From Solimonas sp. K1W22B-7 (lineage in GTDB: Bacteria > Pseudomonadota > Gammaproteobacteria > Nevskiales > Nevskiaceae), in assembly GCF_003428335.1 (NCBI RefSeq), contig NZ_CP031704.1, positions 3,100,001-3,164,000 of the forward strand: 64,000 bases of DNA. The letters are read 5' to 3'. The translations under genes were made by a program, and so were the position numbers. This document shows positions 1-64,000 of this stretch, piece by piece (within the stretch, counting starts at the first letter, position 1; every line of letters starts with the position of its first letter). The notes under the pieces were generated by a model. It was not told the origin of the DNA. It ran no database searches and saw only the letters and a program-made list of their open reading frames with translations.

Positions 1-36
1 GTTTCGGATGACGTCAAGAACACCCAGATGTTCTGA
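1..36 (+). CDS. 3' tail of an unidentified gene (partial)
   Basis: Frame 1 is open from the window edge and reads VSDDVKNTQMF before a TGA stop. Only 11 residues are visible, so the product cannot be named. It is listed because no other gene covers these bases and the frame runs in the same direction as the next gene. It could also be a chance open stretch. Confidence 0.3.
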   Translation, partial: VSDDVKNTQMF

Positions 37-50
37 GGATGTGAATAAAC

Positions 51-131
51 CTGCTGCGCGGCCCGATCTTGCATCTCCGGTGCTCACCGTACTGCTGTAC
101 GGCTCCGCTCCTCGAAGCAACCTCGGGCCGC
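51..131. repeat. Nested palindrome in the left intergenic region
   Basis: An outer 9-bp inverted repeat (GCGGCCCGA at 58-66 and TCGGGCCGC at 123-131) encloses an inner one (CCGTAC at 87-92 and GTACGG at 97-102, loop TGCT). The structure lies between the partial gene and the TetR gene. It resembles the REP-like hairpins dispersed in GC-rich gammaproteobacteria, but no second copy occurs in this window. The rest of the stretch up to 251 shows nothing clear. Confidence 0.4.
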
Positions 132-251
132 TCGACACGGTTTCTTCACACCCTCTGAGCGCTTAGGGGACCAAAACGGCCTCTTCGGAAACGAACGGTC
201 CAGAACACCCCCGGCGCGGCTATGATGGGTCCCCATGAGCCCCGCCCAGCC

Positions 252-929
252 ATGAACGACGCCCTGGACCCGCTTGCCGTCGCCCGACAGCCCACGCAGC
301 AGCGTGCGCGGGACCGTTTCGACCGCATCCTGGCCGAGGCCGAAGCCCTGCTGCTGGAGGCCGGCCTGTCCGGCTTTTCCGTGCCGGTGCTGGCCGAGCG
401 CCTGGACTACACCCGCGGCAGCATCTACGCCTACTTCCCCACCCCCTACGCCATCCTCAACGAACTGGTGGCGCGCTACCTGGTGGAGATCGAGTCGCAG
501 TTCCGCGCCCGCGCCGACGAACTGCGAGGCATGACGCTGCGCGAGGCCATCGCAGCCGTGGTGGACCACTCCGTGAGCTTCTACGAGGCCAACCCGGTGG
601 CGCGCCTGCTGATCCTGGGTGGCGCCGTCACCGACGACAGCTTCCGCGCCCAGGAGATGACCATCAAGCACCTGGGCGACCTGGGCCGCGCGGTCTGGAC
701 CCAGAAGGGCGTCAGGCTGCCCAACGGTCCCCCGGACGTGACGACGCTGTCGGTGGACATCGCCACCGCCTGCTTCCGTCGCTCCTTCTTCGAACACGGA
801 TCGATCACGCCGGCCTACCGCGATGCCGCGGTGGCCGCGATGATGAATTTCCTGCTGCCGTACGTCGACACGACGCCGGCCCCCGCTGTTGCCGCCAGAA
901 CTAAAAGCAAGCCGAGGAGAAAAACATGA
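252..929 (+). CDS. TetR/AcrR family transcriptional regulator
   Basis: A 225-residue regulator with the TetR layout. An N-terminal helix-turn-helix covers roughly residues 20-65, with the recognition part reading DYTRGSIYAYFPTPYAIL. A variable all-helical ligand domain follows, then a basic Lys/Arg-rich tail. In-frame ATGs at 222 and 225 would add ten residues; the ATG at 252 is preferred because it begins a normal TetR N-terminus. Its stop overlaps the start of the acyl-CoA synthetase gene (ATGA), so the two are probably co-transcribed. By analogy with FadR/PsrA-type regulators it may sense an acyl-CoA and control its neighbour. That role is inferred from position only. Confidence 0.88.
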   Translation: MNDALDPLAVARQPTQQRARDRFDRILAEAEALLLEAGLSGFSVPVLAERLDYTRGSIYAYFPTPYAILNELVARYLVEIESQFRARADELRGMTLREAIAAVVDHSVSFYEANPVARLLILGGAVTDDSFRAQEMTIKHLGDLGRAVWTQKGVRLPNGPPDVTTLSVDIATACFRRSFFEHGSITPAYRDAAVAAMMNFLLPYVDTTPAPAVAARTKSKPRRKT

Positions 930-2599
930 CGACCGACGACCGCACGCCGCTCGCCTGCCTGTATCACTGGGAGAAGACCACTCCCGACACGATCCACCTG
1001 ACGCAGCCCGTGGGCGGCGGCAAGGTGGTGGATTACCGCTGGAACGAACTGATGGACGAGGTGCGGCGCATGGCCGCGCACCTGCAGTCGCTGAACCTGC
1101 CGCCGCGCAGCCAGGTGGCGATCCTCGCCAAGAACACCGCGCACTGGATGATGGCCGACTGGGCGATCCTGATGGCCGGCCACGTCAGCGTGCCGCTGTA
1201 TCCCACGCTCAACGCCGAGACCGTGCGCTACATCCTGGACCACAGCGAGTCGAAGCTGCTGTTCATCGGCAAGCTCGACGAGTGGGAGCAGATGAAGTCC
1301 GGCGTGCCGGCCGGCATGCCCAGCATCACGCTGCCGCTGGCGCCCGAGGGCGCACCGGGCGAGAAGTGGGAAGACATCATCGCCAGGACCGCGCCGCTGC
1401 AGGGCAACCCCGACCGCGCGCTCGACGAGATGGCCACCATCGTCTACACCTCGGGCAGCACCGGCCAGCCCAAGGGCGTGATGCAGACCTTCCGCTCCTT
1501 CAACGTCTGCGGCACGATGATGCACGACGTCATCCCGGCCAACTCCAGCGACCGCATGCTGTCCTACCTGCCGCTGGCGCACGTCGCCGAGCGCCTGGTG
1601 GTGCAGAACAGCTCCACCTACCACGGCTTCCGCGTGTTCTTCGCCGAGTCGCTGAATACCTTCGTGCAGGACCTGCGCCGCGCGCGGCCGACGATCTTCT
1701 TCTCGGTGCCGCGCCTGTGGACCAAGTTCCAGCTCGGCGTACTCGACAAGCTGCCGCTGAAGAAGCAGAAGCTGCTGTTCAGCATCCCCTTCGTGGGCAA
1801 GAAGCTGAAGTACAAGATCCTCGAGCAGCTCGGCCTGCAGGACGTGCGCGTGGCCTTCACCGGCGCCGCGCCGCTGCCGCCGCCGACCGTGGCCTGGTAT
1901 CGCAGCCTGGGCCTGGAGCTGCTGGAGGCCTACGGCATGAGTGAGAACTTCGCCTACTCGCATTTCACCCGCCCGGGTAGTGCACGCGTCGGCTACGTGG
2001 GCCCGACCAACCTCGGAGTGTCCTGCCGCATCGGCGACAACGGCGAAATCCTGGTGAAGAGCCCGGCGCAGATGCTGGGCTACTACAAGGAGCCCGAGAA
2101 GTCCGCCGAGTGCTATACCGACGACGGCTTCTTCAAGACCGGCGACATGGGCGAGATCGACGAGCAGGGCCGCCTGCGCATCACCGGCCGCGTCAAGGAA
2201 CTGTTCAAGACCAGCAAGGGCAAGTACGTGGCCCCGGTACCGATCGAGAACAAGATCGGCGCGCATCCGAAGATCGAGGCCGTGTGCATCGGCGGCGCCA
2301 ACCAGCCGGCGACCTTCGCCCTGGTGCTGCTGTCGGAAGACGCGCGCAAGCACGTTGCCGCCGGCGGCGACCGCGCGGCGATCGGCACGGAACTGACTTC
2401 GCTGATGGACCAGGTCAACGAAACCCTGGACCCGCACGAGCAGATCCAGTTCGCGGTGGTGGTGAAGGACATCTGGAACATCGACAACGGCTTCCTCACC
2501 CCGACCATGAAGATTCGCCGCAACATCATCGAGAAGCGCTACGAGCCGAACGTCGACCAATGGTTCGACTCGCGCAAGAGCGTGATCTGGGAAAGCTGA
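926..2599 (+). CDS. AMP-dependent acyl-CoA synthetase/ligase
   Basis: A 557-residue adenylate-forming enzyme of the ANL superfamily, probably a fatty acid or other carboxylic acid:CoA ligase. The nucleotide-binding loop YTSGSTGQPKG lies near residue 175 and the A5-type motif LEAYGMSE near 340. TGDMGEIDEQGRLRITGR near 405 contains the conserved Asp and hinge. The C-terminal segment GKYVAPVPIENK matches long-chain acyl-CoA synthetases (FadD15-like). Translation is coupled to the upstream TetR gene by a 4-base overlap, and a strong terminator follows. Substrate chain length cannot be read from sequence. It would act at the cytoplasmic face of the membrane to activate imported acids. Confidence 0.9.
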   Translation: MTTDDRTPLACLYHWEKTTPDTIHLTQPVGGGKVVDYRWNELMDEVRRMAAHLQSLNLPPRSQVAILAKNTAHWMMADWAILMAGHVSVPLYPTLNAETVRYILDHSESKLLFIGKLDEWEQMKSGVPAGMPSITLPLAPEGAPGEKWEDIIARTAPLQGNPDRALDEMATIVYTSGSTGQPKGVMQTFRSFNVCGTMMHDVIPANSSDRMLSYLPLAHVAERLVVQNSSTYHGFRVFFAESLNTFVQDLRRARPTIFFSVPRLWTKFQLGVLDKLPLKKQKLLFSIPFVGKKLKYKILEQLGLQDVRVAFTGAAPLPPPTVAWYRSLGLELLEAYGMSENFAYSHFTRPGSARVGYVGPTNLGVSCRIGDNGEILVKSPAQMLGYYKEPEKSAECYTDDGFFKTGDMGEIDEQGRLRITGRVKELFKTSKGKYVAPVPIENKIGAHPKIEAVCIGGANQPATFALVLLSEDARKHVAAGGDRAAIGTELTSLMDQVNETLDPHEQIQFAVVVKDIWNIDNGFLTPTMKIRRNIIEKRYEPNVDQWFDSRKSVIWES

Positions 2600-2616
2600 C
2601 CTTAGCTGCTTGAATC

Positions 2617-2650
2617 AGGCCCGGCCTCGCCTTGCGACGCCGGGCCTTTT
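2617..2650 (+). terminator. Rho-independent terminator after the acyl-CoA synthetase gene
   Basis: A perfect 9-bp stem (AGGCCCGGC at 2617-2625, GCCGGGCCT at 2639-2647) ends in a run of four T. It lies 17 bases after the stop codon. Confidence 0.85.
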
Positions 2651-2671
2651 CGTTTCCGCACCCCGATTTGC

Positions 2672-2741
2672 AGGAGCGAGCTTGCTCGCGACCCGGTGGA
2701 TTCGTCACCCGATCTGGCCTGTCGCGAGCAAGCTCGCTCCT
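2672..2741. repeat. REP-like inverted repeat (GGAGCGAGCTTGCTCGCGAC type)
   Basis: Two perfect 21-bp arms (2672-2692 and 2721-2741) face each other across 28 bases. The arm contains GAGCGAGCTTGCTCGCGA, itself a near-palindrome. It is very similar to the REP sequences dispersed in Pseudomonas intergenic regions, from memory of that family. It is non-coding and lies between a terminator and the AraC gene. Confidence 0.75.
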
Positions 2742-2783
2742 ACATATCCGGGCGTTCAGGTTCTGGACTTCGCCACCCAGACT

Positions 2784-2808
2784 GTTATATTGACAAAAGT
2801 CAAATAAC
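2784..2808. promoter_or_regulatory. Palindromic operator candidate upstream of the AraC gene
   Basis: The sequence reads GTTAT-a-TTGAC-AAAA-GTCAA-ATAAC, an almost perfect dyad with one extra base in the left arm. It is centred about 35 bases before the AraC start and sits in an AT-richer patch. TTGAC also resembles a -35 element. A site for a dimeric regulator, possibly autoregulation, is plausible but not shown. Confidence 0.5.
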
Positions 2809-2831
2809 GGCCACACGCGGGGAGAGACGCG

Positions 2832-3824
2832 ATGTCAGGCTACTTCCTGCCCAGCTACACGCTCAGGGGCGCGGCCGAGCTGATCACCGAACTCGGCGGC
2901 AATCCCGCGGCCGTGGCCCGGCAGGCGGCGGTTCCCGAGGCCGCGTTACGCCGGCCTGACATTCCCCTGCCCGCCCGGTCGATCGGCGCCTTCTTCGAGC
3001 AGTCTGCCGCGACCTGCGACTGCCGGACCTTCGGCCTGCGCATGTCGGAGCGCAGCAGCATGGCGGTGCTGGGCGCGCTGTGGGTGCTGTTGCGCAATGC
3101 CGGCACGGTACGGCAGATGCTGGAGGACTTCGCGGCGAACTATGCGCTGTTCACCAGCGCGGCCACCGTCTCGCTGCGCCGCTCGGGCAGCGGCCTGTTC
3201 GTCTGCTGGGACCCGGCGATCGTGCCGGCCCGCGGCAGCCTGCAGTCAGTGGAGTACGTGCTGGCGGTGATCTGCAGCGAACTGCGCGGCTTCTGCCCGC
3301 CGGGCTGGCAGCCGGCCGGCGCGCTATTCCGCCACGCAGCGCCCATGCAGCTCGACGATCACCAGCGCATCTTCGGGCCGCAGTTGCAGTTCAACCAGGA
3401 CTGCAATGCGCTCTACCTGGAGCGCGACACGCTGGAGCTGCCGGTCAACCTGCGCGGCAGCGGCGCGCGACGCATGGCCACGGCGGCACTGCGCCTGGAG
3501 GGCGGATCGCCGGACCGTGCAGCGACGGTGCGTGTGGAGGGCATCGTGCGCGCGCTGCTGGCCTTCGCGCCCTGCACGCTGGAAGACGTCAGCCGCATCC
3601 TGGGCCTGGCGCCGCGCACGCTGCAGGACCACCTCAATGCCGACGGGCACTCCTTCAAGCAGATCAAGGACGCGGTACGCGCCGACCTGGCGCTGAAGTA
3701 CGTGCGGGAGTCGGCCCTGAGCCTGTCGGAGATCGCCGAGATTCTCGGCTATGCCGAGCTGAGCACTTTCAGCCGCTCGTTCCGTCGCTGGCATGGCCAG
3801 ACGGCGACCACCCTGCGCGCCTGA
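2832..3824 (+). CDS. AraC family transcriptional regulator
   Basis: A 330-residue regulator with the two-domain layout of the OruR/ArgR-like AraC group. The N-terminal arabinose-binding-type domain (about residues 1-190) begins with LRGAAELITELGGNP. The C-terminal double helix-turn-helix (about 235-330) includes LEDVSRILGLAPRTLQDHL and the signature LSLSEIAEILGYAELSTFSR. Members often control catabolic operons, but no target is obvious here because the next gene is convergent. The palindrome immediately upstream may be its own operator. Confidence 0.9.
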   Translation: MSGYFLPSYTLRGAAELITELGGNPAAVARQAAVPEAALRRPDIPLPARSIGAFFEQSAATCDCRTFGLRMSERSSMAVLGALWVLLRNAGTVRQMLEDFAANYALFTSAATVSLRRSGSGLFVCWDPAIVPARGSLQSVEYVLAVICSELRGFCPPGWQPAGALFRHAAPMQLDDHQRIFGPQLQFNQDCNALYLERDTLELPVNLRGSGARRMATAALRLEGGSPDRAATVRVEGIVRALLAFAPCTLEDVSRILGLAPRTLQDHLNADGHSFKQIKDAVRADLALKYVRESALSLSEIAEILGYAELSTFSRSFRRWHGQTATTLRA

Positions 3825-3847
3825 ACCCAAGCCGGCACCCCAACGGG

Positions 3848-3869
3848 AAAAGGCCCCGAAGGGCCTTTT
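3848..3869. terminator. Bidirectional terminator between convergent genes
   Basis: A perfect hairpin AAAAGGCCC-CGAA-GGGCCTTTT with a CGAA tetraloop gives a U-tract in both directions. It fits termination of the AraC gene on the plus strand and of the Lcp-like gene on the minus strand. Confidence 0.9.
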
Positions 3870-3872
3870 CCG

Positions 3873-5099
3873 TCAGGAGTAGTTGGGATTGTTGAAGTTC
3901 GGAATCTCGATACTGATGGTCTGGCCCTCGGCCAGGTACCACAGGGCTCCCTGCCGGAGAATCTCGTCGAACGCCCAGTAGAACGGGTTCGAGCCTGGGA
4001 CGTAGAGCCCGGCCTCCTTCATCCTCACGAAGTAAGGCCAGGCCGCCGCAAGCATCTGGTCCTGCCCCGGATGGCGCGGGATGTTCAGCCAGCCGGCGAT
4101 CTGGTCGCCGAGGAAGTAGCGCGTCAGCGACTCCAGCAAGGGCCGGCTGAACGCGCCGCCGTCGGTTTCGGCGGCGAGATCCAGCAGCATCTGCGCCAGC
4201 TGGATGCCTTCCGGCGTCGGCGCCAGCACGGGGTCGAGGATTTCCGGCGCCTGCGCATCGGCCGCCTCCCAGGTGGCGGGGATGTACTCGTCGCGGACAC
4301 CGAGCAGGTGTGCCGCGATCTGCCAGGAATGCAGGAAGGCATCGGCCTCCGCGGCCGGCACCTTCACGCCCCACTTCTTCAGCGAGCGCATCACCGAGGT
4401 CGGCAGGCTGTGCCAGGTCACCAGGATGTCGCGCTGGCTGATCGGCTTGGGCTGGTCGGCGCCGCCGCGCCAGTGCGGCGACTGCGGCAGCAGGTGCCGC
4501 ACGCCGGCATGCGCGAGGCGGGTCTTCACCGCGGTGACGATCATCTCGCCGTTGGGGTCGTGGAAGCCGCCCAGGGAGCCGATGTCATAGCCGAACCTCG
4601 CGGTGCGCGAGATGCGGCGCTTCATGTCGGCGCCGCCCTTGGAGTAGTAGACAGCGCGCGCCTCGTGGGGGATGACCGTGCTCATCATGCCGCTGACGAA
4701 GCCGTAGGCCGCACCCAGGTAGGTGCCGCGCTTCTTGTTGAACTCGACCGCGGTCTTGAGCTTGCTGATGTCCGCCCAGGCAGGCAGCTGGCGGGCCCGC
4801 TCGATGAACTGGTGCAGGTAGGTCGGAAGACCCGAGGGCAGTGCCTGCCCGTTCTTGGTCCAGCCGCGCAGCAGCGCGTTGACCGCCGGCACCTCGCCGC
4901 TGTCGATCAGCGCCGCCACCACGGGGTCTGCCTCGTCGTCCCAGGCCAGCCAGGGCGGCGTGGTGCCACCGATGCCTGCCACCGACTGGGTTCCGGCCCA
5001 GGACCATCTCGGGATGCACAAGCCGGCTCCCAGCGCCGCGCCTGCACCGATAAACCCGCGCCGGCTCATCCTGCCGACAGACGACTCTGACTCGCTCAT
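3873..5099 (-). CDS. Tat-exported Lcp-like oxygenase (DUF2236, latex-clearing protein family)
   Basis: A 408-residue protein with a twin-arginine signal (MSRRGFIGAGAALGAG, Arg13-Arg14) and export after about residue 36. The body resembles Lcp, a b-type haem enzyme that oxidatively cleaves poly(cis-1,4-isoprene). In Lcp of Streptomyces K30 the key residues, from memory, are Glu148, Arg164, Thr168 and His198, the last being the haem ligand. Here PHEARAVYY (Glu146), KRRISRTARF (Arg162, Thr166) and TRLAHAGVRH (His197) occupy matching places at almost the same numbering. It stands alone, facing the AraC gene across a shared terminator. Activity on rubber is an inference, since the wider DUF2236/MpaB family includes enzymes of unknown substrate. 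Confidence 0.75.
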   Translation of the reverse strand: MSESESSVGRMSRRGFIGAGAALGAGLCIPRWSWAGTQSVAGIGGTTPPWLAWDDEADPVVAALIDSGEVPAVNALLRGWTKNGQALPSGLPTYLHQFIERARQLPAWADISKLKTAVEFNKKRGTYLGAAYGFVSGMMSTVIPHEARAVYYSKGGADMKRRISRTARFGYDIGSLGGFHDPNGEMIVTAVKTRLAHAGVRHLLPQSPHWRGGADQPKPISQRDILVTWHSLPTSVMRSLKKWGVKVPAAEADAFLHSWQIAAHLLGVRDEYIPATWEAADAQAPEILDPVLAPTPEGIQLAQMLLDLAAETDGGAFSRPLLESLTRYFLGDQIAGWLNIPRHPGQDQMLAAAWPYFVRMKEAGLYVPGSNPFYWAFDEILRQGALWYLAEGQTISIEIPNFNNPNYS

Positions 5100-5278
5100 G
5101 ATTCCCCTCTCCTTTCACCGTTTATTTGGCAGTTATTGGCCAGGCCCGGAACTCGCGGCGGCGACTTGGGCCGACCGTCCATCCGATGCCACTGGACGCA
5201 TCTTTGCGGCCCTTGAGGGGCACCACTTGTCTTTAAGCGCGGCTGGCTTGGCTTCAGGCGCGGCTACAATCGGCCGTG

Positions 5279-6184
5279 ATGAAGTTCCGCCGCCTGCCAC
5301 CGCTCCATACCCTGGAGGCCTTCGAGGCCTCGGCGCGGCAGCTGTCGTTCAAGCTGGCGGCACAGGAGCTGCACCTGACGCCCTCGGCGATCAGCCACCA
5401 GATCAAGGCACTGGAAAGCTTTCTCGGCTTTCCACTGTTCCGCCGCGGCAACCGCTCGCTGGAACTGTCGGACGGCGGCAAGGCGTATCTCACTGTGGTA
5501 CGCGACACGCTGCAGCGCCTGCGCGAAGGCAGCCAGCGCGTGGCGCAGCGTCATGCGCGCGCCAGCCTCAAGGTCAGCATGGGCCCGTTCCTGGCCAGCG
5601 AAATCATCCTGCCGGCCCTGCCCTCGTTCCAGCAGATGCACCCGGACATCGACGTGCGCCTCGACACCCACCTGCGGCCGGTGGACCTGCTGCACGAAGA
5701 TCTCGACATCGCACTGCGCTTCGGCGACGGCCACTGGCCGCAACTGACGGCCGAGCACCTGCTGACGGTCTGGGTGGTGCCGGTCTGCACGCCGGCCCTC
5801 GCGCGCGTCCTGCGCAAGCACGGCCCCGAGAACCTGGGCGAGGTGGCCCTGATCCACTCCACGCCGATGCCCGAGGGCTGGGCGCTGTGGGCGAAGGCGG
5901 CGCAGCAGACCCTGGGCCGGCCCAAGGGCGACATCTGGCTGGACAGCTACCTGGCGATCCTGCGCGCCGCCGAGCAGGGCCTGGGCCTGGCGCTGGGCAT
6001 GCTGCCGATGGTGGAACCCTTGCTGCAGCGTCGCCGGCTGGCCACACCCTGGCCACAGCTGAAGATGCAGATTCCGCAGGGCTACTACCTGCTGCACCGC
6101 GCCAGCGACAGCGACCGGCCGGAGGTGATCGCCTTCCGCGACTGGCTGCGCGGCCTGATGGCCGACGGCAGGGTTTTCAAGTGA
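5279..6184 (+). CDS. LysR family transcriptional regulator, GcvA-like subgroup
   Basis: A LysR protein of about 301 residues. The N-terminal winged helix-turn-helix (residues 3-65) has the GcvA/AmpR-type signature LPPLHTLEAFEASARQLSFK and AAQELHLTPSAISHQIKALE. A periplasmic-binding-protein-like effector domain follows (about 90-295). A GTG at 5276 directly precedes the chosen ATG, so either may be used. It is not beside the gcv operon of this window (53-63 kb), so a role in glycine cleavage cannot be assumed. The divergent Lcp-like gene begins about 180 bases away and is a possible target by position. Confidence 0.88.
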   Translation: MKFRRLPPLHTLEAFEASARQLSFKLAAQELHLTPSAISHQIKALESFLGFPLFRRGNRSLELSDGGKAYLTVVRDTLQRLREGSQRVAQRHARASLKVSMGPFLASEIILPALPSFQQMHPDIDVRLDTHLRPVDLLHEDLDIALRFGDGHWPQLTAEHLLTVWVVPVCTPALARVLRKHGPENLGEVALIHSTPMPEGWALWAKAAQQTLGRPKGDIWLDSYLAILRAAEQGLGLALGMLPMVEPLLQRRRLATPWPQLKMQIPQGYYLLHRASDSDRPEVIAFRDWLRGLMADGRVFK

Positions 6185-6275
6185 ACTGAGTTCACTCGAA
6201 ACGCCTCCGGAATTCGTTTGTCGGGGCCGGCGGCGGCAGCCTAGTCTGCCGGTCATCAGCTTCCGGAGCCTTTCG

Positions 6276-6746
6276 ATGACCCAGCTTGCCCACACCTTCG
6301 CCCGCCTGCGCCGCTATCCCCTGGGCCGCAGCGTCTTCTCGCGCGCCGTCACCTGGCGCGCACCCTACTTCGCGTCGATCTCGCCGACCTTCCGTGAATT
6401 GCAGCCGGGCCTGGCGGAAGTGTTCATCCGCAACCAGCGCAAGGTGCACAACCACCTGGGCTCGGTGAACGCCATCGCCATGTGCGCGATGGCCGAACTG
6501 GCTGCGGGCACGATGATGGAAACTTCCCTGCCCCGCGGCCTGCGCTGGATCCCGCGCGGCATGACGGTGCGCTACGTCAAGCAGGGCAGTAGCGATCTGG
6601 TTGCACGTGCGGAGTTGCCGCAGCCGCTGGCCGACGATTTCCAGGGAGATATCGTCGTGCCGGTGCGGGTGCGCAATGACGCGCAGGAGATCGTGATGGA
6701 GGCGGATATCGCGATGTACATCTCGGCGCGCAAGGCGAAGAGCTGA
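6276..6746 (+). CDS. DUF4442 hotdog-fold protein, putative acyl-CoA thioesterase
   Basis: A 156-residue protein of the DUF4442 hotdog-fold family, related to PaaI/YiiD thioesterases. It has the N-terminal segment ending FRELQPGLAEVFIRNQ, the central helix NHLGSVNAIAMCAMAELAAG typical of hotdog enzymes, and a closing strand DIAMYISARK. Such proteins hydrolyse or bind acyl-CoA in the cytosol; the substrate is unknown. It follows the LysR gene by about 90 bases on the same strand and could be co-transcribed. Confidence 0.8.
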   Translation: MTQLAHTFARLRRYPLGRSVFSRAVTWRAPYFASISPTFRELQPGLAEVFIRNQRKVHNHLGSVNAIAMCAMAELAAGTMMETSLPRGLRWIPRGMTVRYVKQGSSDLVARAELPQPLADDFQGDIVVPVRVRNDAQEIVMEADIAMYISARKAKS

Positions 6747-6793
6747 CGCTTGCTGCCCACCCGATGATCTGGAGAACTGCGCTCTTTCGCCCT

Positions 6794-6859
6794 GTAGGGT
6801 GCGCACCGCGCACCATCGACACCAGGAGGAGAGCCCCGCGTGCGCAATGCGCACCCTAC
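6794..6859. repeat. Dispersed palindromic repeat, copy 1 (GTAGGGTGCGCA type)
   Basis: A perfect 12-bp inverted repeat (GTAGGGTGCGCA at 6794-6805, TGCGCACCCTAC at 6848-6859) with inner copies of GCGCACC. A second copy with the same arms and spacing is at 51380-51446. It lies just after the stop codons of two convergent genes and may help end transcription. Confidence 0.75.
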
Positions 6860-6865
6860 CTGGGC

Positions 6866-8389
6866 TCAGTACACGTCGCGCCGATACCGTCCCTCTTCCA
6901 GCATCCGCTCCACCGTCTCCGCGCCGAGCACATCGGTGAGCGCACGCCCCACCGCCGGCGCCATGCCCTCCAGGCTGCCGCAGACGTAGACCGCGGCGCC
7001 ATCCTTCACCCAGGCCTGCAGTGCATCGGCGGCGGCGTAGAGCCGGTCCTGCACGTAGACGCGCTGTTCCTGGTCACGCGAGAACACGACGTCGAGACGT
7101 TCGAGGTAACCCGCCTTCTGCCAGGCCTCGAGTTCGTCGCGATGGAAGTAGTCATGCGCGCGGCTGCGCTCGCCGAACAGCAGCCAGTTGCGCTTGTGGC
7201 CGGCGGCAACGCGGGCCTTGAGCTGGGCACGCAGGCCGGCCAGGCCCGTGCCGTTGCCGACCAGGATCAGTGGACGCGCATCCGGCGGCGGCTGGAAGCC
7301 GGGGTTCTCGCGGATGCGCAGCGCCACCTCGTCGCCCACCGCGGCGTACTCGGTGAGCCAGCCGGAACCCAGGCCCAGGCTGCCATCGGACTGGCGCATC
7401 TGGCGCAGCAGCAGCTCCAGGCGGCCGTCGGCGGGAATCGAGGCGATGCTGTACTCGCGATGCGGCAGCGAATGGAGCCGCTGTGCCAGCTGTTCCGGCG
7501 TGACGCCGCGCAGTTCGGCAAGATCGCGCGGCAGCAGGCTGCGCGCCAGCCAGGACGAGAGCGCCTCGCCCTCGGGCATCGGCGTGGCGGACGGCAGGCC
7601 GATCTCGCGCAGCGCATCGGCGACGCGCTGGGTGGCATTGCGCGGGCCGATCTCGGCGATGTCGCCGGCGCGCCACTGCGGGATGCCCTGCAGCGGCTCC
7701 AGCGCGAGATGGAAGGCCGGGCCGCCGAGGCTGCCGGGATTGAGCAGGCGGCGCCCGACCAGGCGCCAGCGCTGGTACTCGGGCGCGCTCCAGTCGGGCA
7801 GCGGTGCGCCGCCGCCGAGCAATTCCAGATGATGCTGCCAGTGGCGCAGCGCACCTTCGTCGGCGTTGTCGACTTCCACCGCATCGAACAAGGGCTGCGC
7901 GCCCTGCTTGCGCAGCCAGCGGTCCAGCTCGTGGCCGAAGCCGCAGTAGTGTCGGTACTCGCGATCGCCCAGCGCCAGCAGGCCGTAGTGCAGGCCCTGC
8001 ATGTCGGCACTGCCGCGCATGACCTTGCGCACGAAGGGGATCGAGGTGTCCGGCGGATCGCCCTCGCCGGTGGTGCTGGTCACGAACAGCACGCGGCCGG
8101 CGGCCTGCAGCGTGGCGGTGGTCACCTCGCCCAGCGACTGCAGGCGCACCGCGGCGCCGGAGGCCTGCAGCGACTGCGCGGTCTGCATGGCGATGCGCTG
8201 CGCGAAGCCGGTCTGGCTGGCGTAGGCGACCAGGATGGGACTGCTGCCGGCAGTGATCGGCAACAGCAGGCGGCGCTGCTGGCGGCGCCGCGCCCAGGCG
8301 ATGAACACACAGAGCAGCAGCCAGGCCAGAACCACGGTGCCGGCGCGCAGCAGGCGCTGGCTTTCGGCGCTGGCAAGCCAATCAGTCAC
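6866..8389 (-). CDS. Membrane-anchored flavodoxin/ferredoxin-NADP reductase-type flavoprotein (CysJ-like)
   Basis: A 507-residue diflavin reductase. One N-terminal membrane helix (about residues 15-33) is followed by a flavodoxin-like FMN domain (about 50-195) with VAYASQTGFAQRIA, TSTTGEGDPPD and LALGDREYRHYCGFG. An FAD/NADPH domain (about 205-507) carries RAGDIAEIGPRN, REYSIASIP and GNGTGLAGLRA, and ends in RYRRDVY as in CysJ and P450 reductases. It would pass electrons from cytosolic NADPH to a membrane or periplasmic partner. The GTG start overlaps the apbE stop by 8 bases. It is the last gene of the iron locus and lacks a CysI neighbour, so sulfite reduction is unlikely. Ferric-siderophore reduction is inferred from context. 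Confidence 0.85.
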   Translation of the reverse strand: MTDWLASAESQRLLRAGTVVLAWLLLCVFIAWARRRQQRRLLLPITAGSSPILVAYASQTGFAQRIAMQTAQSLQASGAAVRLQSLGEVTTATLQAAGRVLFVTSTTGEGDPPDTSIPFVRKVMRGSADMQGLHYGLLALGDREYRHYCGFGHELDRWLRKQGAQPLFDAVEVDNADEGALRHWQHHLELLGGGAPLPDWSAPEYQRWRLVGRRLLNPGSLGGPAFHLALEPLQGIPQWRAGDIAEIGPRNATQRVADALREIGLPSATPMPEGEALSSWLARSLLPRDLAELRGVTPEQLAQRLHSLPHREYSIASIPADGRLELLLRQMRQSDGSLGLGSGWLTEYAAVGDEVALRIRENPGFQPPPDARPLILVGNGTGLAGLRAQLKARVAAGHKRNWLLFGERSRAHDYFHRDELEAWQKAGYLERLDVVFSRDQEQRVYVQDRLYAAADALQAWVKDGAAVYVCGSLEGMAPAVGRALTDVLGAETVERMLEEGRYRRDVY

Positions 8390-9380
8390 TGGCCAGGGCC
8401 TCGAACGCCGGGGTCAGTCGCTCCTCGAAACCCTGCGCCGTGCGCAGCACGAACTGCGCGGCGAAATTGCGCTGCTCCGCGAACTCGTAGGCCTCGTCGG
8501 GCGACAGCACGCCGAGCACCGTGGCCAGGGCGTCCGCCTGCATGCACTCGGGGTGCAGCACGGTGACCGAGGCCAGCGCATGCGTCACCGGCCAGCCGCT
8601 GCGCGGATCCAGCGTGTGGGCATAGCGGTGGCCATGCCATTCGAAGTAACGGCGGTAGTCGCCGGAGGTGGCCACGGACAGGCCATGCAGGGCCAGCACC
8701 GTGCGCGGCAGTTCCTCGCCGACGCGCTCCAGTTCCACCCACCAGGGCTGGCCGTCGGGCTTGCAACCCTGGCCGCGCAACTCGCCGCCGACCTCCACCA
8801 GCCAGTGGTCGACGCCGGCACGGCCGAGATAGCGCGCCACCTGGTCCACGGCATAGCCCTTGGCGATGGAAGAAAAATCCAGCTGCAGGCCGCCGGGCTG
8901 CAGCAGCTTCTGGCCGCCTTCATCCCGTTGCAGGCGGCGCCAGCCGACGCGCGCACGCGCCGCTTCGATCTCATGCGGGCCGGGCGGCGCATCGCGGGAC
9001 TGCAGGGGGCCGAAGCCCCAGGCATCGACCAGCGGGCCGATGCTGGGATCGAAGGCGCCGTCGCTGGCCAATGCATATTCCAGCGAGGCTTCGAGCACCT
9101 CCATGAACTCGCCCGGCAGGCGGTGCCAGGTTCCGGCGGCCGCGGCGTTGTAGCGGCACAGATCGGAGTCCGGCTCCCAGTGGCTCATCTGTGCCACCAC
9201 GCGGTCCAGCTCCTGCTGCACGCCCGCGCCGAGCCAGTTCAGGTCCGCCGCCGGTGCGATCACGCAGACCGACCAGGTGGTGCCCATGGTCCGGCCCTTC
9301 ATCGCGTGCAGGCTCCCTCCGTCCGGGTGGGCCGGCAGCGATGAGGGGTTGAGGCCGTGGGGGACGAGGACGCGGTTCAT
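8382..9380 (-). CDS. apbE: FAD:protein FMN transferase ApbE
   Basis: A 332-residue ApbE-family enzyme that attaches FMN covalently to a Thr/Ser in a D-x-x-T-G-A-T/S motif of exported proteins. It shows MKGRTMGTTW near residue 30, GAFDPSIGPLVDAWGFG near 107, LDFSSIAKGYAVDQVA near 168 and AHTLDPRSGWPV near 255. The C-terminal metal-binding Asp occurs as QADALATVLGVL. No convincing signal peptide or lipobox is visible at the called start, so export is unproven. Its probable substrate, the DUF2271 protein with DGVTGAT, is two genes upstream in the same run. It overlaps the flavoreductase gene downstream. Confidence 0.9.
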   Translation of the reverse strand: MNRVLVPHGLNPSSLPAHPDGGSLHAMKGRTMGTTWSVCVIAPAADLNWLGAGVQQELDRVVAQMSHWEPDSDLCRYNAAAAGTWHRLPGEFMEVLEASLEYALASDGAFDPSIGPLVDAWGFGPLQSRDAPPGPHEIEAARARVGWRRLQRDEGGQKLLQPGGLQLDFSSIAKGYAVDQVARYLGRAGVDHWLVEVGGELRGQGCKPDGQPWWVELERVGEELPRTVLALHGLSVATSGDYRRYFEWHGHRYAHTLDPRSGWPVTHALASVTVLHPECMQADALATVLGVLSPDEAYEFAEQRNFAAQFVLRTAQGFEERLTPAFEALASD

Positions 9381-9456
9381 GCTGAGCAGGTGAGGATGGA
9401 GTGGTGGATGATTTCACGCATTGGCGGGTTTCATCCTGCTCCACCCTCACCCCTGC

Positions 9457-9480
9457 CCCTCTCCCGCCAGCGGGAGAGGG
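9457..9480. repeat. Hairpin repeat CCCTCTCCCG/CGGGAGAGGG between apbE and the DUF4198 gene
   Basis: A perfect 10-bp stem (9457-9466 and 9471-9480) with a CCAG loop, preceded by CACCCCTGCC. It matches the widely dispersed C/G-rich intergenic hairpin of proteobacteria, from memory. It has no T-tract on the minus strand and more likely stabilises or attenuates the operon message than ends it. Confidence 0.65.
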
Positions 9481-9490
9481 AGACAGAGCC

Positions 9491-10306
9491 TCAGGGCGAC
9501 AACACCTCGAAGCTGCCGGTGTAGCTGGTACGGCGCTCGGTTGCAGGCTTGTCGGCCTTCTTGTCGCTGACCGAAGCCGACAGCCAGTGCAGGCCAGGCT
9601 GCTGCCATTCGATGGTGAAGCGGCCGTCCTTGCCGGTCTTCAGCTCGATCTCGTTGACGGAATTGCGGTAACGCGTGCCGTCGGCGATCACTTCCACTTC
9701 CACGTCGGCGGCGGGCTTGCCGTCGAGCAGGAACTGGAAGGTAGCGGGCTCGCCGGTGTAGAGGTCGTTGAAGCCGGTGACCTGCACCAGCTCCAGACCC
9801 TTGCCGGTGGGCTTGAGTGCGGTATCGTTGGGCTTGCCGGCGGTGACGTAGGTCTCCAGGCGGCCCAGCGACTGCGTCACCTTCAGGTCCTTGGCTTTCT
9901 TCGGCACTTCCTGCGCGAAGCCCTCGGGGGTGAAGGCGGTGCCGCGCGGCGGCCAGCGCTTGGTCTGGCCGTTGTCGTCCCAGCTGGCGGTGATGCCGGT
10001 GTTGACCACGGCCACCTTGTAGGTGCCGGCCTGCTTCAGCTGCAGGTCGAAGGCGGCGCGCAGCTTGCCGGTGGCCAGGTTCTCCGGCGTCACGATGCTG
10101 CCGTCCGGCGCGGTGATGACGAGGTTGTCCAGGCGCGCGGCGTTGTGGTCGCGCACGAAGGGCTCGGTGGAGCTGCCGGCGTCGAAGGTGACCCACTGGT
10201 CGATGTTGAGCACGGTCTTGAAGGGCGCGATCCACTGCTTGTGCGCCATCGCGGACAGCGGCAGGCAGAGGGCGGCAAGGACCAGCGGCTTCAGAATGAT
10301 TTTCAT
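9491..10306 (-). CDS. Periplasmic DUF4198 protein
   Basis: A 271-residue exported protein. The signal peptide ends ...LPLSAMA before HKQWIAPFKTVL, so cleavage would leave an N-terminal histidine. An amino-terminal His is a metal ligand in some periplasmic proteins such as CopC, so metal binding is worth considering. The remainder looks like two Ig-like beta domains, typical of DUF4198 (NikM-like) proteins that accompany metal uptake genes. It lies 15 bases after the DUF2271 gene. Within the locus it may present or bind iron, but its function is not established. Confidence 0.75.
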   Translation of the reverse strand: MKIILKPLVLAALCLPLSAMAHKQWIAPFKTVLNIDQWVTFDAGSSTEPFVRDHNAARLDNLVITAPDGSIVTPENLATGKLRAAFDLQLKQAGTYKVAVVNTGITASWDDNGQTKRWPPRGTAFTPEGFAQEVPKKAKDLKVTQSLGRLETYVTAGKPNDTALKPTGKGLELVQVTGFNDLYTGEPATFQFLLDGKPAADVEVEVIADGTRYRNSVNEIELKTGKDGRFTIEWQQPGLHWLSASVSDKKADKPATERRTSYTGSFEVLSP

Positions 10307-10321
10307 GATCGGAGGCTCCTG

Positions 10322-10900
10322 TCAGGGTTTCAGGCCGAGGACGATGGCACCGAGCTCGCGCGAGCCCTTGGCCTTGAGCGGCTGCGCATCCTTGGCCGGC
10401 CACTGGAACGGGATGTCCAGCAATTCGCGGCCGCCTTCCTCGCGCGCCGCCTCGACCACCAGCTTGTACTGGCCGGCCGGCAGGTCGGCGAGGCTGAAGC
10501 TCAGGGCATGCTCGCCGGGCGCGCGGGTGGCACCGGTCACGCCGTCGACCGGCAGCGTCAGTTCGCGGCCGCTGCGGCGCCACCACTGGCGCAGGTCGGG
10601 CAGCCACTTCACGCCGCCCTGGGCGTTGCCGCCACCCTGCATGCCGCCGCCCGCGGGGGCACCCGCAGCAGGAGCAGCTGCCGGTGCAGCGCCGCCGGCC
10701 GGGGCCGCCTTCTTCTGCTGGTACCAGACCGTCAGGTTGGCGGCGACGCTCTTGTCCTCGCGCTCCAGCCAGACGGCGACGTAGGGACGGTGGTATTCCG
10801 CCACGTCCAGGCGCGGCAGTTCGATGGACAGGTCCAGGTTTGCAGCCAGTGCGGTGCCCGGCAGCAGGCTGCACAGTGCGAGGGGAATGCGGTGACGCAT
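10322..10900 (-). CDS. Exported DUF2271 protein with a predicted FMN-attachment site
   Basis: A 192-residue protein with a signal peptide cleaved near LPGTALA-ANLDLS. It has the DUF2271 pattern RPYVAVWLE and GGVKWLPDLRQWWRRSG. An Ala/Gly/Pro-rich low-complexity insert covers about residues 65-96. LPVDGVTGATRAPG holds a perfect ApbE target motif D119-G-V-T-G-A-T125, so Thr125 is the predicted FMN attachment residue. With apbE two genes downstream, covalent flavinylation in the periplasm is a strong inference. The protein would relay electrons between the PepSY membrane protein and ferric siderophore. Confidence 0.8.
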   Translation of the reverse strand: MRHRIPLALCSLLPGTALAANLDLSIELPRLDVAEYHRPYVAVWLEREDKSVAANLTVWYQQKKAAPAGGAAPAAAPAAGAPAGGGMQGGGNAQGGVKWLPDLRQWWRRSGRELTLPVDGVTGATRAPGEHALSFSLADLPAGQYKLVVEAAREEGGRELLDIPFQWPAKDAQPLKAKGSRELGAIVLGLKP

Positions 10901-10919
10901 GTTGGGGGCCTCGTTGAAT

Positions 10920-11546
10920 TTAGTGGATGAACAGGATCGCCAGTACCAGGGGAATCACCAGCCCGAGACCGACGATGGGCCAGGTGGTCGGCCGGTTCCC
11001 CGCATGAATCTGCAGCAGGAACAGTCCGGTGATGCAGAAAACCAGGCAGGCCACCGCGAACACGTCGATGAACCAGCCCCAGGCCACGCCAGAATTGCGG
11101 CCCTTGTGCAGATCGTTGAAATACGAAATCCAGCCACGGTCGGTGCGTTCGTACTCGACCGCACCGTCCTCCAGCTCCACGCTGACCCAGGCGTCGCCGC
11201 CCGGCCGCGGCAGCGAGAGATAGACCTCGCCGTCGGACCACTCAGCCTCGCCCTGCCCCGCCTCCACCGACCACTGCTGCCGCAGCCAGGCCGACAGCTC
11301 CGGCGGCAACGGCGCCTTGCCCTCGGCCTTCGCCGCTTCCAGCGAGGCCCGCAGGGGCTCCGGCAGCTGCGCCTTCTCGGACACCACCTGCGCCTTCGCC
11401 TCGATCTGCGAGGCGTGGTTCAGCGTGATGCCGGTGGCGGCGAACAGGATCATGCCGATCAGGCACAGGGCCGAACTGATCCAGTGCCACTGGTGCAGGT
11501 GCTTGAGCCAGAACGCCCGGCGCCTTTGGTCCTGCTTCGCTTCCAT
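10920..11546 (-). CDS. PepSY-associated transmembrane protein
   Basis: A membrane protein of about 208 residues with one N-terminal helix (WISSALCLIGMILFAATGI), a periplasmic middle part, and two C-terminal helices (WGWFIDVFAVACLVFCITGL and TTWPIVGLGLVIPLVLAILF). Conserved histidines (KHLHQWHW, LNHASQ, FNDLHKG) at helix ends fit haem ligation in this family, which is tied to transmembrane electron transfer in iron reduction. The ATG at 11546 shares one base with the piuC stop (TGATG). A TTG one codon earlier is less likely. Confidence 0.8.
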   Translation of the reverse strand: MEAKQDQRRRAFWLKHLHQWHWISSALCLIGMILFAATGITLNHASQIEAKAQVVSEKAQLPEPLRASLEAAKAEGKAPLPPELSAWLRQQWSVEAGQGEAEWSDGEVYLSLPRPGGDAWVSVELEDGAVEYERTDRGWISYFNDLHKGRNSGVAWGWFIDVFAVACLVFCITGLFLLQIHAGNRPTTWPIVGLGLVIPLVLAILFIH

Positions 11547-12226
11547 CAAAGGTCCGCCCAGCGTCGCAGGAGGTTGTGATACACCCCGGTCAGCTGAGTA
11601 ACGGACGGATGGTCCGGTACGTTGACAGTGAGATTCTGGATTGCCACATCCATTTCATAGAGCAGCGTGCGCTGTGCATCCTCGCGCACCAGGCTCTGCA
11701 CCCAGAAGAACGAGGCGATGCGCGCGCCCCGGGTCACCGGGTTGACGCGATGCAGGCTGGTCGAGGGATACAGCAGCAAATGCCCTGGCGGCAGCTTGGC
11801 GGCATGCGTGCCGAAGGTGTCCTGCACCACCAGTTCGCCGCCCTCGTACTCCTCCGGTGCCGACAGGAACAGCGTGGCCGAGACGTCGGTGCGCACCCGG
11901 TGCGGCGCCTGGCTGGTGTAGCGCAGGGCCGTGTCCACATGCATGCCGAACTGGCCGCCGTCGCGGTAGCAGTTGAACAGCGGCGGGAACACCTTCAGCG
12001 GCAGCGCCGCAGCCCGGAACGTCTGGTTGCCGGCCAGCGCATTGAGCACCACGGCCCCGAGCTGCTTGGCGACCGGGTGGTCCTCGGTCAGCTGCAGGTT
12101 GCTCTTGACCTTGGCCGCCTGGTGCCCGGCCGTCTTGCGGCCGTCGTCCCAATCGGCCTGGTCCAGCGCCGCACGGAACTGCGCCACCTGTTCGGGACTG
12201 AGGACATCCGGGATTTGCAGCAGCAT
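11546..12226 (-). CDS. piuC: PKHD-type Fe(II)/2-oxoglutarate-dependent hydroxylase, PiuC/YbiX
   Basis: A 226-residue 2-oxoglutarate oxygenase of the PiuC/YbiX family. The iron triad is His96-x-Asp98 (GMHVDTAL) and His159 ([10 protein letters not shown]), with Arg169 in TRGARI as the 2-oxoglutarate ligand. PiuC is regularly found next to catecholate siderophore receptors of the PiuA/Fiu type, as here. Its exact substrate is unknown; modification of the siderophore or receptor has been suggested. It follows the receptor gene after 90 bases that include a hairpin, and its stop overlaps the next start. Confidence 0.9.
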
Positions 12227-12272
12227 CGCAGGGCTCGCAAACGGGAAAACTCAACACTACCAGAACGGCAAA

Positions 12273-12294
12273 GCCCCTCCCGGACGGAAGGGGC
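12273..12294 (-). terminator. Weak terminator or attenuator hairpin between receptor and piuC
   Basis: On the minus strand GCCCCT, a 10-base loop and AGGGGC are followed by TTT. The 6-bp stem and short T-tract suggest partial termination, which would lower expression of the six downstream genes relative to the receptor. Confidence 0.5.
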
Positions 12295-12316
12295 CCTGCC
12301 TTGCCTCAAGCCCTCA

Positions 12317-14770
12317 TCAGAACCGCAGGATGACGGAGGCCAGGTACGACAGCGGCTCGCCCGGCTTGTAGCGCAGGCCCGAGTTGTTCAGGCTCTGCAC
12401 ATAGTCCTCGTCGAACAGGTTGTAGGCGTTGAGCTGGACCGTGACGTTCTTGGTGGCCTCGTACGAGGCCATGGCATCCACCACGGTGTAGCTCTCGATC
12501 TCGAACAGGCCGACCTGGCCCCGCTGCAGCGTGACGGGGTTGATCGCGTCGGGATCGTTGTTGCTGGAGCGGGTCTGCGAGCTGATGTAGCGCGCGCCGC
12601 CACCGACCGTCAGCTTGAGCGGAACGATCTTGTAGGTGGTCCAGAGCGTTGCGGTCACGTCCGGCGACCAGGAAATCACGGCACCCGTCTGGGTCGAACC
12701 GCCGGCGGCAAACGTGCCTTCGGTCACTTCCGTGTCCTGCTTGGTCAGGCCGAAGCTCACGGTCCAGTCGTTGGTGATCAGGCCGACCAGGCCCAGCTCG
12801 ATACCCTCGACCTTCTTCTCGCCGTACTGGATGACCTCGTTGCCGTCCAGGCGGGCAAGGTCATTCTCGTTCTCGCTGCGGAACAGGGCGGCAGTCGTCG
12901 CGAGCTTGCCATCGAGGAAGTCCCACTTGGCGCCCACTTCGATGTTGGTCGCCTTCTGCGGATCCAGCGCGGGGCTGTTGACGTTGGCGTTCGGCGTGCC
13001 GTTGGCGGCAAAGTCGGCCACCAGGCTGAAGTTGTCGCCTCCGGGCGGCTTCAGCGAGTTGGCGAACGCCACGTAGACGCTGCCATTCGGCACCGGCTTG
13101 AACAGTGCCCCCACCTTCCAGCTGAACAGGTTGTCCGAATCCTCCACGCGCAAGGGGATCAGGGTGCCATTGGGCACCGCCGGAACCGTGTTGTTGGTCG
13201 CGCTGGCGATGGAGACGCTGTTGGTTTCGGTGCGGTAGTGCTCGAAACGCAGCATTGCATTCAACTGCCACTGCTCGTTGAGCTTGACGGTGTCGAACAG
13301 GTAGGTCGCGCTGGTCGTGGTCTGGCCATCGGAACCCGCGCCATTGCGCACCAGCGCCGGCACGGCAAGGTTGCGGTCCGGGTTGTAGAGGTTCACTGCC
13401 GGGACACTGGTCCCCGCCGGCAACGCGTAGGTCGGCGTCACCTGCTTCTCGTACAGGAACTCGAGACCGCCGCCCATGGTGTGCTTGAGCGGCCCGGTGT
13501 CGAAGTTGGTGCTGAAGCTGGTCTGGTTGGTGAGGATATCGTTGGTGCGGAAGCTGAAATGGCGCGTACGGGCCACGGTGAAATCATCCGGATCGCGCGC
13601 GGTCAGCGGCGGATTCGGTGCCGTGGGGGCTGCAGTCGCGGTGCCTGCCGTGCCCGGGGTTCCATTGGTGACCGTCGGCGCGCCCGGGGCGGTGAGTACA
13701 CGGTCCTGCTCGCTGCGGCCGTAGCGCGACAGGTTGCGGATCGTCGTCGTCGGCGACAGGTCGTGTTCGAACTTCACCGTCATCATGTTGGCTTCGATGT
13801 CCTCGAAGTCATCCTTCGAGCCCCAGAACTTGCTGGAATCCACCGGCCGGGGAGTGATGCCGGCGGCGGCCAGGGTCTGTTCGAACGGACGGTCCGGCGA
13901 ATTGTTGAGGGTATAGCCGTCCAGACCGAAGGTCGGCACCAGGCCATCCGGGGTGTTGTTCTGGCGGATGTGCTGCGAGAAGAGGTACGCGCGCGTCGAG
14001 GTGCCCAGGCCGAAGGCGATGGACGGCGCCACGCCCCAGCTCTGGCGCTCGATGAAGTCGCGGCCGGCAACGCCGCCGTCCTGCCCCATGAGGTTCAGGC
14101 GTACCGCCGTGTTGTCGCCGATCTGCTCGTTGAGGTCGGCGGTAATGCGGCGCTTGTCGGCGGTGCCGTAGGACAGGGTGCCGGCAATGAAGTCGTCGGC
14201 CACCGGAACCTTGCTGGCCAGATTGATGTAGCCAGAGGCTGCACCACGACCGTTGTCGGCGCCGGCAGGGCCCTTGACGATTTCGATCTGCTCGACGTTG
14301 AACACATCGCGCACTGCAGTGCCGAGATCGCGGATGTTGTCGAGGAAGATGCTGCCCTGGGTGTCGAAGCCGCGCATGAACACGGTATCGCCGCTCTGGG
14401 TGTTGCCGTTCTCGCCGGCGGTGAAGGTGATGCCCGGGACATTGCGCAGCGCCTCGGTCAGCGAGGTGGCCGCCTGCTGCTGCAGCACTTCCTTCTTGAT
14501 GACCTGAATCGTCTGCGGCGTGTTCAGCAGGGGTTCGGTGAACTTGGGCGAGCTGACGCGCTCGGCCTTCGGCGTGTCCTGCTGGCCGACGACCTTGACC
14601 GCGGGCAGTTGCACGGCGCGTTCCGCCGGCTTGGCCGCTTCCGCTGCGGGAGCAGCCGGCGCGGTTTCGGCCACCGGCGCGGCGGCCGGGGCGTCCTGGG
14701 CCAGGGCAACGGAAGGAACGGCAAACATCGCGGTCAGCGCGGCGGCGACCGGGGTCAAGCGGAACTTCAT
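12317..14770 (-). CDS. TonB-dependent siderophore receptor, Fiu/PiuA-like
   Basis: An 817-residue outer-membrane receptor. The signal peptide ends at VALA-QDAP, followed by an Ala/Pro-rich linker (about residues 30-50). The plug domain contains NTPQTIQVIKKEVLQQQ, LRNVPGITFTAGE and IEIVKGPAGADNGRGAASGYI. The 22-strand barrel ends in ASVILRF with the required terminal Phe. The plug resembles Fiu/PiuA catecholate receptors. The start is fixed at 14770: a GGGAG ribosome-binding site lies 9 bases upstream and overlaps the alternative TTG start at 14785. A Fur-like site lies about 130 bases upstream. The neighbours encode dioxygenase and reductase functions for handling the imported ferric complex. 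Confidence 0.92.
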   Translation of the reverse strand: MKFRLTPVAAALTAMFAVPSVALAQDAPAAAPVAETAPAAPAAEAAKPAERAVQLPAVKVVGQQDTPKAERVSSPKFTEPLLNTPQTIQVIKKEVLQQQAATSLTEALRNVPGITFTAGENGNTQSGDTVFMRGFDTQGSIFLDNIRDLGTAVRDVFNVEQIEIVKGPAGADNGRGAASGYINLASKVPVADDFIAGTLSYGTADKRRITADLNEQIGDNTAVRLNLMGQDGGVAGRDFIERQSWGVAPSIAFGLGTSTRAYLFSQHIRQNNTPDGLVPTFGLDGYTLNNSPDRPFEQTLAAAGITPRPVDSSKFWGSKDDFEDIEANMMTVKFEHDLSPTTTIRNLSRYGRSEQDRVLTAPGAPTVTNGTPGTAGTATAAPTAPNPPLTARDPDDFTVARTRHFSFRTNDILTNQTSFSTNFDTGPLKHTMGGGLEFLYEKQVTPTYALPAGTSVPAVNLYNPDRNLAVPALVRNGAGSDGQTTTSATYLFDTVKLNEQWQLNAMLRFEHYRTETNSVSIASATNNTVPAVPNGTLIPLRVEDSDNLFSWKVGALFKPVPNGSVYVAFANSLKPPGGDNFSLVADFAANGTPNANVNSPALDPQKATNIEVGAKWDFLDGKLATTAALFRSENENDLARLDGNEVIQYGEKKVEGIELGLVGLITNDWTVSFGLTKQDTEVTEGTFAAGGSTQTGAVISWSPDVTATLWTTYKIVPLKLTVGGGARYISSQTRSSNNDPDAINPVTLQRGQVGLFEIESYTVVDAMASYEATKNVTVQLNAYNLFDEDYVQSLNNSGLRYKPGEPLSYLASVILRF

Positions 14771-14898
14771 CTGAAAAACTCCCAAATAGAACTTCTAGAT
14801 GTGCCGGCGGCCCCTGTGCCTCCCGGTGGCTATCGCCATCCGCCGCCCCTTCTGCGCAGGTGGGTGAATCCCGACTCTGCGATCAGGTGCATTCTACA

Positions 14899-14917
14899 TG
14901 AGAATCATTGTTATTCA
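14899..14917 (-). promoter_or_regulatory. Fur box upstream of the siderophore receptor
   Basis: The plus strand reads TGAGAATCATTGTTATTCA, close to the Fur consensus GATAATGATAATCATTATC, including the core GAGAATCATT. It is the only AT-rich patch in the 175-base gap between the M23 peptidase and receptor genes. Iron-dependent repression of the seven-gene locus is the likely result. Confidence 0.8.
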
Positions 14918-14960
14918 AACTCTCAATCAGGCGGAACACCTGATCGGTGGCCGCAGCCTG

Positions 14961-15818
14961 CTATTTCGCCCGCCTGACGGGCATCGGCGGCAGCAGGGTC
15001 TGGGGGTCGACGCGGCTGCGGAACCAGCCGATGCCCCAGTGCAGATGCGGCCCGGTGGCGCGGCCGGTCTTGCCGGACAGGGCCACGACCTCGCCCTGCC
15101 TCACCGCGTCGCCGACCCGGACCTTCAGCGCCGACAGGTGCACCATGATCGAAGAGACGCCATGGCCATGATCGATCATCAGCGTGCCGCCGGTGAAATA
15201 CAGGTCCGGCTCGGCCAGGCTGACCACGCCATCGGCCGGAGCATGGATCGGCGTACCCACCGGCACGGCGACGTCGATCCCGTAGTGCGGCTGCTTGGGA
15301 ATGCCGTTGAGGATGCGCTGGTTGCCGAAGGTCCCGGAGATGCGGCCGGTGGCGGCCCAGGCAAAGCGCTGGCGCCAGCCGTCCAGGTCGCTGTCCAGAT
15401 CGCGCGCGGCATTGAGCAGGGCCTGCTCGCGCTCGATGCGCGCCATCACCTCCGGCGGCGGCTCCACCTTGTCCGGCGGCAGTCCGTCGATGCGCTGGAT
15501 CTTCCAGGGGCGCGGGGCGACGGCGTAGCGGCGGCTGAGCGGCCGGGCATCACCCTGCCCCTGCCAGCGCAGTTCCACCTTGGCCGGTTCGTCGCGGTCC
15601 AGGCCGAAAACGAAAGCGCCCTGCGGGGAGACCCGCAGGGCGCTTTCGCCGAACCAGACGCGGGTGCCGGGTTCAGCCTGGCCGTGGACCAGGCTGCCCT
15701 GCTGCCAGGAGCCCTGAAGTTCGAAGGCGCCAGCGGGCATCGCAACCAGCAACAGCAAGGCAGTCCGCAAATGAACACAGATGAACGCAAATGAAGGGAA
15801 GCTTCTATTCGCGTTCAT
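14961..15818 (-). CDS. M23 family metallopeptidase (LytM domain), exported
   Basis: A 285-residue (longest start) peptidoglycan peptidase of the LytM/M23 type. The C-terminal domain has the zinc motifs HYGIDVAVP (His, Asp) and GPHLHWG (HxH) and an intact LIDHGHGVSS strand. An N-terminal beta domain of about 110 residues precedes it. The start is uncertain because the first 17 codons lie in a dispersed palindromic repeat. A TTG at 15770 would give a cleaner signal peptide, MRTALLLLVAMPAGA. No clear ribosome-binding site favours either. It probably cuts peptide cross-links in the periplasm. Confidence 0.85.
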   Translation of the reverse strand: MNANRSFPSFAFICVHLRTALLLLVAMPAGAFELQGSWQQGSLVHGQAEPGTRVWFGESALRVSPQGAFVFGLDRDEPAKVELRWQGQGDARPLSRRYAVAPRPWKIQRIDGLPPDKVEPPPEVMARIEREQALLNAARDLDSDLDGWRQRFAWAATGRISGTFGNQRILNGIPKQPHYGIDVAVPVGTPIHAPADGVVSLAEPDLYFTGGTLMIDHGHGVSSIMVHLSALKVRVGDAVRQGEVVALSGKTGRATGPHLHWGIGWFRSRVDPQTLLPPMPVRRAK

Positions 15819-15838
15819 TTGCGTTGATTTGCGGACTG
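15761..15838. repeat. Dispersed palindromic repeat, copy 1 (CAGTCCGCAAATGAAC type)
   Basis: Arms CAGTCCGCAAAT (15761-15772) and ATTTGCGGACTG (15827-15838) flank inner repeats of ATGAACGC and its complement. A second copy is at 39520-39585. This copy lies at the 3' end of thrS and overlaps the first codons of the M23 peptidase frame, and may act as terminator or processing site. Confidence 0.8.
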
Positions 15839-15846
15839 AAGCCGCT

Positions 15847-17748
15847 TCAGGCTTTCAACCGCGCAATCGCATCCGCCAGCGGCAGCGTCTCCTGCCGCTC
15901 CTCGCCGCGGAAGCGCAGGGTCACGGTGCGCTCCTCGGCTTCCTTGCGGCCGACGACGACGATCACCGGGATCTTCTGCGTGGCGTGCTCGCGGATCTTG
16001 TAGTTGATCTTCTCGTTGCGCAGGTCGGTCTGCGCGCGCAGACCGGCGTCCTTGAGGGCCTCGCAGACTTCGGTGGCGTACGCATCGGCGTCGGAGACGA
16101 TCGGCGCGACCACGGCCTGCACCGGCGCCAGCCACAGCGGCAGCGCGCCGGCGTGGTGCTCGATCAGGATGCCGATGAAGCGCTCCATCGAGCCGACGAT
16201 GGCACGGTGCAGCATGATCGGACGGCGACGCTGCGAGCTTTCGTCGATGTAGCTGGCGTCGAGACGCTCCGGCATCATCGGGTCGTACTGGATGGTGCCG
16301 ACCTGCCAGGAACGGCCGATCGAATCCTTCAGGTGATACTCGATCTTGGGGCCGTAGAAGGCGCCTTCGCCCGGCAACTCCTGCCACTCCACACCGGCCG
16401 CGCGCAGCGCAGCGCGCAGGGCGTTCTCCGCGCGGTCCCAGGCCTCGTCGGTGCCCAGGCGCTTGTCGGGGCGCAGTGCCAGCTTTACGGCCAGGTCGGT
16501 AAAGCCGAAGTCGGCATACACCTGCATCGCCTGCCGGTGGAAGGCGGTGACCTCACCCTCCACCTGCTCCTCGGTGCAGAAGATGTGGCCGTCGTCCTGG
16601 GTGAAGGCGCGCACGCGCATGATGCCGTGCAGCGCGCCCGAGGGCTCGTTGCGATGGCAGCCGCCGAACTCGGCGTAGCGGATCGGCAGGTCGCGGTAGC
16701 TGTGCAGGCCGGCGTTGTAGATCTGCACGTGGCCCGGACAGTTCATCGGCTTGATCGCGTAGCTGCGCTTCTCGCTCTCGGTGAAGAACATGTTGTCCTG
16801 GTAGTTGTCCCAGTGACCGGACTTCTTCCACAGGCTCACGTCCATGATCTGCGGGCCGCGCACTTCCTGGTAGCCGCTCTTGCGGAACACGCCACGCACG
16901 TACTGCTCCACGGCCTGCCAGATGGCCCAGCCCTTGGGGTGCCAGAACACCATGCCCGGCGCTTCTTCCTGCTGGTGGAACAGGTCGAGCTGGCGCGCCA
17001 GCTTGCGGTGGTCGCGCTTCTCGGCTTCCTCGACCTGCTTGAGGTAGGCCTTGAGCTCATCCTCGGTAGCGAAAGCCACGCCGTAGATGCGCTGCAGCTG
17101 CGCGTTGTTGGCGTCGCCGCGCCAGTAGACGCCGCCGACGCGGATCAGCTTGAAGGCATTGCCGAGCTTGCCGGTGGATGGCAGGTGCGGGCCCAGGCAC
17201 ATGTCCAGCCACTTGTCGCCCTGGCGGTAGATGGTCAGCTCTTCGTCGGCGGCGATGCCCTCGCGGATCCACTCGGCCTTGAAGGTCTCGCCGGCGGCCT
17301 CGAAGTGCTTCACCGCCGCGTCGTGCTCCCAGACCTCGCGGGTGATCGGCAGGTCGCGCTTGACGATCTCGCGCATCTTCGCCTCGATCTGCTCGAGGTC
17401 GGTTTCGCTGAAGGTCTCGGCGCGGGCGAAGTCGTAGTAGAAGCCGACCTCGGTCGCCGGGCCAAAGGTGATCTGGGTGCCGGGGAACAGCTCCTGCACC
17501 GCCTGCGCCAGCACATGCGCCGCGTCATGTCGGATGACCTCGAGGGCCTCCGGCTTGTCGCGGGTGATGATGCTGATGCTGGCGTCGCGGTCGATGGGAC
17601 GGGTCAGGTCCCACAGTTCGCCGTTGACGGTGACCAGCGCAGCCTTCTTGGCCAGGCCCGGAGAGATGCCCTGCGCGATCGCCAGACCGCTGATGGGTGC
17701 ATCGAACGACTTTTTATTGCCGTCCGGAAAGGTGATTTCGATTGCCAT
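15847..17748 (-). CDS. thrS: Threonine--tRNA ligase
   Basis: A 633-residue class II synthetase of normal length. Order: N-terminal TGS domain (residues 1-60), editing/SAD domain (about 65-220, with [10 protein letters not shown]), catalytic core (about 240-530, with [10 protein letters not shown], the Zn Cys, and [19 protein letters not shown]), and C-terminal anticodon-binding domain. It charges tRNA-Thr in the cytosol. It follows gltX by 21 bases on the same strand. In many bacteria thrS is followed by infC-rpmI-rplT; here the next gene is an M23 peptidase, so the locus is rearranged. No T-box or thrS operator structure was recognised. Confidence 0.97.
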
Positions 17749-17769
17749 GATGTTCCTGCCGAAAATGAT

Positions 17770-19188
17770 TTAGGACTTGCCCTGAACGTACGCGACGGCG
17801 GCCTTGAGCCGCGCGAGCGTTCGGTCGCGTCCCAGCAGGAACAGGGTCTGGTCGATCGGCGGCGAGATCGCCATGCCGACCACCGCCACGCGGATCGGCT
17901 GGGCGACCTTGCCCAGGCTCAAGGCCCGGCCTTCGGCGAACCCATTGACCGCGGCATGCAGCGCCGGCGCGCTCCACTCCGGCAGCGCTTCCAGCGCGGC
18001 GGCGAGTTCAGTCAGCAGCGCGGCGCCTTCGGCGGTGAGGTGCTTGGCGGCGTCCTTCTCGTTGTAGCCATCCAGATCGGCGTAGAAGAACTTCGACTTC
18101 TCCGCCATCTCCACCAGGGTGCGGCAGCGCTCGCGCTGCTGCTCGATCACCGGCTCCAGCGCCGGGCCGTTGGCGGGATCCACGCCGATGCGGCGCAGGT
18201 GCCAGTCGAACTCCGGCGCGACGATGGCGGGGTCGGTGATCTTCAGGTACTGGTGGTTGACCCAGTAGGCCTTCTCCATGTCGAAGCGCGCCGGCGAGGC
18301 GGAGACGTGGTCGAAGTCGAACTTCTCGATCATCTCCTGGCGGGTGAACATCTCCTGGTCGCCATGGCTCCAGCCCAGGCGGACCAGGTAATTCAGCAGC
18401 GCTTCGGGCATGAAGCCCATGCCGCGGTACTCGGTGACCGACAGCGCGCCGTGACGCTTGGACAGCTTGGCGCCGTCGGCACCCAGGATCATCGACACAT
18501 GCGCGTAGGCCGGCAGCGTGGCGCCCAGGGCCTTGAGGATGTTGATCTGGCGCGGGGCGTTGTTGACGTGGTCGTCGCCGCGGATGACATGGGTGATGCC
18601 CATGTCCCAGTCGTCCACCACCACGCAGAAGTTGTAGGTGGGCACGCCATCGGCGCGGGCAATGATGAGATCGTCGAGCTCCTTGTTGTCGAACACGATC
18701 TCGCCCTTGATCAGGTCCTTGAGCACGACCTGGCCGTCCGGCGGATTGCGGAAGCGCACCACCGGCTGCACGCCTTCCGGCGGGGTCGGCAGGGTCTTGT
18801 CCCGCTCGGGGCGCCAGCGGCCGTCGTAACGCGGCTTTTCCTTGCGCGCCATCTGCTCGGCACGCATCTGGTCCAGCTCTTCCTTGCTGGCATAGCAGCG
18901 GTAGGCCGTGCCGACATCCAGCATCTGCTGCACCACTTCCTTGTAGCGGTCGAAGCGCTGGGTCTGGTAGATCTCGGCGAAGTCCGACTTCAGGCCGAGC
19001 CAGGCCATGCCCTCGAAGATCGCGTCCACCGCCTCCTGGGTCGAACGCTCGCGGTCGGTGTCCTCGATGCGCAGCAGGAACTTGCCGCCGAAACGCTTGG
19101 CGTAGAGGTAGGAGAACAGCGCGGTACGGGCACCGCCGATATGGAGGTAGCCGGTAGGGCTGGGAGCAAAGCGGGTTACGACGCTCAT
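17770..19188 (-). CDS. gltX: Glutamate--tRNA ligase
   Basis: A 472-residue class I synthetase. The HIGH motif is PSPTGYLHIGGA (near residue 12) and the KMSKS motif is KLSKRHG (near residue 240). The C-terminal helical anticodon-binding domain is complete. It makes Glu-tRNA for translation. The gene is probably the first of a gltX-thrS pair and is divergent from the PTPS-like gene, with about 78 bases between the starts. Confidence 0.97.
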   Translation of the reverse strand: MSVVTRFAPSPTGYLHIGGARTALFSYLYAKRFGGKFLLRIEDTDRERSTQEAVDAIFEGMAWLGLKSDFAEIYQTQRFDRYKEVVQQMLDVGTAYRCYASKEELDQMRAEQMARKEKPRYDGRWRPERDKTLPTPPEGVQPVVRFRNPPDGQVVLKDLIKGEIVFDNKELDDLIIARADGVPTYNFCVVVDDWDMGITHVIRGDDHVNNAPRQINILKALGATLPAYAHVSMILGADGAKLSKRHGALSVTEYRGMGFMPEALLNYLVRLGWSHGDQEMFTRQEMIEKFDFDHVSASPARFDMEKAYWVNHQYLKITDPAIVAPEFDWHLRRIGVDPANGPALEPVIEQQRERCRTLVEMAEKSKFFYADLDGYNEKDAAKHLTAEGAALLTELAAALEALPEWSAPALHAAVNGFAEGRALSLGKVAQPIRVAVVGMAISPPIDQTLFLLGRDRTLARLKAAVAYVQGKS

Positions 19189-19266
19189 AGGCGTTTTATG
19201 GTGATTCTTCGGGCGAAATCAGGATTTTAGCAGGAAGAACCAGGCCTGAACGATTACAATACCGGG

Positions 19267-20109
19267 ATGATCCGCCTGTTCGTAGAGCAACTGACCGTCC
19301 TGGACTGCGCCTTCCTCGACCCGATCCGGGGCCTGGTGGGCGAAAGCTGGATCGTGGACGTGGAACTGGCCGGCGACCTGGACCAGCAGTCCATGGTCCT
19401 GGACTTCGGCGAGGTCAAGAAACGCCTCAAGAAAGTCGTCGACGGCATCGGCGACCACAAGCTGCTGGTGCCGCACCGCCACGCCGGCCTGCGCCTGCAG
19501 CACAACGGCCACGGCAGCGAGCTGCACTTCAGCGGCCCGGCCGACGGCCCGATCGAACACCACTCTCCTGCCGACGCCATCTGCGTGATCGACGCTCCGG
19601 CCATCACCACCGAGGCCCTGACCGCCCACCTGCAGCCCCTGGTGGCGCAACAGGTGCCGTCGAACGTCGCCGAGGTCCGCCTGACCCTGCGCACCGAGGT
19701 CGTGGACGGCCCGTATTACCACTACGCCCATGGCCTGAAGAAGCACACCGGCCATTGCCAGCGCATCGCCCACGGCCACCGCTCGCGCATCGAGATCCGC
19801 CTGGACGGCCAGCGCGATGCCGCGATGGAACAGGCCTGGGCGGGACGCTGGAAGGACATCTACCTGGGCACCCAGGAAGACATCGTGCTGGACGGCGCCG
19901 AGCGCGTGCGCTTCGAATACACCTCGGTGGACGGCGATTTCGCCCTGGAACTGCCGGCCCAGCGCTGCGAACTGCTGGACGGCGACACCACGGTGGAGCG
20001 GCTGGCGGCCTACATCGCCCGCACCATCCATGCTGAAAACCCCGGCCGCCAGGTCGAGGTCCGGGCCTACGAGGGCGTCCTCAAGGGCGCCGTGGCCCGA
20101 GCCGGGTAA
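19267..20109 (+). CDS. 6-pyruvoyl-tetrahydropterin synthase/QueD-family protein (two T-fold halves)
   Basis: A 280-residue protein about twice the length of QueD. The first half carries VLDFGEVKKRLKKVVDGIGDHKLL, the PTPS active-site pattern. The second half carries the zinc ligands HTGHCQRIAHGHRSRIEI and the closing catalytic Glu strand VEVRAYEG. It seems to be two T-fold units in one chain, with the catalytic parts divided between halves. It may act in queuosine precursor or pterin synthesis, but no queC/queE neighbour is present, so the reaction is uncertain. Confidence 0.8.
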   Translation: MIRLFVEQLTVLDCAFLDPIRGLVGESWIVDVELAGDLDQQSMVLDFGEVKKRLKKVVDGIGDHKLLVPHRHAGLRLQHNGHGSELHFSGPADGPIEHHSPADAICVIDAPAITTEALTAHLQPLVAQQVPSNVAEVRLTLRTEVVDGPYYHYAHGLKKHTGHCQRIAHGHRSRIEIRLDGQRDAAMEQAWAGRWKDIYLGTQEDIVLDGAERVRFEYTSVDGDFALELPAQRCELLDGDTTVERLAAYIARTIHAENPGRQVEVRAYEGVLKGAVARAG

Positions 20110-20213
20110 TGCCGCCGCCCGTCGGCCCAGGCTGGCAAATTGCAGGACCGCCCCCATTCATTCCGGATTAATGCCCGCCGCGCGATAGTGGCGGCAAGCC
20201 ACCGGAAACTGCC

Positions 20214-20918
20214 ATGCGCCTGCCCCTAGCTGCCCTTGCCCTGTCGAGCCTGATGCTCAGCGGCTGCATCGTCACGGACCCCTATCCGCGGGGCGACGTC
20301 GGCCGGGTCTACGGCTACGACCCCTATCCTTCCGCCAGCTACGATCCCTACCCGTACTACTACGGCCCGGACACCTACTACTACTCCTACAGCCCCGGCC
20401 CGGACTATTACTACCGCCCCGGCTACGGCTACTACCGCCCGCGCCCGGACCACGGCCATGGCCACGGCCGCAACGACCACGATCACGGCCACGACAACCC
20501 GCGTCCGCGGCCCGACCGCCCGCGCGACGGCTTCTGGGGCGGCGTAGCCGACAACGTCAACGACCGGCCGCGCCCTTCGCAGCCGCCGGCCAACCGGCCG
20601 CGCGACGGCGTCTGGGGAGGGGTGGCCCGCGACGACGACCGCCGGCCGCAGGCGCCGGCACAGCCCCCTGCCAACCGGCCCCAGGACCGGGATCGCGGCG
20701 GCTTCTGGGGTGCGGCCGGCAACACCGGCGGGCGCCCCCAGGCCACCCCGCCGCAGGCCAGCCGCCCGCCGCAGCGCCAGGAGCGCCAGGACCCGCGCCG
20801 CGGCCGCGAGTGGCCGGTGGCGGGCCAGGACGACCGCCAGGAACGGCCCCTGCCGCAGCCCGAGCGCGGCAACGGCGGCGACGGCCGCCGCCGCGGCTGG
20901 GGCAACCTGATCGACTAG
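20214..20918 (+). CDS. Tyr/His/Pro-rich putative lipoprotein
   Basis: A 234-residue protein not recognised as a known family. A lipobox (LMLSGC, Cys18) predicts a lipid-anchored protein. The mature part is low-complexity in blocks: Tyr/Pro-rich (about 24-80), His/Asp-rich (HGHGHGRNDHDHGHD, about 82-98), then Arg/Pro/Asn-rich with three repeats of the form R(P)RDG-F/V-WGG near residues 106, 131 and 160. The His block could bind metal and the Tyr block suggests surface or envelope exposure. Both are guesses from composition. Its TAG stop is followed by GGGCCTG, which resembles the palindrome at 34403. Confidence 0.65.
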   Translation: MRLPLAALALSSLMLSGCIVTDPYPRGDVGRVYGYDPYPSASYDPYPYYYGPDTYYYSYSPGPDYYYRPGYGYYRPRPDHGHGHGRNDHDHGHDNPRPRPDRPRDGFWGGVADNVNDRPRPSQPPANRPRDGVWGGVARDDDRRPQAPAQPPANRPQDRDRGGFWGAAGNTGGRPQATPPQASRPPQRQERQDPRRGREWPVAGQDDRQERPLPQPERGNGGDGRRRGWGNLID

Positions 20919-20929
20919 GGCCTGTTAGA

Positions 20930-20935
20930 GCCTAT
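20930..20935 (+). promoter_or_regulatory. Putative -10 box (TATAAT) of hisI
   Basis: A perfect TATAAT lies 36 bases before the hisI start in otherwise GC-rich sequence. A good -35 element is not obvious. Confidence 0.45.
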
Positions 20936-20971
20936 AATGCCGCCCGTTTTTTTGATTGAACCGGAACCCAC

Positions 20972-21451
20972 ATGGCTTTCTCAGACATCCGCTTCTTCCC
21001 CCGCGTCACGATCGAACAGGTCGAGGAAGGCAACGAGCTCGCGCCCAAGTTCGACGAGCACGGCCTGATCCCCTGCGTCACCACCGCCTCGCACAACGGC
21101 GAGGTGCTGATGCTGGGCTACATGAACGCCGAGGCGCTGCGGAAGACCATCCTGACCGGCGAAGCGCACTACTACTCGCGCTCGCGCCAGGTGATCTGGC
21201 ACAAGGGCGCCACCAGCGGCCTGACCCAGAAGGTCGTCGCCCTGCGCATCGACGACGACCAGGACGCGGTCTGGCTCAGCGTCAACGTCATCGGCGACGC
21301 CAGCTGCCACGTCGGCTACCGCTCCTGCTTCTACCGCTCGGTGCCCACCGGCGAGGGCCCGGACGTGCGCGTGCTGAACTACGAAGAGAAGGAAAAGACC
21401 TTCGACCCGGTCGCGGTCTACGGCGACGCGCCGAACCCGACCAAGCTGTAA
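20972..21451 (+). CDS. hisI: Phosphoribosyl-AMP cyclohydrolase
   Basis: A 159-residue monofunctional HisI that opens the adenine ring of phosphoribosyl-AMP in histidine synthesis. It shows the conserved VLMLGYMNAEAL, HYYSRSRQVIWHKGATSG, and the zinc/cysteine segment GDASCHVGYRSCFYR. The phosphoribosyl-ATP pyrophosphatase domain (HisE) found fused in enterobacteria is absent. No other his gene adjoins it, so it stands apart from any his operon. It carries its own promoter-like box and terminator. Confidence 0.95.
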   Translation: MAFSDIRFFPRVTIEQVEEGNELAPKFDEHGLIPCVTTASHNGEVLMLGYMNAEALRKTILTGEAHYYSRSRQVIWHKGATSGLTQKVVALRIDDDQDAVWLSVNVIGDASCHVGYRSCFYRSVPTGEGPDVRVLNYEEKEKTFDPVAVYGDAPNPTKL

Positions 21452-21467
21452 GCCTGGGTCTTCAACG

Positions 21468-21494
21468 AAAATCCCCGCCCGGTGCGGGGATTTT
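21468..21494. terminator. Bidirectional terminator after hisI
   Basis: A perfect 11-bp hairpin, AAAATCCCCGC at 21468-21478 and GCGGGGATTTT at 21484-21494, lies between convergent genes and serves both strands. Confidence 0.9.
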
Positions 21495-21512
21495 CATTGA
21501 TGCCAGCCCTTT

Positions 21513-22670
21513 TCAGTTGCAGGAATACGGGGTGTAGTGGGCGACCGTCGGCGTCACGCCGAACTGGCGCTGCATGTCGGCGAATATCCACTTGCTGTAG
21601 TAGTTGCTGGTGGCGGGCGAGTTCTTGCAGTCGCCGTTCACCGCCAGCACGCCGAACTGCTTGAGGACGCCGGAGGGCGCGACGCCGTCCTGGTCGATGA
21701 AATTGAACCAGAAGGTCACGTCGAAGGTGGGCGTGTTGATGTTGCGGTTCTGGTAGTTGCGGAAGGCGCAGACCTGGATGATCTCGCCGGTTTCGCAGAG
21801 GCCCGGGCCGGCACACTGATCCGAGTTCTTGCCGAACTCGCTCAGATACACCGGCAGCGACAGCGTCTGGCTGGCCAGCCAGTCCTTCACGCCCGAGCCC
21901 ATCATCATGGTGTGCACCGGGGCCAGGTAGGCGTGGACGGACACGGCGTCCACGTACACCAGGTTGCCACCTGCGCGGGTGCCCAGCGCCTGGTCCAGGG
22001 CGTTCTTGACGTTGGCCCGGGTGGCGGGCTCGTTGGCCGCCACGAAGTACTGGTTGGTGGCCATGGCCGGTGCCACCAGGAAGGCCGTGGCGTTGGCGCT
22101 GATGCGGATCGCATCCACCGCCGGCTTGAGGAGATAGTCGTGGTATTGCGCCAGGGTACCGCCGAAGATGCCGTTGGCCGCGTTCGGCTCGTTCCAGATC
22201 TCGAATGCCGCGATGCGCGGCAGGGTGCTGCCCGGCACGCCGGGGTCCGGCGTGTTGCCGCTGTAGCGCTCCACCACGGCGCTGGCGAAGGCGGCCCAGT
22301 CGGCCTGCACGGTGGGGCTGGAGTAGTCCCCCGTCTCCCAGCGCGGTTTCGGCCCGTTGATCACCGCCAGGACCTTGAGGCCGGTGCCGGAGTGGGCTTT
22401 CACCAGCGCGTCGGCTTCGGTCCAGGACCAGCCGCCGCTGGTGGGCTTGATGTCGTTCCAGCGCAGGGCCATGCGCGACCAGCCCGTGCCGAGCGCGGCG
22501 CGGGCGGTGGTGGGGCCGGTGCCGACGGCCCGGCCGACATTGATGCCGTTGTTGATGCCGCCGCCGGGGGACGTGGTGAGCGGATCGGGACAGGCGCTGG
22601 CCGGCAGCGTTGCCGCGTGTGTGGCACCAAAGCCGCAGGCCAGGCAGGCCGCGAGCAAGAGACGCTTCAT
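21513..22670 (-). CDS. Exported glycoside hydrolase (clan GH-A TIM barrel)
   Basis: A 385-residue secreted protein with a signal peptide ending at THA-ATLPAS. The (beta/alpha)8 clan GH-A pattern is visible. IAAFEIWNEPN has the acid/base Glu161 and SLPVYLSEFGKN the nucleophile Glu278, about the usual spacing. It may belong to GH5 or GH39-like families; the substrate is unknown. Cysteines near residues 289-304 could form disulfides. It is a single gene flanked by a terminator and comEC. Confidence 0.75.
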   Translation of the reverse strand: MKRLLLAACLACGFGATHAATLPASACPDPLTTSPGGGINNGINVGRAVGTGPTTARAALGTGWSRMALRWNDIKPTSGGWSWTEADALVKAHSGTGLKVLAVINGPKPRWETGDYSSPTVQADWAAFASAVVERYSGNTPDPGVPGSTLPRIAAFEIWNEPNAANGIFGGTLAQYHDYLLKPAVDAIRISANATAFLVAPAMATNQYFVAANEPATRANVKNALDQALGTRAGGNLVYVDAVSVHAYLAPVHTMMMGSGVKDWLASQTLSLPVYLSEFGKNSDQCAGPGLCETGEIIQVCAFRNYQNRNINTPTFDVTFWFNFIDQDGVAPSGVLKQFGVLAVNGDCKNSPATSNYYSKWIFADMQRQFGVTPTVAHYTPYSCN

Positions 22671-22775
22671 GACGATTCTCCCCTTTCTTATTTGATTTGC
22701 CCGCGACCGTACGCTCGTCGCATTGCCGGGCCGTGAACTTCGTGTGTCAGCGACGGCGGGCGAGGCCGTCCAGCT

Positions 22776-25055
22776 TCACGGCTCGGCCGGCGCGTTCCAC
22801 CAATGCCCGGCCTGCCGGCGCCACAGTTCGGGTTGCAATGCCGTCGCGGGCAGCGTCAGCCTCACCGTCCCCTCCACCCCCGTCACCAGTTGGCGCGCGC
22901 CGGCGGTTTCGTAGCGCGCCACCACCTGCGGCCGCGGATGGCCAAAGGAGCTGCGCCAGGCCGCCGGATGGATCACCAGGCGCGGCTGCACCGCGTCCAC
23001 GAACGGCGCGGTCGATGAGCTGTGGCTGCCGTGATGCGGCGACAGCAGCAGGTCCGCACGCAGCCGCGGGCCATGCCGCTCCAGCAAAGCCTGCTCGGCC
23101 GGACGCTCGATGTCGCCGGTGAGCAAGGCCACCTGCCCGCCCGACTCGATGCGCAGCACGCAGGAGCGGTTGTTGTCCGAGCCCGGGCTATCCGGCGCCG
23201 GATACAGGGTCTCGAAGTCCACGCCGTCCCAGCTCCAGCGCAGGCCCTCGACGCAGGCTGCATGGCCGGGCGTGCCGAACTGCTCGCCGATGGCCAGGCG
23301 CCGCTGTACGGCGGCGATGCCGCCGGCGTGATCGTTGTCGCCATGCGACAGCAGCAGGCGGTCGAGCCGGCCGATCCCCTGGGTCAGCAGGTAGGGCACC
23401 ACCACCGAGTCGCCGGCATCGAAGCCTTCGTCGAAGGCCGGGCCGGCGTCGTAAAGCAGGCTGTGATGGGCGGTGCGCACCACCACTGCCAGGCCTTGCC
23501 CCACGTCCAGCGCGGCCAGCTCGAAGCCGGAGGGCGGCGCGCGCTGCGGCGGGAAGGCCAGCGGCAGGAAGCACAGCAGGGCCAGCGGACGCAGCGGCAG
23601 TCCGCGCGGCGCGAACAGCAGTACCGCGCCCAGCAGCGCCAGCAGCAGCGCCGGCCAGGCCGGGCTCCAGGCGATCCAGGCCTGCGGCCATTGCGCGGCG
23701 GCTTCCAGGCCCAGGCGCAGCCACTGCAGGGCGTCGGCGCTCCAGGTCAGCAGCGGCAGCCCGGCCGCCGGCCACAGCGCTGCCAGCAGCATCGCCACCA
23801 GCAGCAGCGGCGTGAGCAGCGCGAAAGCCGGCACCGCCAGCAGGTTCACCAGCGGCGCCGGCCAGGACAGGCCATGGAAGAAGTACAGCGTCAGCGGCAT
23901 CAGTACTACGGTCAGCATCAGCTGCAGCATCACCAGGGCCCGCAGCCAGTGCGGCCGCGCCAGCCGCCCGCCGCCGACGTAGAAGATCGCCGCCACCGCA
24001 CCGAAGGACAGCCACAGCCCCGGGCTGGTGATGGCCAGCGGATCGAGCAGCAGGATCAGGAACCAGGCCAGCGCCAGCACGCGCGAGGGCTGGCCGAGGC
24101 GGTTGGCGAAACCGGCGACGATCACGAACAGCGCCATCAGTGCCGCACGGGCCACCGGCGCCTCGAAGCCGGCCACCGCGCTGTAGGCCAGGGCGAACAG
24201 GCCGGACACGATCCAGCCGGCTTTCTGCGCCGGCAGGCGCAGCAGCAGCGGCGGCCACAGCGTCCACAGCCAGCGGCCGAGGAAGAAGCCCAGCGCGGCG
24301 ACGATGGCGATGTTGAAGCCGGAGATCGCGACCAGATGGCTGGTGCCGGTCTGCCGGAACACTTCCCAGTCGGCGTCGTGCAGGCCGGACTGCTCGCCCA
24401 GGGTCAGCGCCGCCACCATCGGTGCCGCCGGGTGATGCGGCAGCCAGGCGTTGATCGCATCGAGCAGGTTCTGCCGCAAGGCGAGCAGGCCCGAGCCTTC
24501 GCCGCAGCGGCTGGCGCCGCGCACGGTGGCGGTGCCGCCCACGCCTTCGCGCAGGAGCCAGCCCTCATAGTCGAAGCCGCCGGGATTGAGCGAGCCATGC
24601 GGCGTGCGCAGCTTCAGCTCCAGGCGCCAGCATTCGCCGGCGCGAACGACCTCCTGGGTGCGGTACCAGCTGACGCGCAGGTGGCGCGGCAGGCCCGGGG
24701 CGGTCTCGGGATCGAAGCGGAAGCGCCAGACCCGCTGCTGCGGTGCGCGCGGGTCCCGCCCCTGCTCCGGCAGCGAGGACACCTGGCCTTGCAGGATCAA
24801 GACCTCGCCATGACGTTCCGCCGGCCAGCGCTGGGCCAGTTCGCGCTGCGCCTGGAACAGCGTCAGGCCCAGGCCCAGCGCCAGGAACAGGGCATGCCGG
24901 CGGTAGCGCCAGCGCGGCAGGGCGGCGAGGAAGAACGGCAGCAGCCCGTACCAGGGCGGCAGTTCGCGCAGGACGTGCATGGCCAGCACGCCCAGCGTGA
25001 ACCACAGGATCAGGACGCGGAGGTCGGCAGCAACCGGCCGCTGTCCAGGGTCCAT
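22776..25055 (-). CDS. comEC: DNA internalization protein ComEC/Rec2
   Basis: About 759 residues with the full ComEC layout: an N-terminal soluble/OB part, the Competence domain with around ten membrane helices (GTSHLVAISGFNIAIVAALG, FEAPVARAALMALF), and a C-terminal metallo-beta-lactamase domain (LSHGDNDHAGG, SPHHGSHSSS). It forms the inner-membrane channel for single-stranded DNA in natural transformation. The start MDPGQRPVAADLRV is chosen because the same start lies inside the 3' end of lolD in the repeat copy at 25595-25685, showing an ancestral overlap. A GTG at 25118 could now be used instead, since the original coupling has been broken. Confidence 0.92.
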   Translation of the reverse strand: MDPGQRPVAADLRVLILWFTLGVLAMHVLRELPPWYGLLPFFLAALPRWRYRRHALFLALGLGLTLFQAQRELAQRWPAERHGEVLILQGQVSSLPEQGRDPRAPQQRVWRFRFDPETAPGLPRHLRVSWYRTQEVVRAGECWRLELKLRTPHGSLNPGGFDYEGWLLREGVGGTATVRGASRCGEGSGLLALRQNLLDAINAWLPHHPAAPMVAALTLGEQSGLHDADWEVFRQTGTSHLVAISGFNIAIVAALGFFLGRWLWTLWPPLLLRLPAQKAGWIVSGLFALAYSAVAGFEAPVARAALMALFVIVAGFANRLGQPSRVLALAWFLILLLDPLAITSPGLWLSFGAVAAIFYVGGGRLARPHWLRALVMLQLMLTVVLMPLTLYFFHGLSWPAPLVNLLAVPAFALLTPLLLVAMLLAALWPAAGLPLLTWSADALQWLRLGLEAAAQWPQAWIAWSPAWPALLLALLGAVLLFAPRGLPLRPLALLCFLPLAFPPQRAPPSGFELAALDVGQGLAVVVRTAHHSLLYDAGPAFDEGFDAGDSVVVPYLLTQGIGRLDRLLLSHGDNDHAGGIAAVQRRLAIGEQFGTPGHAACVEGLRWSWDGVDFETLYPAPDSPGSDNNRSCVLRIESGGQVALLTGDIERPAEQALLERHGPRLRADLLLSPHHGSHSSSTAPFVDAVQPRLVIHPAAWRSSFGHPRPQVVARYETAGARQLVTGVEGTVRLTLPATALQPELWRRQAGHWWNAPAEP

Positions 25056-25076
25056 ATCTTGTCCATGCGCGCGGCC
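24986..25076. repeat. 91-bp direct repeat, copy A (comEC 5' end)
   Basis: It matches 25595-25685 with five mismatches in 91 positions. It holds the intact start of comEC and, in another frame, a remnant of the last lolD codons ([18 protein letters not shown] then stop). Confidence 0.9.
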
Positions 25077-25107
25077 TGAGATCACCGGAGAGGCCAGACT
25101 TCCTGCA

Positions 25108-25488
25108 CTAGTCCGCACTACCTGGGGTGGACTCCCCGGCCTGCTTTATGAGCTCGGCAATTTCCTTCTCTGAAAACACTTGAAGCTCGTCAAAGGCAGC
25201 CTGGGAAGCGTCTCTTGATCCCGTCCCTTCCCCCCGCAGGTGGTATTGCCCCTTTTCCTTCGCAAAGGAAAAAACGAAAGGCATTGCGGGACTGCCGGGC
25301 GCAGATACGATCACGAGCGTCTGACCGTCGGTACACCCATACACAAGCCATGGGGTCGAGCCATAGGTTTTGCGCAGAGGCCCCCTGTTGCACGCAACGT
25401 CTTCTGCCGCGGCAGGGAAAGCGCAAGACATCGACGTGAGCGATGCCACGATGAGCCACCCGAAACATCTCACCTTGCTGTTGTTCAT
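25108..25488 (-). CDS. Small exported protein of unknown function inserted between lolD and comEC
   Basis: A 126-residue protein that I do not recognise. The signal peptide ends AFPAAA-EDVACN. The mature part has two cysteines (VACNRG, VYGCTDG) that could form a disulfide, and a C-terminal helix ELQVFSEKEIAELIKQAGE. A GGAAGG ribosome-binding site lies 5 bases before the ATG. It lies in the 518 bases between two copies of a 91-bp repeat, which contain the lolD 3' end and comEC 5' end. That is strong evidence that it entered as an insertion. Base composition looks less GC-rich than its neighbours. Confidence 0.7.
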   Translation of the reverse strand: MNNSKVRCFGWLIVASLTSMSCAFPAAAEDVACNRGPLRKTYGSTPWLVYGCTDGQTLVIVSAPGSPAMPFVFSFAKEKGQYHLRGEGTGSRDASQAAFDELQVFSEKEIAELIKQAGESTPGSAD

Positions 25489-25618
25489 CGACCTTCCGGG
25501 CCAGGCTCAGTGCTGCCCATACGGCGGCATCAATGCCCCGCAGACCCGGGGGTTGTCAATCTGACAACTCAGTCATGTTTGCGGAACAAAGGGCGCACGC
25601 CCAGCGTGAACAGCAGGA

Positions 25619-26327
<709 letters not shown>

Positions 26328-26335
<8 letters not shown>

Positions 26336-27575
26336 AGCGCAAGGCTTCCGCCGGCTGCACGCGCGAAGCGCGCCAGGCCGGGTAGATCGTGGAGATCAGG
26401 CCGAGGCTCAGCGACAGCATGCTGATCTTGATGACGTCGCTCCACTTCAGTTCCGACGGCAGGTCGCTGATGTAGTAGACGTCGGGCGCCAGGAACTGCT
26501 GGCCCATCAGGGCCTCCAGCAGCGGCACGATCCGCTCGACGTTCAGCGCCAGCGCAATGCCGCCGACCACGCCGATCAGGGTGCCGACGAAGCCGATGAT
26601 CGAACCCTGCACCATGAAGATCGCCATGATCGAGCGCGGACTGGCGCCCAGGGTGCGCAGGATCGCGATGTCGGCCTGCTTGTCCTGCACCACCATCACC
26701 AGCGTCGAGACGATGTTGAAGGCGGCCACGCCGACGATCAGCGACAGGATGATGAACATCACCATCTTCTCGGTCTTCACCGCGCGGAAGAAGTTGGCGT
26801 GGCTGCGCGTCCAGTCGGAGACGAAGTAGATGCCGGCCATGTCCTGGGCCAGCTCGTGCGCCACGCGCGGCGCCTCGAACAGGTCGTGCAGCTTGAGGCG
26901 CACGCCGGTGACGCTGTCGCCCATGCGCAGCAGGGTCTGGGCGTCCTGCAGGTGGATCAGAACCATGCCGCGGTCGTATTCGTACATGCCCACCTTGAAC
27001 ACGCCGGCCACGGTAAAGCGGCGGAAGCGCGGCAGCACGCCGGCTGGGGTGACGCTGGCCTGCGGGATCATCAGGTCGACCTTGTCGCCGATGCCGATGC
27101 CCATGGACTGGGCGATCTCGTAGCCCAGCACGATCTTGTACTCGCCCGGCTTGAGGTCGGTCAGCTGGCCGGCCTTCATGTGGGCGGCCACCTCGTTGAC
27201 CTTCGATTCACGCTCCGGGTCGATGCCGCGCAGCAGCGTGCCGGACAGCTCGCTGCCGACCCGGATCATGCCCTCGCCCTCGATATAGGGCGCCACCGCG
27301 ACGATTTCCTTGTTGGCCTCGGCGATCCTGGCCGCCGCGGGCCAGTCCTGCAGCCCCCCCTGGAAGGCCGAGATCGTGGCGTGCGAGGCCATGCCGAGGA
27401 TGCGCGTGCGCAGTTCGCGCTCGAAGCCGTTCATCACCGACAGCACCGTGATCAGGGCCATCGCGCCCACGGCGATGCCCGCCATGGAGGCTGCGGATAT
27501 GAAGGAAATGAAGTGGTTGCGGCGCTTGGCCCGGGTGTAGCGCAGGCCCGCGTAAAGTTCGAATGGGTTTCGCAT
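26328..27575 (-). CDS. Lipoprotein-releasing ABC transporter permease (LolC/LolE/LolF family)
   Basis: A 415-residue permease with one N-terminal helix ([20 protein letters not shown]), a large periplasmic domain (about 50-260) and three C-terminal helices. The conserved LolC/E opening is [21 protein letters not shown]. coli has two permeases, LolC and LolE; only one gene lies here. The system may therefore use a single LolF-like permease as a homodimer, or the second gene may be elsewhere. It is the first gene of the lolCD run. Confidence 0.92.
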
Positions 27576-27720
27576 TTCTAGGTCTTATAGCCGGTGTATT
27601 ACAGCATGGATCGCCGTTCGGCCGGCAGTCGGAAGACCGCGCAACAGGCATGATGTTCCGGACATCGGCGGCGGAAGGGCTTGCCGGACCCGTGGCAGGA
27701 GGGCACTCGAGACAGGACTG

Positions 27721-27748
27721 TTGCCGCCTTGCCATGGGGTGCTATAGT
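27721..27748 (+). promoter_or_regulatory. Sigma-70-like promoter of the 27778 gene
   Basis: TTGCCG at 27721-27726 and TATAGT at 27743-27748 are separated by 16 bases. The site is 29 bases upstream of the start codon. Confidence 0.55.
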
Positions 27749-27777
27749 GCGGCAAAACTGATCGGGGTCAGTGAGTT

Positions 27778-28113
27778 ATGCGCAAAACTTTGATTGCTTT
27801 CGCAGTTACGTTCAGCGCCCTCTCCGGCGCTGTCCAAGCCGATGTGCTGGCGATGCCGGAAGGCGCCTCCGCCGGGGTGGTGAGCACCCCCGCGCGCGGC
27901 AGTTCCATGGCCACGGTCACCAAGCAGTTCGGCCAGCCTTCGGTGAAGCATCCGTCCAAGGGTGGCGGCTCGGCGGTGCATCCGCCGATCACGCGCTGGG
28001 ACTACGCGGACTTCTCGGTGTTCTTCGAACGCAGCACGGTGATCGACGTGGTGGTCCGCGGCGCACCGATGCCGATCCAGAACAAGGATGAATTGCAATC
28101 CGTGAGCCCCTAA
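27778..28113 (+). CDS. Small periplasmic conserved hypothetical protein
   Basis: A 111-residue exported protein with a signal peptide ending at AVQA-DVLAMP. The mature part includes GSSMATVTKQFGQPSVKHP and PPITRWDYADFSVFFERSTVIDVVV. This resembles a widespread gammaproteobacterial family with a SmpA/BamE-like pattern (small alpha-beta unit, M-x-x-V-x-x-x-F-G-x-P). The function is unknown. It has a promoter-like sequence upstream and a terminator downstream, so it is probably a single-gene unit. Confidence 0.75.
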   Translation: MRKTLIAFAVTFSALSGAVQADVLAMPEGASAGVVSTPARGSSMATVTKQFGQPSVKHPSKGGGSAVHPPITRWDYADFSVFFERSTVIDVVVRGAPMPIQNKDELQSVSP

Positions 28114-28140
28114 AATCCCGGGCCGCTGACCGTATTCCAC

Positions 28141-28165
28141 AAAAGGGCGCGCAAGCGCCCTTTTT
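28141..28165 (+). terminator. Rho-independent terminator before aguA
   Basis: A perfect hairpin AAAAGGGCGC-GCAA-GCGCCCTTTTT lies 27 bases after the previous stop. Confidence 0.9.
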
Positions 28166-28183
28166 CAGTTCTGGAGATGCCCG

Positions 28184-29206
28184 ATGTCCGTAGTCCTGCC
28201 CGCCGAGTGGGCGCCGCAATCCGCCGTGCAGCTGACCTGGCCGCGTCCGGACGGCGATTTCGCCGACCTCTTCGAGGCGGTGGAAGACAATTTCCTGCGA
28301 CTGGCCGCCGCCATCACCCGCTACCAGGACCTGATCGTGGCCTGCGGGGAAGACGTGGAAGGCCTGCGCGCGCGCCTGCTGGCCGCCGGCTGTCCCGCCG
28401 CGCGCCTGCGCCTGGTAGCGGTGCCGGCAGACGACGTCTGGGCCCGAGACCACGGCCCGATCACGGTGTTCCGCAACGGCAAGCCGATCCACCTCGACTT
28501 CATCTTCAACGGCTGGGGCGGCAAGTTCGACGCCACGCTGGACAATGAGGTGACGCGCCGGCTCGGCGAACAGGGCGTCTGGAGCACGCTGGTGGAATCC
28601 ATCGCCTTCGTGCTGGAGGGCGGCGGCATCGAGAGCGACGGCCAGGGCACGCTGCTGACCACCGAGCGCTGCCTGCTGGCGCCGACGCGCAACCCCCAGT
28701 TCGACAAGGCCCACATCGAGACCAAGCTGAAGGCCTGGTTCGGCCTGCAGCGCGTGCTGTGGCTCCAGCACGGCGACCTGCTGGGCGACGACACCGACGG
28801 CCACATCGACACGGTCGCGCGCTTCTGCGATGCCTCGACCATCGCCTACCAGGCCTGCGACGACGCGTCCGACGCGCACTACGAGGACCTCAAGGCCATG
28901 GAGCGCGAGCTGCAGGCGCTGCGCCAGGCCAATGGCGAGCCCTACAAGCTGGTGCCGCTGCCGCTGCCGACCGCGATCTTCGCCGGGGACGGCCGGCGCC
29001 TGCCTGCCGGCTACCCGAATTTCCTGATCATGAACGGCGCGGTGCTGGTGCCGACCTACGGCGTGGAAACCGACGCCGAGGCCCTGCGCCGACTGCTGCC
29101 CTGCTTCCCGGGCCGCGAAGTGATCGGCGTGGATTGCCGTACCCTGATCCAGCAGTACGGCAGCCTGCACTGCGTGACCATGCAGATCCCCTCCGCCGTC
29201 GCCTGA
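28184..29206 (+). CDS. aguA: Agmatine deiminase
   Basis: A 340-residue peptidyl-arginine-deiminase-type enzyme converting agmatine to N-carbamoylputrescine and ammonia. Visible family motifs include DDVWARDHGPITVF near residue 84, the His motif GDDTDGHIDTVARF near 203, NFLIMNGAVLVPTYG near 280 and the catalytic Cys in GSLHCVTMQIP near 332. Length is slightly below the usual 360. The ATG has GGAG 8 bases upstream. The amidase for the next step begins 9 bases after the stop, giving a two-gene putrescine operon for the agmatine route. Confidence 0.95.
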   Translation: MSVVLPAEWAPQSAVQLTWPRPDGDFADLFEAVEDNFLRLAAAITRYQDLIVACGEDVEGLRARLLAAGCPAARLRLVAVPADDVWARDHGPITVFRNGKPIHLDFIFNGWGGKFDATLDNEVTRRLGEQGVWSTLVESIAFVLEGGGIESDGQGTLLTTERCLLAPTRNPQFDKAHIETKLKAWFGLQRVLWLQHGDLLGDDTDGHIDTVARFCDASTIAYQACDDASDAHYEDLKAMERELQALRQANGEPYKLVPLPLPTAIFAGDGRRLPAGYPNFLIMNGAVLVPTYGVETDAEALRRLLPCFPGREVIGVDCRTLIQQYGSLHCVTMQIPSAVA

Positions 29207-29215
29207 GCGAAGCCC

Positions 29216-30109
29216 ATGACCGCCAAGACCAAGATCCTCCGCGTCGGCCTGGTGCAGCAGAGCTGCAGCGGCGATCGCACGCCCACCGTGCAGGCCACCG
29301 AGCAGGGCATCCGCGAGGCCGCCGCGCGCGGCGCGCAGCTGGTGCTGCTGCAGGAACTGCACACCGGCCTGTACTTCTGCCAGCACGAGGACACCCGCCT
29401 GTTCGACCTGGCCGAGACCATCCCCGGCCCGTCCACCGCGCAGTTCGGCGCGCTGGCCGAGGAACTGGGCATCGTGCTGGTGACCTCCCTGTTCGAGAAG
29501 CGCGCACCGGGGCTGTATCACAACACCGCGGTGGTCTTCGACCGCAGCCGGCAGATCGCCGGCACCTACCGCAAGATGCACATCCCCGACGACCCGGGCT
29601 ACTACGAGAAGTACTACTTCACGCCGGGCGACCTTGGTTTCCAGCCGATCCAGACCAGTGTCGGCAAGCTCGGCGTGCTGGTCTGCTGGGACCAGTGGTA
29701 CCCGGAGGCCGCGCGCCTGATGGCCCTGGCCGGCGCGGAGCTGCTGCTCTACCCCACCGCCATCGGCTGGAATCCGCAGGACCCCATCGAAGAGCAGGGG
29801 CGCCAGCGCGACGCCTGGGTCACCATCCAGCGCGCTCATGCCGTGGCCAACGGCCTGCCGGTGCTGGTGGCCAACCGCGTCGGCTTCGAGCCCGACCCGG
29901 CCGGCCAGTGGCCGGGCTCGCAGTTCTGGGGTCACAGCTTCGTCGCCGGGCCGCAGGGCGAGTTCCTGGCCAAGGCCGGCGAACAGGCCGAGGTGCTGGT
30001 GACGGACGTGGACCTGGAACGCAGCGAAAACGTGCGCCGCTGGTGGCCGTTCCTGCGCGACCGCCGCATCGACGCCTACGGCGACCTGGTGAAGCGGTAC
30101 AGAGACTAG
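29216..30109 (+). CDS. aguB: N-carbamoylputrescine amidase
   Basis: A 297-residue nitrilase-superfamily enzyme hydrolysing N-carbamoylputrescine to putrescine, CO2 and ammonia. The catalytic triad is visible: Glu in LVLLQELHTGLYF, Lys in YRKMHIPDDPGYYEKYYFTP and Cys in LVCWDQWYPEAAR. The C-terminal VLVTDVDLE and RRWWPFLRDRR are typical of AguB. It completes the pathway started by aguA immediately upstream. Confidence 0.95.
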   Translation: MTAKTKILRVGLVQQSCSGDRTPTVQATEQGIREAAARGAQLVLLQELHTGLYFCQHEDTRLFDLAETIPGPSTAQFGALAEELGIVLVTSLFEKRAPGLYHNTAVVFDRSRQIAGTYRKMHIPDDPGYYEKYYFTPGDLGFQPIQTSVGKLGVLVCWDQWYPEAARLMALAGAELLLYPTAIGWNPQDPIEEQGRQRDAWVTIQRAHAVANGLPVLVANRVGFEPDPAGQWPGSQFWGHSFVAGPQGEFLAKAGEQAEVLVTDVDLERSENVRRWWPFLRDRRIDAYGDLVKRYRD

Positions 30110-30194
30110 GCGCTCACCCACCCGCGCCCTGCCTGGCCGGGCGGGTGAAGGGCGCGCCGTCACTGGTATTCTTGCGGCTTACGGGAGACCCACC

Positions 30195-30677
30195 ATGCGT
30201 ACCGTCCTCGCACTGACCCTGGCCCTGCTGGCCGCCCCTGCCCTTGCCGCCAAGCCGGCGGCAGACGAGGCCCTGCGCGTCAGCCAGTTCAAGTGGCTCA
30301 CCGGCTGCTGGAGCTTCGACACCGCCGACGGCGTCTACGAGGAGCAGTGGACCACCCCCACCGGCAACAGCATGCTGGGCATGTCGCGCCGTGTCGGCGA
30401 GGGCTATACCCGCGAGTACGACTTCATGCGCCTGGTCACCAGCGGCGGTGGCGGCTTCGACTATGTCTCGCAGCAGTACGGCGGCGACGAGAGCCGCTAC
30501 AACTCCAGCAGTGTCGCCGCCAGCCGCGTGGTCTTCGAGAACCCGGACCGGCCCTTCCCGCGCAAGATCTCCTACGAATTCGCCGCGCCGGACAAGCTGA
30601 CCATGCGCCTGGAGGGCACCAGCGAAGGCCGCCCGATGGGCCTGAGCTTCCCGATGAAGCGCAAGACCTGCCCCTGA
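30195..30677 (+). CDS. Exported DUF6265 family protein
   Basis: A 160-residue protein with a signal peptide ending at PALA-AKPAAD. The DUF6265 pattern FKWLTGCWSFDTADGVYEEQWTTP and GNSMLGMSRRV is present, probably a lipocalin-like beta barrel. The function is unknown. It lies between aguB and an acyl-CoA dehydrogenase with no sign of coupling. Cysteines at LTGCW and the C-terminal KTCP may form a disulfide. Confidence 0.7.
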   Translation: MRTVLALTLALLAAPALAAKPAADEALRVSQFKWLTGCWSFDTADGVYEEQWTTPTGNSMLGMSRRVGEGYTREYDFMRLVTSGGGGFDYVSQQYGGDESRYNSSSVAASRVVFENPDRPFPRKISYEFAAPDKLTMRLEGTSEGRPMGLSFPMKRKTCP

Positions 30678-30717
30678 TTTCTTCTCTTTCTGATCTGCAA
30701 AATTTCAAGGAAACATC

Positions 30718-31851
30718 GTGAGCAATGAACTGGAGCTGTTCCGCGACAACGTCCGCCGCTTCTTCGCCGACGAGGTCGAACCGCACTACGAGAAGTGGGA
30801 GAAGGACGGCATCCTGCCGAAGTCCCTCTACCTGAAGATGGGCGAGGCCGGACTGCTCTGCGTGGACCAGCCGGAGGAATACGGTGGCATCGGCGCACCC
30901 TTCGAGTTCTCCTGCGTGATCGTGGAGGAAGCCGCGCGCATGGGCTTCCTGGCGCTGGCCTCCAACCTCACCGTGCACTCCGACATCGCCGCGCCCTACA
31001 TCCTGCACCTGGGCAGCGAGGAGCAGAAGCAGAAGTACCTGCCGCGCATGGCCTCCGGCGAATGCATCGGCGCCATCGGCATGACCGAGCCGGGCGCCGG
31101 CTCCGACCTGCAGGGCATGAAGACCAATGCCCTGCTGGACGGCGACACCTATGTCCTCAACGGCTCCAAGACCTTCATCACCAACGGCCAGAACGCCGGC
31201 GTGGTGGTGCTGGCCGCCAAGACCGACCCCAAGGCCGGCGGCAAGGGCACCACCCTGTTCACGGTCGACACCGACCTGCCCGGTTTCCAGCGCGGCCGCA
31301 ACCTCGAGAAGATCGGCCTGCATTCGGCCGACACCTCCGAGCTGTTCTTCGACAACGTGCGCCTGCCCGCGTCCGCGGTGCTGGGCCGCGTCGGCGGCGG
31401 CTTCGGTCACCTGATCGACGAACTGCCGCGCGAGCGCCTGGTGCTGGCGGTCAGCGCGATCGGTCATGCCCAGGGCGCGCTGGAGAAGACCATCGAGTAC
31501 ACCACCACGCGCAAGGCCTTCGGCCAGCCTATCGCCAGCTTCCAGAACACCCGCTTCGAGCTGGCCAAGATCAAGACCGAGCTGGAGGTGCACCGCGCCT
31601 TCACCGAGAAGTGCGTGGCCCTGTACGCCGAGAAGAAGCTCGACGTGCCGACCGCCGCCATGGTCAAGCTCGCCACCACCGAGATGGAAGGCCGCGTCAC
31701 CGATGCCTGCCTACAGCTGTTCGGCGGCTACGGCTTCATGGCCGAGTACCCGATCTCGCGCTACTGGGCCGATGCGCGCATCCAGCGCATCTACGGCGGC
31801 ACCTCGGAAATCATGAAGGAAGTGATCGCGCGCTCGCTGGTCGGGCGCTGA
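30718..31851 (+). CDS. Acyl-CoA dehydrogenase, long-chain type
   Basis: A 377-residue flavoenzyme for the first step of beta-oxidation. It has IGMTEPGAGSDLQG (FAD/substrate), TRKAFGQPI and the C-terminal YGGTSEIMKEVIARSL. The catalytic Glu of medium-chain enzymes (YEGT) is replaced by Gly here, while LIDELPRERLVLA matches the helix of mammalian long-chain dehydrogenase that carries the alternative catalytic Glu. So it is probably a long- or branched-chain type. The start is GTG at 30718, with AAGGAAA upstream. A strong terminator follows. Confidence 0.93.
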   Translation: MSNELELFRDNVRRFFADEVEPHYEKWEKDGILPKSLYLKMGEAGLLCVDQPEEYGGIGAPFEFSCVIVEEAARMGFLALASNLTVHSDIAAPYILHLGSEEQKQKYLPRMASGECIGAIGMTEPGAGSDLQGMKTNALLDGDTYVLNGSKTFITNGQNAGVVVLAAKTDPKAGGKGTTLFTVDTDLPGFQRGRNLEKIGLHSADTSELFFDNVRLPASAVLGRVGGGFGHLIDELPRERLVLAVSAIGHAQGALEKTIEYTTTRKAFGQPIASFQNTRFELAKIKTELEVHRAFTEKCVALYAEKKLDVPTAAMVKLATTEMEGRVTDACLQLFGGYGFMAEYPISRYWADARIQRIYGGTSEIMKEVIARSLVGR

Positions 31852-31868
31852 GCTTCGGTTGCACGAAG

Positions 31869-31896
31869 GGGCGCGGCGGCTGCCGCGCCCTTTTTT
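31869..31896 (+). terminator. Rho-independent terminator after the acyl-CoA dehydrogenase gene
   Basis: The stem GGGCGCGGC (31869-31877) and GCCGCGCCC (31882-31890) is followed by six T, 18 bases after the stop codon. Confidence 0.92.
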
Positions 31897-31986
31897 GTGC
31901 CCCACTGCTCCCTGGCGGCTTGCGGCTCACGCCGCCTCGGGTAGCATGTCCCTGCATCTGCACCATCCATCACCGGGGTACTCGAA

Positions 31987-32715
31987 ATGTCCGATGAAGC
32001 TTTCCGCAGGGTTTCAGCCGATCGCGGCCTGGCCTGGATCATCGAAGGATTCGATCTCTTCAAGCAGGCCCCGCTGCTCTGGATCGGCATGCTCGTGCTC
32101 TGGGTCATCGCCGCCTTCCTGGTGTCCATTGTCCCCGTGCTGGGTTCCCTGGCCGTCAACCTGTGCTTCGCCGCGGTCATGGGCGGCTTCCTGCTGGGCG
32201 CCCATGAGCAGAGCGAGGGCCGCCCCCTGAGCTTCGACACGCTGCTGGCGGGCTTCAGGCCGCCGCACCTGGAGCCCTTGCTGCTGCTCGGCCTGGCCTA
32301 CCTCCTGATCGGGCTGGCCGTTGCAGCGGTCGCGGTCGTCCTGGGATTCCTGCTGGTCGGCAGCGCGGTATTCTCCGGCAACATGCAGGACCTGCACCTG
32401 GGCGTCGGCGTCATCGTCTGGCTGATCATGGCGCTGCTGATGTTCATGGTCTTCTCCCTGGCCACCTGGTTCGCGCCAGGACTGATCGTGTTCCGTGGCT
32501 ACAAGGTGATCGACGCCCTGAAGCTCAGTTTCGCCGCCGCGCTGGGCAACCTGGGCGCGCTGGCCGTGACCGGCCTGGTGGGCATCGGCATTGTCCTGGT
32601 GGCGATGATCCCCTTCGGCCTGGGCATGCTGGTCGCGCTCCCGGTGTTCCTCGCCTCCAGCTATCGCTGCTATCGCGATATCTTCGGAGCTGGAGCAGCG
32701 CCGGCGGTCAAGTAA
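31987..32715 (+). CDS. BPSS1780-family inner-membrane protein
   Basis: A 242-residue polytopic protein with about six hydrophobic helices (for example LWIGMLVLWVIAAFLVSIVP and LLLGLAYLLIGLAVAAVAVV). The amphipathic N-terminal segment RGLAWIIEGFDLFKQAP is typical of the BPSS1780 family. The function is unknown. No coupling with the glyoxalase-like gene 51 bases downstream is evident. Confidence 0.75.
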   Translation: MSDEAFRRVSADRGLAWIIEGFDLFKQAPLLWIGMLVLWVIAAFLVSIVPVLGSLAVNLCFAAVMGGFLLGAHEQSEGRPLSFDTLLAGFRPPHLEPLLLLGLAYLLIGLAVAAVAVVLGFLLVGSAVFSGNMQDLHLGVGVIVWLIMALLMFMVFSLATWFAPGLIVFRGYKVIDALKLSFAAALGNLGALAVTGLVGIGIVLVAMIPFGLGMLVALPVFLASSYRCYRDIFGAGAAPAVK

Positions 32716-32766
32716 AGCCACAGGCCGGGCCCGCGTGTCGCCCAGCGGACAGCGGCCGGGAATCGC

Positions 32767-33171
32767 ATGGATTTCCTGATCAACCTGGATGTCGACGATC
32801 TGGACAAGGCCGTGGCCTTCTACTCGGCCGCCTTCGGCCTGGAGCCGGCCCGGCGGCTCGGCCAGGACGGCTGCGAGATGCTGGGTGGACCGGCGCCGAT
32901 CTGGCTGCTGCAGAAGCCGGCGGGCTCCCCCGCTTCGGGTACCATGGGCGAAACGCGGCGCTACGGGCGCCACTGGACACCGGTTCACCTGGATTTCGTC
33001 ACCGAGGACATCGACGATTCGGTGCGGCGGGCGCAAGCGGCCGGGGCCATGCTGGAGCAGCCCGTCTCGACGCATGCCTGGGGCCGGCTGGCATTGATGG
33101 CCGATCCCTTCGGACACGGGTATTGCTTCCTGCAGTTCCTCGGACGGGGTTATGACGAAATCGCGGGGTAA
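32767..33171 (+). CDS. VOC/glyoxalase-like protein
   Basis: A 134-residue vicinal-oxygen-chelate protein. Two beta-alpha-beta-beta-beta halves are visible: LDVDDLDKAVAFYSAAFGLE at the start, then HLDFVTEDIDDSVRRAQAAG, and ALMADPFGHGYCFLQF at the end. Possible metal ligands are His in the VHLDF strand and residues of the last strand. The substrate is unknown. Its TAA stop touches the ATG of the carbonic anhydrase gene (TAAATG), so the two are probably translated together. Confidence 0.8.
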   Translation: MDFLINLDVDDLDKAVAFYSAAFGLEPARRLGQDGCEMLGGPAPIWLLQKPAGSPASGTMGETRRYGRHWTPVHLDFVTEDIDDSVRRAQAAGAMLEQPVSTHAWGRLALMADPFGHGYCFLQFLGRGYDEIAG

Positions 33172-33804
33172 ATGGACTTGAACACGGCCAGGGAGGCCCT
33201 GCGACGGCTGCAGGAGGGCAACCGGCGCTTCGTTTCCGGCGAGCGCAGCACCGACGCGGTTGCCGAGGCGATCCGCCGCAACCAGCTGGCGAACGGCCAG
33301 GAGCCGTTCGCGATCATCCTCGGCTGCTCGGACTCGCGCGTCCCTTCCGAGATCGTCTTCGACCAGGGCCTGGGCGACCTGTTCGTGATCCGCGTGGCCG
33401 GCAACATCGTGGCGCCGACGCAGATCGGCAGCGTGGAGTTCGCCGCGGAAAAATTCGGCACGCGGCTGGTGGTGGTGATGGGCCACACCTGCTGCGGCGC
33501 GGTGGAGGCCACGGTGGACGAGCTGAGCCGGCCCGAGGGCAAGCAGTCGCTCAACCTGCGAACCATCGTTGACCGCATCCGCCCCTCCGTTTCGCCGCTG
33601 ATGAACTCGCCGCTGCGGCACGACCGCCCGGCGCTGCTGCGCGCGGCGGTGCGCGCCAACGTCCAGGTGTCAGCCAGCCATCTGCGTCACGGCTCGGAAA
33701 TCCTCGAGAACCTGATCCGCAGGGATGGCCTGCTGGTGGTGGGCGCCGAGTACTCGATCGAGACCGGCGAGGTCGACTTCTTCGACGGCCTGCCGTCGCC
33801 TTAG
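33172..33804 (+). CDS. Beta-class carbonic anhydrase
   Basis: A 210-residue enzyme interconverting CO2 and bicarbonate. The zinc ligands are Cys52, His105 and Cys108 (LGCSDSRVP and GHTCCGA), with Asp54/Arg56 as the catalytic dyad. The C-terminal VVGAEYSIETGEVDFFDGLP is typical. No signal peptide, so cytosolic. It directly abuts the VOC gene and is followed after 13 bases by a GNAT gene. Confidence 0.93.
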   Translation: MDLNTAREALRRLQEGNRRFVSGERSTDAVAEAIRRNQLANGQEPFAIILGCSDSRVPSEIVFDQGLGDLFVIRVAGNIVAPTQIGSVEFAAEKFGTRLVVVMGHTCCGAVEATVDELSRPEGKQSLNLRTIVDRIRPSVSPLMNSPLRHDRPALLRAAVRANVQVSASHLRHGSEILENLIRRDGLLVVGAEYSIETGEVDFFDGLPSP

Positions 33805-33817
33805 GGAAGGGCCCGTC

Positions 33818-34336
33818 ATGCTGATCCGCGCATATCGTCCCGGTGAAGAGGCGGCACTGCGCGAGGTCTTCCGCTCCTCGGTGCACCAGCGCGCCAGCCG
33901 CGATTACTCGCCGGAGCAGTTGGAAGCCTGGGCACCGCGCGAATACGACAAGGACTGGTGGAACCGGCGCATCCATGGCAACCGTCCCTTCGTCGCCGAG
34001 GTCGACGGCCGCATCGCCGGCTATGCCGACCTGCAGGACTCCGGCTACATCGACCAGTTCTTCGTCGCCGGCGGCCACACCGGCCGCGGCGTGGGCAGCG
34101 CCCTGATGCGGTACCTGCTGGCAGAGGCGGCGCGCAAGCGCATCGGCGCGCTGTTCGCCGACGTCAGCCTCACCGCCGAGCCTTTCTTCGCCCGCCACGG
34201 TTTCGTGGTGGAGACACGCCGGCAGGTGGTGGTGCGCGGCGTGACCCTGGCCAATGCGCGCATGCGCCGCGCGCCGATGGAACTCCCGGTGGCGCGCACG
34301 GCCCAATACCGGCAGGAAAAGGAGAACCGGGCATGA
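33818..34336 (+). CDS. GNAT family N-acetyltransferase
   Basis: A 172-residue acetyltransferase. The acetyl-CoA-binding motif A is FFVAGGHTGRGVGSALMRYLLAEAARKRI (R/Q-x-x-G-x-G/A type; central residues HTGRGVGSAL). PFFARHGFVVETRR forms the following strand. It resembles YafP/PhnO-like members; the substrate is unknown. The ATG at 33818 is preceded by GGAAGG. Its stop overlaps the start of the GFA pseudogene (ATGA), so the two were once translationally coupled. Confidence 0.85.
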   Translation: MLIRAYRPGEEAALREVFRSSVHQRASRDYSPEQLEAWAPREYDKDWWNRRIHGNRPFVAEVDGRIAGYADLQDSGYIDQFFVAGGHTGRGVGSALMRYLLAEAARKRIGALFADVSLTAEPFFARHGFVVETRRQVVVRGVTLANARMRRAPMELPVARTAQYRQEKENRA

Positions 34337-34732
34337 GTCACAAGGGCAGCTGTCACTGCGGTGCGATCCGCTTCGAGGTGGAGGGTTCGTTCGAGCAGGT
34401 CTAGGGCCTGTCAGCGCTACCGCGATCGCAGCGATTGCGGTAGCGCTGACAGGCCCTTGTGCAACTGCTCGCACTGCAGCCGCAAGGGCTACCTGCCGTG
34501 GTTAGTGCCGCGGGCACAGCTGAAGCTGGAGAGCCCGGCGCAGTCGCTGGGCACCTACACCTTCAACCGCCACGTGATCCAGCACCACTTCTGCACCCGC
34601 TGCGGCTGTGCTCCCTTCGGCTTCGGCAAGATGCCGGACGGCTCCGAGACGGCGGCGGTCAATGTCCGCTGCCTGGAGGAGGTCGACCTGGCGACGATCC
34701 CGCGCAAGGCCGCCGACGGGCGCTCGTTCTGA
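34333..34732 (+). pseudogene. GFA-family (glutathione-dependent formaldehyde-activating-like) gene broken by a palindrome
   Basis: The gene starts normally with MSHKGSCHCGAIRFEVEGSFEQV (23 residues), then meets TAG inside an inserted 55-bp element. After the element the family sequence resumes in another frame as LCNCSHCSRKGYLPWLV, TYTFNRHVIQHHFC and CGCAPFGFGKMPDG, ending in FDGRS-like ADGRSF. Removing 34402-34456 restores one frame (V-L-C-N-C). All zinc cysteines of the GFA/CENP-V fold are retained in the two pieces, so the break looks recent. The intact ancestor would have been about 115 residues. Confidence 0.88.
34403..34457. repeat. 55-bp near-perfect palindrome inserted in the GFA gene
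   Basis: Outer arms of 21 bp (34403-34423 and 34437-34457) match perfectly; inner arms ATCGC/GCGAT flank a single central A at 34430. The only flaw is a G/T pair. The element could fold into a long hairpin. A CT dinucleotide on both sides (34401-34402 and 34456-34457) may be a target duplication. No transposase is encoded. Confidence 0.88.
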
Positions 34733-34798
34733 AACCAGTCACCTGATCGGGCGCGGCCGCCGTGGCATCATGCGGCGATCTTCACAGGCCCCGAAACG

Positions 34799-35461
34799 AT
34801 GCGATTGCTGCCCCTCCTGCTGCTCGGCTTTGCCTGCGCCGCCACCGCGCAGGGCACCCTGCCGCCTCCCGTTCTCCCGCCGGCCACGCCGCCGCCGGTG
34901 GTCAATGCGCCGCCGCTGTACCCGGACTCGGAGCGCATCGCCGGCCACGAGGGTCGCGTAATGCTCGACGTGCAGGTGCTGCCGGACGGCGGCGTCAGCG
35001 GCCTGACCATCTCGCAGAGTTCCGGCTACCCGGCGCTGGACCAGGCGGCGCTGGACGCGGTGCGGCAGTGGCGTTTCCGGCCGGCGCGGGGCCCTGACGG
35101 AGTGCCGGTGCCCGGCCGCCTGCGCCTGCCGGTGGATTTCCGCCTGCCTGAACGGCCGGCGCCGGACAGCGGCTCGGCAAACGTCATGGCCATGCTCAAG
35201 CAGCCCTGCTCGAAGCTGACGGCCGACGTGGCCGCGTTCCGCGCCGGCACCCCCTGGCGCAGCCTCTCCGACATGCCGACCTTCCAGGCCACCGGCGGCC
35301 TGCTCGCCTCCGCGGCCAGCGGCAAGAGCCCCGAGGTGCTGGCACGACTGACGCAGAATCTCCCGACCCTCTACGAGCAGATCGCCACGGCCTGCCTGCA
35401 GCAGCCGGAAGCGGTCTACGAGAACATGGTGGCCGAGGTCACGCGGCGCCTGATGAAGTAG
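34799..35461 (+). CDS. Periplasmic TonB C-terminal-domain protein
   Basis: A 220-residue protein. A cleavable-looking signal (LLPLLLLGFACAATA) is followed by a Pro-rich stretch (about 20-40). A TonB_C domain (about 45-120) has GRVMLDVQVLPDGGVSGLTI and the classical GYPALDQAALDAVRQWRFRPA. An extra C-terminal domain of about 90 residues follows that I do not recognise. A true energy transducer keeps an uncleaved N-terminal helix, so this may be a TonB-like periplasmic protein rather than an ExbBD partner. Its stop overlaps the next gene. Confidence 0.75.
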   Translation: MRLLPLLLLGFACAATAQGTLPPPVLPPATPPPVVNAPPLYPDSERIAGHEGRVMLDVQVLPDGGVSGLTISQSSGYPALDQAALDAVRQWRFRPARGPDGVPVPGRLRLPVDFRLPERPAPDSGSANVMAMLKQPCSKLTADVAAFRAGTPWRSLSDMPTFQATGGLLASAASGKSPEVLARLTQNLPTLYEQIATACLQQPEAVYENMVAEVTRRLMK

Positions 35462-36231
35462 TGCCGCGAGATTTCGTGATGGAAGCCCTCCCCTATCTGC
35501 GGCAAGTCGAGTTCCGGCGCAAGGAAGTAGCCGACCTGTCGGCGTATCCCTTCTGCCTGCCCGTCGTCACCGGCCTGCAGACCCTGCAGTTCCATCCCGC
35601 CGTCACCTTCCTGGTCGGCGAGAACGGCTCCGGCAAGTCCACCCTGATTGAGGCCCTGGCGCTGGTGATGGGCCTGAACTCCGAGGGCGGCAACCGCAAC
35701 ACCAGCTTCGCCACCGAAACCACACACTCCGAGCTCTGGCGCTACCTCAAGCCGGTCAAGAGCTTCAAGCGGCCGAAAGACTGGTACTTCCTCAGGGCGG
35801 AGAGCTTCTACAACGTCGCCAGCTACATGGACAGCATCATGCCGGCCGGCATGCAGGGCTACGGCGGCAAGTCGCTGCACCGGCAATCCCATGGCGAATC
35901 CTTCATGGCGGTACTGGCGCAAAAGCTGCACGGCGGCGGGCTCTACCTCTTCGACGAGCCCGAGGCCGCACTGTCGCCGACGCGGCAGTTGTCCGCCCTG
36001 GTGGAGATCCACCGGCTGGTGCAGGCACAGTCGCAGTTCATCATCGCGACGCACTCGCCGATCCTGCTCAGTTACCCGAACGCGAAGATCCTGCAGATCG
36101 GTCCCGCGGGCCTGCAGGAAGTCGCCTACACCGATACCGAGCACTACCAGGTCACGCGCGGCTTCCTCAACCGGCACGAGCGGATGCTGGAGGAACTCCT
36201 GGGCGCAGGCCTGGAAGCGGATGAGTCATAG
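35461..36231 (+). CDS. AAA/SMC-like ATP-binding protein
   Basis: A 256-residue ATPase of the AAA_23/AAA_15-like group (RecF/SMC-type heads without a coiled coil). Walker A is LVGENGSGKSTLIEAL near residue 55. The signature-like HGESFMAVLAQKL precedes Walker B, LYLFDEPEAALSP, near 160, and the switch His is in IIATHSPIL. The GTG at 35461 shares its G with the TonB-like gene stop; an ATG at 35479 is an alternative. The biological role is unknown. Related proteins occur in stress and defence settings, but no partner gene is present. Confidence 0.78.
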   Translation: MPRDFVMEALPYLRQVEFRRKEVADLSAYPFCLPVVTGLQTLQFHPAVTFLVGENGSGKSTLIEALALVMGLNSEGGNRNTSFATETTHSELWRYLKPVKSFKRPKDWYFLRAESFYNVASYMDSIMPAGMQGYGGKSLHRQSHGESFMAVLAQKLHGGGLYLFDEPEAALSPTRQLSALVEIHRLVQAQSQFIIATHSPILLSYPNAKILQIGPAGLQEVAYTDTEHYQVTRGFLNRHERMLEELLGAGLEADES

Positions 36232-36277
36232 CCCGGCGACGACCCGCTCCCGATCCTGCGCGCAGGATTCGCGATCC

Positions 36278-36303
36278 GTCATGCCGACGGAAGCCGGCAT
36301 GAC
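36278..36303. terminator. Hairpin between convergent genes (GTCATGCCG/CGGCATGAC)
   Basis: A 9-bp perfect stem with the 8-base loop ACGGAAGC and no T-tract. It resembles a common intergenic repeat of GC-rich proteobacteria and may stabilise 3' ends of both messages. Confidence 0.5.
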
Positions 36304-36309
36304 GATGCA

Positions 36310-36927
36310 CTAGGGCGTCGCGACAGGATCCAGAGGCCCGGCACCCGAAACCAGCGCCGGCTGCAGCGTCCAGAGTTCACGGGCAAGCTGCGCGTAGGCC
36401 TCGCCGGCCAGCTGGCTCACGGCGGCGACGTAGCGGTCCGGCGAGTCGTCCGCGAGCGGGCGCTGGCCTTCCAGCGTAAGGGTGCGCAGCGGGCGGCCGT
36501 CGCGATCGTTGATCAGCACTTCCAGCGACAGCACCGCGCGGCGCTCGCCCTCGATCTGCATTTCCATCTGGCGGATCGTGGGGTGCAGCGAGACGTCGCC
36601 GCGCACCCGGTTGCCGGGGGTGTAGACCTCGGTGGCGCCGGCCGCCCGCAGCGCATCGATCAGCGCGCCATGCAGTTCCAGCGCCGGCGACTCGGCCCAG
36701 AAGTGGCGGTAGTACTGGCGCATCGCCGGGCCGCGCGCCCATAGCAGCGGGCGCTCGCCGTACACCCCTGGCGCGGTGAAAGGCATCACCACGACACGCG
36801 GGGCGAAGACGCCCAGCGCCTGTGGCGGCGAAGGCTGCAGACGGTAGTAGACCTCCTGCGGCGGGGTCGGCACGGACAGGCAACCGGCCAGCAGGGCTGC
36901 CAGGGCGAGCAGCAACAGGGTTCTCAT
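36310..36927 (-). CDS. ABC-type transport auxiliary lipoprotein (PqiC-like)
   Basis: A 205-residue lipoprotein with lipobox LALAALLAGC and the ABC_trans_aux pattern QEVYYRLQPSP, RVVVMPFTAPGVYGERPLLW and MRQYYRHFWAESPALELHGAL. The family includes PqiC and the last component of many MCE transporters, where it sits under the outer membrane and receives or gates lipid flow. Its start overlaps the MCE gene (ATGA), making it the final gene of the mlaEFD-like run. Confidence 0.85.
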   Translation of the reverse strand: MRTLLLLALAALLAGCLSVPTPPQEVYYRLQPSPPQALGVFAPRVVVMPFTAPGVYGERPLLWARGPAMRQYYRHFWAESPALELHGALIDALRAAGATEVYTPGNRVRGDVSLHPTIRQMEMQIEGERRAVLSLEVLINDRDGRPLRTLTLEGQRPLADDSPDRYVAAVSQLAGEAYAQLARELWTLQPALVSGAGPLDPVATP

Positions 36928-37868
36928 GGCTTCTTCTCCAGCTCGGACGGCGGGCCGTCTTCGCGCGGCGGTTCGGGCGCCCGCAGCAGCGTGCCGGGGC
37001 TGCGCCGGATCTGTCGGCTGAACTCCTGCAGGTTGCGTGTGCTGGTCTCGAGGTTCTGCGCGACGCCCTCGGAGCGCCGCGACATGCTCTCGATGGTCAG
37101 GCGCAGTTCGCGCAGCGCCACCAGCACATCGGGGGCCGCCTGCTCGAGCTGACGGCTGCCGTTGCGCAGGCTCAGCAGGGTCTGGTCGGCATGGTCGATC
37201 GTGCGGCCCAGGGCCTCGACGCGCTGCGGCGACAGCAGCCGGTCGGCGCGCGCGCTGACGCGCTCGAGGTGGCCGAGGATCGTCGGCACATCCCTGGAGG
37301 CGGCAACCATCACCTTGTTGCTGTTCTGCGCCAGCGGGCGGATGTCCTCCTGCAGGATCGTGCCCAGCAGCGTCACCTGGCGGTTGAGGTTCTGCAGCAG
37401 CGGCAGCAGGGCCTGCTCGGTCAGCTCGTCGATATTGCCGGTGACGCTGGCAACGCTGGACATCAGGCCGCCCATGCCGCCGGCGGTGATGGTGGCGCCC
37501 GGCTCCAGGGCCTTGGGGCTGCTGCCGGCGGAGATCTCGATGGTCTGCGGCGCCAGCACGCCGCTGGCGGTGGAGCGCGCGATGCTGTCGGAGGGAATCT
37601 TCCAGCCCTCGGTCACCGACATGCGCACACGGAAGCGCATCTGGCCCTGCTGCACGTAAGGCTCGACCTCTTCCACCTGCCCCACCGGGTAGCCCTCGAA
37701 CAGCACCTTGGAACCGAACTTGAGGCCGCTGACGTTGGCGTAGACCGTGTAGTAGGTGTCGGTGCTGCCGGTGCGCCCCGCCAGCACCGCCAGCGTCAGC
37801 ACCAGGCTGACCAGGCCCAGCAGCACGAAGCCGCCGACCATCGCCAGGTTCCACTTGCTGTTGATCAT
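36924..37868 (-). CDS. mlaD: MCE/MlaD-family lipid transport protein
   Basis: A 314-residue protein with one N-terminal membrane anchor (LAMVGGFVLLGLVSLVLTLAV), an MCE domain (about residues 37-115, with VYANVSGLKFGSKVLFEGYPVG) and a long helical C-terminal region (about 130-290). That tail could form a tube or coiled coil like PqiB/LetB-type proteins. It is longer than E. coli MlaD (183). It forms the periplasmic lipid conduit of the ABC transporter. It overlaps the ATPase gene upstream and lipoprotein gene downstream by four bases each. Confidence 0.88.
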   Translation of the reverse strand: MINSKWNLAMVGGFVLLGLVSLVLTLAVLAGRTGSTDTYYTVYANVSGLKFGSKVLFEGYPVGQVEEVEPYVQQGQMRFRVRMSVTEGWKIPSDSIARSTASGVLAPQTIEISAGSSPKALEPGATITAGGMGGLMSSVASVTGNIDELTEQALLPLLQNLNRQVTLLGTILQEDIRPLAQNSNKVMVAASRDVPTILGHLERVSARADRLLSPQRVEALGRTIDHADQTLLSLRNGSRQLEQAAPDVLVALRELRLTIESMSRRSEGVAQNLETSTRNLQEFSRQIRRSPGTLLRAPEPPREDGPPSELEKKP

Positions 37869-38674
37869 GCCGTCGCTCCGCTGCTCACCGGTCCGCCGGT
37901 GAGGCGCTTCAGGTATTCCTCGGGATTGAGTTCCAGCGGCTGGATACGGCGGTTGAGCAGCGCCTGCACGCGCTCGCTGCCGCTGGCCTTGACCTCGGCC
38001 ACGGTACCGCAGACCAGCATGTCGCCGTGATCCAGAACGGCGATGCGGTCGGCGATCTTGAAGGCGCTTTCCAGTTCGTGCGTCACCACCACCAGGCTCA
38101 TGCCGGTGGCGTCGCGCAGTTTCAGGATCAGTTCGTCCAGCGAGGCCGCCACCACCGGGTCGAGGCCGGCGCTGGGTTCGTCGAGGAACAGCAGGCGCGG
38201 ATCCATGATGATGGCGCGCGCCATCGCGGCACGCTTGATCATGCCGCCGGACAGTTGCGCCGGCATCAACTGCTCGCAGCCGGCCAGGTTCACGATGTCG
38301 AGCTTGAGCCGCATCATGATCTGCATGGTCGACAGGTCCAGGCGCGTGTGCTCGCGCAGCGGCAGCATGACGTTGTCGCCCACCGTCATGGAACTGAACA
38401 GCGCGCCGCCCTGGAAGGCCACGCCCATCTTGCGGCGCAGCTCCACCAGTCGCTGCGGGCCGATGGTGTTGATGTCCTCGCCGAGCAGGCGGATGACGCC
38501 GGAGTGCGGCTGCTGCAGGCCCAGCAGGTGGCGCAGCAGCGTGCTCTTGCCGGAACCCGAGCCCCCCATGATCACCATGATCTCGCCGGCCTGCACTTCC
38601 AGGTCGATACCCTTGATCACGGTGCGCTCGCCGTAGCGTGCCACCAGCTTCTCCACCTCGACGATGGCGGTCAT
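37865..38674 (-). CDS. mlaF: MlaF-family ABC transporter ATPase
   Basis: A 269-residue ATPase driving the MCE lipid transporter. It shows Walker A GGSGSGKST, Q-loop VAFQGGALFSSMTVGDNVMLPL (MlaF type), signature LSGGMIKRAAMARAI and Walker B LLFLDEPSAGLDP. The switch His is in VVTHEL. Its C-terminus (RRIQPLELNPEEYLKRL) is typical. In E. coli MlaF is bound by the STAS protein MlaB; a STAS protein is encoded just upstream in this run. Overlaps mlaD by four bases. Confidence 0.9.
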   Translation of the reverse strand: MTAIVEVEKLVARYGERTVIKGIDLEVQAGEIMVIMGGSGSGKSTLLRHLLGLQQPHSGVIRLLGEDINTIGPQRLVELRRKMGVAFQGGALFSSMTVGDNVMLPLREHTRLDLSTMQIMMRLKLDIVNLAGCEQLMPAQLSGGMIKRAAMARAIIMDPRLLFLDEPSAGLDPVVAASLDELILKLRDATGMSLVVVTHELESAFKIADRIAVLDHGDMLVCGTVAEVKASGSERVQALLNRRIQPLELNPEEYLKRLTGGPVSSGATA

Positions 38675-38705
38675 CGCGTCACCAGGAAGGTGTTGGCGTT
38701 GATTG

Positions 38706-38740
38706 TTTTCACTTTTATCTTGTGACCAGGAAAGTGAAAA
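38706..38740. repeat. Perfect 10-bp inverted repeat at the end of mlaE
   Basis: TTTTCACTTT (38706-38715) and AAAGTGAAAA (38731-38740) flank 15 bases that include the mlaE stop codon. AT-rich hairpin in GC-rich surroundings. See the mlaE entry for the odd 3' end. Confidence 0.6.
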
Positions 38741-39503
38741 TCATGTCCGTGACAACGATGGCGGAGATCGCGTGCACCACCGAGCGCGTGGTCATGCGGC
38801 CGACGCCCTCGGCACCGCCGCTGACCCCCAGGCCGTTGACCACGCCCACCAGGGTGATGAGCACGCCGAACAGCGCGCTCTTGCCGATGCCGTGCAGGAT
38901 GTCGTCGTTGGACAGGAACTGGCGCAACTCGCCGAGGTAGGCGGTGAACGACAGGCCCAGTTCCAGCGACACGTAGATGCCGGCGCCGAGCAGGGCCACC
39001 ATGTCGGCGTACCAGGTCAGCAGCGGCACCATCAGCAGCATCGCCACCAGCGCCGGCGCCACCAGGTAGCGCACCGGGTTGATGCCGATCACCGTGAGCG
39101 CGCTGATCTCCTCGTTGATCTTCATGGTGCCCAGGCGCGCGGCCAGGGCCGAGCCGGAGCGGCCGGCGACCAGGATGCCGGTGATCAGCGGCGCGAACTC
39201 GCGCGTCACCGACAGCGCGATGCCGACGGTGACCTGGCTTTCGGCGCCGAAGATGCTGAGCGTATGGATGCCCTGGATCGCCACCATGGCGCCGATGGCG
39301 AAGCTCAGCACGGTGACGATGGGGATGGCGCGCAGGCCGATGTCGACGCATTGCAGCAGTACCGCGGACATGCGCACCGGCTGGCGCCGCCGCGTGCCGG
39401 TGAGCAGCCAGCCGACGCTTTCCAGGAACAGCACGGCCGCCAACCCCAGCTCGGTGATGCCGGCCAGCGTGTTGCGTCCGATCGTCTCCGCTGCATTGCG
39501 CAT
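38715..39503 (-). CDS. mlaE: MlaE-family lipid ABC transporter permease
   Basis: A 262-residue permease with five or six membrane helices and the conserved MlaE core: TREFAPLITGILVAGRSGSALAARLGTM and INEEISALTVIGINPVRYLV. It forms the inner-membrane part of the MCE lipid transporter. The 3' end is unusual: it ends FTFLVTR-stop, while the next 43 bases before mlaF encode, in another frame, NTFLVTR ending in TGA overlapping the mlaF ATG. This suggests a small duplication or frameshift that shortened the original coupling. Upstream lies a palindromic repeat and the STAS gene. Confidence 0.88.
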   Translation of the reverse strand: MRNAAETIGRNTLAGITELGLAAVLFLESVGWLLTGTRRRQPVRMSAVLLQCVDIGLRAIPIVTVLSFAIGAMVAIQGIHTLSIFGAESQVTVGIALSVTREFAPLITGILVAGRSGSALAARLGTMKINEEISALTVIGINPVRYLVAPALVAMLLMVPLLTWYADMVALLGAGIYVSLELGLSFTAYLGELRQFLSNDDILHGIGKSALFGVLITLVGVVNGLGVSGGAEGVGRMTTRSVVHAISAIVVTDMIFTFLVTR

Positions 39504-39519
39504 CAGATTCCCAGGCTTT

Positions 39520-39585
39520 CAGTCCGCAAATGAACGCAAATGAACGCGAATACAAGCTCTAGTATTTGCGTTCATTTGCGGACTG
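39520..39585. repeat. Dispersed palindromic repeat, copy 2 (CAGTCCGCAAATGAAC type)
   Basis: Perfect 22-bp arms at 39520-39541 and 39564-39585 with a 22-base loop. The arm sequence matches the outer part of the copy at 15761-15838. It sits between the STAS gene and mlaE and could reduce read-through between the signalling and transport genes. Confidence 0.88.
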
Positions 39586-39592
39586 CATAGCG

Positions 39593-39892
39593 TTAAAGGA
39601 TACGGAAGACCTTGTCCAGCCTGGCCAGCGCCAGCACCTTCTGCACCGCCCCGCCGACGCGCACCAGCGAAAACTCGTGCCCGGCGGTCTTGGCCCTCTG
39701 GAAGGCTTCGACCAGGCTGGCAATGCCGGAGGAGTCCATGTAGCTCACCCCGCCCATGTCCACCACCACCGGCAGGCCCTTGTCGACCGCCTTCAGCAGC
39801 GTCTGGCGCGCCAGCGGCGAGGTCTCCAGGTCGATGTCGCCGGTGAGGAACACCGTGGCGGCGCCACCGTCCTCGCTGATGCGGAAAGTCAT
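39593..39892 (-). CDS. STAS-domain protein (anti-anti-sigma factor/MlaB-like)
   Basis: A 99-residue single STAS domain. FLTGDIDLETSPLARQTL and VVVDMGGVSYMDSSGIASLVEAFQ are typical; Ser54 or Ser55 is the likely phosphorylation site as in SpoIIAA. It overlaps the GAF-PP2C-kinase gene (ATGA), so it is probably that protein's substrate: the kinase part phosphorylates it and the PP2C part dephosphorylates it. Being also next to mlaEFD, it may instead or also play the MlaB part and bind MlaF. The two readings are not exclusive; both are inference. Confidence 0.85.
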   Translation of the reverse strand: MTFRISEDGGAATVFLTGDIDLETSPLARQTLLKAVDKGLPVVVDMGGVSYMDSSGIASLVEAFQRAKTAGHEFSLVRVGGAVQKVLALARLDKVFRIL

Positions 39893-41610
39893 TCCTGCTC
39901 CCCCTTGGTCTTTGCAGCCAGGCGCTTGGCCAGCGCCAGGCGGTTGCCGGCGCCGCGCGGCGGGCGCAGGTATTTCATGCTGTCGGTCAGCGCCGACATG
40001 AAGAAGGTCCCCAGCCCGCCGGGCCGTACCTCGTCCAGCGGCCGGCCCTTGCACTCATCCTGTTTCACCGGCGGGGCGAAGTCCACCAGTTCCACCGTCA
40101 GGCGGTCGCCGCCGCGGCGCACGGTCAGGTCGATACGGCCGTCCTCGCGGTCGCGGTAGCCGTGGCGGATGATGTTCTGGCAGGCCTCGTCCACCGCCAG
40201 CACCAGTTCCTGCGCCGCCTCGGCGGCCATGCCGGCCTTGCCGGCGATATCGGCCACCAGGTGCCGGATGACCTTGAGCTGGGCGGCCTCCGCGGCAAAG
40301 GACTGGTGCAGCAGCAGGTCGCGCCGCGCGCGCCGCGGCGCCCTGCCCTCCACCACCAGCAGGGTGATGTCGTCGCGCAGGTCGGCGCCGTCCGGCGCCA
40401 GCGAATTGGCCAGGGCGTGGACGCGCTCGGCCAGCGGCAGGCCGGCGTAGTCCGCGATCAGGGCCTGGATGCCCTCGGCACCGCGCATGGCGCCGTCGGC
40501 GTCGCGGCTCTCGGTGCAACCGTCGGTGTAGAGGTACAGGCTGCCGCCGTCGAGGCGCAGCGTGGTCTCGGGGTAGACGCCGCCCTCGGGCGCGACGATG
40601 CCCAGCGGCGGCTCCTCCGCGGGGAACGAGTGGCAGCGGCCGTTGCGGTCGCGCCAGACCGGCGGCTCGTGGCCGGCATTGGCGAAGCGCACGGTATGGG
40701 TCCGCGGATCGTAGATGCCCACCACCATGGTCACGAACATGCCCTGCGCCATGGTCTCCATCAGCTCGGCACCGATGCGCGCCAGCAGCTTGCCGGGCTT
40801 GCGCATCTCCTTGGCCGAACTGCGGAACAGCGTCGCCGCCTTGACCGCCACCAGGGCGGCGTTCATGCCCTTGCCGGAGACGTCGGCCAGGGCGAAGGCG
40901 ATGCTGCCGCCGACCAGGGGCAGCACATCGTAGAAGTCGCCGGAGACGCCGCGCGCCGGCAGGTTGACGCCGCAGACCCATTCGCTGGCGGCGGTATCCC
41001 TGGGCAGCAGCGCCCGCTGCACGCTGGCCGCCAACTCCAGCTCGCGCCGGGTGCGCGCCTGCTCCACCTGCGCCTGCATCAGGCGGCCGTTGACCAGGGC
41101 CAGGGCGGCGGCATTGGCCAGCGTGGCCAGGGCCTCGCAGTCGCGTTCGTTGAACAGGTTGTCGCAATCGCGGCGGTTGATCACCTCCACCGCGCCCAGG
41201 CGCTGGCCCTTGACGCTGAGCGGGGCGCAGAGGATCGAGCGCACCTGGTAGTTCATCTGCGCCGAGGGCGGCACGAAGTCGGGGTCCTTGCGGGTGTCGG
41301 CGACCAGCTGCGGCTCGTCGAGCTGCACCGCGCGGCCGACGATGCCGCTGCCCAGCGGCAGGGACAGGCCGGTGATGTCGCTGGGGCCGACGCAGGCCTG
41401 GCAGACCAGCCGCGCCCTGGGATCGCCTTCAACACCCTCCAGCAGGAACAGCGAGGCCGACTCGGCGTTCATCACCTCGGCGATCCGGGACAGCGCCCGC
41501 CGCACCATCGACACTTCGATGTCGAGGCTGGCGAAATCCTCCAGCAGCTCGGCGAACAGCGAGAGGTAGTCAGGCCCGGTCTGCGCCCCGGCCGGCGCCT
41601 CGGGCGTCAT
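39889..41610 (-). CDS. GAF-PP2C phosphatase-HATPase kinase fusion (RsbU/SpoIIE plus RsbW-like)
   Basis: A 573-residue signalling protein. An N-terminal GAF domain (about 30-180) includes LPLGSGIVGRAV and LCAPLSVKGQRLGAVEVINR. A PP2C/SpoIIE phosphatase (about 195-425) shows the metal Asp in SGDFYDVLP and ADVSGKGMNAALVA. A C-terminal GHKL ATPase/kinase (about 435-565) has the N-box ELVLAVDEACQNIIRHGY and GGLGTFFM. It thus holds sensor, Ser/Thr phosphatase and anti-sigma-type kinase in one chain. No transmembrane segment. The STAS gene overlaps its end. It would set the phosphorylation state of that STAS protein. Confidence 0.9.
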   Translation of the reverse strand: MTPEAPAGAQTGPDYLSLFAELLEDFASLDIEVSMVRRALSRIAEVMNAESASLFLLEGVEGDPRARLVCQACVGPSDITGLSLPLGSGIVGRAVQLDEPQLVADTRKDPDFVPPSAQMNYQVRSILCAPLSVKGQRLGAVEVINRRDCDNLFNERDCEALATLANAAALALVNGRLMQAQVEQARTRRELELAASVQRALLPRDTAASEWVCGVNLPARGVSGDFYDVLPLVGGSIAFALADVSGKGMNAALVAVKAATLFRSSAKEMRKPGKLLARIGAELMETMAQGMFVTMVVGIYDPRTHTVRFANAGHEPPVWRDRNGRCHSFPAEEPPLGIVAPEGGVYPETTLRLDGGSLYLYTDGCTESRDADGAMRGAEGIQALIADYAGLPLAERVHALANSLAPDGADLRDDITLLVVEGRAPRRARRDLLLHQSFAAEAAQLKVIRHLVADIAGKAGMAAEAAQELVLAVDEACQNIIRHGYRDREDGRIDLTVRRGGDRLTVELVDFAPPVKQDECKGRPLDEVRPGGLGTFFMSALTDSMKYLRPPRGAGNRLALAKRLAAKTKGEQE

Positions 41611-41613
41611 CCC

Positions 41614-42057
41614 CTATTCCTTGCCGGGCGCTTCCGGCGCGGCGTCCGGATCGGCCGGGATCTCTGCATCTGCCTTGGGCTTGGCCTTGATCTCGTCGGG
41701 GTCCACCAGCTTGTTGACCTTCAGCTCCGGCGGCAGCTGCCACTCGCCCAGGTCGTGCCCGGCGGCGCGCATCTTCTTGGCCATCTTGTACAGCTGGCGG
41801 TCGTTGCCCTTGGTGCCGGTGAAGCTGCCCGGTCGCGTCACCATGACCTGGAACTGCTCCAGGATGCGGCCACGGTCGGACACGACGTTGCCGCTGCTGA
41901 CCCGGGACTGGGCCCATTTCTGGGCGGTGATGAACTCGTCCATGGCGACGATCATGGCGCCGCCACCGTCGATCACGATCATGGCGATCTCGCCCTGCTT
42001 GGCGATGCGGGCGCGCTGGGCGAAGGCTTCGAACAGGGTTTTCTGCTTGGTGGACAT
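41614..42057 (-). CDS. Hypothetical cytosolic protein upstream of the partner-switch gene
   Basis: A 147-residue protein that I do not recognise. The N-terminal MSTKQKTLFEAFAQRARIAKQGEIAMIVIDG is followed by an acidic Pro/Ala/Asp-rich tail (DADAAPEAP-like). No signal peptide or membrane helix. The ATG at 42057 is chosen for the AGGAA ribosome-binding site upstream; a longer reading to 42126 lacks one. It ends 3 bases before the GAF-PP2C-kinase start and is therefore probably the first gene of that operon. Confidence 0.65.
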   Translation of the reverse strand: MSTKQKTLFEAFAQRARIAKQGEIAMIVIDGGGAMIVAMDEFITAQKWAQSRVSSGNVVSDRGRILEQFQVMVTRPGSFTGTKGNDRQLYKMAKKMRAAGHDLGEWQLPPELKVNKLVDPDEIKAKPKADAEIPADPDAAPEAPGKE

Positions 42058-42195
42058 CCGGTTTTCCTGGCTCCCGCCGTCCGGGCGGGTGGGGTCTGTG
42101 CCCGATATTGACCCGCTGACCGCCAAAAGGCCATTTCAGTCCCCGGCGGCGGCGGACCGGGTAGAATTGCCGCCTTTCCAGCGAACACCCCGAAA

Positions 42196-43860
<1,665 letters not shown>

Positions 43861-43908
43861 ACCAGGCTTCGGCAGCCGCGGCGTGACGCGGTTCGCGCAG
43901 TACGATAT

Positions 43909-43941
43909 GAAGGGCCGCATAGACTGCGGCCCTTCTTTTTT
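43909..43941 (+). terminator. Rho-independent terminator after ettA
   Basis: GAAGGGCCGC (43909-43918) pairs with GCGGCCCTTC (43926-43935), followed by six T. It also faces the convergent gene at 43963. Confidence 0.92.
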
Positions 43942-43962
43942 CCAGAGATTCTTCCGGGACTC

Positions 43963-44349
43963 TTACTCGCTGAACAGCTTGCTGATGCCGTAAAGCACCA
44001 GCAGGCCGACGCCGGCGGTGAACACCAGGATCTGGATCTGAAATGGGACGATGATCTTCCTCGCCCACGGCGTCACCGGATTCTGCTCAGTTCCGGAGGA
44101 CAGCACGTCGGTGATCGCCAGTTGCGTCCAGACGCCCACGCCGGTCGTAGCCAGCAGCGCCAGCCACGACAGTGCGAGCAGCCATTTCTCGCACAGCGTC
44201 GAAGGCGAAAACAGCGTTGCATCGCCAGCCTTGACGTTGACCAGCGCGGCGCAAAACGCAACGAGCGCCGTCGATAGCGTGATCAATAGCTTGGAGGTCT
44301 CGCTGGCCTGCGCAAATCCCTTTTCGACGAAGTCCATGGACTCATCCAT
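43963..44349 (-). CDS. Small three-helix membrane protein of unknown function
   Basis: A 128-residue protein not assigned to a family. After a short cytosolic start (MDESMDFVEKGFAQASETS) come three hydrophobic helices: LLITLSTALVAFCAALVNV, WLLALSWLALLATTGVGVW and FQIQILVFTAGVGLLVLYG. The start follows the stop of the upstream small gene by one base (TAGCATG), so the two form an operon. Base composition is less GC-biased than around it. A transferred two-gene unit is possible. Confidence 0.65.
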   Translation of the reverse strand: MDESMDFVEKGFAQASETSKLLITLSTALVAFCAALVNVKAGDATLFSPSTLCEKWLLALSWLALLATTGVGVWTQLAITDVLSSGTEQNPVTPWARKIIVPFQIQILVFTAGVGLLVLYGISKLFSE

Positions 44350-44350
44350 G

Positions 44351-44635
44351 CTACTTGAACGGATATACGGGGCAGACCTTCTCGCTCGCCGCCGGCACGC
44401 TGCCTTCATGCAGCATGGACTCCTTGTTTTCCTGGGCCAGTTGCAGAGCCATGGCGACGATGCGCAGTAGGTTGGCGACGGCCTCTGGGCGCCTTTCCGT
44501 CTCAACCCGCCCGAAGCCGGCGTCGACCAACCCAACCAGCTGTTCCGGTGAATGCGGGCTGACCTCAAGACCAGCCAGGGACGCAGCCAGCAGATAAATG
44601 GATTTCACCGCAGAACGCGCTTCTACTTGCTCCAT
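44351..44635 (-). CDS. Small soluble protein of unknown function
   Basis: A 94-residue, mostly helical protein that I do not recognise (MEQVEARSAVKSIYLLAASL at the start, SEKVCPVYPFK at the end). A GGAGG ribosome-binding site lies 7 bases before the ATG at 44635. No signal peptide. It is the first gene of the pair with the three-helix membrane protein. The 207 bases upstream to the next gene show nothing clear. Confidence 0.6.
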   Translation of the reverse strand: MEQVEARSAVKSIYLLAASLAGLEVSPHSPEQLVGLVDAGFGRVETERRPEAVANLLRIVAMALQLAQENKESMLHEGSVPAASEKVCPVYPFK

Positions 44636-44842
44636 GATCAGGCCTCCTCGTACGTGGAAACGAACCGCGGTCGCCAACAGGCAGAATCAATGCGCAAAGG
44701 ATGCTGCCCCCATCGCGCACACCGCACAACCTGAATGGACCATCAGGTCCGCAACCCGCCGTGTGGCCCGTACTCCACAGGCTGACGCGCCGCGAAGGGG
44801 CACGTAACATGGCGAGCCCATTTCACATTTGCACGGACGCCC

Positions 44843-45613
44843 ATGAGCCCCACCCCTGCCGCCCTGCCCCCCGCCCTGGCCTACCGCTGGCGCCATGGCG
44901 CCCTGCAGCCGCTGGAGTTCGTGCAGCAGCTGCCGCCGGACCAGCTGCTGGCGGTGGACCGCCAGAAGCTGGCGCTGATGCGCAATACCGAGCGCTTCGT
45001 GCGCGGCCTGCCGGCCAACCATGCGCTGCTGACCGGCGCCCGCGGCACCGGCAAGTCCTCGATGGTCAAGGCCATGCTGGCGGCTTACGCCGCCGAGGGG
45101 CTGCGCCTGGTGGAAGTGCCGCCGCATGACCTGATCGACCTGCCCGAGATCGTGGCGCCGCTGCGCGGGCACCCGGAGCGCTTCGTGCTGTACGTGGACG
45201 ACTTCTCGGTGGCGGCCAGCGACCCGGCCCTGACGGCGCTCAAGACCGCGCTGGACGGCGGTGTCGAGGAGCCGGCCGAGAACGTGCTGATCTACGCCAC
45301 CAGCAACCGCCGCCACCTGATGCCGGAACTGCGCAGCGACAACGCGGAGTACCACTGGGTGAACGACGAACTGCACCCTGGCGAATCCACCGAGGAGAAG
45401 ATCGCCCTGTCCGAACGCTTCGGACTGTGGCTGTCGTTCCAGCCCTTCAACCAGGACCAGTACCTGGACCTGGTGCGCCTGCACCTGCGCCAGTTGGGAC
45501 ACGAGGCCTGGGACGAGGAAACCGAGAAACTGGCGCTGCGCTGGGCACTGAACCGCGCCTCGCGTTCGGGCCGCGTGGCCCGGCAATTCGCAAGGGACTG
45601 GGCCGGCACGTAG
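44843..45613 (+). CDS. DUF815-family AAA ATPase
   Basis: A 256-residue ATPase of the DUF815 family. Walker A is LLTGARGTGKSSMVKAM near residue 66, Walker B FVLYVDDFSVA near 115, and sensor region LIYATSNRRHLMPE near 150. The C-terminal helices SRSGRVARQFARDW are typical. The family is conserved in proteobacteria, with no assigned function. It is a single gene; its TAG stop is followed by GGGCCTGGGCCCTGACAGG, similar to part of the palindrome at 34403. Confidence 0.85.
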   Translation: MSPTPAALPPALAYRWRHGALQPLEFVQQLPPDQLLAVDRQKLALMRNTERFVRGLPANHALLTGARGTGKSSMVKAMLAAYAAEGLRLVEVPPHDLIDLPEIVAPLRGHPERFVLYVDDFSVAASDPALTALKTALDGGVEEPAENVLIYATSNRRHLMPELRSDNAEYHWVNDELHPGESTEEKIALSERFGLWLSFQPFNQDQYLDLVRLHLRQLGHEAWDEETEKLALRWALNRASRSGRVARQFARDWAGT

Positions 45614-45770
45614 GGCCTGGGCCCTGACAGGCGGCGACAAACTGAAAAACATCTGTTAGCAGCCTGAAAACTGGCTAGAATCCGCGCATCAGGGGCCAGC
45701 GTCGCCGCAACTTATAAGCGGCTGTTCATCAATCAGGCCCCGCGTGGTTCTTTTTGATGAGGAGATTCGA

Positions 45771-48404
45771 ATGGCGTCAGCCCCCCTGCGGCGTGCGGCA
45801 TTGCCCGCCCTTGCCTTTGCCGGCCTGCTGGCCGTCACCCCCGCCTCGGCGCTGAACATCAGCCTGTTCGATGGCCAGGTCGAGGGTGTGCTCAACACCG
45901 CGATCACCTACGGCGCCGCCTGGCGCATGGAGGACCGCAATCCGGACCTGATCGGCAAGTCCAACATCAACCCGGATCTCTGCACGGGGCAGTACCAGTC
46001 CTGCCAGGCGCTGTTCAAGGACCAGATCTACCCGTCGCAGCGGCTGAGCAATGCGCCCGGCGCATTCAGCATGCGCAACGACGACGGCGACATCAACTAC
46101 GACAAGCACGACGTGATACAGCAGGTCGGAAAGATCACCCAGGACATCAACCTGACCTGGGGCGAGTACGGCTTCTTCGCGCGCTGGCTGGCGTTCTATG
46201 ACTTCACCAACAATGATTTCACGGAGCAGCATCCGAACCGCATCACCCGGGAAAACGTCGGCCAGGTCGGCATCGCCGGCGACGACCAGGTCTCCAACCG
46301 CTACTTCGCCAACAGCCGCGTCTACGGCCCCGGCGGCCGCGTCCGCAACCAGCGCAACGACGGCGAGGTCCTGCGCCAGGTCGGCACCGACCTGCAGTGG
46401 CTGGACGCCAACTTCTACGGCCGCCTGCCGCTCTGGGGCGAAAAGGAACTGAGCTTCAAGATCGGCCGCCAGACCGTGAACTGGGGCGAATCCACGCTGA
46501 TGGTGATCAACTCGGTCAACCAGGCCCAGCCGGTCAACGCCAACAACCTCTACCGCGTCGGCTTCCAGGTGGAAGAGGTCTTCACGCCGATCGCGTCGAT
46601 CTTCGGCAGCATGGAGCTGTTCGAGAACGCCACGGTCGAGGCCTACTACCAGCTGGAATGGCAGCCGGTCGAAGCGCCCGCACCGGGCAGCTTCTTCGGC
46701 TTCGTCGATCTCGGCACCAACAACGCCGGCGACAACCCCAACCTCAGCTTCGGCGGCTCGGCCGAAGATCCCTACCGCGCCTACCGCGGTGACAGCGCCG
46801 CCACGCAGACCGGCTACCTCGACAACCCGCTGACCCTGGTCACGCCGACCTCGGCCACGATCTTCCGCGACAAGGACAAGGAAGCGCGCGACAGCGGCCA
46901 GTACGGACTGGCGTTCAAGTACTACGCCGAGAACTTCAACAGCGGTACGGAGTTCGGCTTCTACTTCATGAACTACCACTCGAAGCTGCCCTACGTCAGC
47001 TTCATGTCCACCGACGCGTCCTGCGCGCGCCGCGAGGGCAACCCGGACGGCATCGACGTGCACAACACGCTGGAGTACATCAACGCCTGCCGCGACAACC
47101 CGGTCTTCACCAACGGCCTGAGCATCGACCCGGACTCGCCCAGCGCGCAACTGCTGGCCGACGCCCTGCCGCTGATCCTGTCCAATCCCATCGGCATCGG
47201 CGGCGACGTCGGCGTCACCGGCCAGAGCCCGGTGGCGGTGCTGGCACAGCTGCTGGCCGGCGCACCGGTGCTGCTCACCGGCGGCAACCCCAACGCCACC
47301 GGCACCACCCGCTCCGCGGTGGCGCTGGATACGGCCCGCATCTTCTTCGAGTACCCCGAAGACCTGAAGATGTTCGGCGCCAGCTTCAACACCACGGTCG
47401 GCGACTTCTCGATCCAGGGTGAGGTGGCCTACCGCCCGGATGCGCCGCTGCAGGTGGCGGTCGCCGACCTGTCGCTGGCGGCCGCCGGCCCCACGCTGAC
47501 GCGTTGCCATGACCCGAACCTGAACTGCGCCGGCTCCACCGGCGGCGGCTCCGGCTTCGACGAGAACGGCAACCGCATCATCTACGGCTCCAGCGACTTC
47601 ATCGACGAGACCGGCACCAACCCCTACCAGGACACGGTCAACATCCTGCTGGGTCACGGCCCGGGCTCGGCGCGCGCCTTCCCGAACTTCGTCATCCCCT
47701 ACCGCGGCGGCGTGGTCGGCGAGAACCCGCCGAACAGCTACATCCGCGGCTACGAGGAGTTCGACACCTTCCAGTTCAACTTCGGCTTCACCCAGGTGCT
47801 GGGCGCCACCGACAATCCCTTCGGCGCGGACCAGATCCAGCTGGTGGGCGAATTCGGCGCGGTCTGGATCCCGGACCTGCCGGGACTGGACGAACTGCAG
47901 ATCGAGGCGCCCGGCATCTACACCAGTGCCACGGCGGGCGCCGATGGTTCGGGCTTCAAGCTGAAGGACCCGGCCCTGCCCTACAACCCGACGACCAACC
48001 CCTACCTGCCCGTGGGCGGCCGCGCCCAGGCCTGCTCGACCAACCCGACCTGCAACTACGGTCCGGACGGCCTGCGCTTCAACCCCCATCAGGCCGACCT
48101 CGGCGACTTCGTCGACAAGCTCTCCTGGGGCTACAAGATCATCACGATCGTGAAGTACGAGAGCGTCGCTCCCGGCATCAGCCTGCAGCCCTTCATCATC
48201 TGGAGCCACGACGTCAACGGCACCGGCCCGGGCCCGGCGGAGAACTTCGTCCAGGGCCGCAAGCAGGTGCTGGCCAACCTCGAAACCCGCTACAAGGAAG
48301 CGATCTCCTTCACCGTGGGCTACGGCTGGTTCTTCGGCGGCGGCAACAACAACCTGTACAGCGACCGCGACTTCGCGCAGGCCTTCGTGCGCTACCAGTT
48401 CTGA
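45771..48404 (+). CDS. DUF1302 family outer-membrane protein, copy 1
   Basis: An 877-residue exported protein with a signal peptide ending at PASA-LNISLFDG. It has the DUF1302 hallmarks: GVLNTAITYGAAWRMEDR, WGEKELSFKIGRQTVNWGES and VNANNLYRVGFQVEEVFTPI. It ends in AQAFVRYQF, a terminal Phe as in outer-membrane barrels. DUF1302 genes often accompany DUF1329 genes and are linked to growth on hydrophobic compounds; no DUF1329 gene is visible here. The ATG at 45771 has GAGGAG six bases upstream. A paralogue follows after 293 bases. Confidence 0.85.
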   Translation: MASAPLRRAALPALAFAGLLAVTPASALNISLFDGQVEGVLNTAITYGAAWRMEDRNPDLIGKSNINPDLCTGQYQSCQALFKDQIYPSQRLSNAPGAFSMRNDDGDINYDKHDVIQQVGKITQDINLTWGEYGFFARWLAFYDFTNNDFTEQHPNRITRENVGQVGIAGDDQVSNRYFANSRVYGPGGRVRNQRNDGEVLRQVGTDLQWLDANFYGRLPLWGEKELSFKIGRQTVNWGESTLMVINSVNQAQPVNANNLYRVGFQVEEVFTPIASIFGSMELFENATVEAYYQLEWQPVEAPAPGSFFGFVDLGTNNAGDNPNLSFGGSAEDPYRAYRGDSAATQTGYLDNPLTLVTPTSATIFRDKDKEARDSGQYGLAFKYYAENFNSGTEFGFYFMNYHSKLPYVSFMSTDASCARREGNPDGIDVHNTLEYINACRDNPVFTNGLSIDPDSPSAQLLADALPLILSNPIGIGGDVGVTGQSPVAVLAQLLAGAPVLLTGGNPNATGTTRSAVALDTARIFFEYPEDLKMFGASFNTTVGDFSIQGEVAYRPDAPLQVAVADLSLAAAGPTLTRCHDPNLNCAGSTGGGSGFDENGNRIIYGSSDFIDETGTNPYQDTVNILLGHGPGSARAFPNFVIPYRGGVVGENPPNSYIRGYEEFDTFQFNFGFTQVLGATDNPFGADQIQLVGEFGAVWIPDLPGLDELQIEAPGIYTSATAGADGSGFKLKDPALPYNPTTNPYLPVGGRAQACSTNPTCNYGPDGLRFNPHQADLGDFVDKLSWGYKIITIVKYESVAPGISLQPFIIWSHDVNGTGPGPAENFVQGRKQVLANLETRYKEAISFTVGYGWFFGGGNNNLYSDRDFAQAFVRYQF

Positions 48405-48421
48405 GAAGCAACTTTTGTAGC

Positions 48422-48447
48422 AAAAAGCCCGCTACGGCGGGCTTTTT
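48422..48447 (+). terminator. Rho-independent terminator after DUF1302 copy 1
   Basis: A perfect hairpin AAAAAGCCCGC-TACG-GCGGGCTTTTT lies 17 bases after the stop. Confidence 0.92.
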
Positions 48448-48485
48448 GTTTTGCGCGCTATTGAGGCCTTGATGACGCCATCCAT

Positions 48486-48602
48486 GGCGAGACTTCAGCT
48501 CGCCCAGCCAGCCCCTGCCCGGCCATCCATGGCCGGGCGTTCGGCGACGCAGGCGATGCGATTCAACGCATCGCCTGCGTCGCCTCACCCGCCCATGGCG
48601 GG
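48486..48602. repeat. Array of four hairpins between the DUF1302 genes
   Basis: Four successive inverted repeats: GGCGAG/CTCGCC (48486-48504), GCCCGGCCAT/ATGGCCGGGC (48517-48538), an 18-bp perfect arm pair (48543-48560 and 48567-48584) and CCCGCC/GGCGGG (48588-48602). CATCCATGGC recurs near the first two. The array fills most of the 250 bases between the copy-1 terminator and copy-2 start. Confidence 0.8.
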
Positions 48603-48697
48603 CCTTCTGTTTTGTGGCTCTCCGCATCGTTAAGATGACGCCCAACGACGACCGGGTTCCATGAAGGGCCCGGCATTACTCCGACGAGGTACGCCCC

Positions 48698-51250
48698 ATG
48701 AAAAACTGCCACAAGCAGTTCCCCCGCATCGTCCCCGCGCTGCTGGCACTGGCCTGCGCCGCACCGGCACAGGCCATCACCTTCGATTTCGCCGACGGCG
48801 AAATCACCGGCGTGCTCAACACCGCCATCACCGCCGGCAGCGCCTGGCGCATGGAAGACCGCGCCGCCGACCTGGTGGGCAAGTCCAACCTCGATCCGGA
48901 CCTCTGCGGTGGGCGCTACCAGTCCTGTCAGGGCCTGTTCAAGGAACAGATCTACCCGGCGCAGCACCTGGCCGCCGCACCGGGCCAGTTCAGCATGCGC
49001 AACGACGACGGCAACCTGAACTACGACCAGGGCGACATGGTGCAGGGCGTGGCCAAGATCACCCAGGACCTGACGCTGAACTGGCATGGCTTCGGCTTCT
49101 TCGCGCGCTGGCTGGCCTTCCACGACTTCGTCAACAACGATTTCACCGAGACGCACCCCAATCTCATCACGCCGGAGAACGTCGAGCGCGTCGCCACCAC
49201 CGGCAACGCCGAGTCCAACCACTTCTTCACGCGGGTCTACGGCAAGGGCGAGCGCGTGCGCAGCAAGCGCCGCGAAGGCGAAGTGCTGAACCAGGTCGGC
49301 AGCGACCTGCAGTGGCTGGACTTCAACATCTCCGGCCGCCTGCCGCTCTGGGGCGAAAAGGACATGAGCTTCAAGATCGGCCGCCAGACCGTGAACTGGG
49401 GCGAGTCCACGCTGATGGTGATCAACTCGGTCAACCAGGCCCAGCCGGTCAACGCCAACAACCTCTACCGCGTCGGCTTCACGGTGGAGGAAGTGTTCAC
49501 GCCGGTGGGCTCGGTGTTCGCCAGCATGGACCTGTTCGAGAACGCCACCCTCGAAGCCTACTACCAGTTCGAGTGGCAGCCGGTGGAAGCGCCGGCACCG
49601 GGCAGCTACTTCGGCTTCGCCGACATCGGCACCAACAACGCGGTCGACAACCTCAACCTGACCTTCGGCACCTCGCCGGACGATCCTGACCGCGCCTTCG
49701 CCGGTGCCAATGCCCGCGAGCAGCTCGGTTACCTCGACAACCCGCTGACGCTGATCACGCCGACCACCACCACCTTCCAGCGCGGCAAGGACCGCGAGGC
49801 CAGCGACCAGGGCCAGTTCGGCATCGCCTTCAAGTACTACGCGGAGAACCTCGGCAACGGCACCGAGCTCGGCTTCTACTTCATGAACTACCACTCGAAG
49901 CTGCCCTACGTCAGCTTCATGTCGTCCGCGGCCTCCTGCGCGCGCGCCGAAGGCAACGCGCTGGGGATCAACGCCACCAGCACCAGCACGTTCCTGCAGG
50001 CCTGCCCCAACGTGCCGGTGACCACCAATCTCAGCGCCACGCTGCGCCTCACCGGCGACGCCCTGGCCCTGGGCCTGGCCAACCCGGCGATCCTGGCGGA
50101 CCTGGGCCTGGCCAATCTTGCCGGCCTGGGCGAACTGCTCACCGGCCAGCCGGGCCAGCCGCATTCCAACGCCATCGCCCTGGATTCGCCGATACCGTTC
50201 TTCGAGTACCCGGAGAACCTGAAGATGATCGGCTTCAGCTTCAACACCACGCTGGGCGACCTTTCCGTGCAGGGTGAAGTCGCGTATCGCCCCGACCAGC
50301 CGCTGCAGGTCGCGGTGACCGACCTCGCCTTCGCCGCCCTGGGCCCGACGCTGACGCGCTGCCACGACCAGAGCCTGGGCTGCCTCGGCTCGCGCGGCGG
50401 CAATGGCTTCGACGAGAACGGCAACTTCGCGCCGCAGTACGGCAGCAGCGACTTCACCGACGCCAACGGCAACATCGTCTATCGCGACACCGTCAACCTG
50501 CTGGTGGGCCACGTGCCGGGCTCGGCGCGCGCCTTCCCGAACTTCGTCATCCCCTACCGCGGCGGCGTGGTCGGCGAGAATGCGCCGAACAGCTATATCC
50601 GCGGCTACGAGGAATTCGACACCCTGCAGTTCAACCTGGGCTTCACCCAGGTGCTCGGTGCCACCGACAATCCCTTCGGTGCCGACCAGATCCAGGTCGT
50701 GGGCGAGTTCGGCGCCGTCTGGGTCCCCAACCTGCCCTCGCTGGACCAGCTGCAGATCGAGGCTCCCGGCGTGTACACCCACGCCAGCGCCGGCGCCGAC
50801 GGCAGCGGCGCCGACGGCTCGCAGCAGGCCTGCTCCACCAACCCGAGCTGCACGGTCAACTACGACGCCAACGGCGACGGCGACTACGACGACGAAGGCG
50901 ACGTCTTCGGCGACGGCCTGCGCTTCAACCCGCACCAGGCCGATCTCAGCGACTTCGTCGACAAGTTCTCCTGGGGCTACAAGATCATCACGATCGTGAA
51001 GTACGAAAGCGTGGCGCCGGGCATCAGCCTGCAGCCCTTCATCGTCTGGAGCCACGACGTCAACGGCACCGGCCCCGGCCCGGCGGAAAACTTCGTCAAG
51101 GGCCGCAAGCAGGTGCTGGCGAACCTGGAGACGCGCTACAAGGAAGCGATCTCCTTCACCGTGGGCTACGGCTGGTTCTTCGGCGGCGGCAACAACAACC
51201 TGTACCGCGATCGCGACTTTGCGCAGGCGTTCGTGCGGTACCAGTTCTGA
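48698..51250 (+). CDS. DUF1302 family outer-membrane protein, copy 2
   Basis: An 850-residue paralogue of the preceding gene with a signal peptide ending at APAQA-ITFDFADG. The same motifs recur (GVLNTAITAGSAWRMEDR, FKIGRQTVNWGESTLMVINS, AQAFVRYQF). Near residue 720 it has an Asp/Gly-rich loop absent from copy 1, YDANGDGDYDDEGDVFGDG, which resembles a calcium-binding loop of the EF-hand/dockerin type. The middle region (about 420-520) is the most diverged. The pair probably arose by tandem duplication and may serve different hydrophobic substrates. Confidence 0.85.
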   Translation: MKNCHKQFPRIVPALLALACAAPAQAITFDFADGEITGVLNTAITAGSAWRMEDRAADLVGKSNLDPDLCGGRYQSCQGLFKEQIYPAQHLAAAPGQFSMRNDDGNLNYDQGDMVQGVAKITQDLTLNWHGFGFFARWLAFHDFVNNDFTETHPNLITPENVERVATTGNAESNHFFTRVYGKGERVRSKRREGEVLNQVGSDLQWLDFNISGRLPLWGEKDMSFKIGRQTVNWGESTLMVINSVNQAQPVNANNLYRVGFTVEEVFTPVGSVFASMDLFENATLEAYYQFEWQPVEAPAPGSYFGFADIGTNNAVDNLNLTFGTSPDDPDRAFAGANAREQLGYLDNPLTLITPTTTTFQRGKDREASDQGQFGIAFKYYAENLGNGTELGFYFMNYHSKLPYVSFMSSAASCARAEGNALGINATSTSTFLQACPNVPVTTNLSATLRLTGDALALGLANPAILADLGLANLAGLGELLTGQPGQPHSNAIALDSPIPFFEYPENLKMIGFSFNTTLGDLSVQGEVAYRPDQPLQVAVTDLAFAALGPTLTRCHDQSLGCLGSRGGNGFDENGNFAPQYGSSDFTDANGNIVYRDTVNLLVGHVPGSARAFPNFVIPYRGGVVGENAPNSYIRGYEEFDTLQFNLGFTQVLGATDNPFGADQIQVVGEFGAVWVPNLPSLDQLQIEAPGVYTHASAGADGSGADGSQQACSTNPSCTVNYDANGDGDYDDEGDVFGDGLRFNPHQADLSDFVDKFSWGYKIITIVKYESVAPGISLQPFIVWSHDVNGTGPGPAENFVKGRKQVLANLETRYKEAISFTVGYGWFFGGGNNNLYRDRDFAQAFVRYQF

Positions 51251-51306
51251 GGATTGCGGCGAGCTGCGGACGCAGGCTCTCCTTCGACTATTTTATGCCT
51301 GCCTCG

Positions 51307-51334
51307 ACGGAACTCCCAACGGAGTTCCGTTTTT
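51307..51334 (+). terminator. Rho-independent terminator after DUF1302 copy 2
   Basis: ACGGAACTCC-CAAC-GGAGTTCCGT followed by TTTT, 57 bases after the stop. Confidence 0.9.
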
Positions 51335-51379
51335 GTTTGGGGCGGAAAATCTTCGGCTGCGAAGAAATTGCGACAACCT

Positions 51380-51446
51380 GTAGGGTGCGCACCGCGCACC
51401 GTTGATCCTGATGAACCCTGCTCCGCGTGCGCGATGCGCAGCCTAC
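51380..51446. repeat. Dispersed palindromic repeat, copy 2 (GTAGGGTGCGCA type)
   Basis: GTAGGGTGCGCA (51380-51391) and TGCGCAGCCTAC (51435-51446, one mismatch) enclose GCGCACC and CGCGTGCGC as in copy 1 at 6794-6859. It lies in the 319-base gap between convergent genes. Apart from this, a terminator and a hairpin, nothing else is seen in that gap. Confidence 0.75.
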
Positions 51447-51523
51447 AAGTTGAGGAGGCACGGCGCGTCCCTCGATACACCGCTGCGCGGCACTCGGGAT
51501 GAACGGTTCGGTTACTGGAAAAC

Positions 51524-51552
51524 AAGGAAGGCGGCCAATGGCCGGCTTCCTT
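51524..51552 (-). terminator. Hairpin after the ACBP gene
   Basis: AAGGAAG-G-CGGCCA pairs with TGGCCG-G-CTTCCTT with one mismatch. It lies 18 bases past the minus-strand ACBP stop and may end the long minus-strand run. The T-tract is weak. Confidence 0.55.
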
Positions 51553-51569
51553 GGATGCCCTCTTTGCTG

Positions 51570-51836
51570 CTACTTGTGCGTCTTCAGCAGCGAAGCCACC
51601 TTGTCGATGTACTGCTGCTGCGCCTTGTCCGCCGACGTGCCCTTGAGCTTGGCCCAGGCGTCGTACTTGGCGCGGCCGATCATGTCGAGCATGCCGGGGC
51701 GGCTGCCCTTCACGTCGCCGTCGTTGGCCTGCTTGAACAAGGAGTACAGGGCCAGGAAATCGTCGTTGCTGGGACGCTTGGTGATGGTCTTGACGTCGAT
51801 CTGGGCCTGGGCGAAGGCGGCCTTGAGGTCTGCCAT
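51570..51836 (-). CDS. Acyl-CoA-binding protein
   Basis: An 88-residue ACBP, a four-helix cytosolic protein that binds medium- and long-chain acyl-CoA. The conserved pattern is clear: FLALYSLFKQANDGDVKGSRP (Tyr and Lys contacts with CoA) and DMIGRAKYDAWAKLKG. ACBPs are general in eukaryotes and present in a minority of bacteria. It is the last gene of the minus-strand run that starts at gcvT, 45 bases after the barrel-protein gene. Confidence 0.93.
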   Translation of the reverse strand: MADLKAAFAQAQIDVKTITKRPSNDDFLALYSLFKQANDGDVKGSRPGMLDMIGRAKYDAWAKLKGTSADKAQQQYIDKVASLLKTHK

Positions 51837-51881
51837 GTGCTTCTCCTGATAGTTTTGGGTGACGGCGTTTCTTATAGCAGT

Positions 51882-53135
51882 TCAGACCCCGCCGGCAAAG
51901 AACCTCGTCCCGCCGCTGTCGCCGACCGGAATCGCCACTCCCGCCTCGATCTCGACGTTGACGAACCAGCTCAGGCGCAGGCGCAGGCCGGCGCCGACAC
52001 TGGTGTAGATCCGGCTGAGGCTGAAGTCCTGGGGCCGCTCGAAGGCGTTGCCGGCCTCGGCGATCAATACCCAGCGCAGCCAGCGCCAGTGCAGCGGCCG
52101 CGCGAACTCGGCGGAAACCCGGTAGACCGCGTCGCCCTCGACGAACTCCTTGTCGTAGCCGCGCAGCAGGCTGTCGCCACCGAGAAAGTAGGCGTCGTTT
52201 TCCGGCGGCCCGTCGATACGGGCGCCCAGTTCGGCGATCAGGTGCAGGGTCTGGTGATCGGTCGCTCCCACGTGCATGTAGCGCGCGTAGCGACCGTTGT
52301 AGGTGAGGAAGCCGTAGTCCGAGGCCAGGCCGTCGACCGCCCCCTGCAGCGAACTGCGGAAGCTGACGCCCTCTTCGCTGTAGATATGCAGGTGCAGATC
52401 GCGGTAGCTCAGGGTGGCGAAGGGCGCGGTCGCCGAGCCGTAGGCCGGCGGAGCGCCGGGCCCATCGGTTTCCTGGTTGAGCCAGCCCAGGCCGGCGCCG
52501 GCACTCCAGCCCTGGCTGGGCGGGCCGCTGTCGGACAGGCTGCGGGATACGCCCAGGCTCAGGCTCTGCAGGGTCTCCTCGTAGCTGCCGCCACCGGCCA
52601 GGTCGGTCGGCTTCACCACCTCGCTGGCGGACACGCCGACGCTGTAGCGGCTGTCGAACACCTGCGGTGCGCTGTAGCTGAAGGCATGGTTGGTCTGCAG
52701 GCCGACGCCGGCCTCGTTGGTGTCCTCCCGCTCCCAGATCACGCGCAGCGTGTGATCCAGGCCCCAGAGGTTGTTCCATTGCAGCTGGGCGCCGTAGCTG
52801 TACTCGCCGCCAGCCTTGGCGTCGACCCGCGGCGTCGGCAGGATGTACCAGCGCTCGCGGACCTTGAACACCAGGCGCACGCCGCCCTCCACGGGCTCCT
52901 CGCGCACGCTGACAGTCTTGAACAGGCCCAGGTCCTGGATCGCCTGGCGGCTGCGTTCCACCTGCGCAGCGTCGGCCGGGTCGCCGACCGCGATCGGCAG
53001 TTCGCGCAGCAGGGTGCGCGGCTGGGTGGTGTCGTTACCCTCGAAGGCGATCTCGCGCACGGTCTGCGCCGGCGCCTCCTGCGCCTGCACCGTGGTGCAG
53101 GCCAGCAGCAGGAGCAACGCGCCGGCGGCCTTCAC
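51882..53135 (-). CDS. POTRA-domain outer-membrane barrel protein (BamA/TamA superfamily)
   Basis: A 417-residue exported protein. Starting from GTG at 53135 it has a signal peptide MKAAGALLLLLACTTVQA-QEA. One POTRA domain follows (VREIAFEGNDTTQPRTLLRELPI), then a beta barrel with the Omp85-type FLGGDSLLRGYDKEF loop (compare the VRGF motif). With one POTRA it is smaller than BamA or TamA. The GTG overlaps the folA stop (GTGA), which is why this start is preferred over the longer frame to 53216. Function unknown; envelope biogenesis is likely. Confidence 0.82.
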   Translation of the reverse strand: MKAAGALLLLLACTTVQAQEAPAQTVREIAFEGNDTTQPRTLLRELPIAVGDPADAAQVERSRQAIQDLGLFKTVSVREEPVEGGVRLVFKVRERWYILPTPRVDAKAGGEYSYGAQLQWNNLWGLDHTLRVIWEREDTNEAGVGLQTNHAFSYSAPQVFDSRYSVGVSASEVVKPTDLAGGGSYEETLQSLSLGVSRSLSDSGPPSQGWSAGAGLGWLNQETDGPGAPPAYGSATAPFATLSYRDLHLHIYSEEGVSFRSSLQGAVDGLASDYGFLTYNGRYARYMHVGATDHQTLHLIAELGARIDGPPENDAYFLGGDSLLRGYDKEFVEGDAVYRVSAEFARPLHWRWLRWVLIAEAGNAFERPQDFSLSRIYTSVGAGLRLRLSWFVNVEIEAGVAIPVGDSGGTRFFAGGV

Positions 53136-53611
53136 CGTCGCTCGTGGCAGACGAAGCTGTAGGCGCAGGCATGCTGCGCATCGGCCGGGTGATCCTCGCG
53201 GGCGGTCTCGCGCCACCCGGCGGGATCGAACTCCGGGAACCAGGCGTCGCCCTCGAAGCGGCCATGCACCTCGGTGAGGTACATGCGCCGCACCCGCGGC
53301 AGGGCCTGGCGGTACAGCTCGGCACCGCCGATCACGACCAGCTCCTTTCCTGCTGCCGCGGAAAACGCTTGGTCGAGGTCATGGAACACGCGGGCGCCGG
53401 CGGGAGCAAAAGCCGGGTCGCGGGTCAGCACCCAGTTGTCGCGCTGCGGCAGCGGCCGCCCCAGCGAATCCCAGGTCTTGCGGCCCATCAGCACGATCTT
53501 GTCCAGCGTGCTGCGCTTGAAGTACTTCAGGTCGTTGGGCAGGCGCCAGGGCAGCGCGTTGTCGCGGCCGATCAGGCGGTTGTCGTCCATCGCCGCGATC
53601 AGGGAGATCAT
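53132..53611 (-). CDS. folA: Dihydrofolate reductase
   Basis: A 159-residue DHFR that reduces dihydrofolate to tetrahydrofolate with NADPH. It begins [32 protein letters not shown], with the catalytic Asp in LPNDLKYF, VLMGRKTWDSLG and VIGGAELYRQAL. The ATG shares one base with the thyA stop (TGATG). It recycles the dihydrofolate made by ThyA, so the pair is metabolically and translationally coupled. Confidence 0.97.
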   Translation of the reverse strand: MISLIAAMDDNRLIGRDNALPWRLPNDLKYFKRSTLDKIVLMGRKTWDSLGRPLPQRDNWVLTRDPAFAPAGARVFHDLDQAFSAAAGKELVVIGGAELYRQALPRVRRMYLTEVHGRFEGDAWFPEFDPAGWRETAREDHPADAQHACAYSFVCHERR

Positions 53612-54405
53612 CAGACTGCGACGGGCGCCTTGATATGCGGCATCGGGTCGTACTCGCTCAGCACGAAGTCCTCGAAGCGGAAGGCGAAGATGTCCTTCAC
53701 GTCGGGGTTCAGCGTCATCTTCGGCAGTGCGCGCGGCGTGCGCGACAGCTGCTCGCGGGTCTGCTCGAGGTGATTGCTGTAGAGGTGGCAGTCGCCGCCG
53801 GTCCAGACGAACTCGCCGGGCTGCAGGTCCGTCACCTGCGCCACCATCAGCAGCAGCAGCGCGTAGGAGGCGATGTTGAAGGGCACGCCGAGGAAGATGT
53901 CGGCGCTGCGCTGGTAGAGCTGGCAGGACAGCTTGCCGTTGGCGACGTAGAACTGGAAGAAGGCATGGCAGGGCATCAGCGCCATCCGGTCGAGTTCGCC
54001 GACGTTCCAGGCCGAGACGATCAGGCGGCGCGAGTCCGGGTTCTTGCGGATCTGCGCGATGACGTCGCTGATCTGGTCGATGTGGCGGCCATCCGGCGCC
54101 ACCCAGTCGCGCCACTGCTTGCCATAGACCGGCCCCAGTTCACCCTCGGGGCTGGCCCATTCGTCCCAGATCGAAACGCCGTTTTCCTTGAGGTAGGCGG
54201 TGTTGGTCTCGCCCTTCAGGAACCACAGCAGCTCGTGCAGGATCGAGCGCAGGTGCAGCTTCTTGGTGGTCAGCAGCGGGAAGCCCTGCGCCAGGTCGAA
54301 GCGCATCTGGTAGCCGAACACGGAGCGCGTGCCGGTGCCGGTGCGGTCGGACTTCTCGGCACCGTGCTCCAGCACGTGGCGCATCAGGTCCTGGTACTGC
54401 TTCAT
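53611..54405 (-). CDS. thyA: Thymidylate synthase
   Basis: A 264-residue ThyA that methylates dUMP using methylene-tetrahydrofolate. The active-site Cys is in [13 protein letters not shown], with [19 protein letters not shown] and the C-terminal PHIKAPVAV. Length matches E. coli ThyA. It uses the methylene-tetrahydrofolate produced by the glycine cleavage system at the start of the same gene run. It lies 31 bases after lgt and overlaps folA. Confidence 0.97.
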
Positions 54406-54436
54406 CTTGCGACCTCCAGGTTCACGGGGCCCGGCA

Positions 54437-55222
54437 TCAGCGCCGGCGGCCGTAGCCGATCGCCAGCATCACGGCGCCGGCGGCAATCATCGGTGCGCTC
54501 AGCACCATGCCCATGGTCAGCCAGCCGGTACCGTAAAGGTAGCCGATATGCGAGTCCGGCAGGCGCACGAATTCGACCAGGCTGCGGAAGACGCCATAGC
54601 CGACCAGGAACAGGGCCGACACCGCCATGCGCGGCCGCGGCTTGCGGGCAAACCACCACAGCAGGGCGCAGAGCACAGCGCCCTCGAGGAAGGCCTCGTA
54701 GAGCATCGAGGGGTGGCGCGGGTCCGGCCCGGCACGCGGGAACACCATGCCCCAGGGCAGGCTGGTGGGCGCGCCCCAGAGTTCGCCGTTGATGAAGTTG
54801 CCGATGCGGCCGGTGAACAGGCCCACCGGCACCAGCGGCGCGGCGAAGTCGGCGATGTCGAAGACATTGAGCTTGTACTTCCAGGCAAACAGGAAGTAGG
54901 ACACGATCACGCCGATCAGGCCGCCGTGGAAGGACATGCCGCCTTCCCACATGCGGATGATCACCAGCGGATGCTCGATGAAGCCGGAGAAGTTGTAGAA
55001 GAAGGTGTAGCCGATGCGGCCGCCCAGGATCACGCCCATGACGATGTAGAACAGCAGGTCGGAGACCCGCTCCTTGGGCCAGGCGATATGCGGCTGGCGG
55101 GCGCGGATGGTGCCGAGATACCAGGCGCCCCAGAAGCCCAGCAGGTACATCAGGCCGTACCAGTGAACGGACAAGGGACCGAGCTTGACCGCGACCGGGT
55201 CGATGTTGGGATGGACGAGCAT
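54437..55222 (-). CDS. lgt: Prolipoprotein diacylglyceryl transferase
   Basis: A 261-residue inner-membrane enzyme that adds diacylglycerol from phosphatidylglycerol to the lipobox Cys of prolipoproteins. The signature [13 protein letters not shown] and [16 protein letters not shown] are present, with about seven membrane helices. It begins [30 protein letters not shown] as usual. lgt-thyA adjacency is common in proteobacteria. Confidence 0.96.
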
Positions 55223-55305
55223 GGGAATGTCTGGAAAGGGCTGCGGCTATTGTCGCGGATCGGGGCCGGCGGCGCACCGGGTGGGTGCGCCAGCCGAACG
55301 CCGAC

Positions 55306-56481
55306 TCAGCTGGCCAGGACGCGGCAGGTGTAGGCCTTCAGGTACCGCGTTTCCGGGATCGCCGGATGCACCGGATGGTCGGCGGACTGCGCGCCCTGCT
55401 CCAGGATCTGCAGGCGCCGGCCGGCGTTGCGCGACTCGCGCAGCAGGATGCGCTGCAGCGCCTCGGCCTCGAGGTGATGCGAGCAGGAACAGGCGATCAG
55501 GATGCCGTCCGCCGGCAGCAGCTGCAGGGCGGCGCGGTTCAGCGCGGCATAGTGCTCCAGGCCGGCCTCGTAGTCCTTCTTGCGTTTGATCAGCGCCGGC
55601 GGGTCCACCACCACGACCTCGAACTGGCGCTGTTCGCGACGCAGCTGCTTGAGGGCGTCGAGGGCGTCGTCGCGGATGGTCTCGATCTCGAAACCGTTGA
55701 GCGCCGCGGCACGGCGGGCGGCGTCCAGCGCCGGCTGCGAGCTGTCGATGCAGGTGACCGCGCTGGCGCCGAAGGCCGCGGAACGGATGGCCCAGCCACC
55801 GACATAGGAGAACACGTCGAGCACGCGCGCGCCGCGCACGTAGCGCCCCAGGCGGTCACGGTTGTCGTGCTGGTCGTAGAACCAGCCGGTCTTCTGGCCG
55901 CTCTTCAACGGCGCGACGAAACGCACCCCGCTTTCCAGCAGCTCAACCTCGTCGGGCACCTCGCCCACGGTCTCGACGTAGGCCGGCAGGCCTTCCAGCT
56001 CGCGCAGGCCGCCGTCGTTGCGCAGCAGGATGCCGCGGGGCTTGAGTACGTCCTGCAGGGCCTGGATGACCTCGGCCTTGAGGTTCTCCATGCCAGCCGT
56101 GCCCAGCTGCACCGCGCACCAGTCGCCGTAGCGGTCCACCACCAGGCCCGGCAGTCCGTCGGACTCGCCGTGCACCAGGCGGTAGAACGGCGCGTCGTAA
56201 AGCCGCTGGCGCAGCGCCAGGGCGGCCTCGATGCGGCGCGCGAACCAGGCGGCGTCGATCGTGGTGTCGGCGTTGCCGGCCAGGATGCGCACCGACAGTA
56301 GTGCGTGCGGGTTGACGTAGCCGACACCCAGGGGCTTGCCGCGGTCGTCGCTGACCCGGCACAGGCTGCCGGGGGCGATGGCGCGGAACTGCGCGTCGGT
56401 CTGCAGCTCGTTCGAGTAGACCCAGAGGTGACCTGCGCGCAGGCGCCGGTCTTCGCGCGGCTTGAGCTTGAGCTCGATCAT
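55306..56481 (-). CDS. Class I rRNA (cytosine-C5) methyltransferase, RlmI-like
   Basis: A 391-residue SAM-dependent methyltransferase. An N-terminal PUA domain (about 1-75, with KPREDRRLRAGHLWVYSNEL) is followed by an EEHEE domain and a Rossmann methyltransferase core with GWFYDQHDNR, VLDVFSYVGGWAIRSAAFG and VVVDPPALIKRKKDYEAG. This matches RlmI, which methylates C1962 of 23S rRNA. The start overlaps the stop of the PfkB kinase gene (ATGA). The next gene, lgt, starts 83 bases on. Confidence 0.9.
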   Translation of the reverse strand: MIELKLKPREDRRLRAGHLWVYSNELQTDAQFRAIAPGSLCRVSDDRGKPLGVGYVNPHALLSVRILAGNADTTIDAAWFARRIEAALALRQRLYDAPFYRLVHGESDGLPGLVVDRYGDWCAVQLGTAGMENLKAEVIQALQDVLKPRGILLRNDGGLRELEGLPAYVETVGEVPDEVELLESGVRFVAPLKSGQKTGWFYDQHDNRDRLGRYVRGARVLDVFSYVGGWAIRSAAFGASAVTCIDSSQPALDAARRAAALNGFEIETIRDDALDALKQLRREQRQFEVVVVDPPALIKRKKDYEAGLEHYAALNRAALQLLPADGILIACSCSHHLEAEALQRILLRESRNAGRRLQILEQGAQSADHPVHPAIPETRYLKAYTCRVLAS

Positions 56482-57407
56482 GCGAAGTCGTAGCGGAATT
56501 CTTCGCGGAAGCGCTCGCGGAACTCGTCCTGGGTGAAGCGGTGGTTCTGCGTCCCGGGCCGCTCGATGTTGTAGGCGCCCATCAGGGAGGCGATGCGGCC
56601 GGTGGTTTCCCAGTCCTTGCCGTTCTGCAGGCCGTAGAGCAGGCCGGCGCGGAAGGCGTCGCCGCAACCCGTCGGATCGGTCAGCGAGCCGGCCTCGGCA
56701 CAGGGAATCTCGTACTGCTTCTTCTTCGTGATGATGTGCGAACCCTTGCCGCCGCGGGTCACGATCAGCGCGTCGAGACGGTCGGCGATCTGGCGCAGGG
56801 TCCAGCCGCTGCGCTCCATCAGCAGCTCGGCCTCGTAGTCGTTGACGGCGACATATGCCGCCTTGTCGATGAAGTCGCGCAGGTCTTCGCCGCCGAACAT
56901 CGGCAGGCCCTGGCCGGGATCGAAGATGAAGGGCACGCCGGCCTCCGCGAACTGGCGCGCGTGCAGCAGCATGCCGTCGCGCCCGTCCGGCGACACGGTG
57001 CCGATCTTCACGCCGGCCGGCACATCCTGGGTGTGCGAGAAGCTCATCGCGCCCGGATGGAAGGCCGTGATCTGGTTGTCGTCGAGATCCGTGGTGATGT
57101 AGGCCTGGGCGGTATAGGCATCCGGCATCAGCTTGACGTAGTCGCGGGAGATGCCGTTCTTGTCCATCCACTCGGCATAGCGCTCGAAGTCATTGCCGAC
57201 CGTGCCCATCGGCAGCGGGTCGCCGCCCAGCAGCTTGAGGTTGTAGGCGATGTTGCCGGCGCAGCCGCCGAACTCGCGGCGCATCTGCGGTACCAGGAAG
57301 GACACATTCAGGATGTGCACCTTGTCCGGCAGGATTTCGTTCTTGAAATGGCCGGGAAACACCATGATGGTGTCGAAGGCAAAGGAACCGCAGATCAGGG
57401 CAGACAT
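56478..57407 (-). CDS. PfkB-family carbohydrate/nucleoside kinase (adenosine kinase-like)
   Basis: A 309-residue ribokinase-superfamily kinase. It has GGCAGNIAYNLKLLGGDP at the substrate site and the PfkB signature DPTGCGDAFRAGLLYGL with the catalytic Asp. Related proteobacterial proteins are annotated as adenosine kinase or sugar kinase; the substrate cannot be fixed from sequence. It lies between dgkA (14 bases) and the RlmI-like gene (4-base overlap). Confidence 0.88.
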   Translation of the reverse strand: MSALICGSFAFDTIMVFPGHFKNEILPDKVHILNVSFLVPQMRREFGGCAGNIAYNLKLLGGDPLPMGTVGNDFERYAEWMDKNGISRDYVKLMPDAYTAQAYITTDLDDNQITAFHPGAMSFSHTQDVPAGVKIGTVSPDGRDGMLLHARQFAEAGVPFIFDPGQGLPMFGGEDLRDFIDKAAYVAVNDYEAELLMERSGWTLRQIADRLDALIVTRGGKGSHIITKKKQYEIPCAEAGSLTDPTGCGDAFRAGLLYGLQNGKDWETTGRIASLMGAYNIERPGTQNHRFTQDEFRERFREEFRYDFA

Positions 57408-57421
57408 GTTGGTTTCTGTAT

Positions 57422-57781
57422 TCAGCCGAAGTAGATCAGGCCCCAGACCACCGGGACCTGGACCAGGGAAAGATGGACCGCCGCGGACCCCAGGTCCTTG
57501 GCGCGACCCGACAATACGTGACGCTCGATGCCGATGCGGTCGACCACGACCTCCACCGCGGTGTTCAGCAACTCGGTGATCAGCACGCAGAACAGGCTCA
57601 TGAGCATGATCGCCCGCTCGATGCCGTTGTCACCCAGCCACAGGGCGGCGGGCACCAGCAGCAGGCACAGCACTGCCTCGATGCGGAAGGCCTCCTCTTC
57701 ACGGATCGCCCAGCCCAGGCCCCAGTAGGACACCCGGGTGGCCCTGAGCAGGCGTGCCCAGCCCTTGATGCCGTCGGCCAT
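57422..57781 (-). CDS. dgkA: Diacylglycerol kinase
   Basis: A 119-residue small integral membrane kinase with three helices and the signature ITELLNTAVEVVVDRIG, plus Glu/Asp residues for metal binding (REEEAFRIE, KDLGSAAV). It recycles diacylglycerol to phosphatidic acid. It lies 3 bases after the DUF2798 gene. Confidence 0.95.
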   Translation of the reverse strand: MADGIKGWARLLRATRVSYWGLGWAIREEEAFRIEAVLCLLLVPAALWLGDNGIERAIMLMSLFCVLITELLNTAVEVVVDRIGIERHVLSGRAKDLGSAAVHLSLVQVPVVWGLIYFG

Positions 57782-57784
57782 GGT

Positions 57785-58006
57785 CTACTCCGTCACTCGC
57801 GCAACGACACGTTGGCCCAGCGGCGCCAGCACCAGGATCAGCGGCAGGGCGACGACGAAGGCCACCCCCCAGGCATGCAGCCACTTGCCCGGAAAACCGC
57901 CAGGCCCCAGGTTGACCAGCGTCAGCACCGCCGACATCAGCATCGACATGTTGAACGCCATGAACAGCGCGAACAGGCGCGGCGCATGGCGGCGCGGCAG
58001 CTTCAT
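57785..58006 (-). CDS. Small membrane protein of the DUF2798 type
   Basis: A 73-residue protein with two hydrophobic helices ([21 protein letters not shown] and [21 protein letters not shown]) and a basic N-terminus. It resembles DUF2798 proteins. The ATG overlaps the gcvPB stop (ATGA), which sets the start. Function unknown. Confidence 0.75.
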
Positions 58007-59463
58007 GCCGCCGGCTGCCAGCGCAGGTCGAGCTGGCGCGCGGCGCGCACGTCGTCGAGCCGGCGCACCGGCATCGTATAGGGCGCACCCTTGACGTAGG
58101 CGATGTCGGCCTTGGCCTCTTCCCAGATTTTCGCCATCGCCTCGACGAAGGCGTCGAGCGTCTCGCGGTCCTCGGTTTCGGTGGGCTCGATCAGCAGGCA
58201 CTCCGGCACCAGCAGCGGAAAGTAGATCGTCGGCGCGTGATAGCCGTAGTCGAGCAGGCGCTTGGCGATGTCGGTCGCCGTCAGTTCGATCTCCTGCTTC
58301 TGCTTCTTCAGCGTGATGATGAACTCGTGGCTGGCACGGCGCTCCGGGAAGGCCAGGTCGAAGCCCTTGTCGCGCAGGCGCGCCGCCAGGTAATTGGCAT
58401 TGAGCGTGGCGAACTCGGCAACGCGGTGCATGCCCTCGCGGCCGAGCAGGCGCGCATAGATGTAGGCGCGCATCAGCACGCCGGCATTGCCCATCCAGGC
58501 CGACAGGCGGCCGATGGTCTGCGGCAGGTCGCGCTCGTCGAGCCAGCGGTAGCCGTTCCCTGCCCTGCCCACCACCGGGATCGGCAGGAAGGGCTTGAGG
58601 CGCTCGGACACGCCCACCGCGCCGGCACCCGGACCGCCGCCGCCATGCGGCGTCGAGAAGGTCTTGTGCAGGTTCATGTGGATGACGTCGAAGCCCATGT
58701 CGCCGGGGCGCACCTTGCCGAGGATGGCATTGAGGTTGGCGCCGTCGTAGTACAGCAGGCCGCCGGCCTCGTGCACGATGCCGGCGATCTCCTTGATGCG
58801 GCGCTCGAAGACACCGAAGGTCGAGGGGTTGGTCAGCATGATGCCGGCCGTCTTCGGACCCACCGCGGCTTTCAGTGCCTCGACATCGACGTCGCCGTCG
58901 GCATTGGTCTTGATCTCGCGCACGGTGCAGCCCAGCATCGCCGCGGTGGCCGGGTTGGTGCCGTGTGCCGCGTCGGGGACCAGGATCTCGGTACGCGCCA
59001 GGTCGTTGCGGGCGCGGTGGTAGGCCTGGATCATCGCCACGCCGGCGAACTCACCCTGCGCGCCGGCCATCGGCGTCAGCGATACGCCGGCCATGCCGGT
59101 CACCGCCTCGAGGATTTCCTGCAGGTCGTGCATGCAGGCCAGGAAGCCCTGGCTGTGCGTGTCCGGCGCCAGCGGGTGGCGCTGCAGGAACTGCGGCAGC
59201 ATCGCCAGCTGGTTACAGGCACGCGGGTTGTACTTCATCGTGCACGAACCCAGCGGGTAGAAGTGCGTGTCGATCGAGAAGTTCTTCTGCGACAGGCGCG
59301 TGAAATGACGCACCGCCTGCAGTTCCGACACCTCCGGCAGCAGCGGCTTGTCCTTGCGGCGCAGGCTTTCCGGGATGCCGGACAAGTCGACGTCGCCGCC
59401 AGGATTCTGCGCCGCGGCCACACGGCCCGGACGCGAGTGTTCGAAGATCAGCTTTTCGCTCAT
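58003..59463 (-). CDS. gcvPB: Glycine dehydrogenase (decarboxylating) subunit 2
   Basis: A 486-residue PLP-containing half of the glycine cleavage P-protein. The PLP Lys lies in [21 protein letters not shown] and the glycine-rich loop follows. Early motif [14 protein letters not shown] is typical. It works with GcvPA as a heterotetramer to decarboxylate glycine and load the aminomethyl group on GcvH. The tpx gene separates it from gcvPA, with 7 bases between tpx and gcvPB. Confidence 0.97.
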
Positions 59464-59470
59464 GGTTCTT

Positions 59471-59968
59471 TCAGAGCGCGGCCAGGGCCGCGTCGTAGTT
59501 GGGTTCGTTGGCGATTTCAGACACCAGCTCGCTGTGCAGCACGCGGTTGTCCTCGTCCAGCACCACCACGGCACGGGCGGTGAGCCCGGCCAGCGGGCCG
59601 GTCTCGATCAGCAGGCCGTAGTCCTTGGCGAAGTGGCGGTCGCGCATCATCGACAGCATCTGCACGTTGGCGATGCCCTCGGCGCCGCAGAAGCGCGACT
59701 GCGCGAACGGCAGGTCGGCGGAGATGCACAGCACCACCGTATTCTTCAGGCTGGCGGCGCGCTGGTTGAACTGGCGCACCGACATCGCGCAGGTCGGCGT
59801 GTCCACCGACGGGAAGATGTTCAGCACCTTGCGCTTGCCGACGTAGTCGTGCAGCGACACGTCCTTGAGGTCCTTGGCCACCAGGCGGAAGCCCAGGGCC
59901 TCGGCGCCGGTGGCGGGGAGGTTGCCGTTGGTCTGGACCGGGTTGCCCTTCAGGGTGATCGTAGCCAT
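59471..59968 (-). CDS. tpx: Thiol peroxidase
   Basis: A 165-residue atypical 2-Cys peroxiredoxin. The peroxidatic Cys60 is in [16 protein letters not shown] and resolving Cys94 in QSRFCGAEG, the Tpx pattern. It reduces lipid and other hydroperoxides with thioredoxin. Its position between gcvPA and gcvPB, in the same direction with gaps of 25 and 7 bases, is unusual and places it under the glycine riboswitch. Confidence 0.95.
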
Positions 59969-59993
59969 GAAATCTCTCCTTTTTCGCTTGTTG

Positions 59994-61352
59994 TCAGGCC
60001 AGCGCCGCGGCGAGCGCGTCGGCGAACTGCTGCAGTTGTTCGGGTGTCTTGGTCTCGGTGGCGCAGACCAGCACGGCATTGCCCAGCTCCGGGTAATGGC
60101 GCGACAGGTCGAAGCCGCCGAGGATGTCCTGCTGCGCCAGGCGCACCAGCACCGGTGCCACCGGCCTGGGCAGGCGGACCACCGTCTCGTGGAAGTTCGC
60201 GGCGTTGAAGGCGAGGCTTACGCCGGGCACCGCCGTCAGCTTCGACATCAGGCTGCGGGTATTGGCCAGCGAGGCCGAGGCCACCTTGGCCAGCCCCTCG
60301 GGCCCGACGATGGTCATGTAGATCGTCGCCGCCGTGACCAGCAGGCCCTGGTTGGTGCAGATATTGGACTTGGCCTTGGCCCGGCGGATGTGCTGCTCGC
60401 GCGCCTGCAGGGTCAGCGTGAAGCCGGGCTTGCCTTCCAGGTCCACGGTGCGGCCGACGATGCGGCCGGGCATCTCGCGCACGAACTCCATCTTCGTGGT
60501 GAGAAAGCCGAAGTACGGACCGCCGGAGGCCAGTGGCGCGCCCAGGGGCTGGCCTTCGCCGCAGACGATGTCGGCGCCGCGCGTGCCCCAGCTGCCCGGT
60601 GCCTTGAGCACGGCCAGCGAGGTCGGGTTGACCACTGCGACCACCAGCGCGCCCTGGGCATGCGCCCAGTCGGTGATGGCATCGACGTCTTCCAGCGTGC
60701 CGAAGAAGTTGGGCTGCGCGATCACCACGGCGGTCGGCGCACTGCCCTCGTGGGCCTTGAGCGCCGCCAGCGGGGTCTGGCCGCTGGCCGGGTCGTAGTC
60801 GACCAGGACCTGCTGCACCCCCTGGGCCGAGGCGGTCGCCGCCACCACGTCGCGGTAGTAGGGATGCACGGCGCGCGGCATCAGCACCTTGCAGGAGCCG
60901 TTGGTCTTGTTGGCACGCACCGCCATCAGCAGCGCCTCGCCCAGCGCGGAAGCGCCGTCGTACATCGACGCGTTGCTGACCTGCATGCCGGTCAGGCCGC
61001 AGATCATGGTCTGGTACTCGTACAGCACCTGCAGCGTGCCCTGGCTCGCCTCGGCCTGGTAAGGCGTGTAGGCGGAGTAGAACTCGCCGCGGGTGGTGAT
61101 CTCCCATACCGCTGCCGGAATGTGGTGCTCGTAGGCGCCCGCGCCGAGGAAACTCAGGGCCGAGCCGTCCTGGGCCGCACGCGCACGCATCAGCTGCGCC
61201 ACGCGCATCTCCGGCAGGCCCTCGGGGACTTCTTCCAGGCTGCCGCAGCGCAGGTTCTCGGGAATCTCGTCGAACAGCGCCTCCAGCTTCGGCGCGCCGA
61301 TGACGGCCAGCATTTCGCGGACGTCGGTCTCGGTATGGGGAATGAACGGCAT
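59994..61352 (-). CDS. gcvPA: Glycine dehydrogenase (decarboxylating) subunit 1
   Basis: A 452-residue N-terminal half of the split P-protein. It begins [19 protein letters not shown] and carries [39 protein letters not shown] and ANICTNQGL-like [11 protein letters not shown], all typical. It lacks the PLP Lys, which is in GcvPB. Split P-proteins are the usual form in many bacteria, unlike the single GcvP of E. coli. It follows gcvH by 15 bases. Confidence 0.97.
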
Positions 61353-61367
61353 GTCGTCTTTCTTTGC

Positions 61368-61757
61368 TTACAGCGTCTTGATGAAGTTCTCGTAGCCGGC
61401 CGCATCGAGCAGCCCGGCCAGCGCGCCGGCATCCGCCGGCTTGATGCGGAACAGCCAGCCCTCGCCGTAGGGATCCGAGTTGAGCAGTTCCGGTGCGTTG
61501 CCGAGCTTGTCGTTGGCGGCGATCACCTCGCCGGCCAGCGGCGCGTAGACATCGGAGGCGGCCTTGACCGATTCGACCACCGAGCAGGCCTCGTCGGCCG
61601 CAACCTTGCGGCCCGGCTTGGGCACCTCGACGAACACCAGGTCGCCCAGGGAATTCTGCGCGTAGTCGGTGATGCCGATGGTGATGCTGCCGTCGGCCTC
61701 GGCGCGCAGCCACTCGTGGGACTTCGCGTACTTCAGGTTGGCGGGAACGTTGCTCAT
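61368..61757 (-). CDS. gcvH: Glycine cleavage system H protein
   Basis: A 129-residue lipoyl carrier that shuttles the aminomethyl intermediate between P, T and L proteins. The lipoylated Lys65 lies in [18 protein letters not shown]. It begins with the usual [10 protein letters not shown]. It lies 40 bases after gcvT and 15 before gcvPA. Confidence 0.97.
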
Positions 61758-61797
61758 GAGTTTTCCTCGATCAAGCGATTGAATGGGGATATTGAAG

Positions 61798-62880
61798 TCA
61801 AACCAGGATCTTGCCGTTGCGGACGAACGGCGGCTTCACGATGCGCGCCGCGACCCACTGGCCGCGGATTTCCACCTCGCAGGCACCGGAAGCGCCCGCG
61901 TCGACCCGCGCCAGGGCAATGGACTGTTTCATGGTCGGGGCGAAGCCGCCACTGGTGGTCTCGCCCGCGGCGCCGCCGGCAAACCGGACCCTCATGTGGG
62001 CGCGGGCGATGCCGCGGCCTTCCAGCACCAGGCCGACGAACTGGCGCGGCGACTTGCCGCGCAGCGGCTCCAGGGCGGCGCGGCCGATGAAATCGCGGTC
62101 CGCCGGCTCCCAGGCCAGGGTCCAGCCCAGGCCGGATTCCAGGGGCTGGGTGGACTCGTCCATGTCCTGTCCGTAGAGGTTCATGCCGGCCTCCAGGCGC
62201 AGCGTGTCGCGCGCACCCAGCCCGCAGGGACGCACGCCGGCCGCCAGCAAGCCCTGCCACAGGGACATCAGGTCGGCGTGCGGCAGGATCAGCTCGAAAC
62301 CGTCTTCGCCGGTGTAGCCGGTACGGCCGACAAAGGTCTGGCCGTCCTCGGCCGCCTGGAACACCTGCAGGCCCGCCGCCGCTTCGCGCAGCCCGGCCGG
62401 CAGCAGGGGCAGCACCCGGGCCCGGGCCTGGGGGCCCTGCACGGCGAGGATGCCCAGGTCGGCGCGGCGGCGGACGTCCACGCCATAGGCCTGTGCCTGC
62501 CGTTCCAGCCAGGCCAGGTCCTTGTCGGCGGTGCCCGCGTTCACCACCAGGCGGAACCAGTCCTCGCGCATGAAATAGGCGATCAGGTCGTCCAGGATGC
62601 CGGCATCCTCGCGCAGCAGGCAGGAATACAGCGCCTTGCCCGGCAGCGTCAGGCGGGCGACGTCATTGGCCAGGACCTGGCGCAGGAACTCGCGGACCCG
62701 GGGGCCCTGCAGGTCGACGGCCGCCATGTGGGCCACGTCGAACATGCCGGCGCCTTCCCGCACCGCATGGTGCTCGTCGAGCTGCGACTGGTACTGGATC
62801 GGCATTTCCCAGCCGGCAAAATCGACCAGGCGTGCGCCGAGGCGGGCGTGTTCGGCATGTAACGCTGTTTTTTTCAGCAT
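61798..62880 (-). CDS. gcvT: Glycine cleavage system T protein (aminomethyltransferase)
   Basis: A 360-residue tetrahydrofolate-dependent aminomethyltransferase that makes methylene-tetrahydrofolate and ammonia. Typical segments are [47 protein letters not shown] and [16 protein letters not shown]. The ATG at 62880 is chosen over longer readings: the family N-terminus [15 protein letters not shown] begins there, and a riboswitch and AGGA ribosome-binding site lie directly upstream. It is the first gene of the run. Confidence 0.97.
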
Positions 62881-62916
62881 GCGGTCCTGTAGATCCGGTT
62901 TTCGGGCAAGGACCGC
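62881..62916 (-). promoter_or_regulatory. Translation-sequestering hairpin of the gcvT leader
   Basis: On the minus strand GCGGTCCT (62916-62909) can pair with AGGACCGC (62888-62881), which contains the AGGA ribosome-binding site and ends at the gcvT ATG. The perfect 8-bp stem lies directly after aptamer 2, as expected of a riboswitch expression platform acting on translation. Confidence 0.75.
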
Positions 62917-62918
62917 CC

Positions 62919-63092
62919 TGACTCTGTCCTTGGACCTGAAAGTTCGGAGGCGTCGCCGCCTCTGCCTCGTCGGTGGCCCGCAAGCGGGCGCTCTCCAGAG
63001 TACGCGCAAACCATCCGCTCCTGGGTACCTGAGCGATTCCGGGCGGATTTGCGCCTTCGGTGCCACCGACAAAAAAACGGTGGTCTCTCGCG
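62919..63092 (-). ncRNA. Tandem glycine riboswitch (two aptamers)
   Basis: Read on the minus strand, aptamer 1 has GCGAGAGACC, GGCACCGAAGGCGCAA and CGCTCAGGTACCC. Aptamer 2 has ACTCTGGAGAGCGCCC, GGCCACCGACGAGGCAGAG and TTTCAGGTCCAAGGACAGAGT, with ACTCTG/CAGAGT closing its P1 stem. These match the conserved cores of the gcvT-type glycine riboswitch (Rfam RF00504, from memory). Cooperative glycine sensing would turn on the glycine cleavage genes that follow. A -10-like TATCAT occurs upstream at 63114-63119 on the minus strand. The remaining bases to the divergent promoter show nothing clear. Confidence 0.93.
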
Positions 63093-63333
63093 GATGGGGA
63101 AATGCGTGGCGGAATGATACCGGGGCGGGGGGCGAATGGCGAGCGCCGGATCCGATGCCCCGCGTTCGGCTTGCCCGGGAGTGGCGTGAAGCCCCTTTCC
63201 GCCCGGGCCAAAAGCTCCACGGCCGGGCGTTCGGCGCGGCTCAACTGTGAAGCTCGACACAATTGGAAATAAGACTGGCAACATATTGAAAGAACTACGT
63301 CACGCCAACCGCCCGCACCACCCGCTTGCGTGG

Positions 63334-63362
63334 TTGGAACCCCCCTTTCCATGGGCTATAGT
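63334..63362 (+). promoter_or_regulatory. Sigma-70-like promoter of the ShlB-type transporter gene
   Basis: TTGGAA (63334-63339) and TATAGT (63357-63362) are separated by 17 bases, about 50 bases upstream of the start. Confidence 0.6.
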
Positions 63363-63411
63363 CGGACTCGCATCGACGGCCGCGTGGCCGCAGCCGCAAT
63401 TCGGGGGAATA

Positions 63412-64000
63412 ATGAGCGCATCGACCATCGGACCGCGGTCCGCCCTTCTCGCTTCAGGTTGCCTTCTGGCCTGTTTTGGAGCGCAGGCCCAGATCACCCC
63501 AGGCCAGGTCGGAGACACGCTGAAAAAGCCGATCGAGCTGCAGCCGGTCAGGCCCGCCCCCACGGTGCAGACCCAGCCGCAGGAGGCGCCACCGGCTTCA
63601 GCCAGCAGCAAGACGCTGACGGTCCAGCAGTTCGAGTTCGCCGGCAATACGCTGTTCAGCGGTGCCGAACTGTCGGCCCTGGTCAAGGATTACCTCAACC
63701 GCCCGGTCACGCTGCTGGATGTCTTCGAGGCCGCCGACAAGGTCGCCGACTTCTACGTGTCCAAGGGCTACACGCTGGCTTCGGTCAACGTGCCGCCGCA
63801 GAAGATCGAGCTGGGCACGGTGCGCCTGCTGGTCAGCGAAGGCCGCATAGCCCGCATCAGCGCCGAGGACAACAAGCTCTATACCAGCGAGCAGATCACC
63901 GAGCAGCTCGGCGAGATCCGCCCCGGCACGGTGTACCAGGGCGGTGCCCTGGCCGAGCGCGTGCGCAACCTCAATACCCTGCCGGGCCTGCAGGCCAAGG
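63412..64000 (+). CDS. ShlB/FhaC/HecB-family two-partner secretion transporter (partial)
   Basis: The first 196 residues of an outer-membrane TpsB transporter; the gene continues past the window. A signal peptide ends at FGAQA-QITPGQ. A Pro-rich linker is followed by a POTRA_2 domain (LTVQQFEFAGNTLFSGAELSAL, YVSKGYTLASVNVPPQ, GTVRLLVSEGRI) and the start of a second POTRA (RPGTVYQGGALAERVRNLNTLPG). It would export a large TpsA partner such as a filamentous haemagglutinin, which should lie just outside this window. GGGGGA precedes the ATG. Confidence 0.9.
   Translation, partial: MSASTIGPRSALLASGCLLACFGAQAQITPGQVGDTLKKPIELQPVRPAPTVQTQPQEAPPASASSKTLTVQQFEFAGNTLFSGAELSALVKDYLNRPVTLLDVFEAADKVADFYVSKGYTLASVNVPPQKIELGTVRLLVSEGRIARISAEDNKLYTSEQITEQLGEIRPGTVYQGGALAERVRNLNTLPGLQAK

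Follow-up and report, generated by a model that had tools for sequence, protein, structure and literature searches.

Partner switching is known mainly as a mechanism that controls sigma factors, which are the usual targets of such modules and are usually encoded alongside them. In the RsbU/RsbW/RsbV and SpoIIE/SpoIIAB/SpoIIAA systems, a PP2C phosphatase and a HATPase_c_2 kinase share a STAS substrate carrying a DSSG motif. RsbW-type kinases bind their STAS protein tightly in known systems, and SpoIIAA-type proteins lose their partners upon phosphorylation. A sigma-independent STAS output has been described in Vibrio fischeri, where SypE holds kinase and PP2C domains in one protein and acts on a single STAS protein, SypA, of which the unphosphorylated form is the active output (PMC8256260).

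A STAS protein is also part of the Escherichia coli lipid transporter MlaFEDB, in which MlaB is needed for transporter assembly (PMC5016091; PMC7367683). Helix 2 of MlaB is the centre of its contact with MlaF, and the C-terminal tail of MlaF (Tyr261-Leu265) inserts at the interface between both proteins. MlaB Thr52 lies at the same interface: the T52E substitution reduces MlaF binding (PMC7367683), and with T52A the complex still assembles yet ATPase activity is abolished (PMC5016091), so that this residue does more than dock. Phosphorylation of MlaB was proposed by Thong et al. 2016 (PMC5016091) and Kolich et al. 2020 (PMC7367683) without a named kinase or phosphatase. STAS domains near or fused to DUF140/MlaE were already noted in 2007 (PMC1810536). 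Our literature search, which covered few subscription journals and preprints and is no proof of absence, found no paper joining partner switching to an MCE transporter.

Here we describe such a combination in the window, the whole 64,000-nucleotide stretch of Solimonas sp. K1W22B-7 DNA that was analysed, and in about 33 sampled families in which the switching enzymes are encoded beside the STAS gene. We propose, with a probability of roughly 0.7, that the STAS protein is a phospho-switchable MlaB gating the MCE transporter, phosphorylation of Ser54 turning transport off and the PP2C phosphatase turning it on again. If this holds, an ABC transporter ATPase would be under partner-switching control, and dozens of families would encode, beside the pump itself, a candidate for the long-suspected on/off switch of outer-membrane lipid transport. 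With both enzymes encoded beside the STAS gene, the idea of MlaB phosphorylation is directly testable with three co-purified proteins.

Methods

Open reading frames of the window were assigned to families with Pfam and NCBIfam. The sample consisted of 369 genomes across the class Gammaproteobacteria, and the MlaE search and the STAS profile search were run on this same set. A STAS hit was called strong at E <= 1e-20 in the profile search, and the flanking genes were read with local HMMs. The locus of G268, where a contig end cuts the context, was left out, which gave 58 readable loci.

Results and discussion

Organisation of the operon

Seven collinear genes run on the - strand from 42057 to 36310 (Table 1), each of them at the place where an earlier note on this DNA had put it. 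Three of the domains lie in a single 573-aa protein (Pfam E-values: SpoIIE 3e-43, HATPase_c_2 2e-26, GAF 1e-16), and the other assigned proteins matched STAS (1e-18), MlaE (6e-69), ABC_tran (4e-30), MlaD (2e-10) and ABC_trans_aux (1e-13), which places the permease, the ATPase and the MCE protein of an Mla-type transporter side by side. The start of the STAS gene overlaps the stop of the kinase gene by 4 nt (ATGA), bearing out the overlap that had been claimed, and overlaps are also found at mlaF/mlaD and mlaD/lipoprotein. The STAS gene had further been placed before mlaE; mlaE is indeed the next gene, and the detail that had been missed is a gap of 90 bp, the sole sizeable one in the run, which is occupied by a 78-bp palindromic repeat. 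Two of the other Solimonas genomes have a gap of only about 30 bp here and the third one of about 80 bp, and the whole seven-gene order is kept in 4/4 Solimonas genomes. A consensus scan, uninformative for this GC-rich genome, detected no sigma-70-type promoter within the run or ahead of it. The run is best explained as one operon, encoding an MCE lipid ABC transporter with built-in partner-switching control; the earlier description of the module and the transporter as fused is valid for their gene order and for nothing beyond it.

Table 1. Features of the switch and transporter operon, in window coordinates
Feature	Position	Strand	Basis
P0001, 147 aa, first gene of the run	41614..42057	-	ORF; no Pfam/NCBIfam family
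GAF - SpoIIE/PP2C phosphatase - RsbW-type HATPase_c_2 kinase, 573 aa	39889..41610	-	Pfam
STAS switch protein, 99 aa, predicted phosphosite Ser54 (D53-S54-S55-G56)	39593..39892	-	Pfam STAS
Palindromic repeat (REP/MITE-like) between STAS and mlaE	39515..39592	.	BLAST matches in own genome, folding
MlaE-type permease, 262 aa, without fused STAS	38715..39503	-	PF02405
MlaF-type ATPase, 269 aa, C-terminal tail ...EEYLKRLT (Tyr254)	37865..38674	-	PF00005
MlaD / MCE protein, 314 aa	36924..37868	-	PF02470
ABC-type transport auxiliary lipoprotein	36310..36927	-	PF03886

The palindromic repeat has a predicted fold of -45.4 kcal/mol (z -6.5) and 83 BLAST matches in its own genome, many of which are both strands of one site. 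Its length is about 60-80 bp, and a further copy was seen at window positions 15761-15838. Homologues of P0001, which received no family assignment from Pfam or NCBIfam, were found only in Solimonas and in G031, always just ahead of the switch genes or of the STAS gene. In G031 the orthologue precedes STAS-mlaE, and the kinase and phosphatase are missing there. An AlphaFold model of P0001 was discarded as too poor for use (pLDDT 49).

The operon shares with E. coli MlaFEDB the homologues of MlaE, MlaF and MlaD, a small STAS protein with Ser54 corresponding to Thr52, helix 2 of that protein and the MlaF tail. It differs in that the STAS gene precedes mlaE and has its own kinase and phosphatase, in its long MlaD and added lipoprotein, and in the absence of mlaA and mlaC from the operon. 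The phosphatase, kinase and DSSG substrate are those of the Rsb and SpoII systems, but no sigma gene lies nearby and the linked candidate target is the ATPase of an ABC transporter. Joining kinase and PP2C in one protein opposite a single STAS protein recalls SypE/SypA, although the Syp locus makes polysaccharide and the present one encodes a lipid transporter. Operons with a STAS-MlaE fusion, which occur in other Nevskiales, likewise tie STAS to an MCE transporter; unlike the window operon, they hold STAS within the permease, have no noted kinase or phosphatase and lack the MlaF tail motif. A third type of MCE operon was observed in related Nevskiales (L057, L059, L062, L064, L068, L075); its MlaE measures about 370-390 aa, and the additional N-terminal stretch resembles a divergent STAS domain.

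Linkage of the switch to mla genes across families

A strong STAS was present in 59/369 sampled genomes and an MlaE of the window type in 46/369. The neighbour survey, which had been set beforehand as a refuting test, found the association in place: mlaE or mlaF is the next gene 3' of STAS in 53/58 readable genomes from 33 families, a rate that is partly circular given that the profile was seeded from linked copies, which does not affect the conservation across families. Window-type mlaE accounts for 43 of these next genes, canonical-type mlaE for 4 and mlaF for 6; neither gene follows in G126, G202, G266, G395 and G424. Directly 5' of STAS, all 53 linked genomes carry an RsbW-type kinase gene or domain, and nearly all have PP2C on the same strand, the exceptions being G247 and G366 (not found beside the locus), G296 and G176 (divergent) and G089 (cut by a contig end). 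STAS was found in 44/46 genomes with window-type MlaE vs 15/323 without (Fisher p 1.6e-41, uncorrected for kinship). Outside the sample, the full arrangement recurs in G058, in the same order, and in G455, from the same phylum and another class, and G574 shows kinase-STAS-mlaEFD-lipoprotein up to a contig end. With all four Solimonas genomes and dozens of other families, the association of STAS with mla genes is far beyond chance.

The active sites are kept as well. The kinases keep the Glu and Asn of the N box, the Asp of G1 and the GGLG of G2 in 68/68 cases, and the metal-binding Asp residues of PP2C are invariant in 62/62 phosphatases. The G1 box of the module has the form DxA instead of DxG.

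Classical partner switching has to be weighed here, in which the kinase would be an anti-sigma factor, the STAS protein would do no more than release a sigma factor whose gene lies elsewhere, and the mla genes would be tied in by co-transcription alone. The best NCBIfam matches, RsbW for the kinase and the anti-sigma antagonist superfamily for STAS, speak for it. So does the sister genus g6, in which three genomes have both module and transporter at separate places and an ECF sigma gene follows the unlinked module at about 2 kb downstream in 4/4 loci (L036, L037, L038, L039); the module may have a second or different output there. At the mla-linked loci, on the other hand, no sigma factor target is encoded alongside: searches with two query types found no sigma gene in their flanks, and none is present among the genes scanned around the window operon (33.2-48.4 kb), in line with the absence of a nearby sigma factor stated in the earlier note. 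The retention of the mlaE/mlaF gene order across 33 families also argues against classical switching, as do the MlaB-like helix 2 of STAS and its staying with MlaF where MlaE is lost or swapped, both treated below, and we consider this explanation unlikely. In L037 a VWA/YfbK-type gene lies between the module and the ECF sigma gene.

A proposed MlaB-like role for the STAS protein

The D-S-S-G motif is present in 69/69 module relatives; in an alignment with E. coli MlaB, its serine in the window protein, Ser54, falls on Thr52. The STAS of G031, without adjacent kinase and phosphatase, reads H-T-A-G at this position. A phosphosite of Ser instead of Thr was considered as a sign of a linked kinase and rejected, because Ser also occurs in the canonical MlaB of this family, which has no kinase linked to it; Ser alone is not diagnostic. 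Helix 2 reads GxA(S)LVE and is MlaB-like, with Ala and Glu conserved in 69/69 each (12/14 each in MlaB); five STAS proteins of other contexts have no Glu in helix 2 and mostly Gly or Ser in place of Ala.

By overall sequence the STAS protein is nearer to anti-sigma antagonists than to MlaB, and it scores 22.9 bits against NCBIfam mlaB_1 (NF033618), of which the cut-off is 90. It therefore falls outside that family, and our claim is that it may work like MlaB, not that it should be filed as MlaB. Such a role is supported, at the level of sequence, by an MlaB-type contact helix and by an MlaF tail of the kind that reaches MlaB, and further by its being the sole STAS in inspected operons with no mlaB after mlaC and by its travelling together with MlaF.

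MlaF as the probable partner

The C-terminal tail of the window MlaF aligns with Tyr261-Leu265 of E. coli MlaF, and its Tyr is conserved in 47/47, 6/6 and 4/4 sequences of the STAS-linked types. Among operons without an adjacent STAS, 4/7 have Phe at this position.

In a second operon type the module is followed by mlaF-mlaE-mlaD-mlaA-mlaC or by mlaE-mlaD-mlaA-mlaC, and no STAS gene (no mlaB) comes after mlaC in the inspected operons L194, L196, L198, L206 and L207. The MlaF of this type is 64-66% identical to the window type vs 39-40% to canonical MlaF, and for its MlaE the corresponding identities are 32% and 41-42%. The window MlaE falls in a clade separate from canonical MlaE, and the MlaF and MlaE trees agree with the identity pattern; AU tests of these groupings were not significant, the constraint being not quite the right question, and plain identities were used instead. 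With a window-type MlaF, an E. coli-like MlaE and no mlaB after mlaC in the inspected operons, it follows that STAS and MlaF travel together. Moreover, STAS is followed by mlaF without mlaE in G106, G253 and G387, and of four genomes that were tested among those with an unlinked module, three have a window-type MlaF elsewhere (G395 has none). The partner of STAS is thus probably MlaF.

The STAS, kinase/phosphatase and window-type MlaF could even constitute a phospho-gated cassette, exchangeable and able to energise different MCE permeases, a suggestion that we make tentatively. In G182 and G367, one cassette is encoded with two permease and MCE sets, one of the lipoprotein type and one of the canonical MlaE/MlaD type; should the cassette exist, one phosphorylation event could switch both lipid pathways of these genomes jointly.

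Paired operons were observed in L131 (6697-11536) and L137 (8814-13774), in which mlaE-mlaF-mlaD-lipoprotein is followed by a second, canonical-type mlaE-mlaD, accompanied in L137 by mlaA-mlaC. No second mlaF was seen between the paired operons, and a separate canonical-like MlaF is found elsewhere in both genomes.

A proposed phospho-switch

Given the order of the genes, their domains and catalytic residues, the invariant Ser, the contact helix, the tail of MlaF and the joint inheritance of STAS and MlaF, the switch may operate as follows. Unphosphorylated STAS would dock on MlaF and maintain an assembled, active ATPase. Phosphorylation of Ser54, in the middle of the docking face, by the RsbW-type kinase would make STAS leave MlaF, and transport would stop. 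The PP2C phosphatase, steered by GAF (HDOD or receiver in relatives), would remove the phosphate and transport would restart. The binding of STAS to MlaF, the effect of phosphorylation on it and the assignment of the phosphorylated form as off are inferred from E. coli MlaFEDB.

The polarity on MlaF might also be another one, with phosphorylated STAS as the activator or with the kinase titrating STAS irrespective of phosphorylation. The loss of partners by phosphorylated SpoIIAA-type proteins speaks against this explanation. The MlaB mutants point in two directions, as T52A binds yet abolishes ATPase activity (PMC5016091), which would suit another polarity, and T52E reduces MlaF binding (PMC7367683), which would not; we regard a different polarity as very improbable.

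The signal could, finally, run in reverse: STAS would be a constitutive subunit resembling MlaB, and when a transporter at work or stalled released it, the kinase and phosphatase would report the state of the envelope to another target. The same genomics fits, the tight binding of STAS by RsbW-type kinases is in favour of it, and there are loci lacking mla at which the module neighbours both an FHA gene and another PP2C gene (L195; L204 and L205 are similar). A reverse signal needs an additional downstream target, however, and a sensor-bearing phosphatase fits an input better than an output. The PP2C protein of the window has a GAF sensor domain; among sampled relatives, eight carry HDOD and one a receiver, the kind of variety to be expected where species exchange an input. 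We give the reverse signal only a small chance and retain gating of MlaF by STAS phosphorylation as the preferred explanation, in support of the earlier note, which had suggested that phosphorylated STAS might gate lipid transport.

Modules and transporters found apart

Two genomes, G149 and G383, have the transporter without the module, directly behind DUF1841. Next to a comparable nth neighbourhood in G202, G395 and G424 it is the module that comes next, with no mla genes. The simplest reading is that of one ancestral block that lost either half. Several genera have an nth - DUF1841 neighbourhood on the 5' side of either the module or mlaE (L118, L122, L195, L204, L205). The Solimonas genome itself carries a second partner-switching kit (L040, G000:C1:4600000-4619000), with a STAS gene near 4606100, a PP2C gene near 4607250 and an RsbW-like kinase at 4612483.
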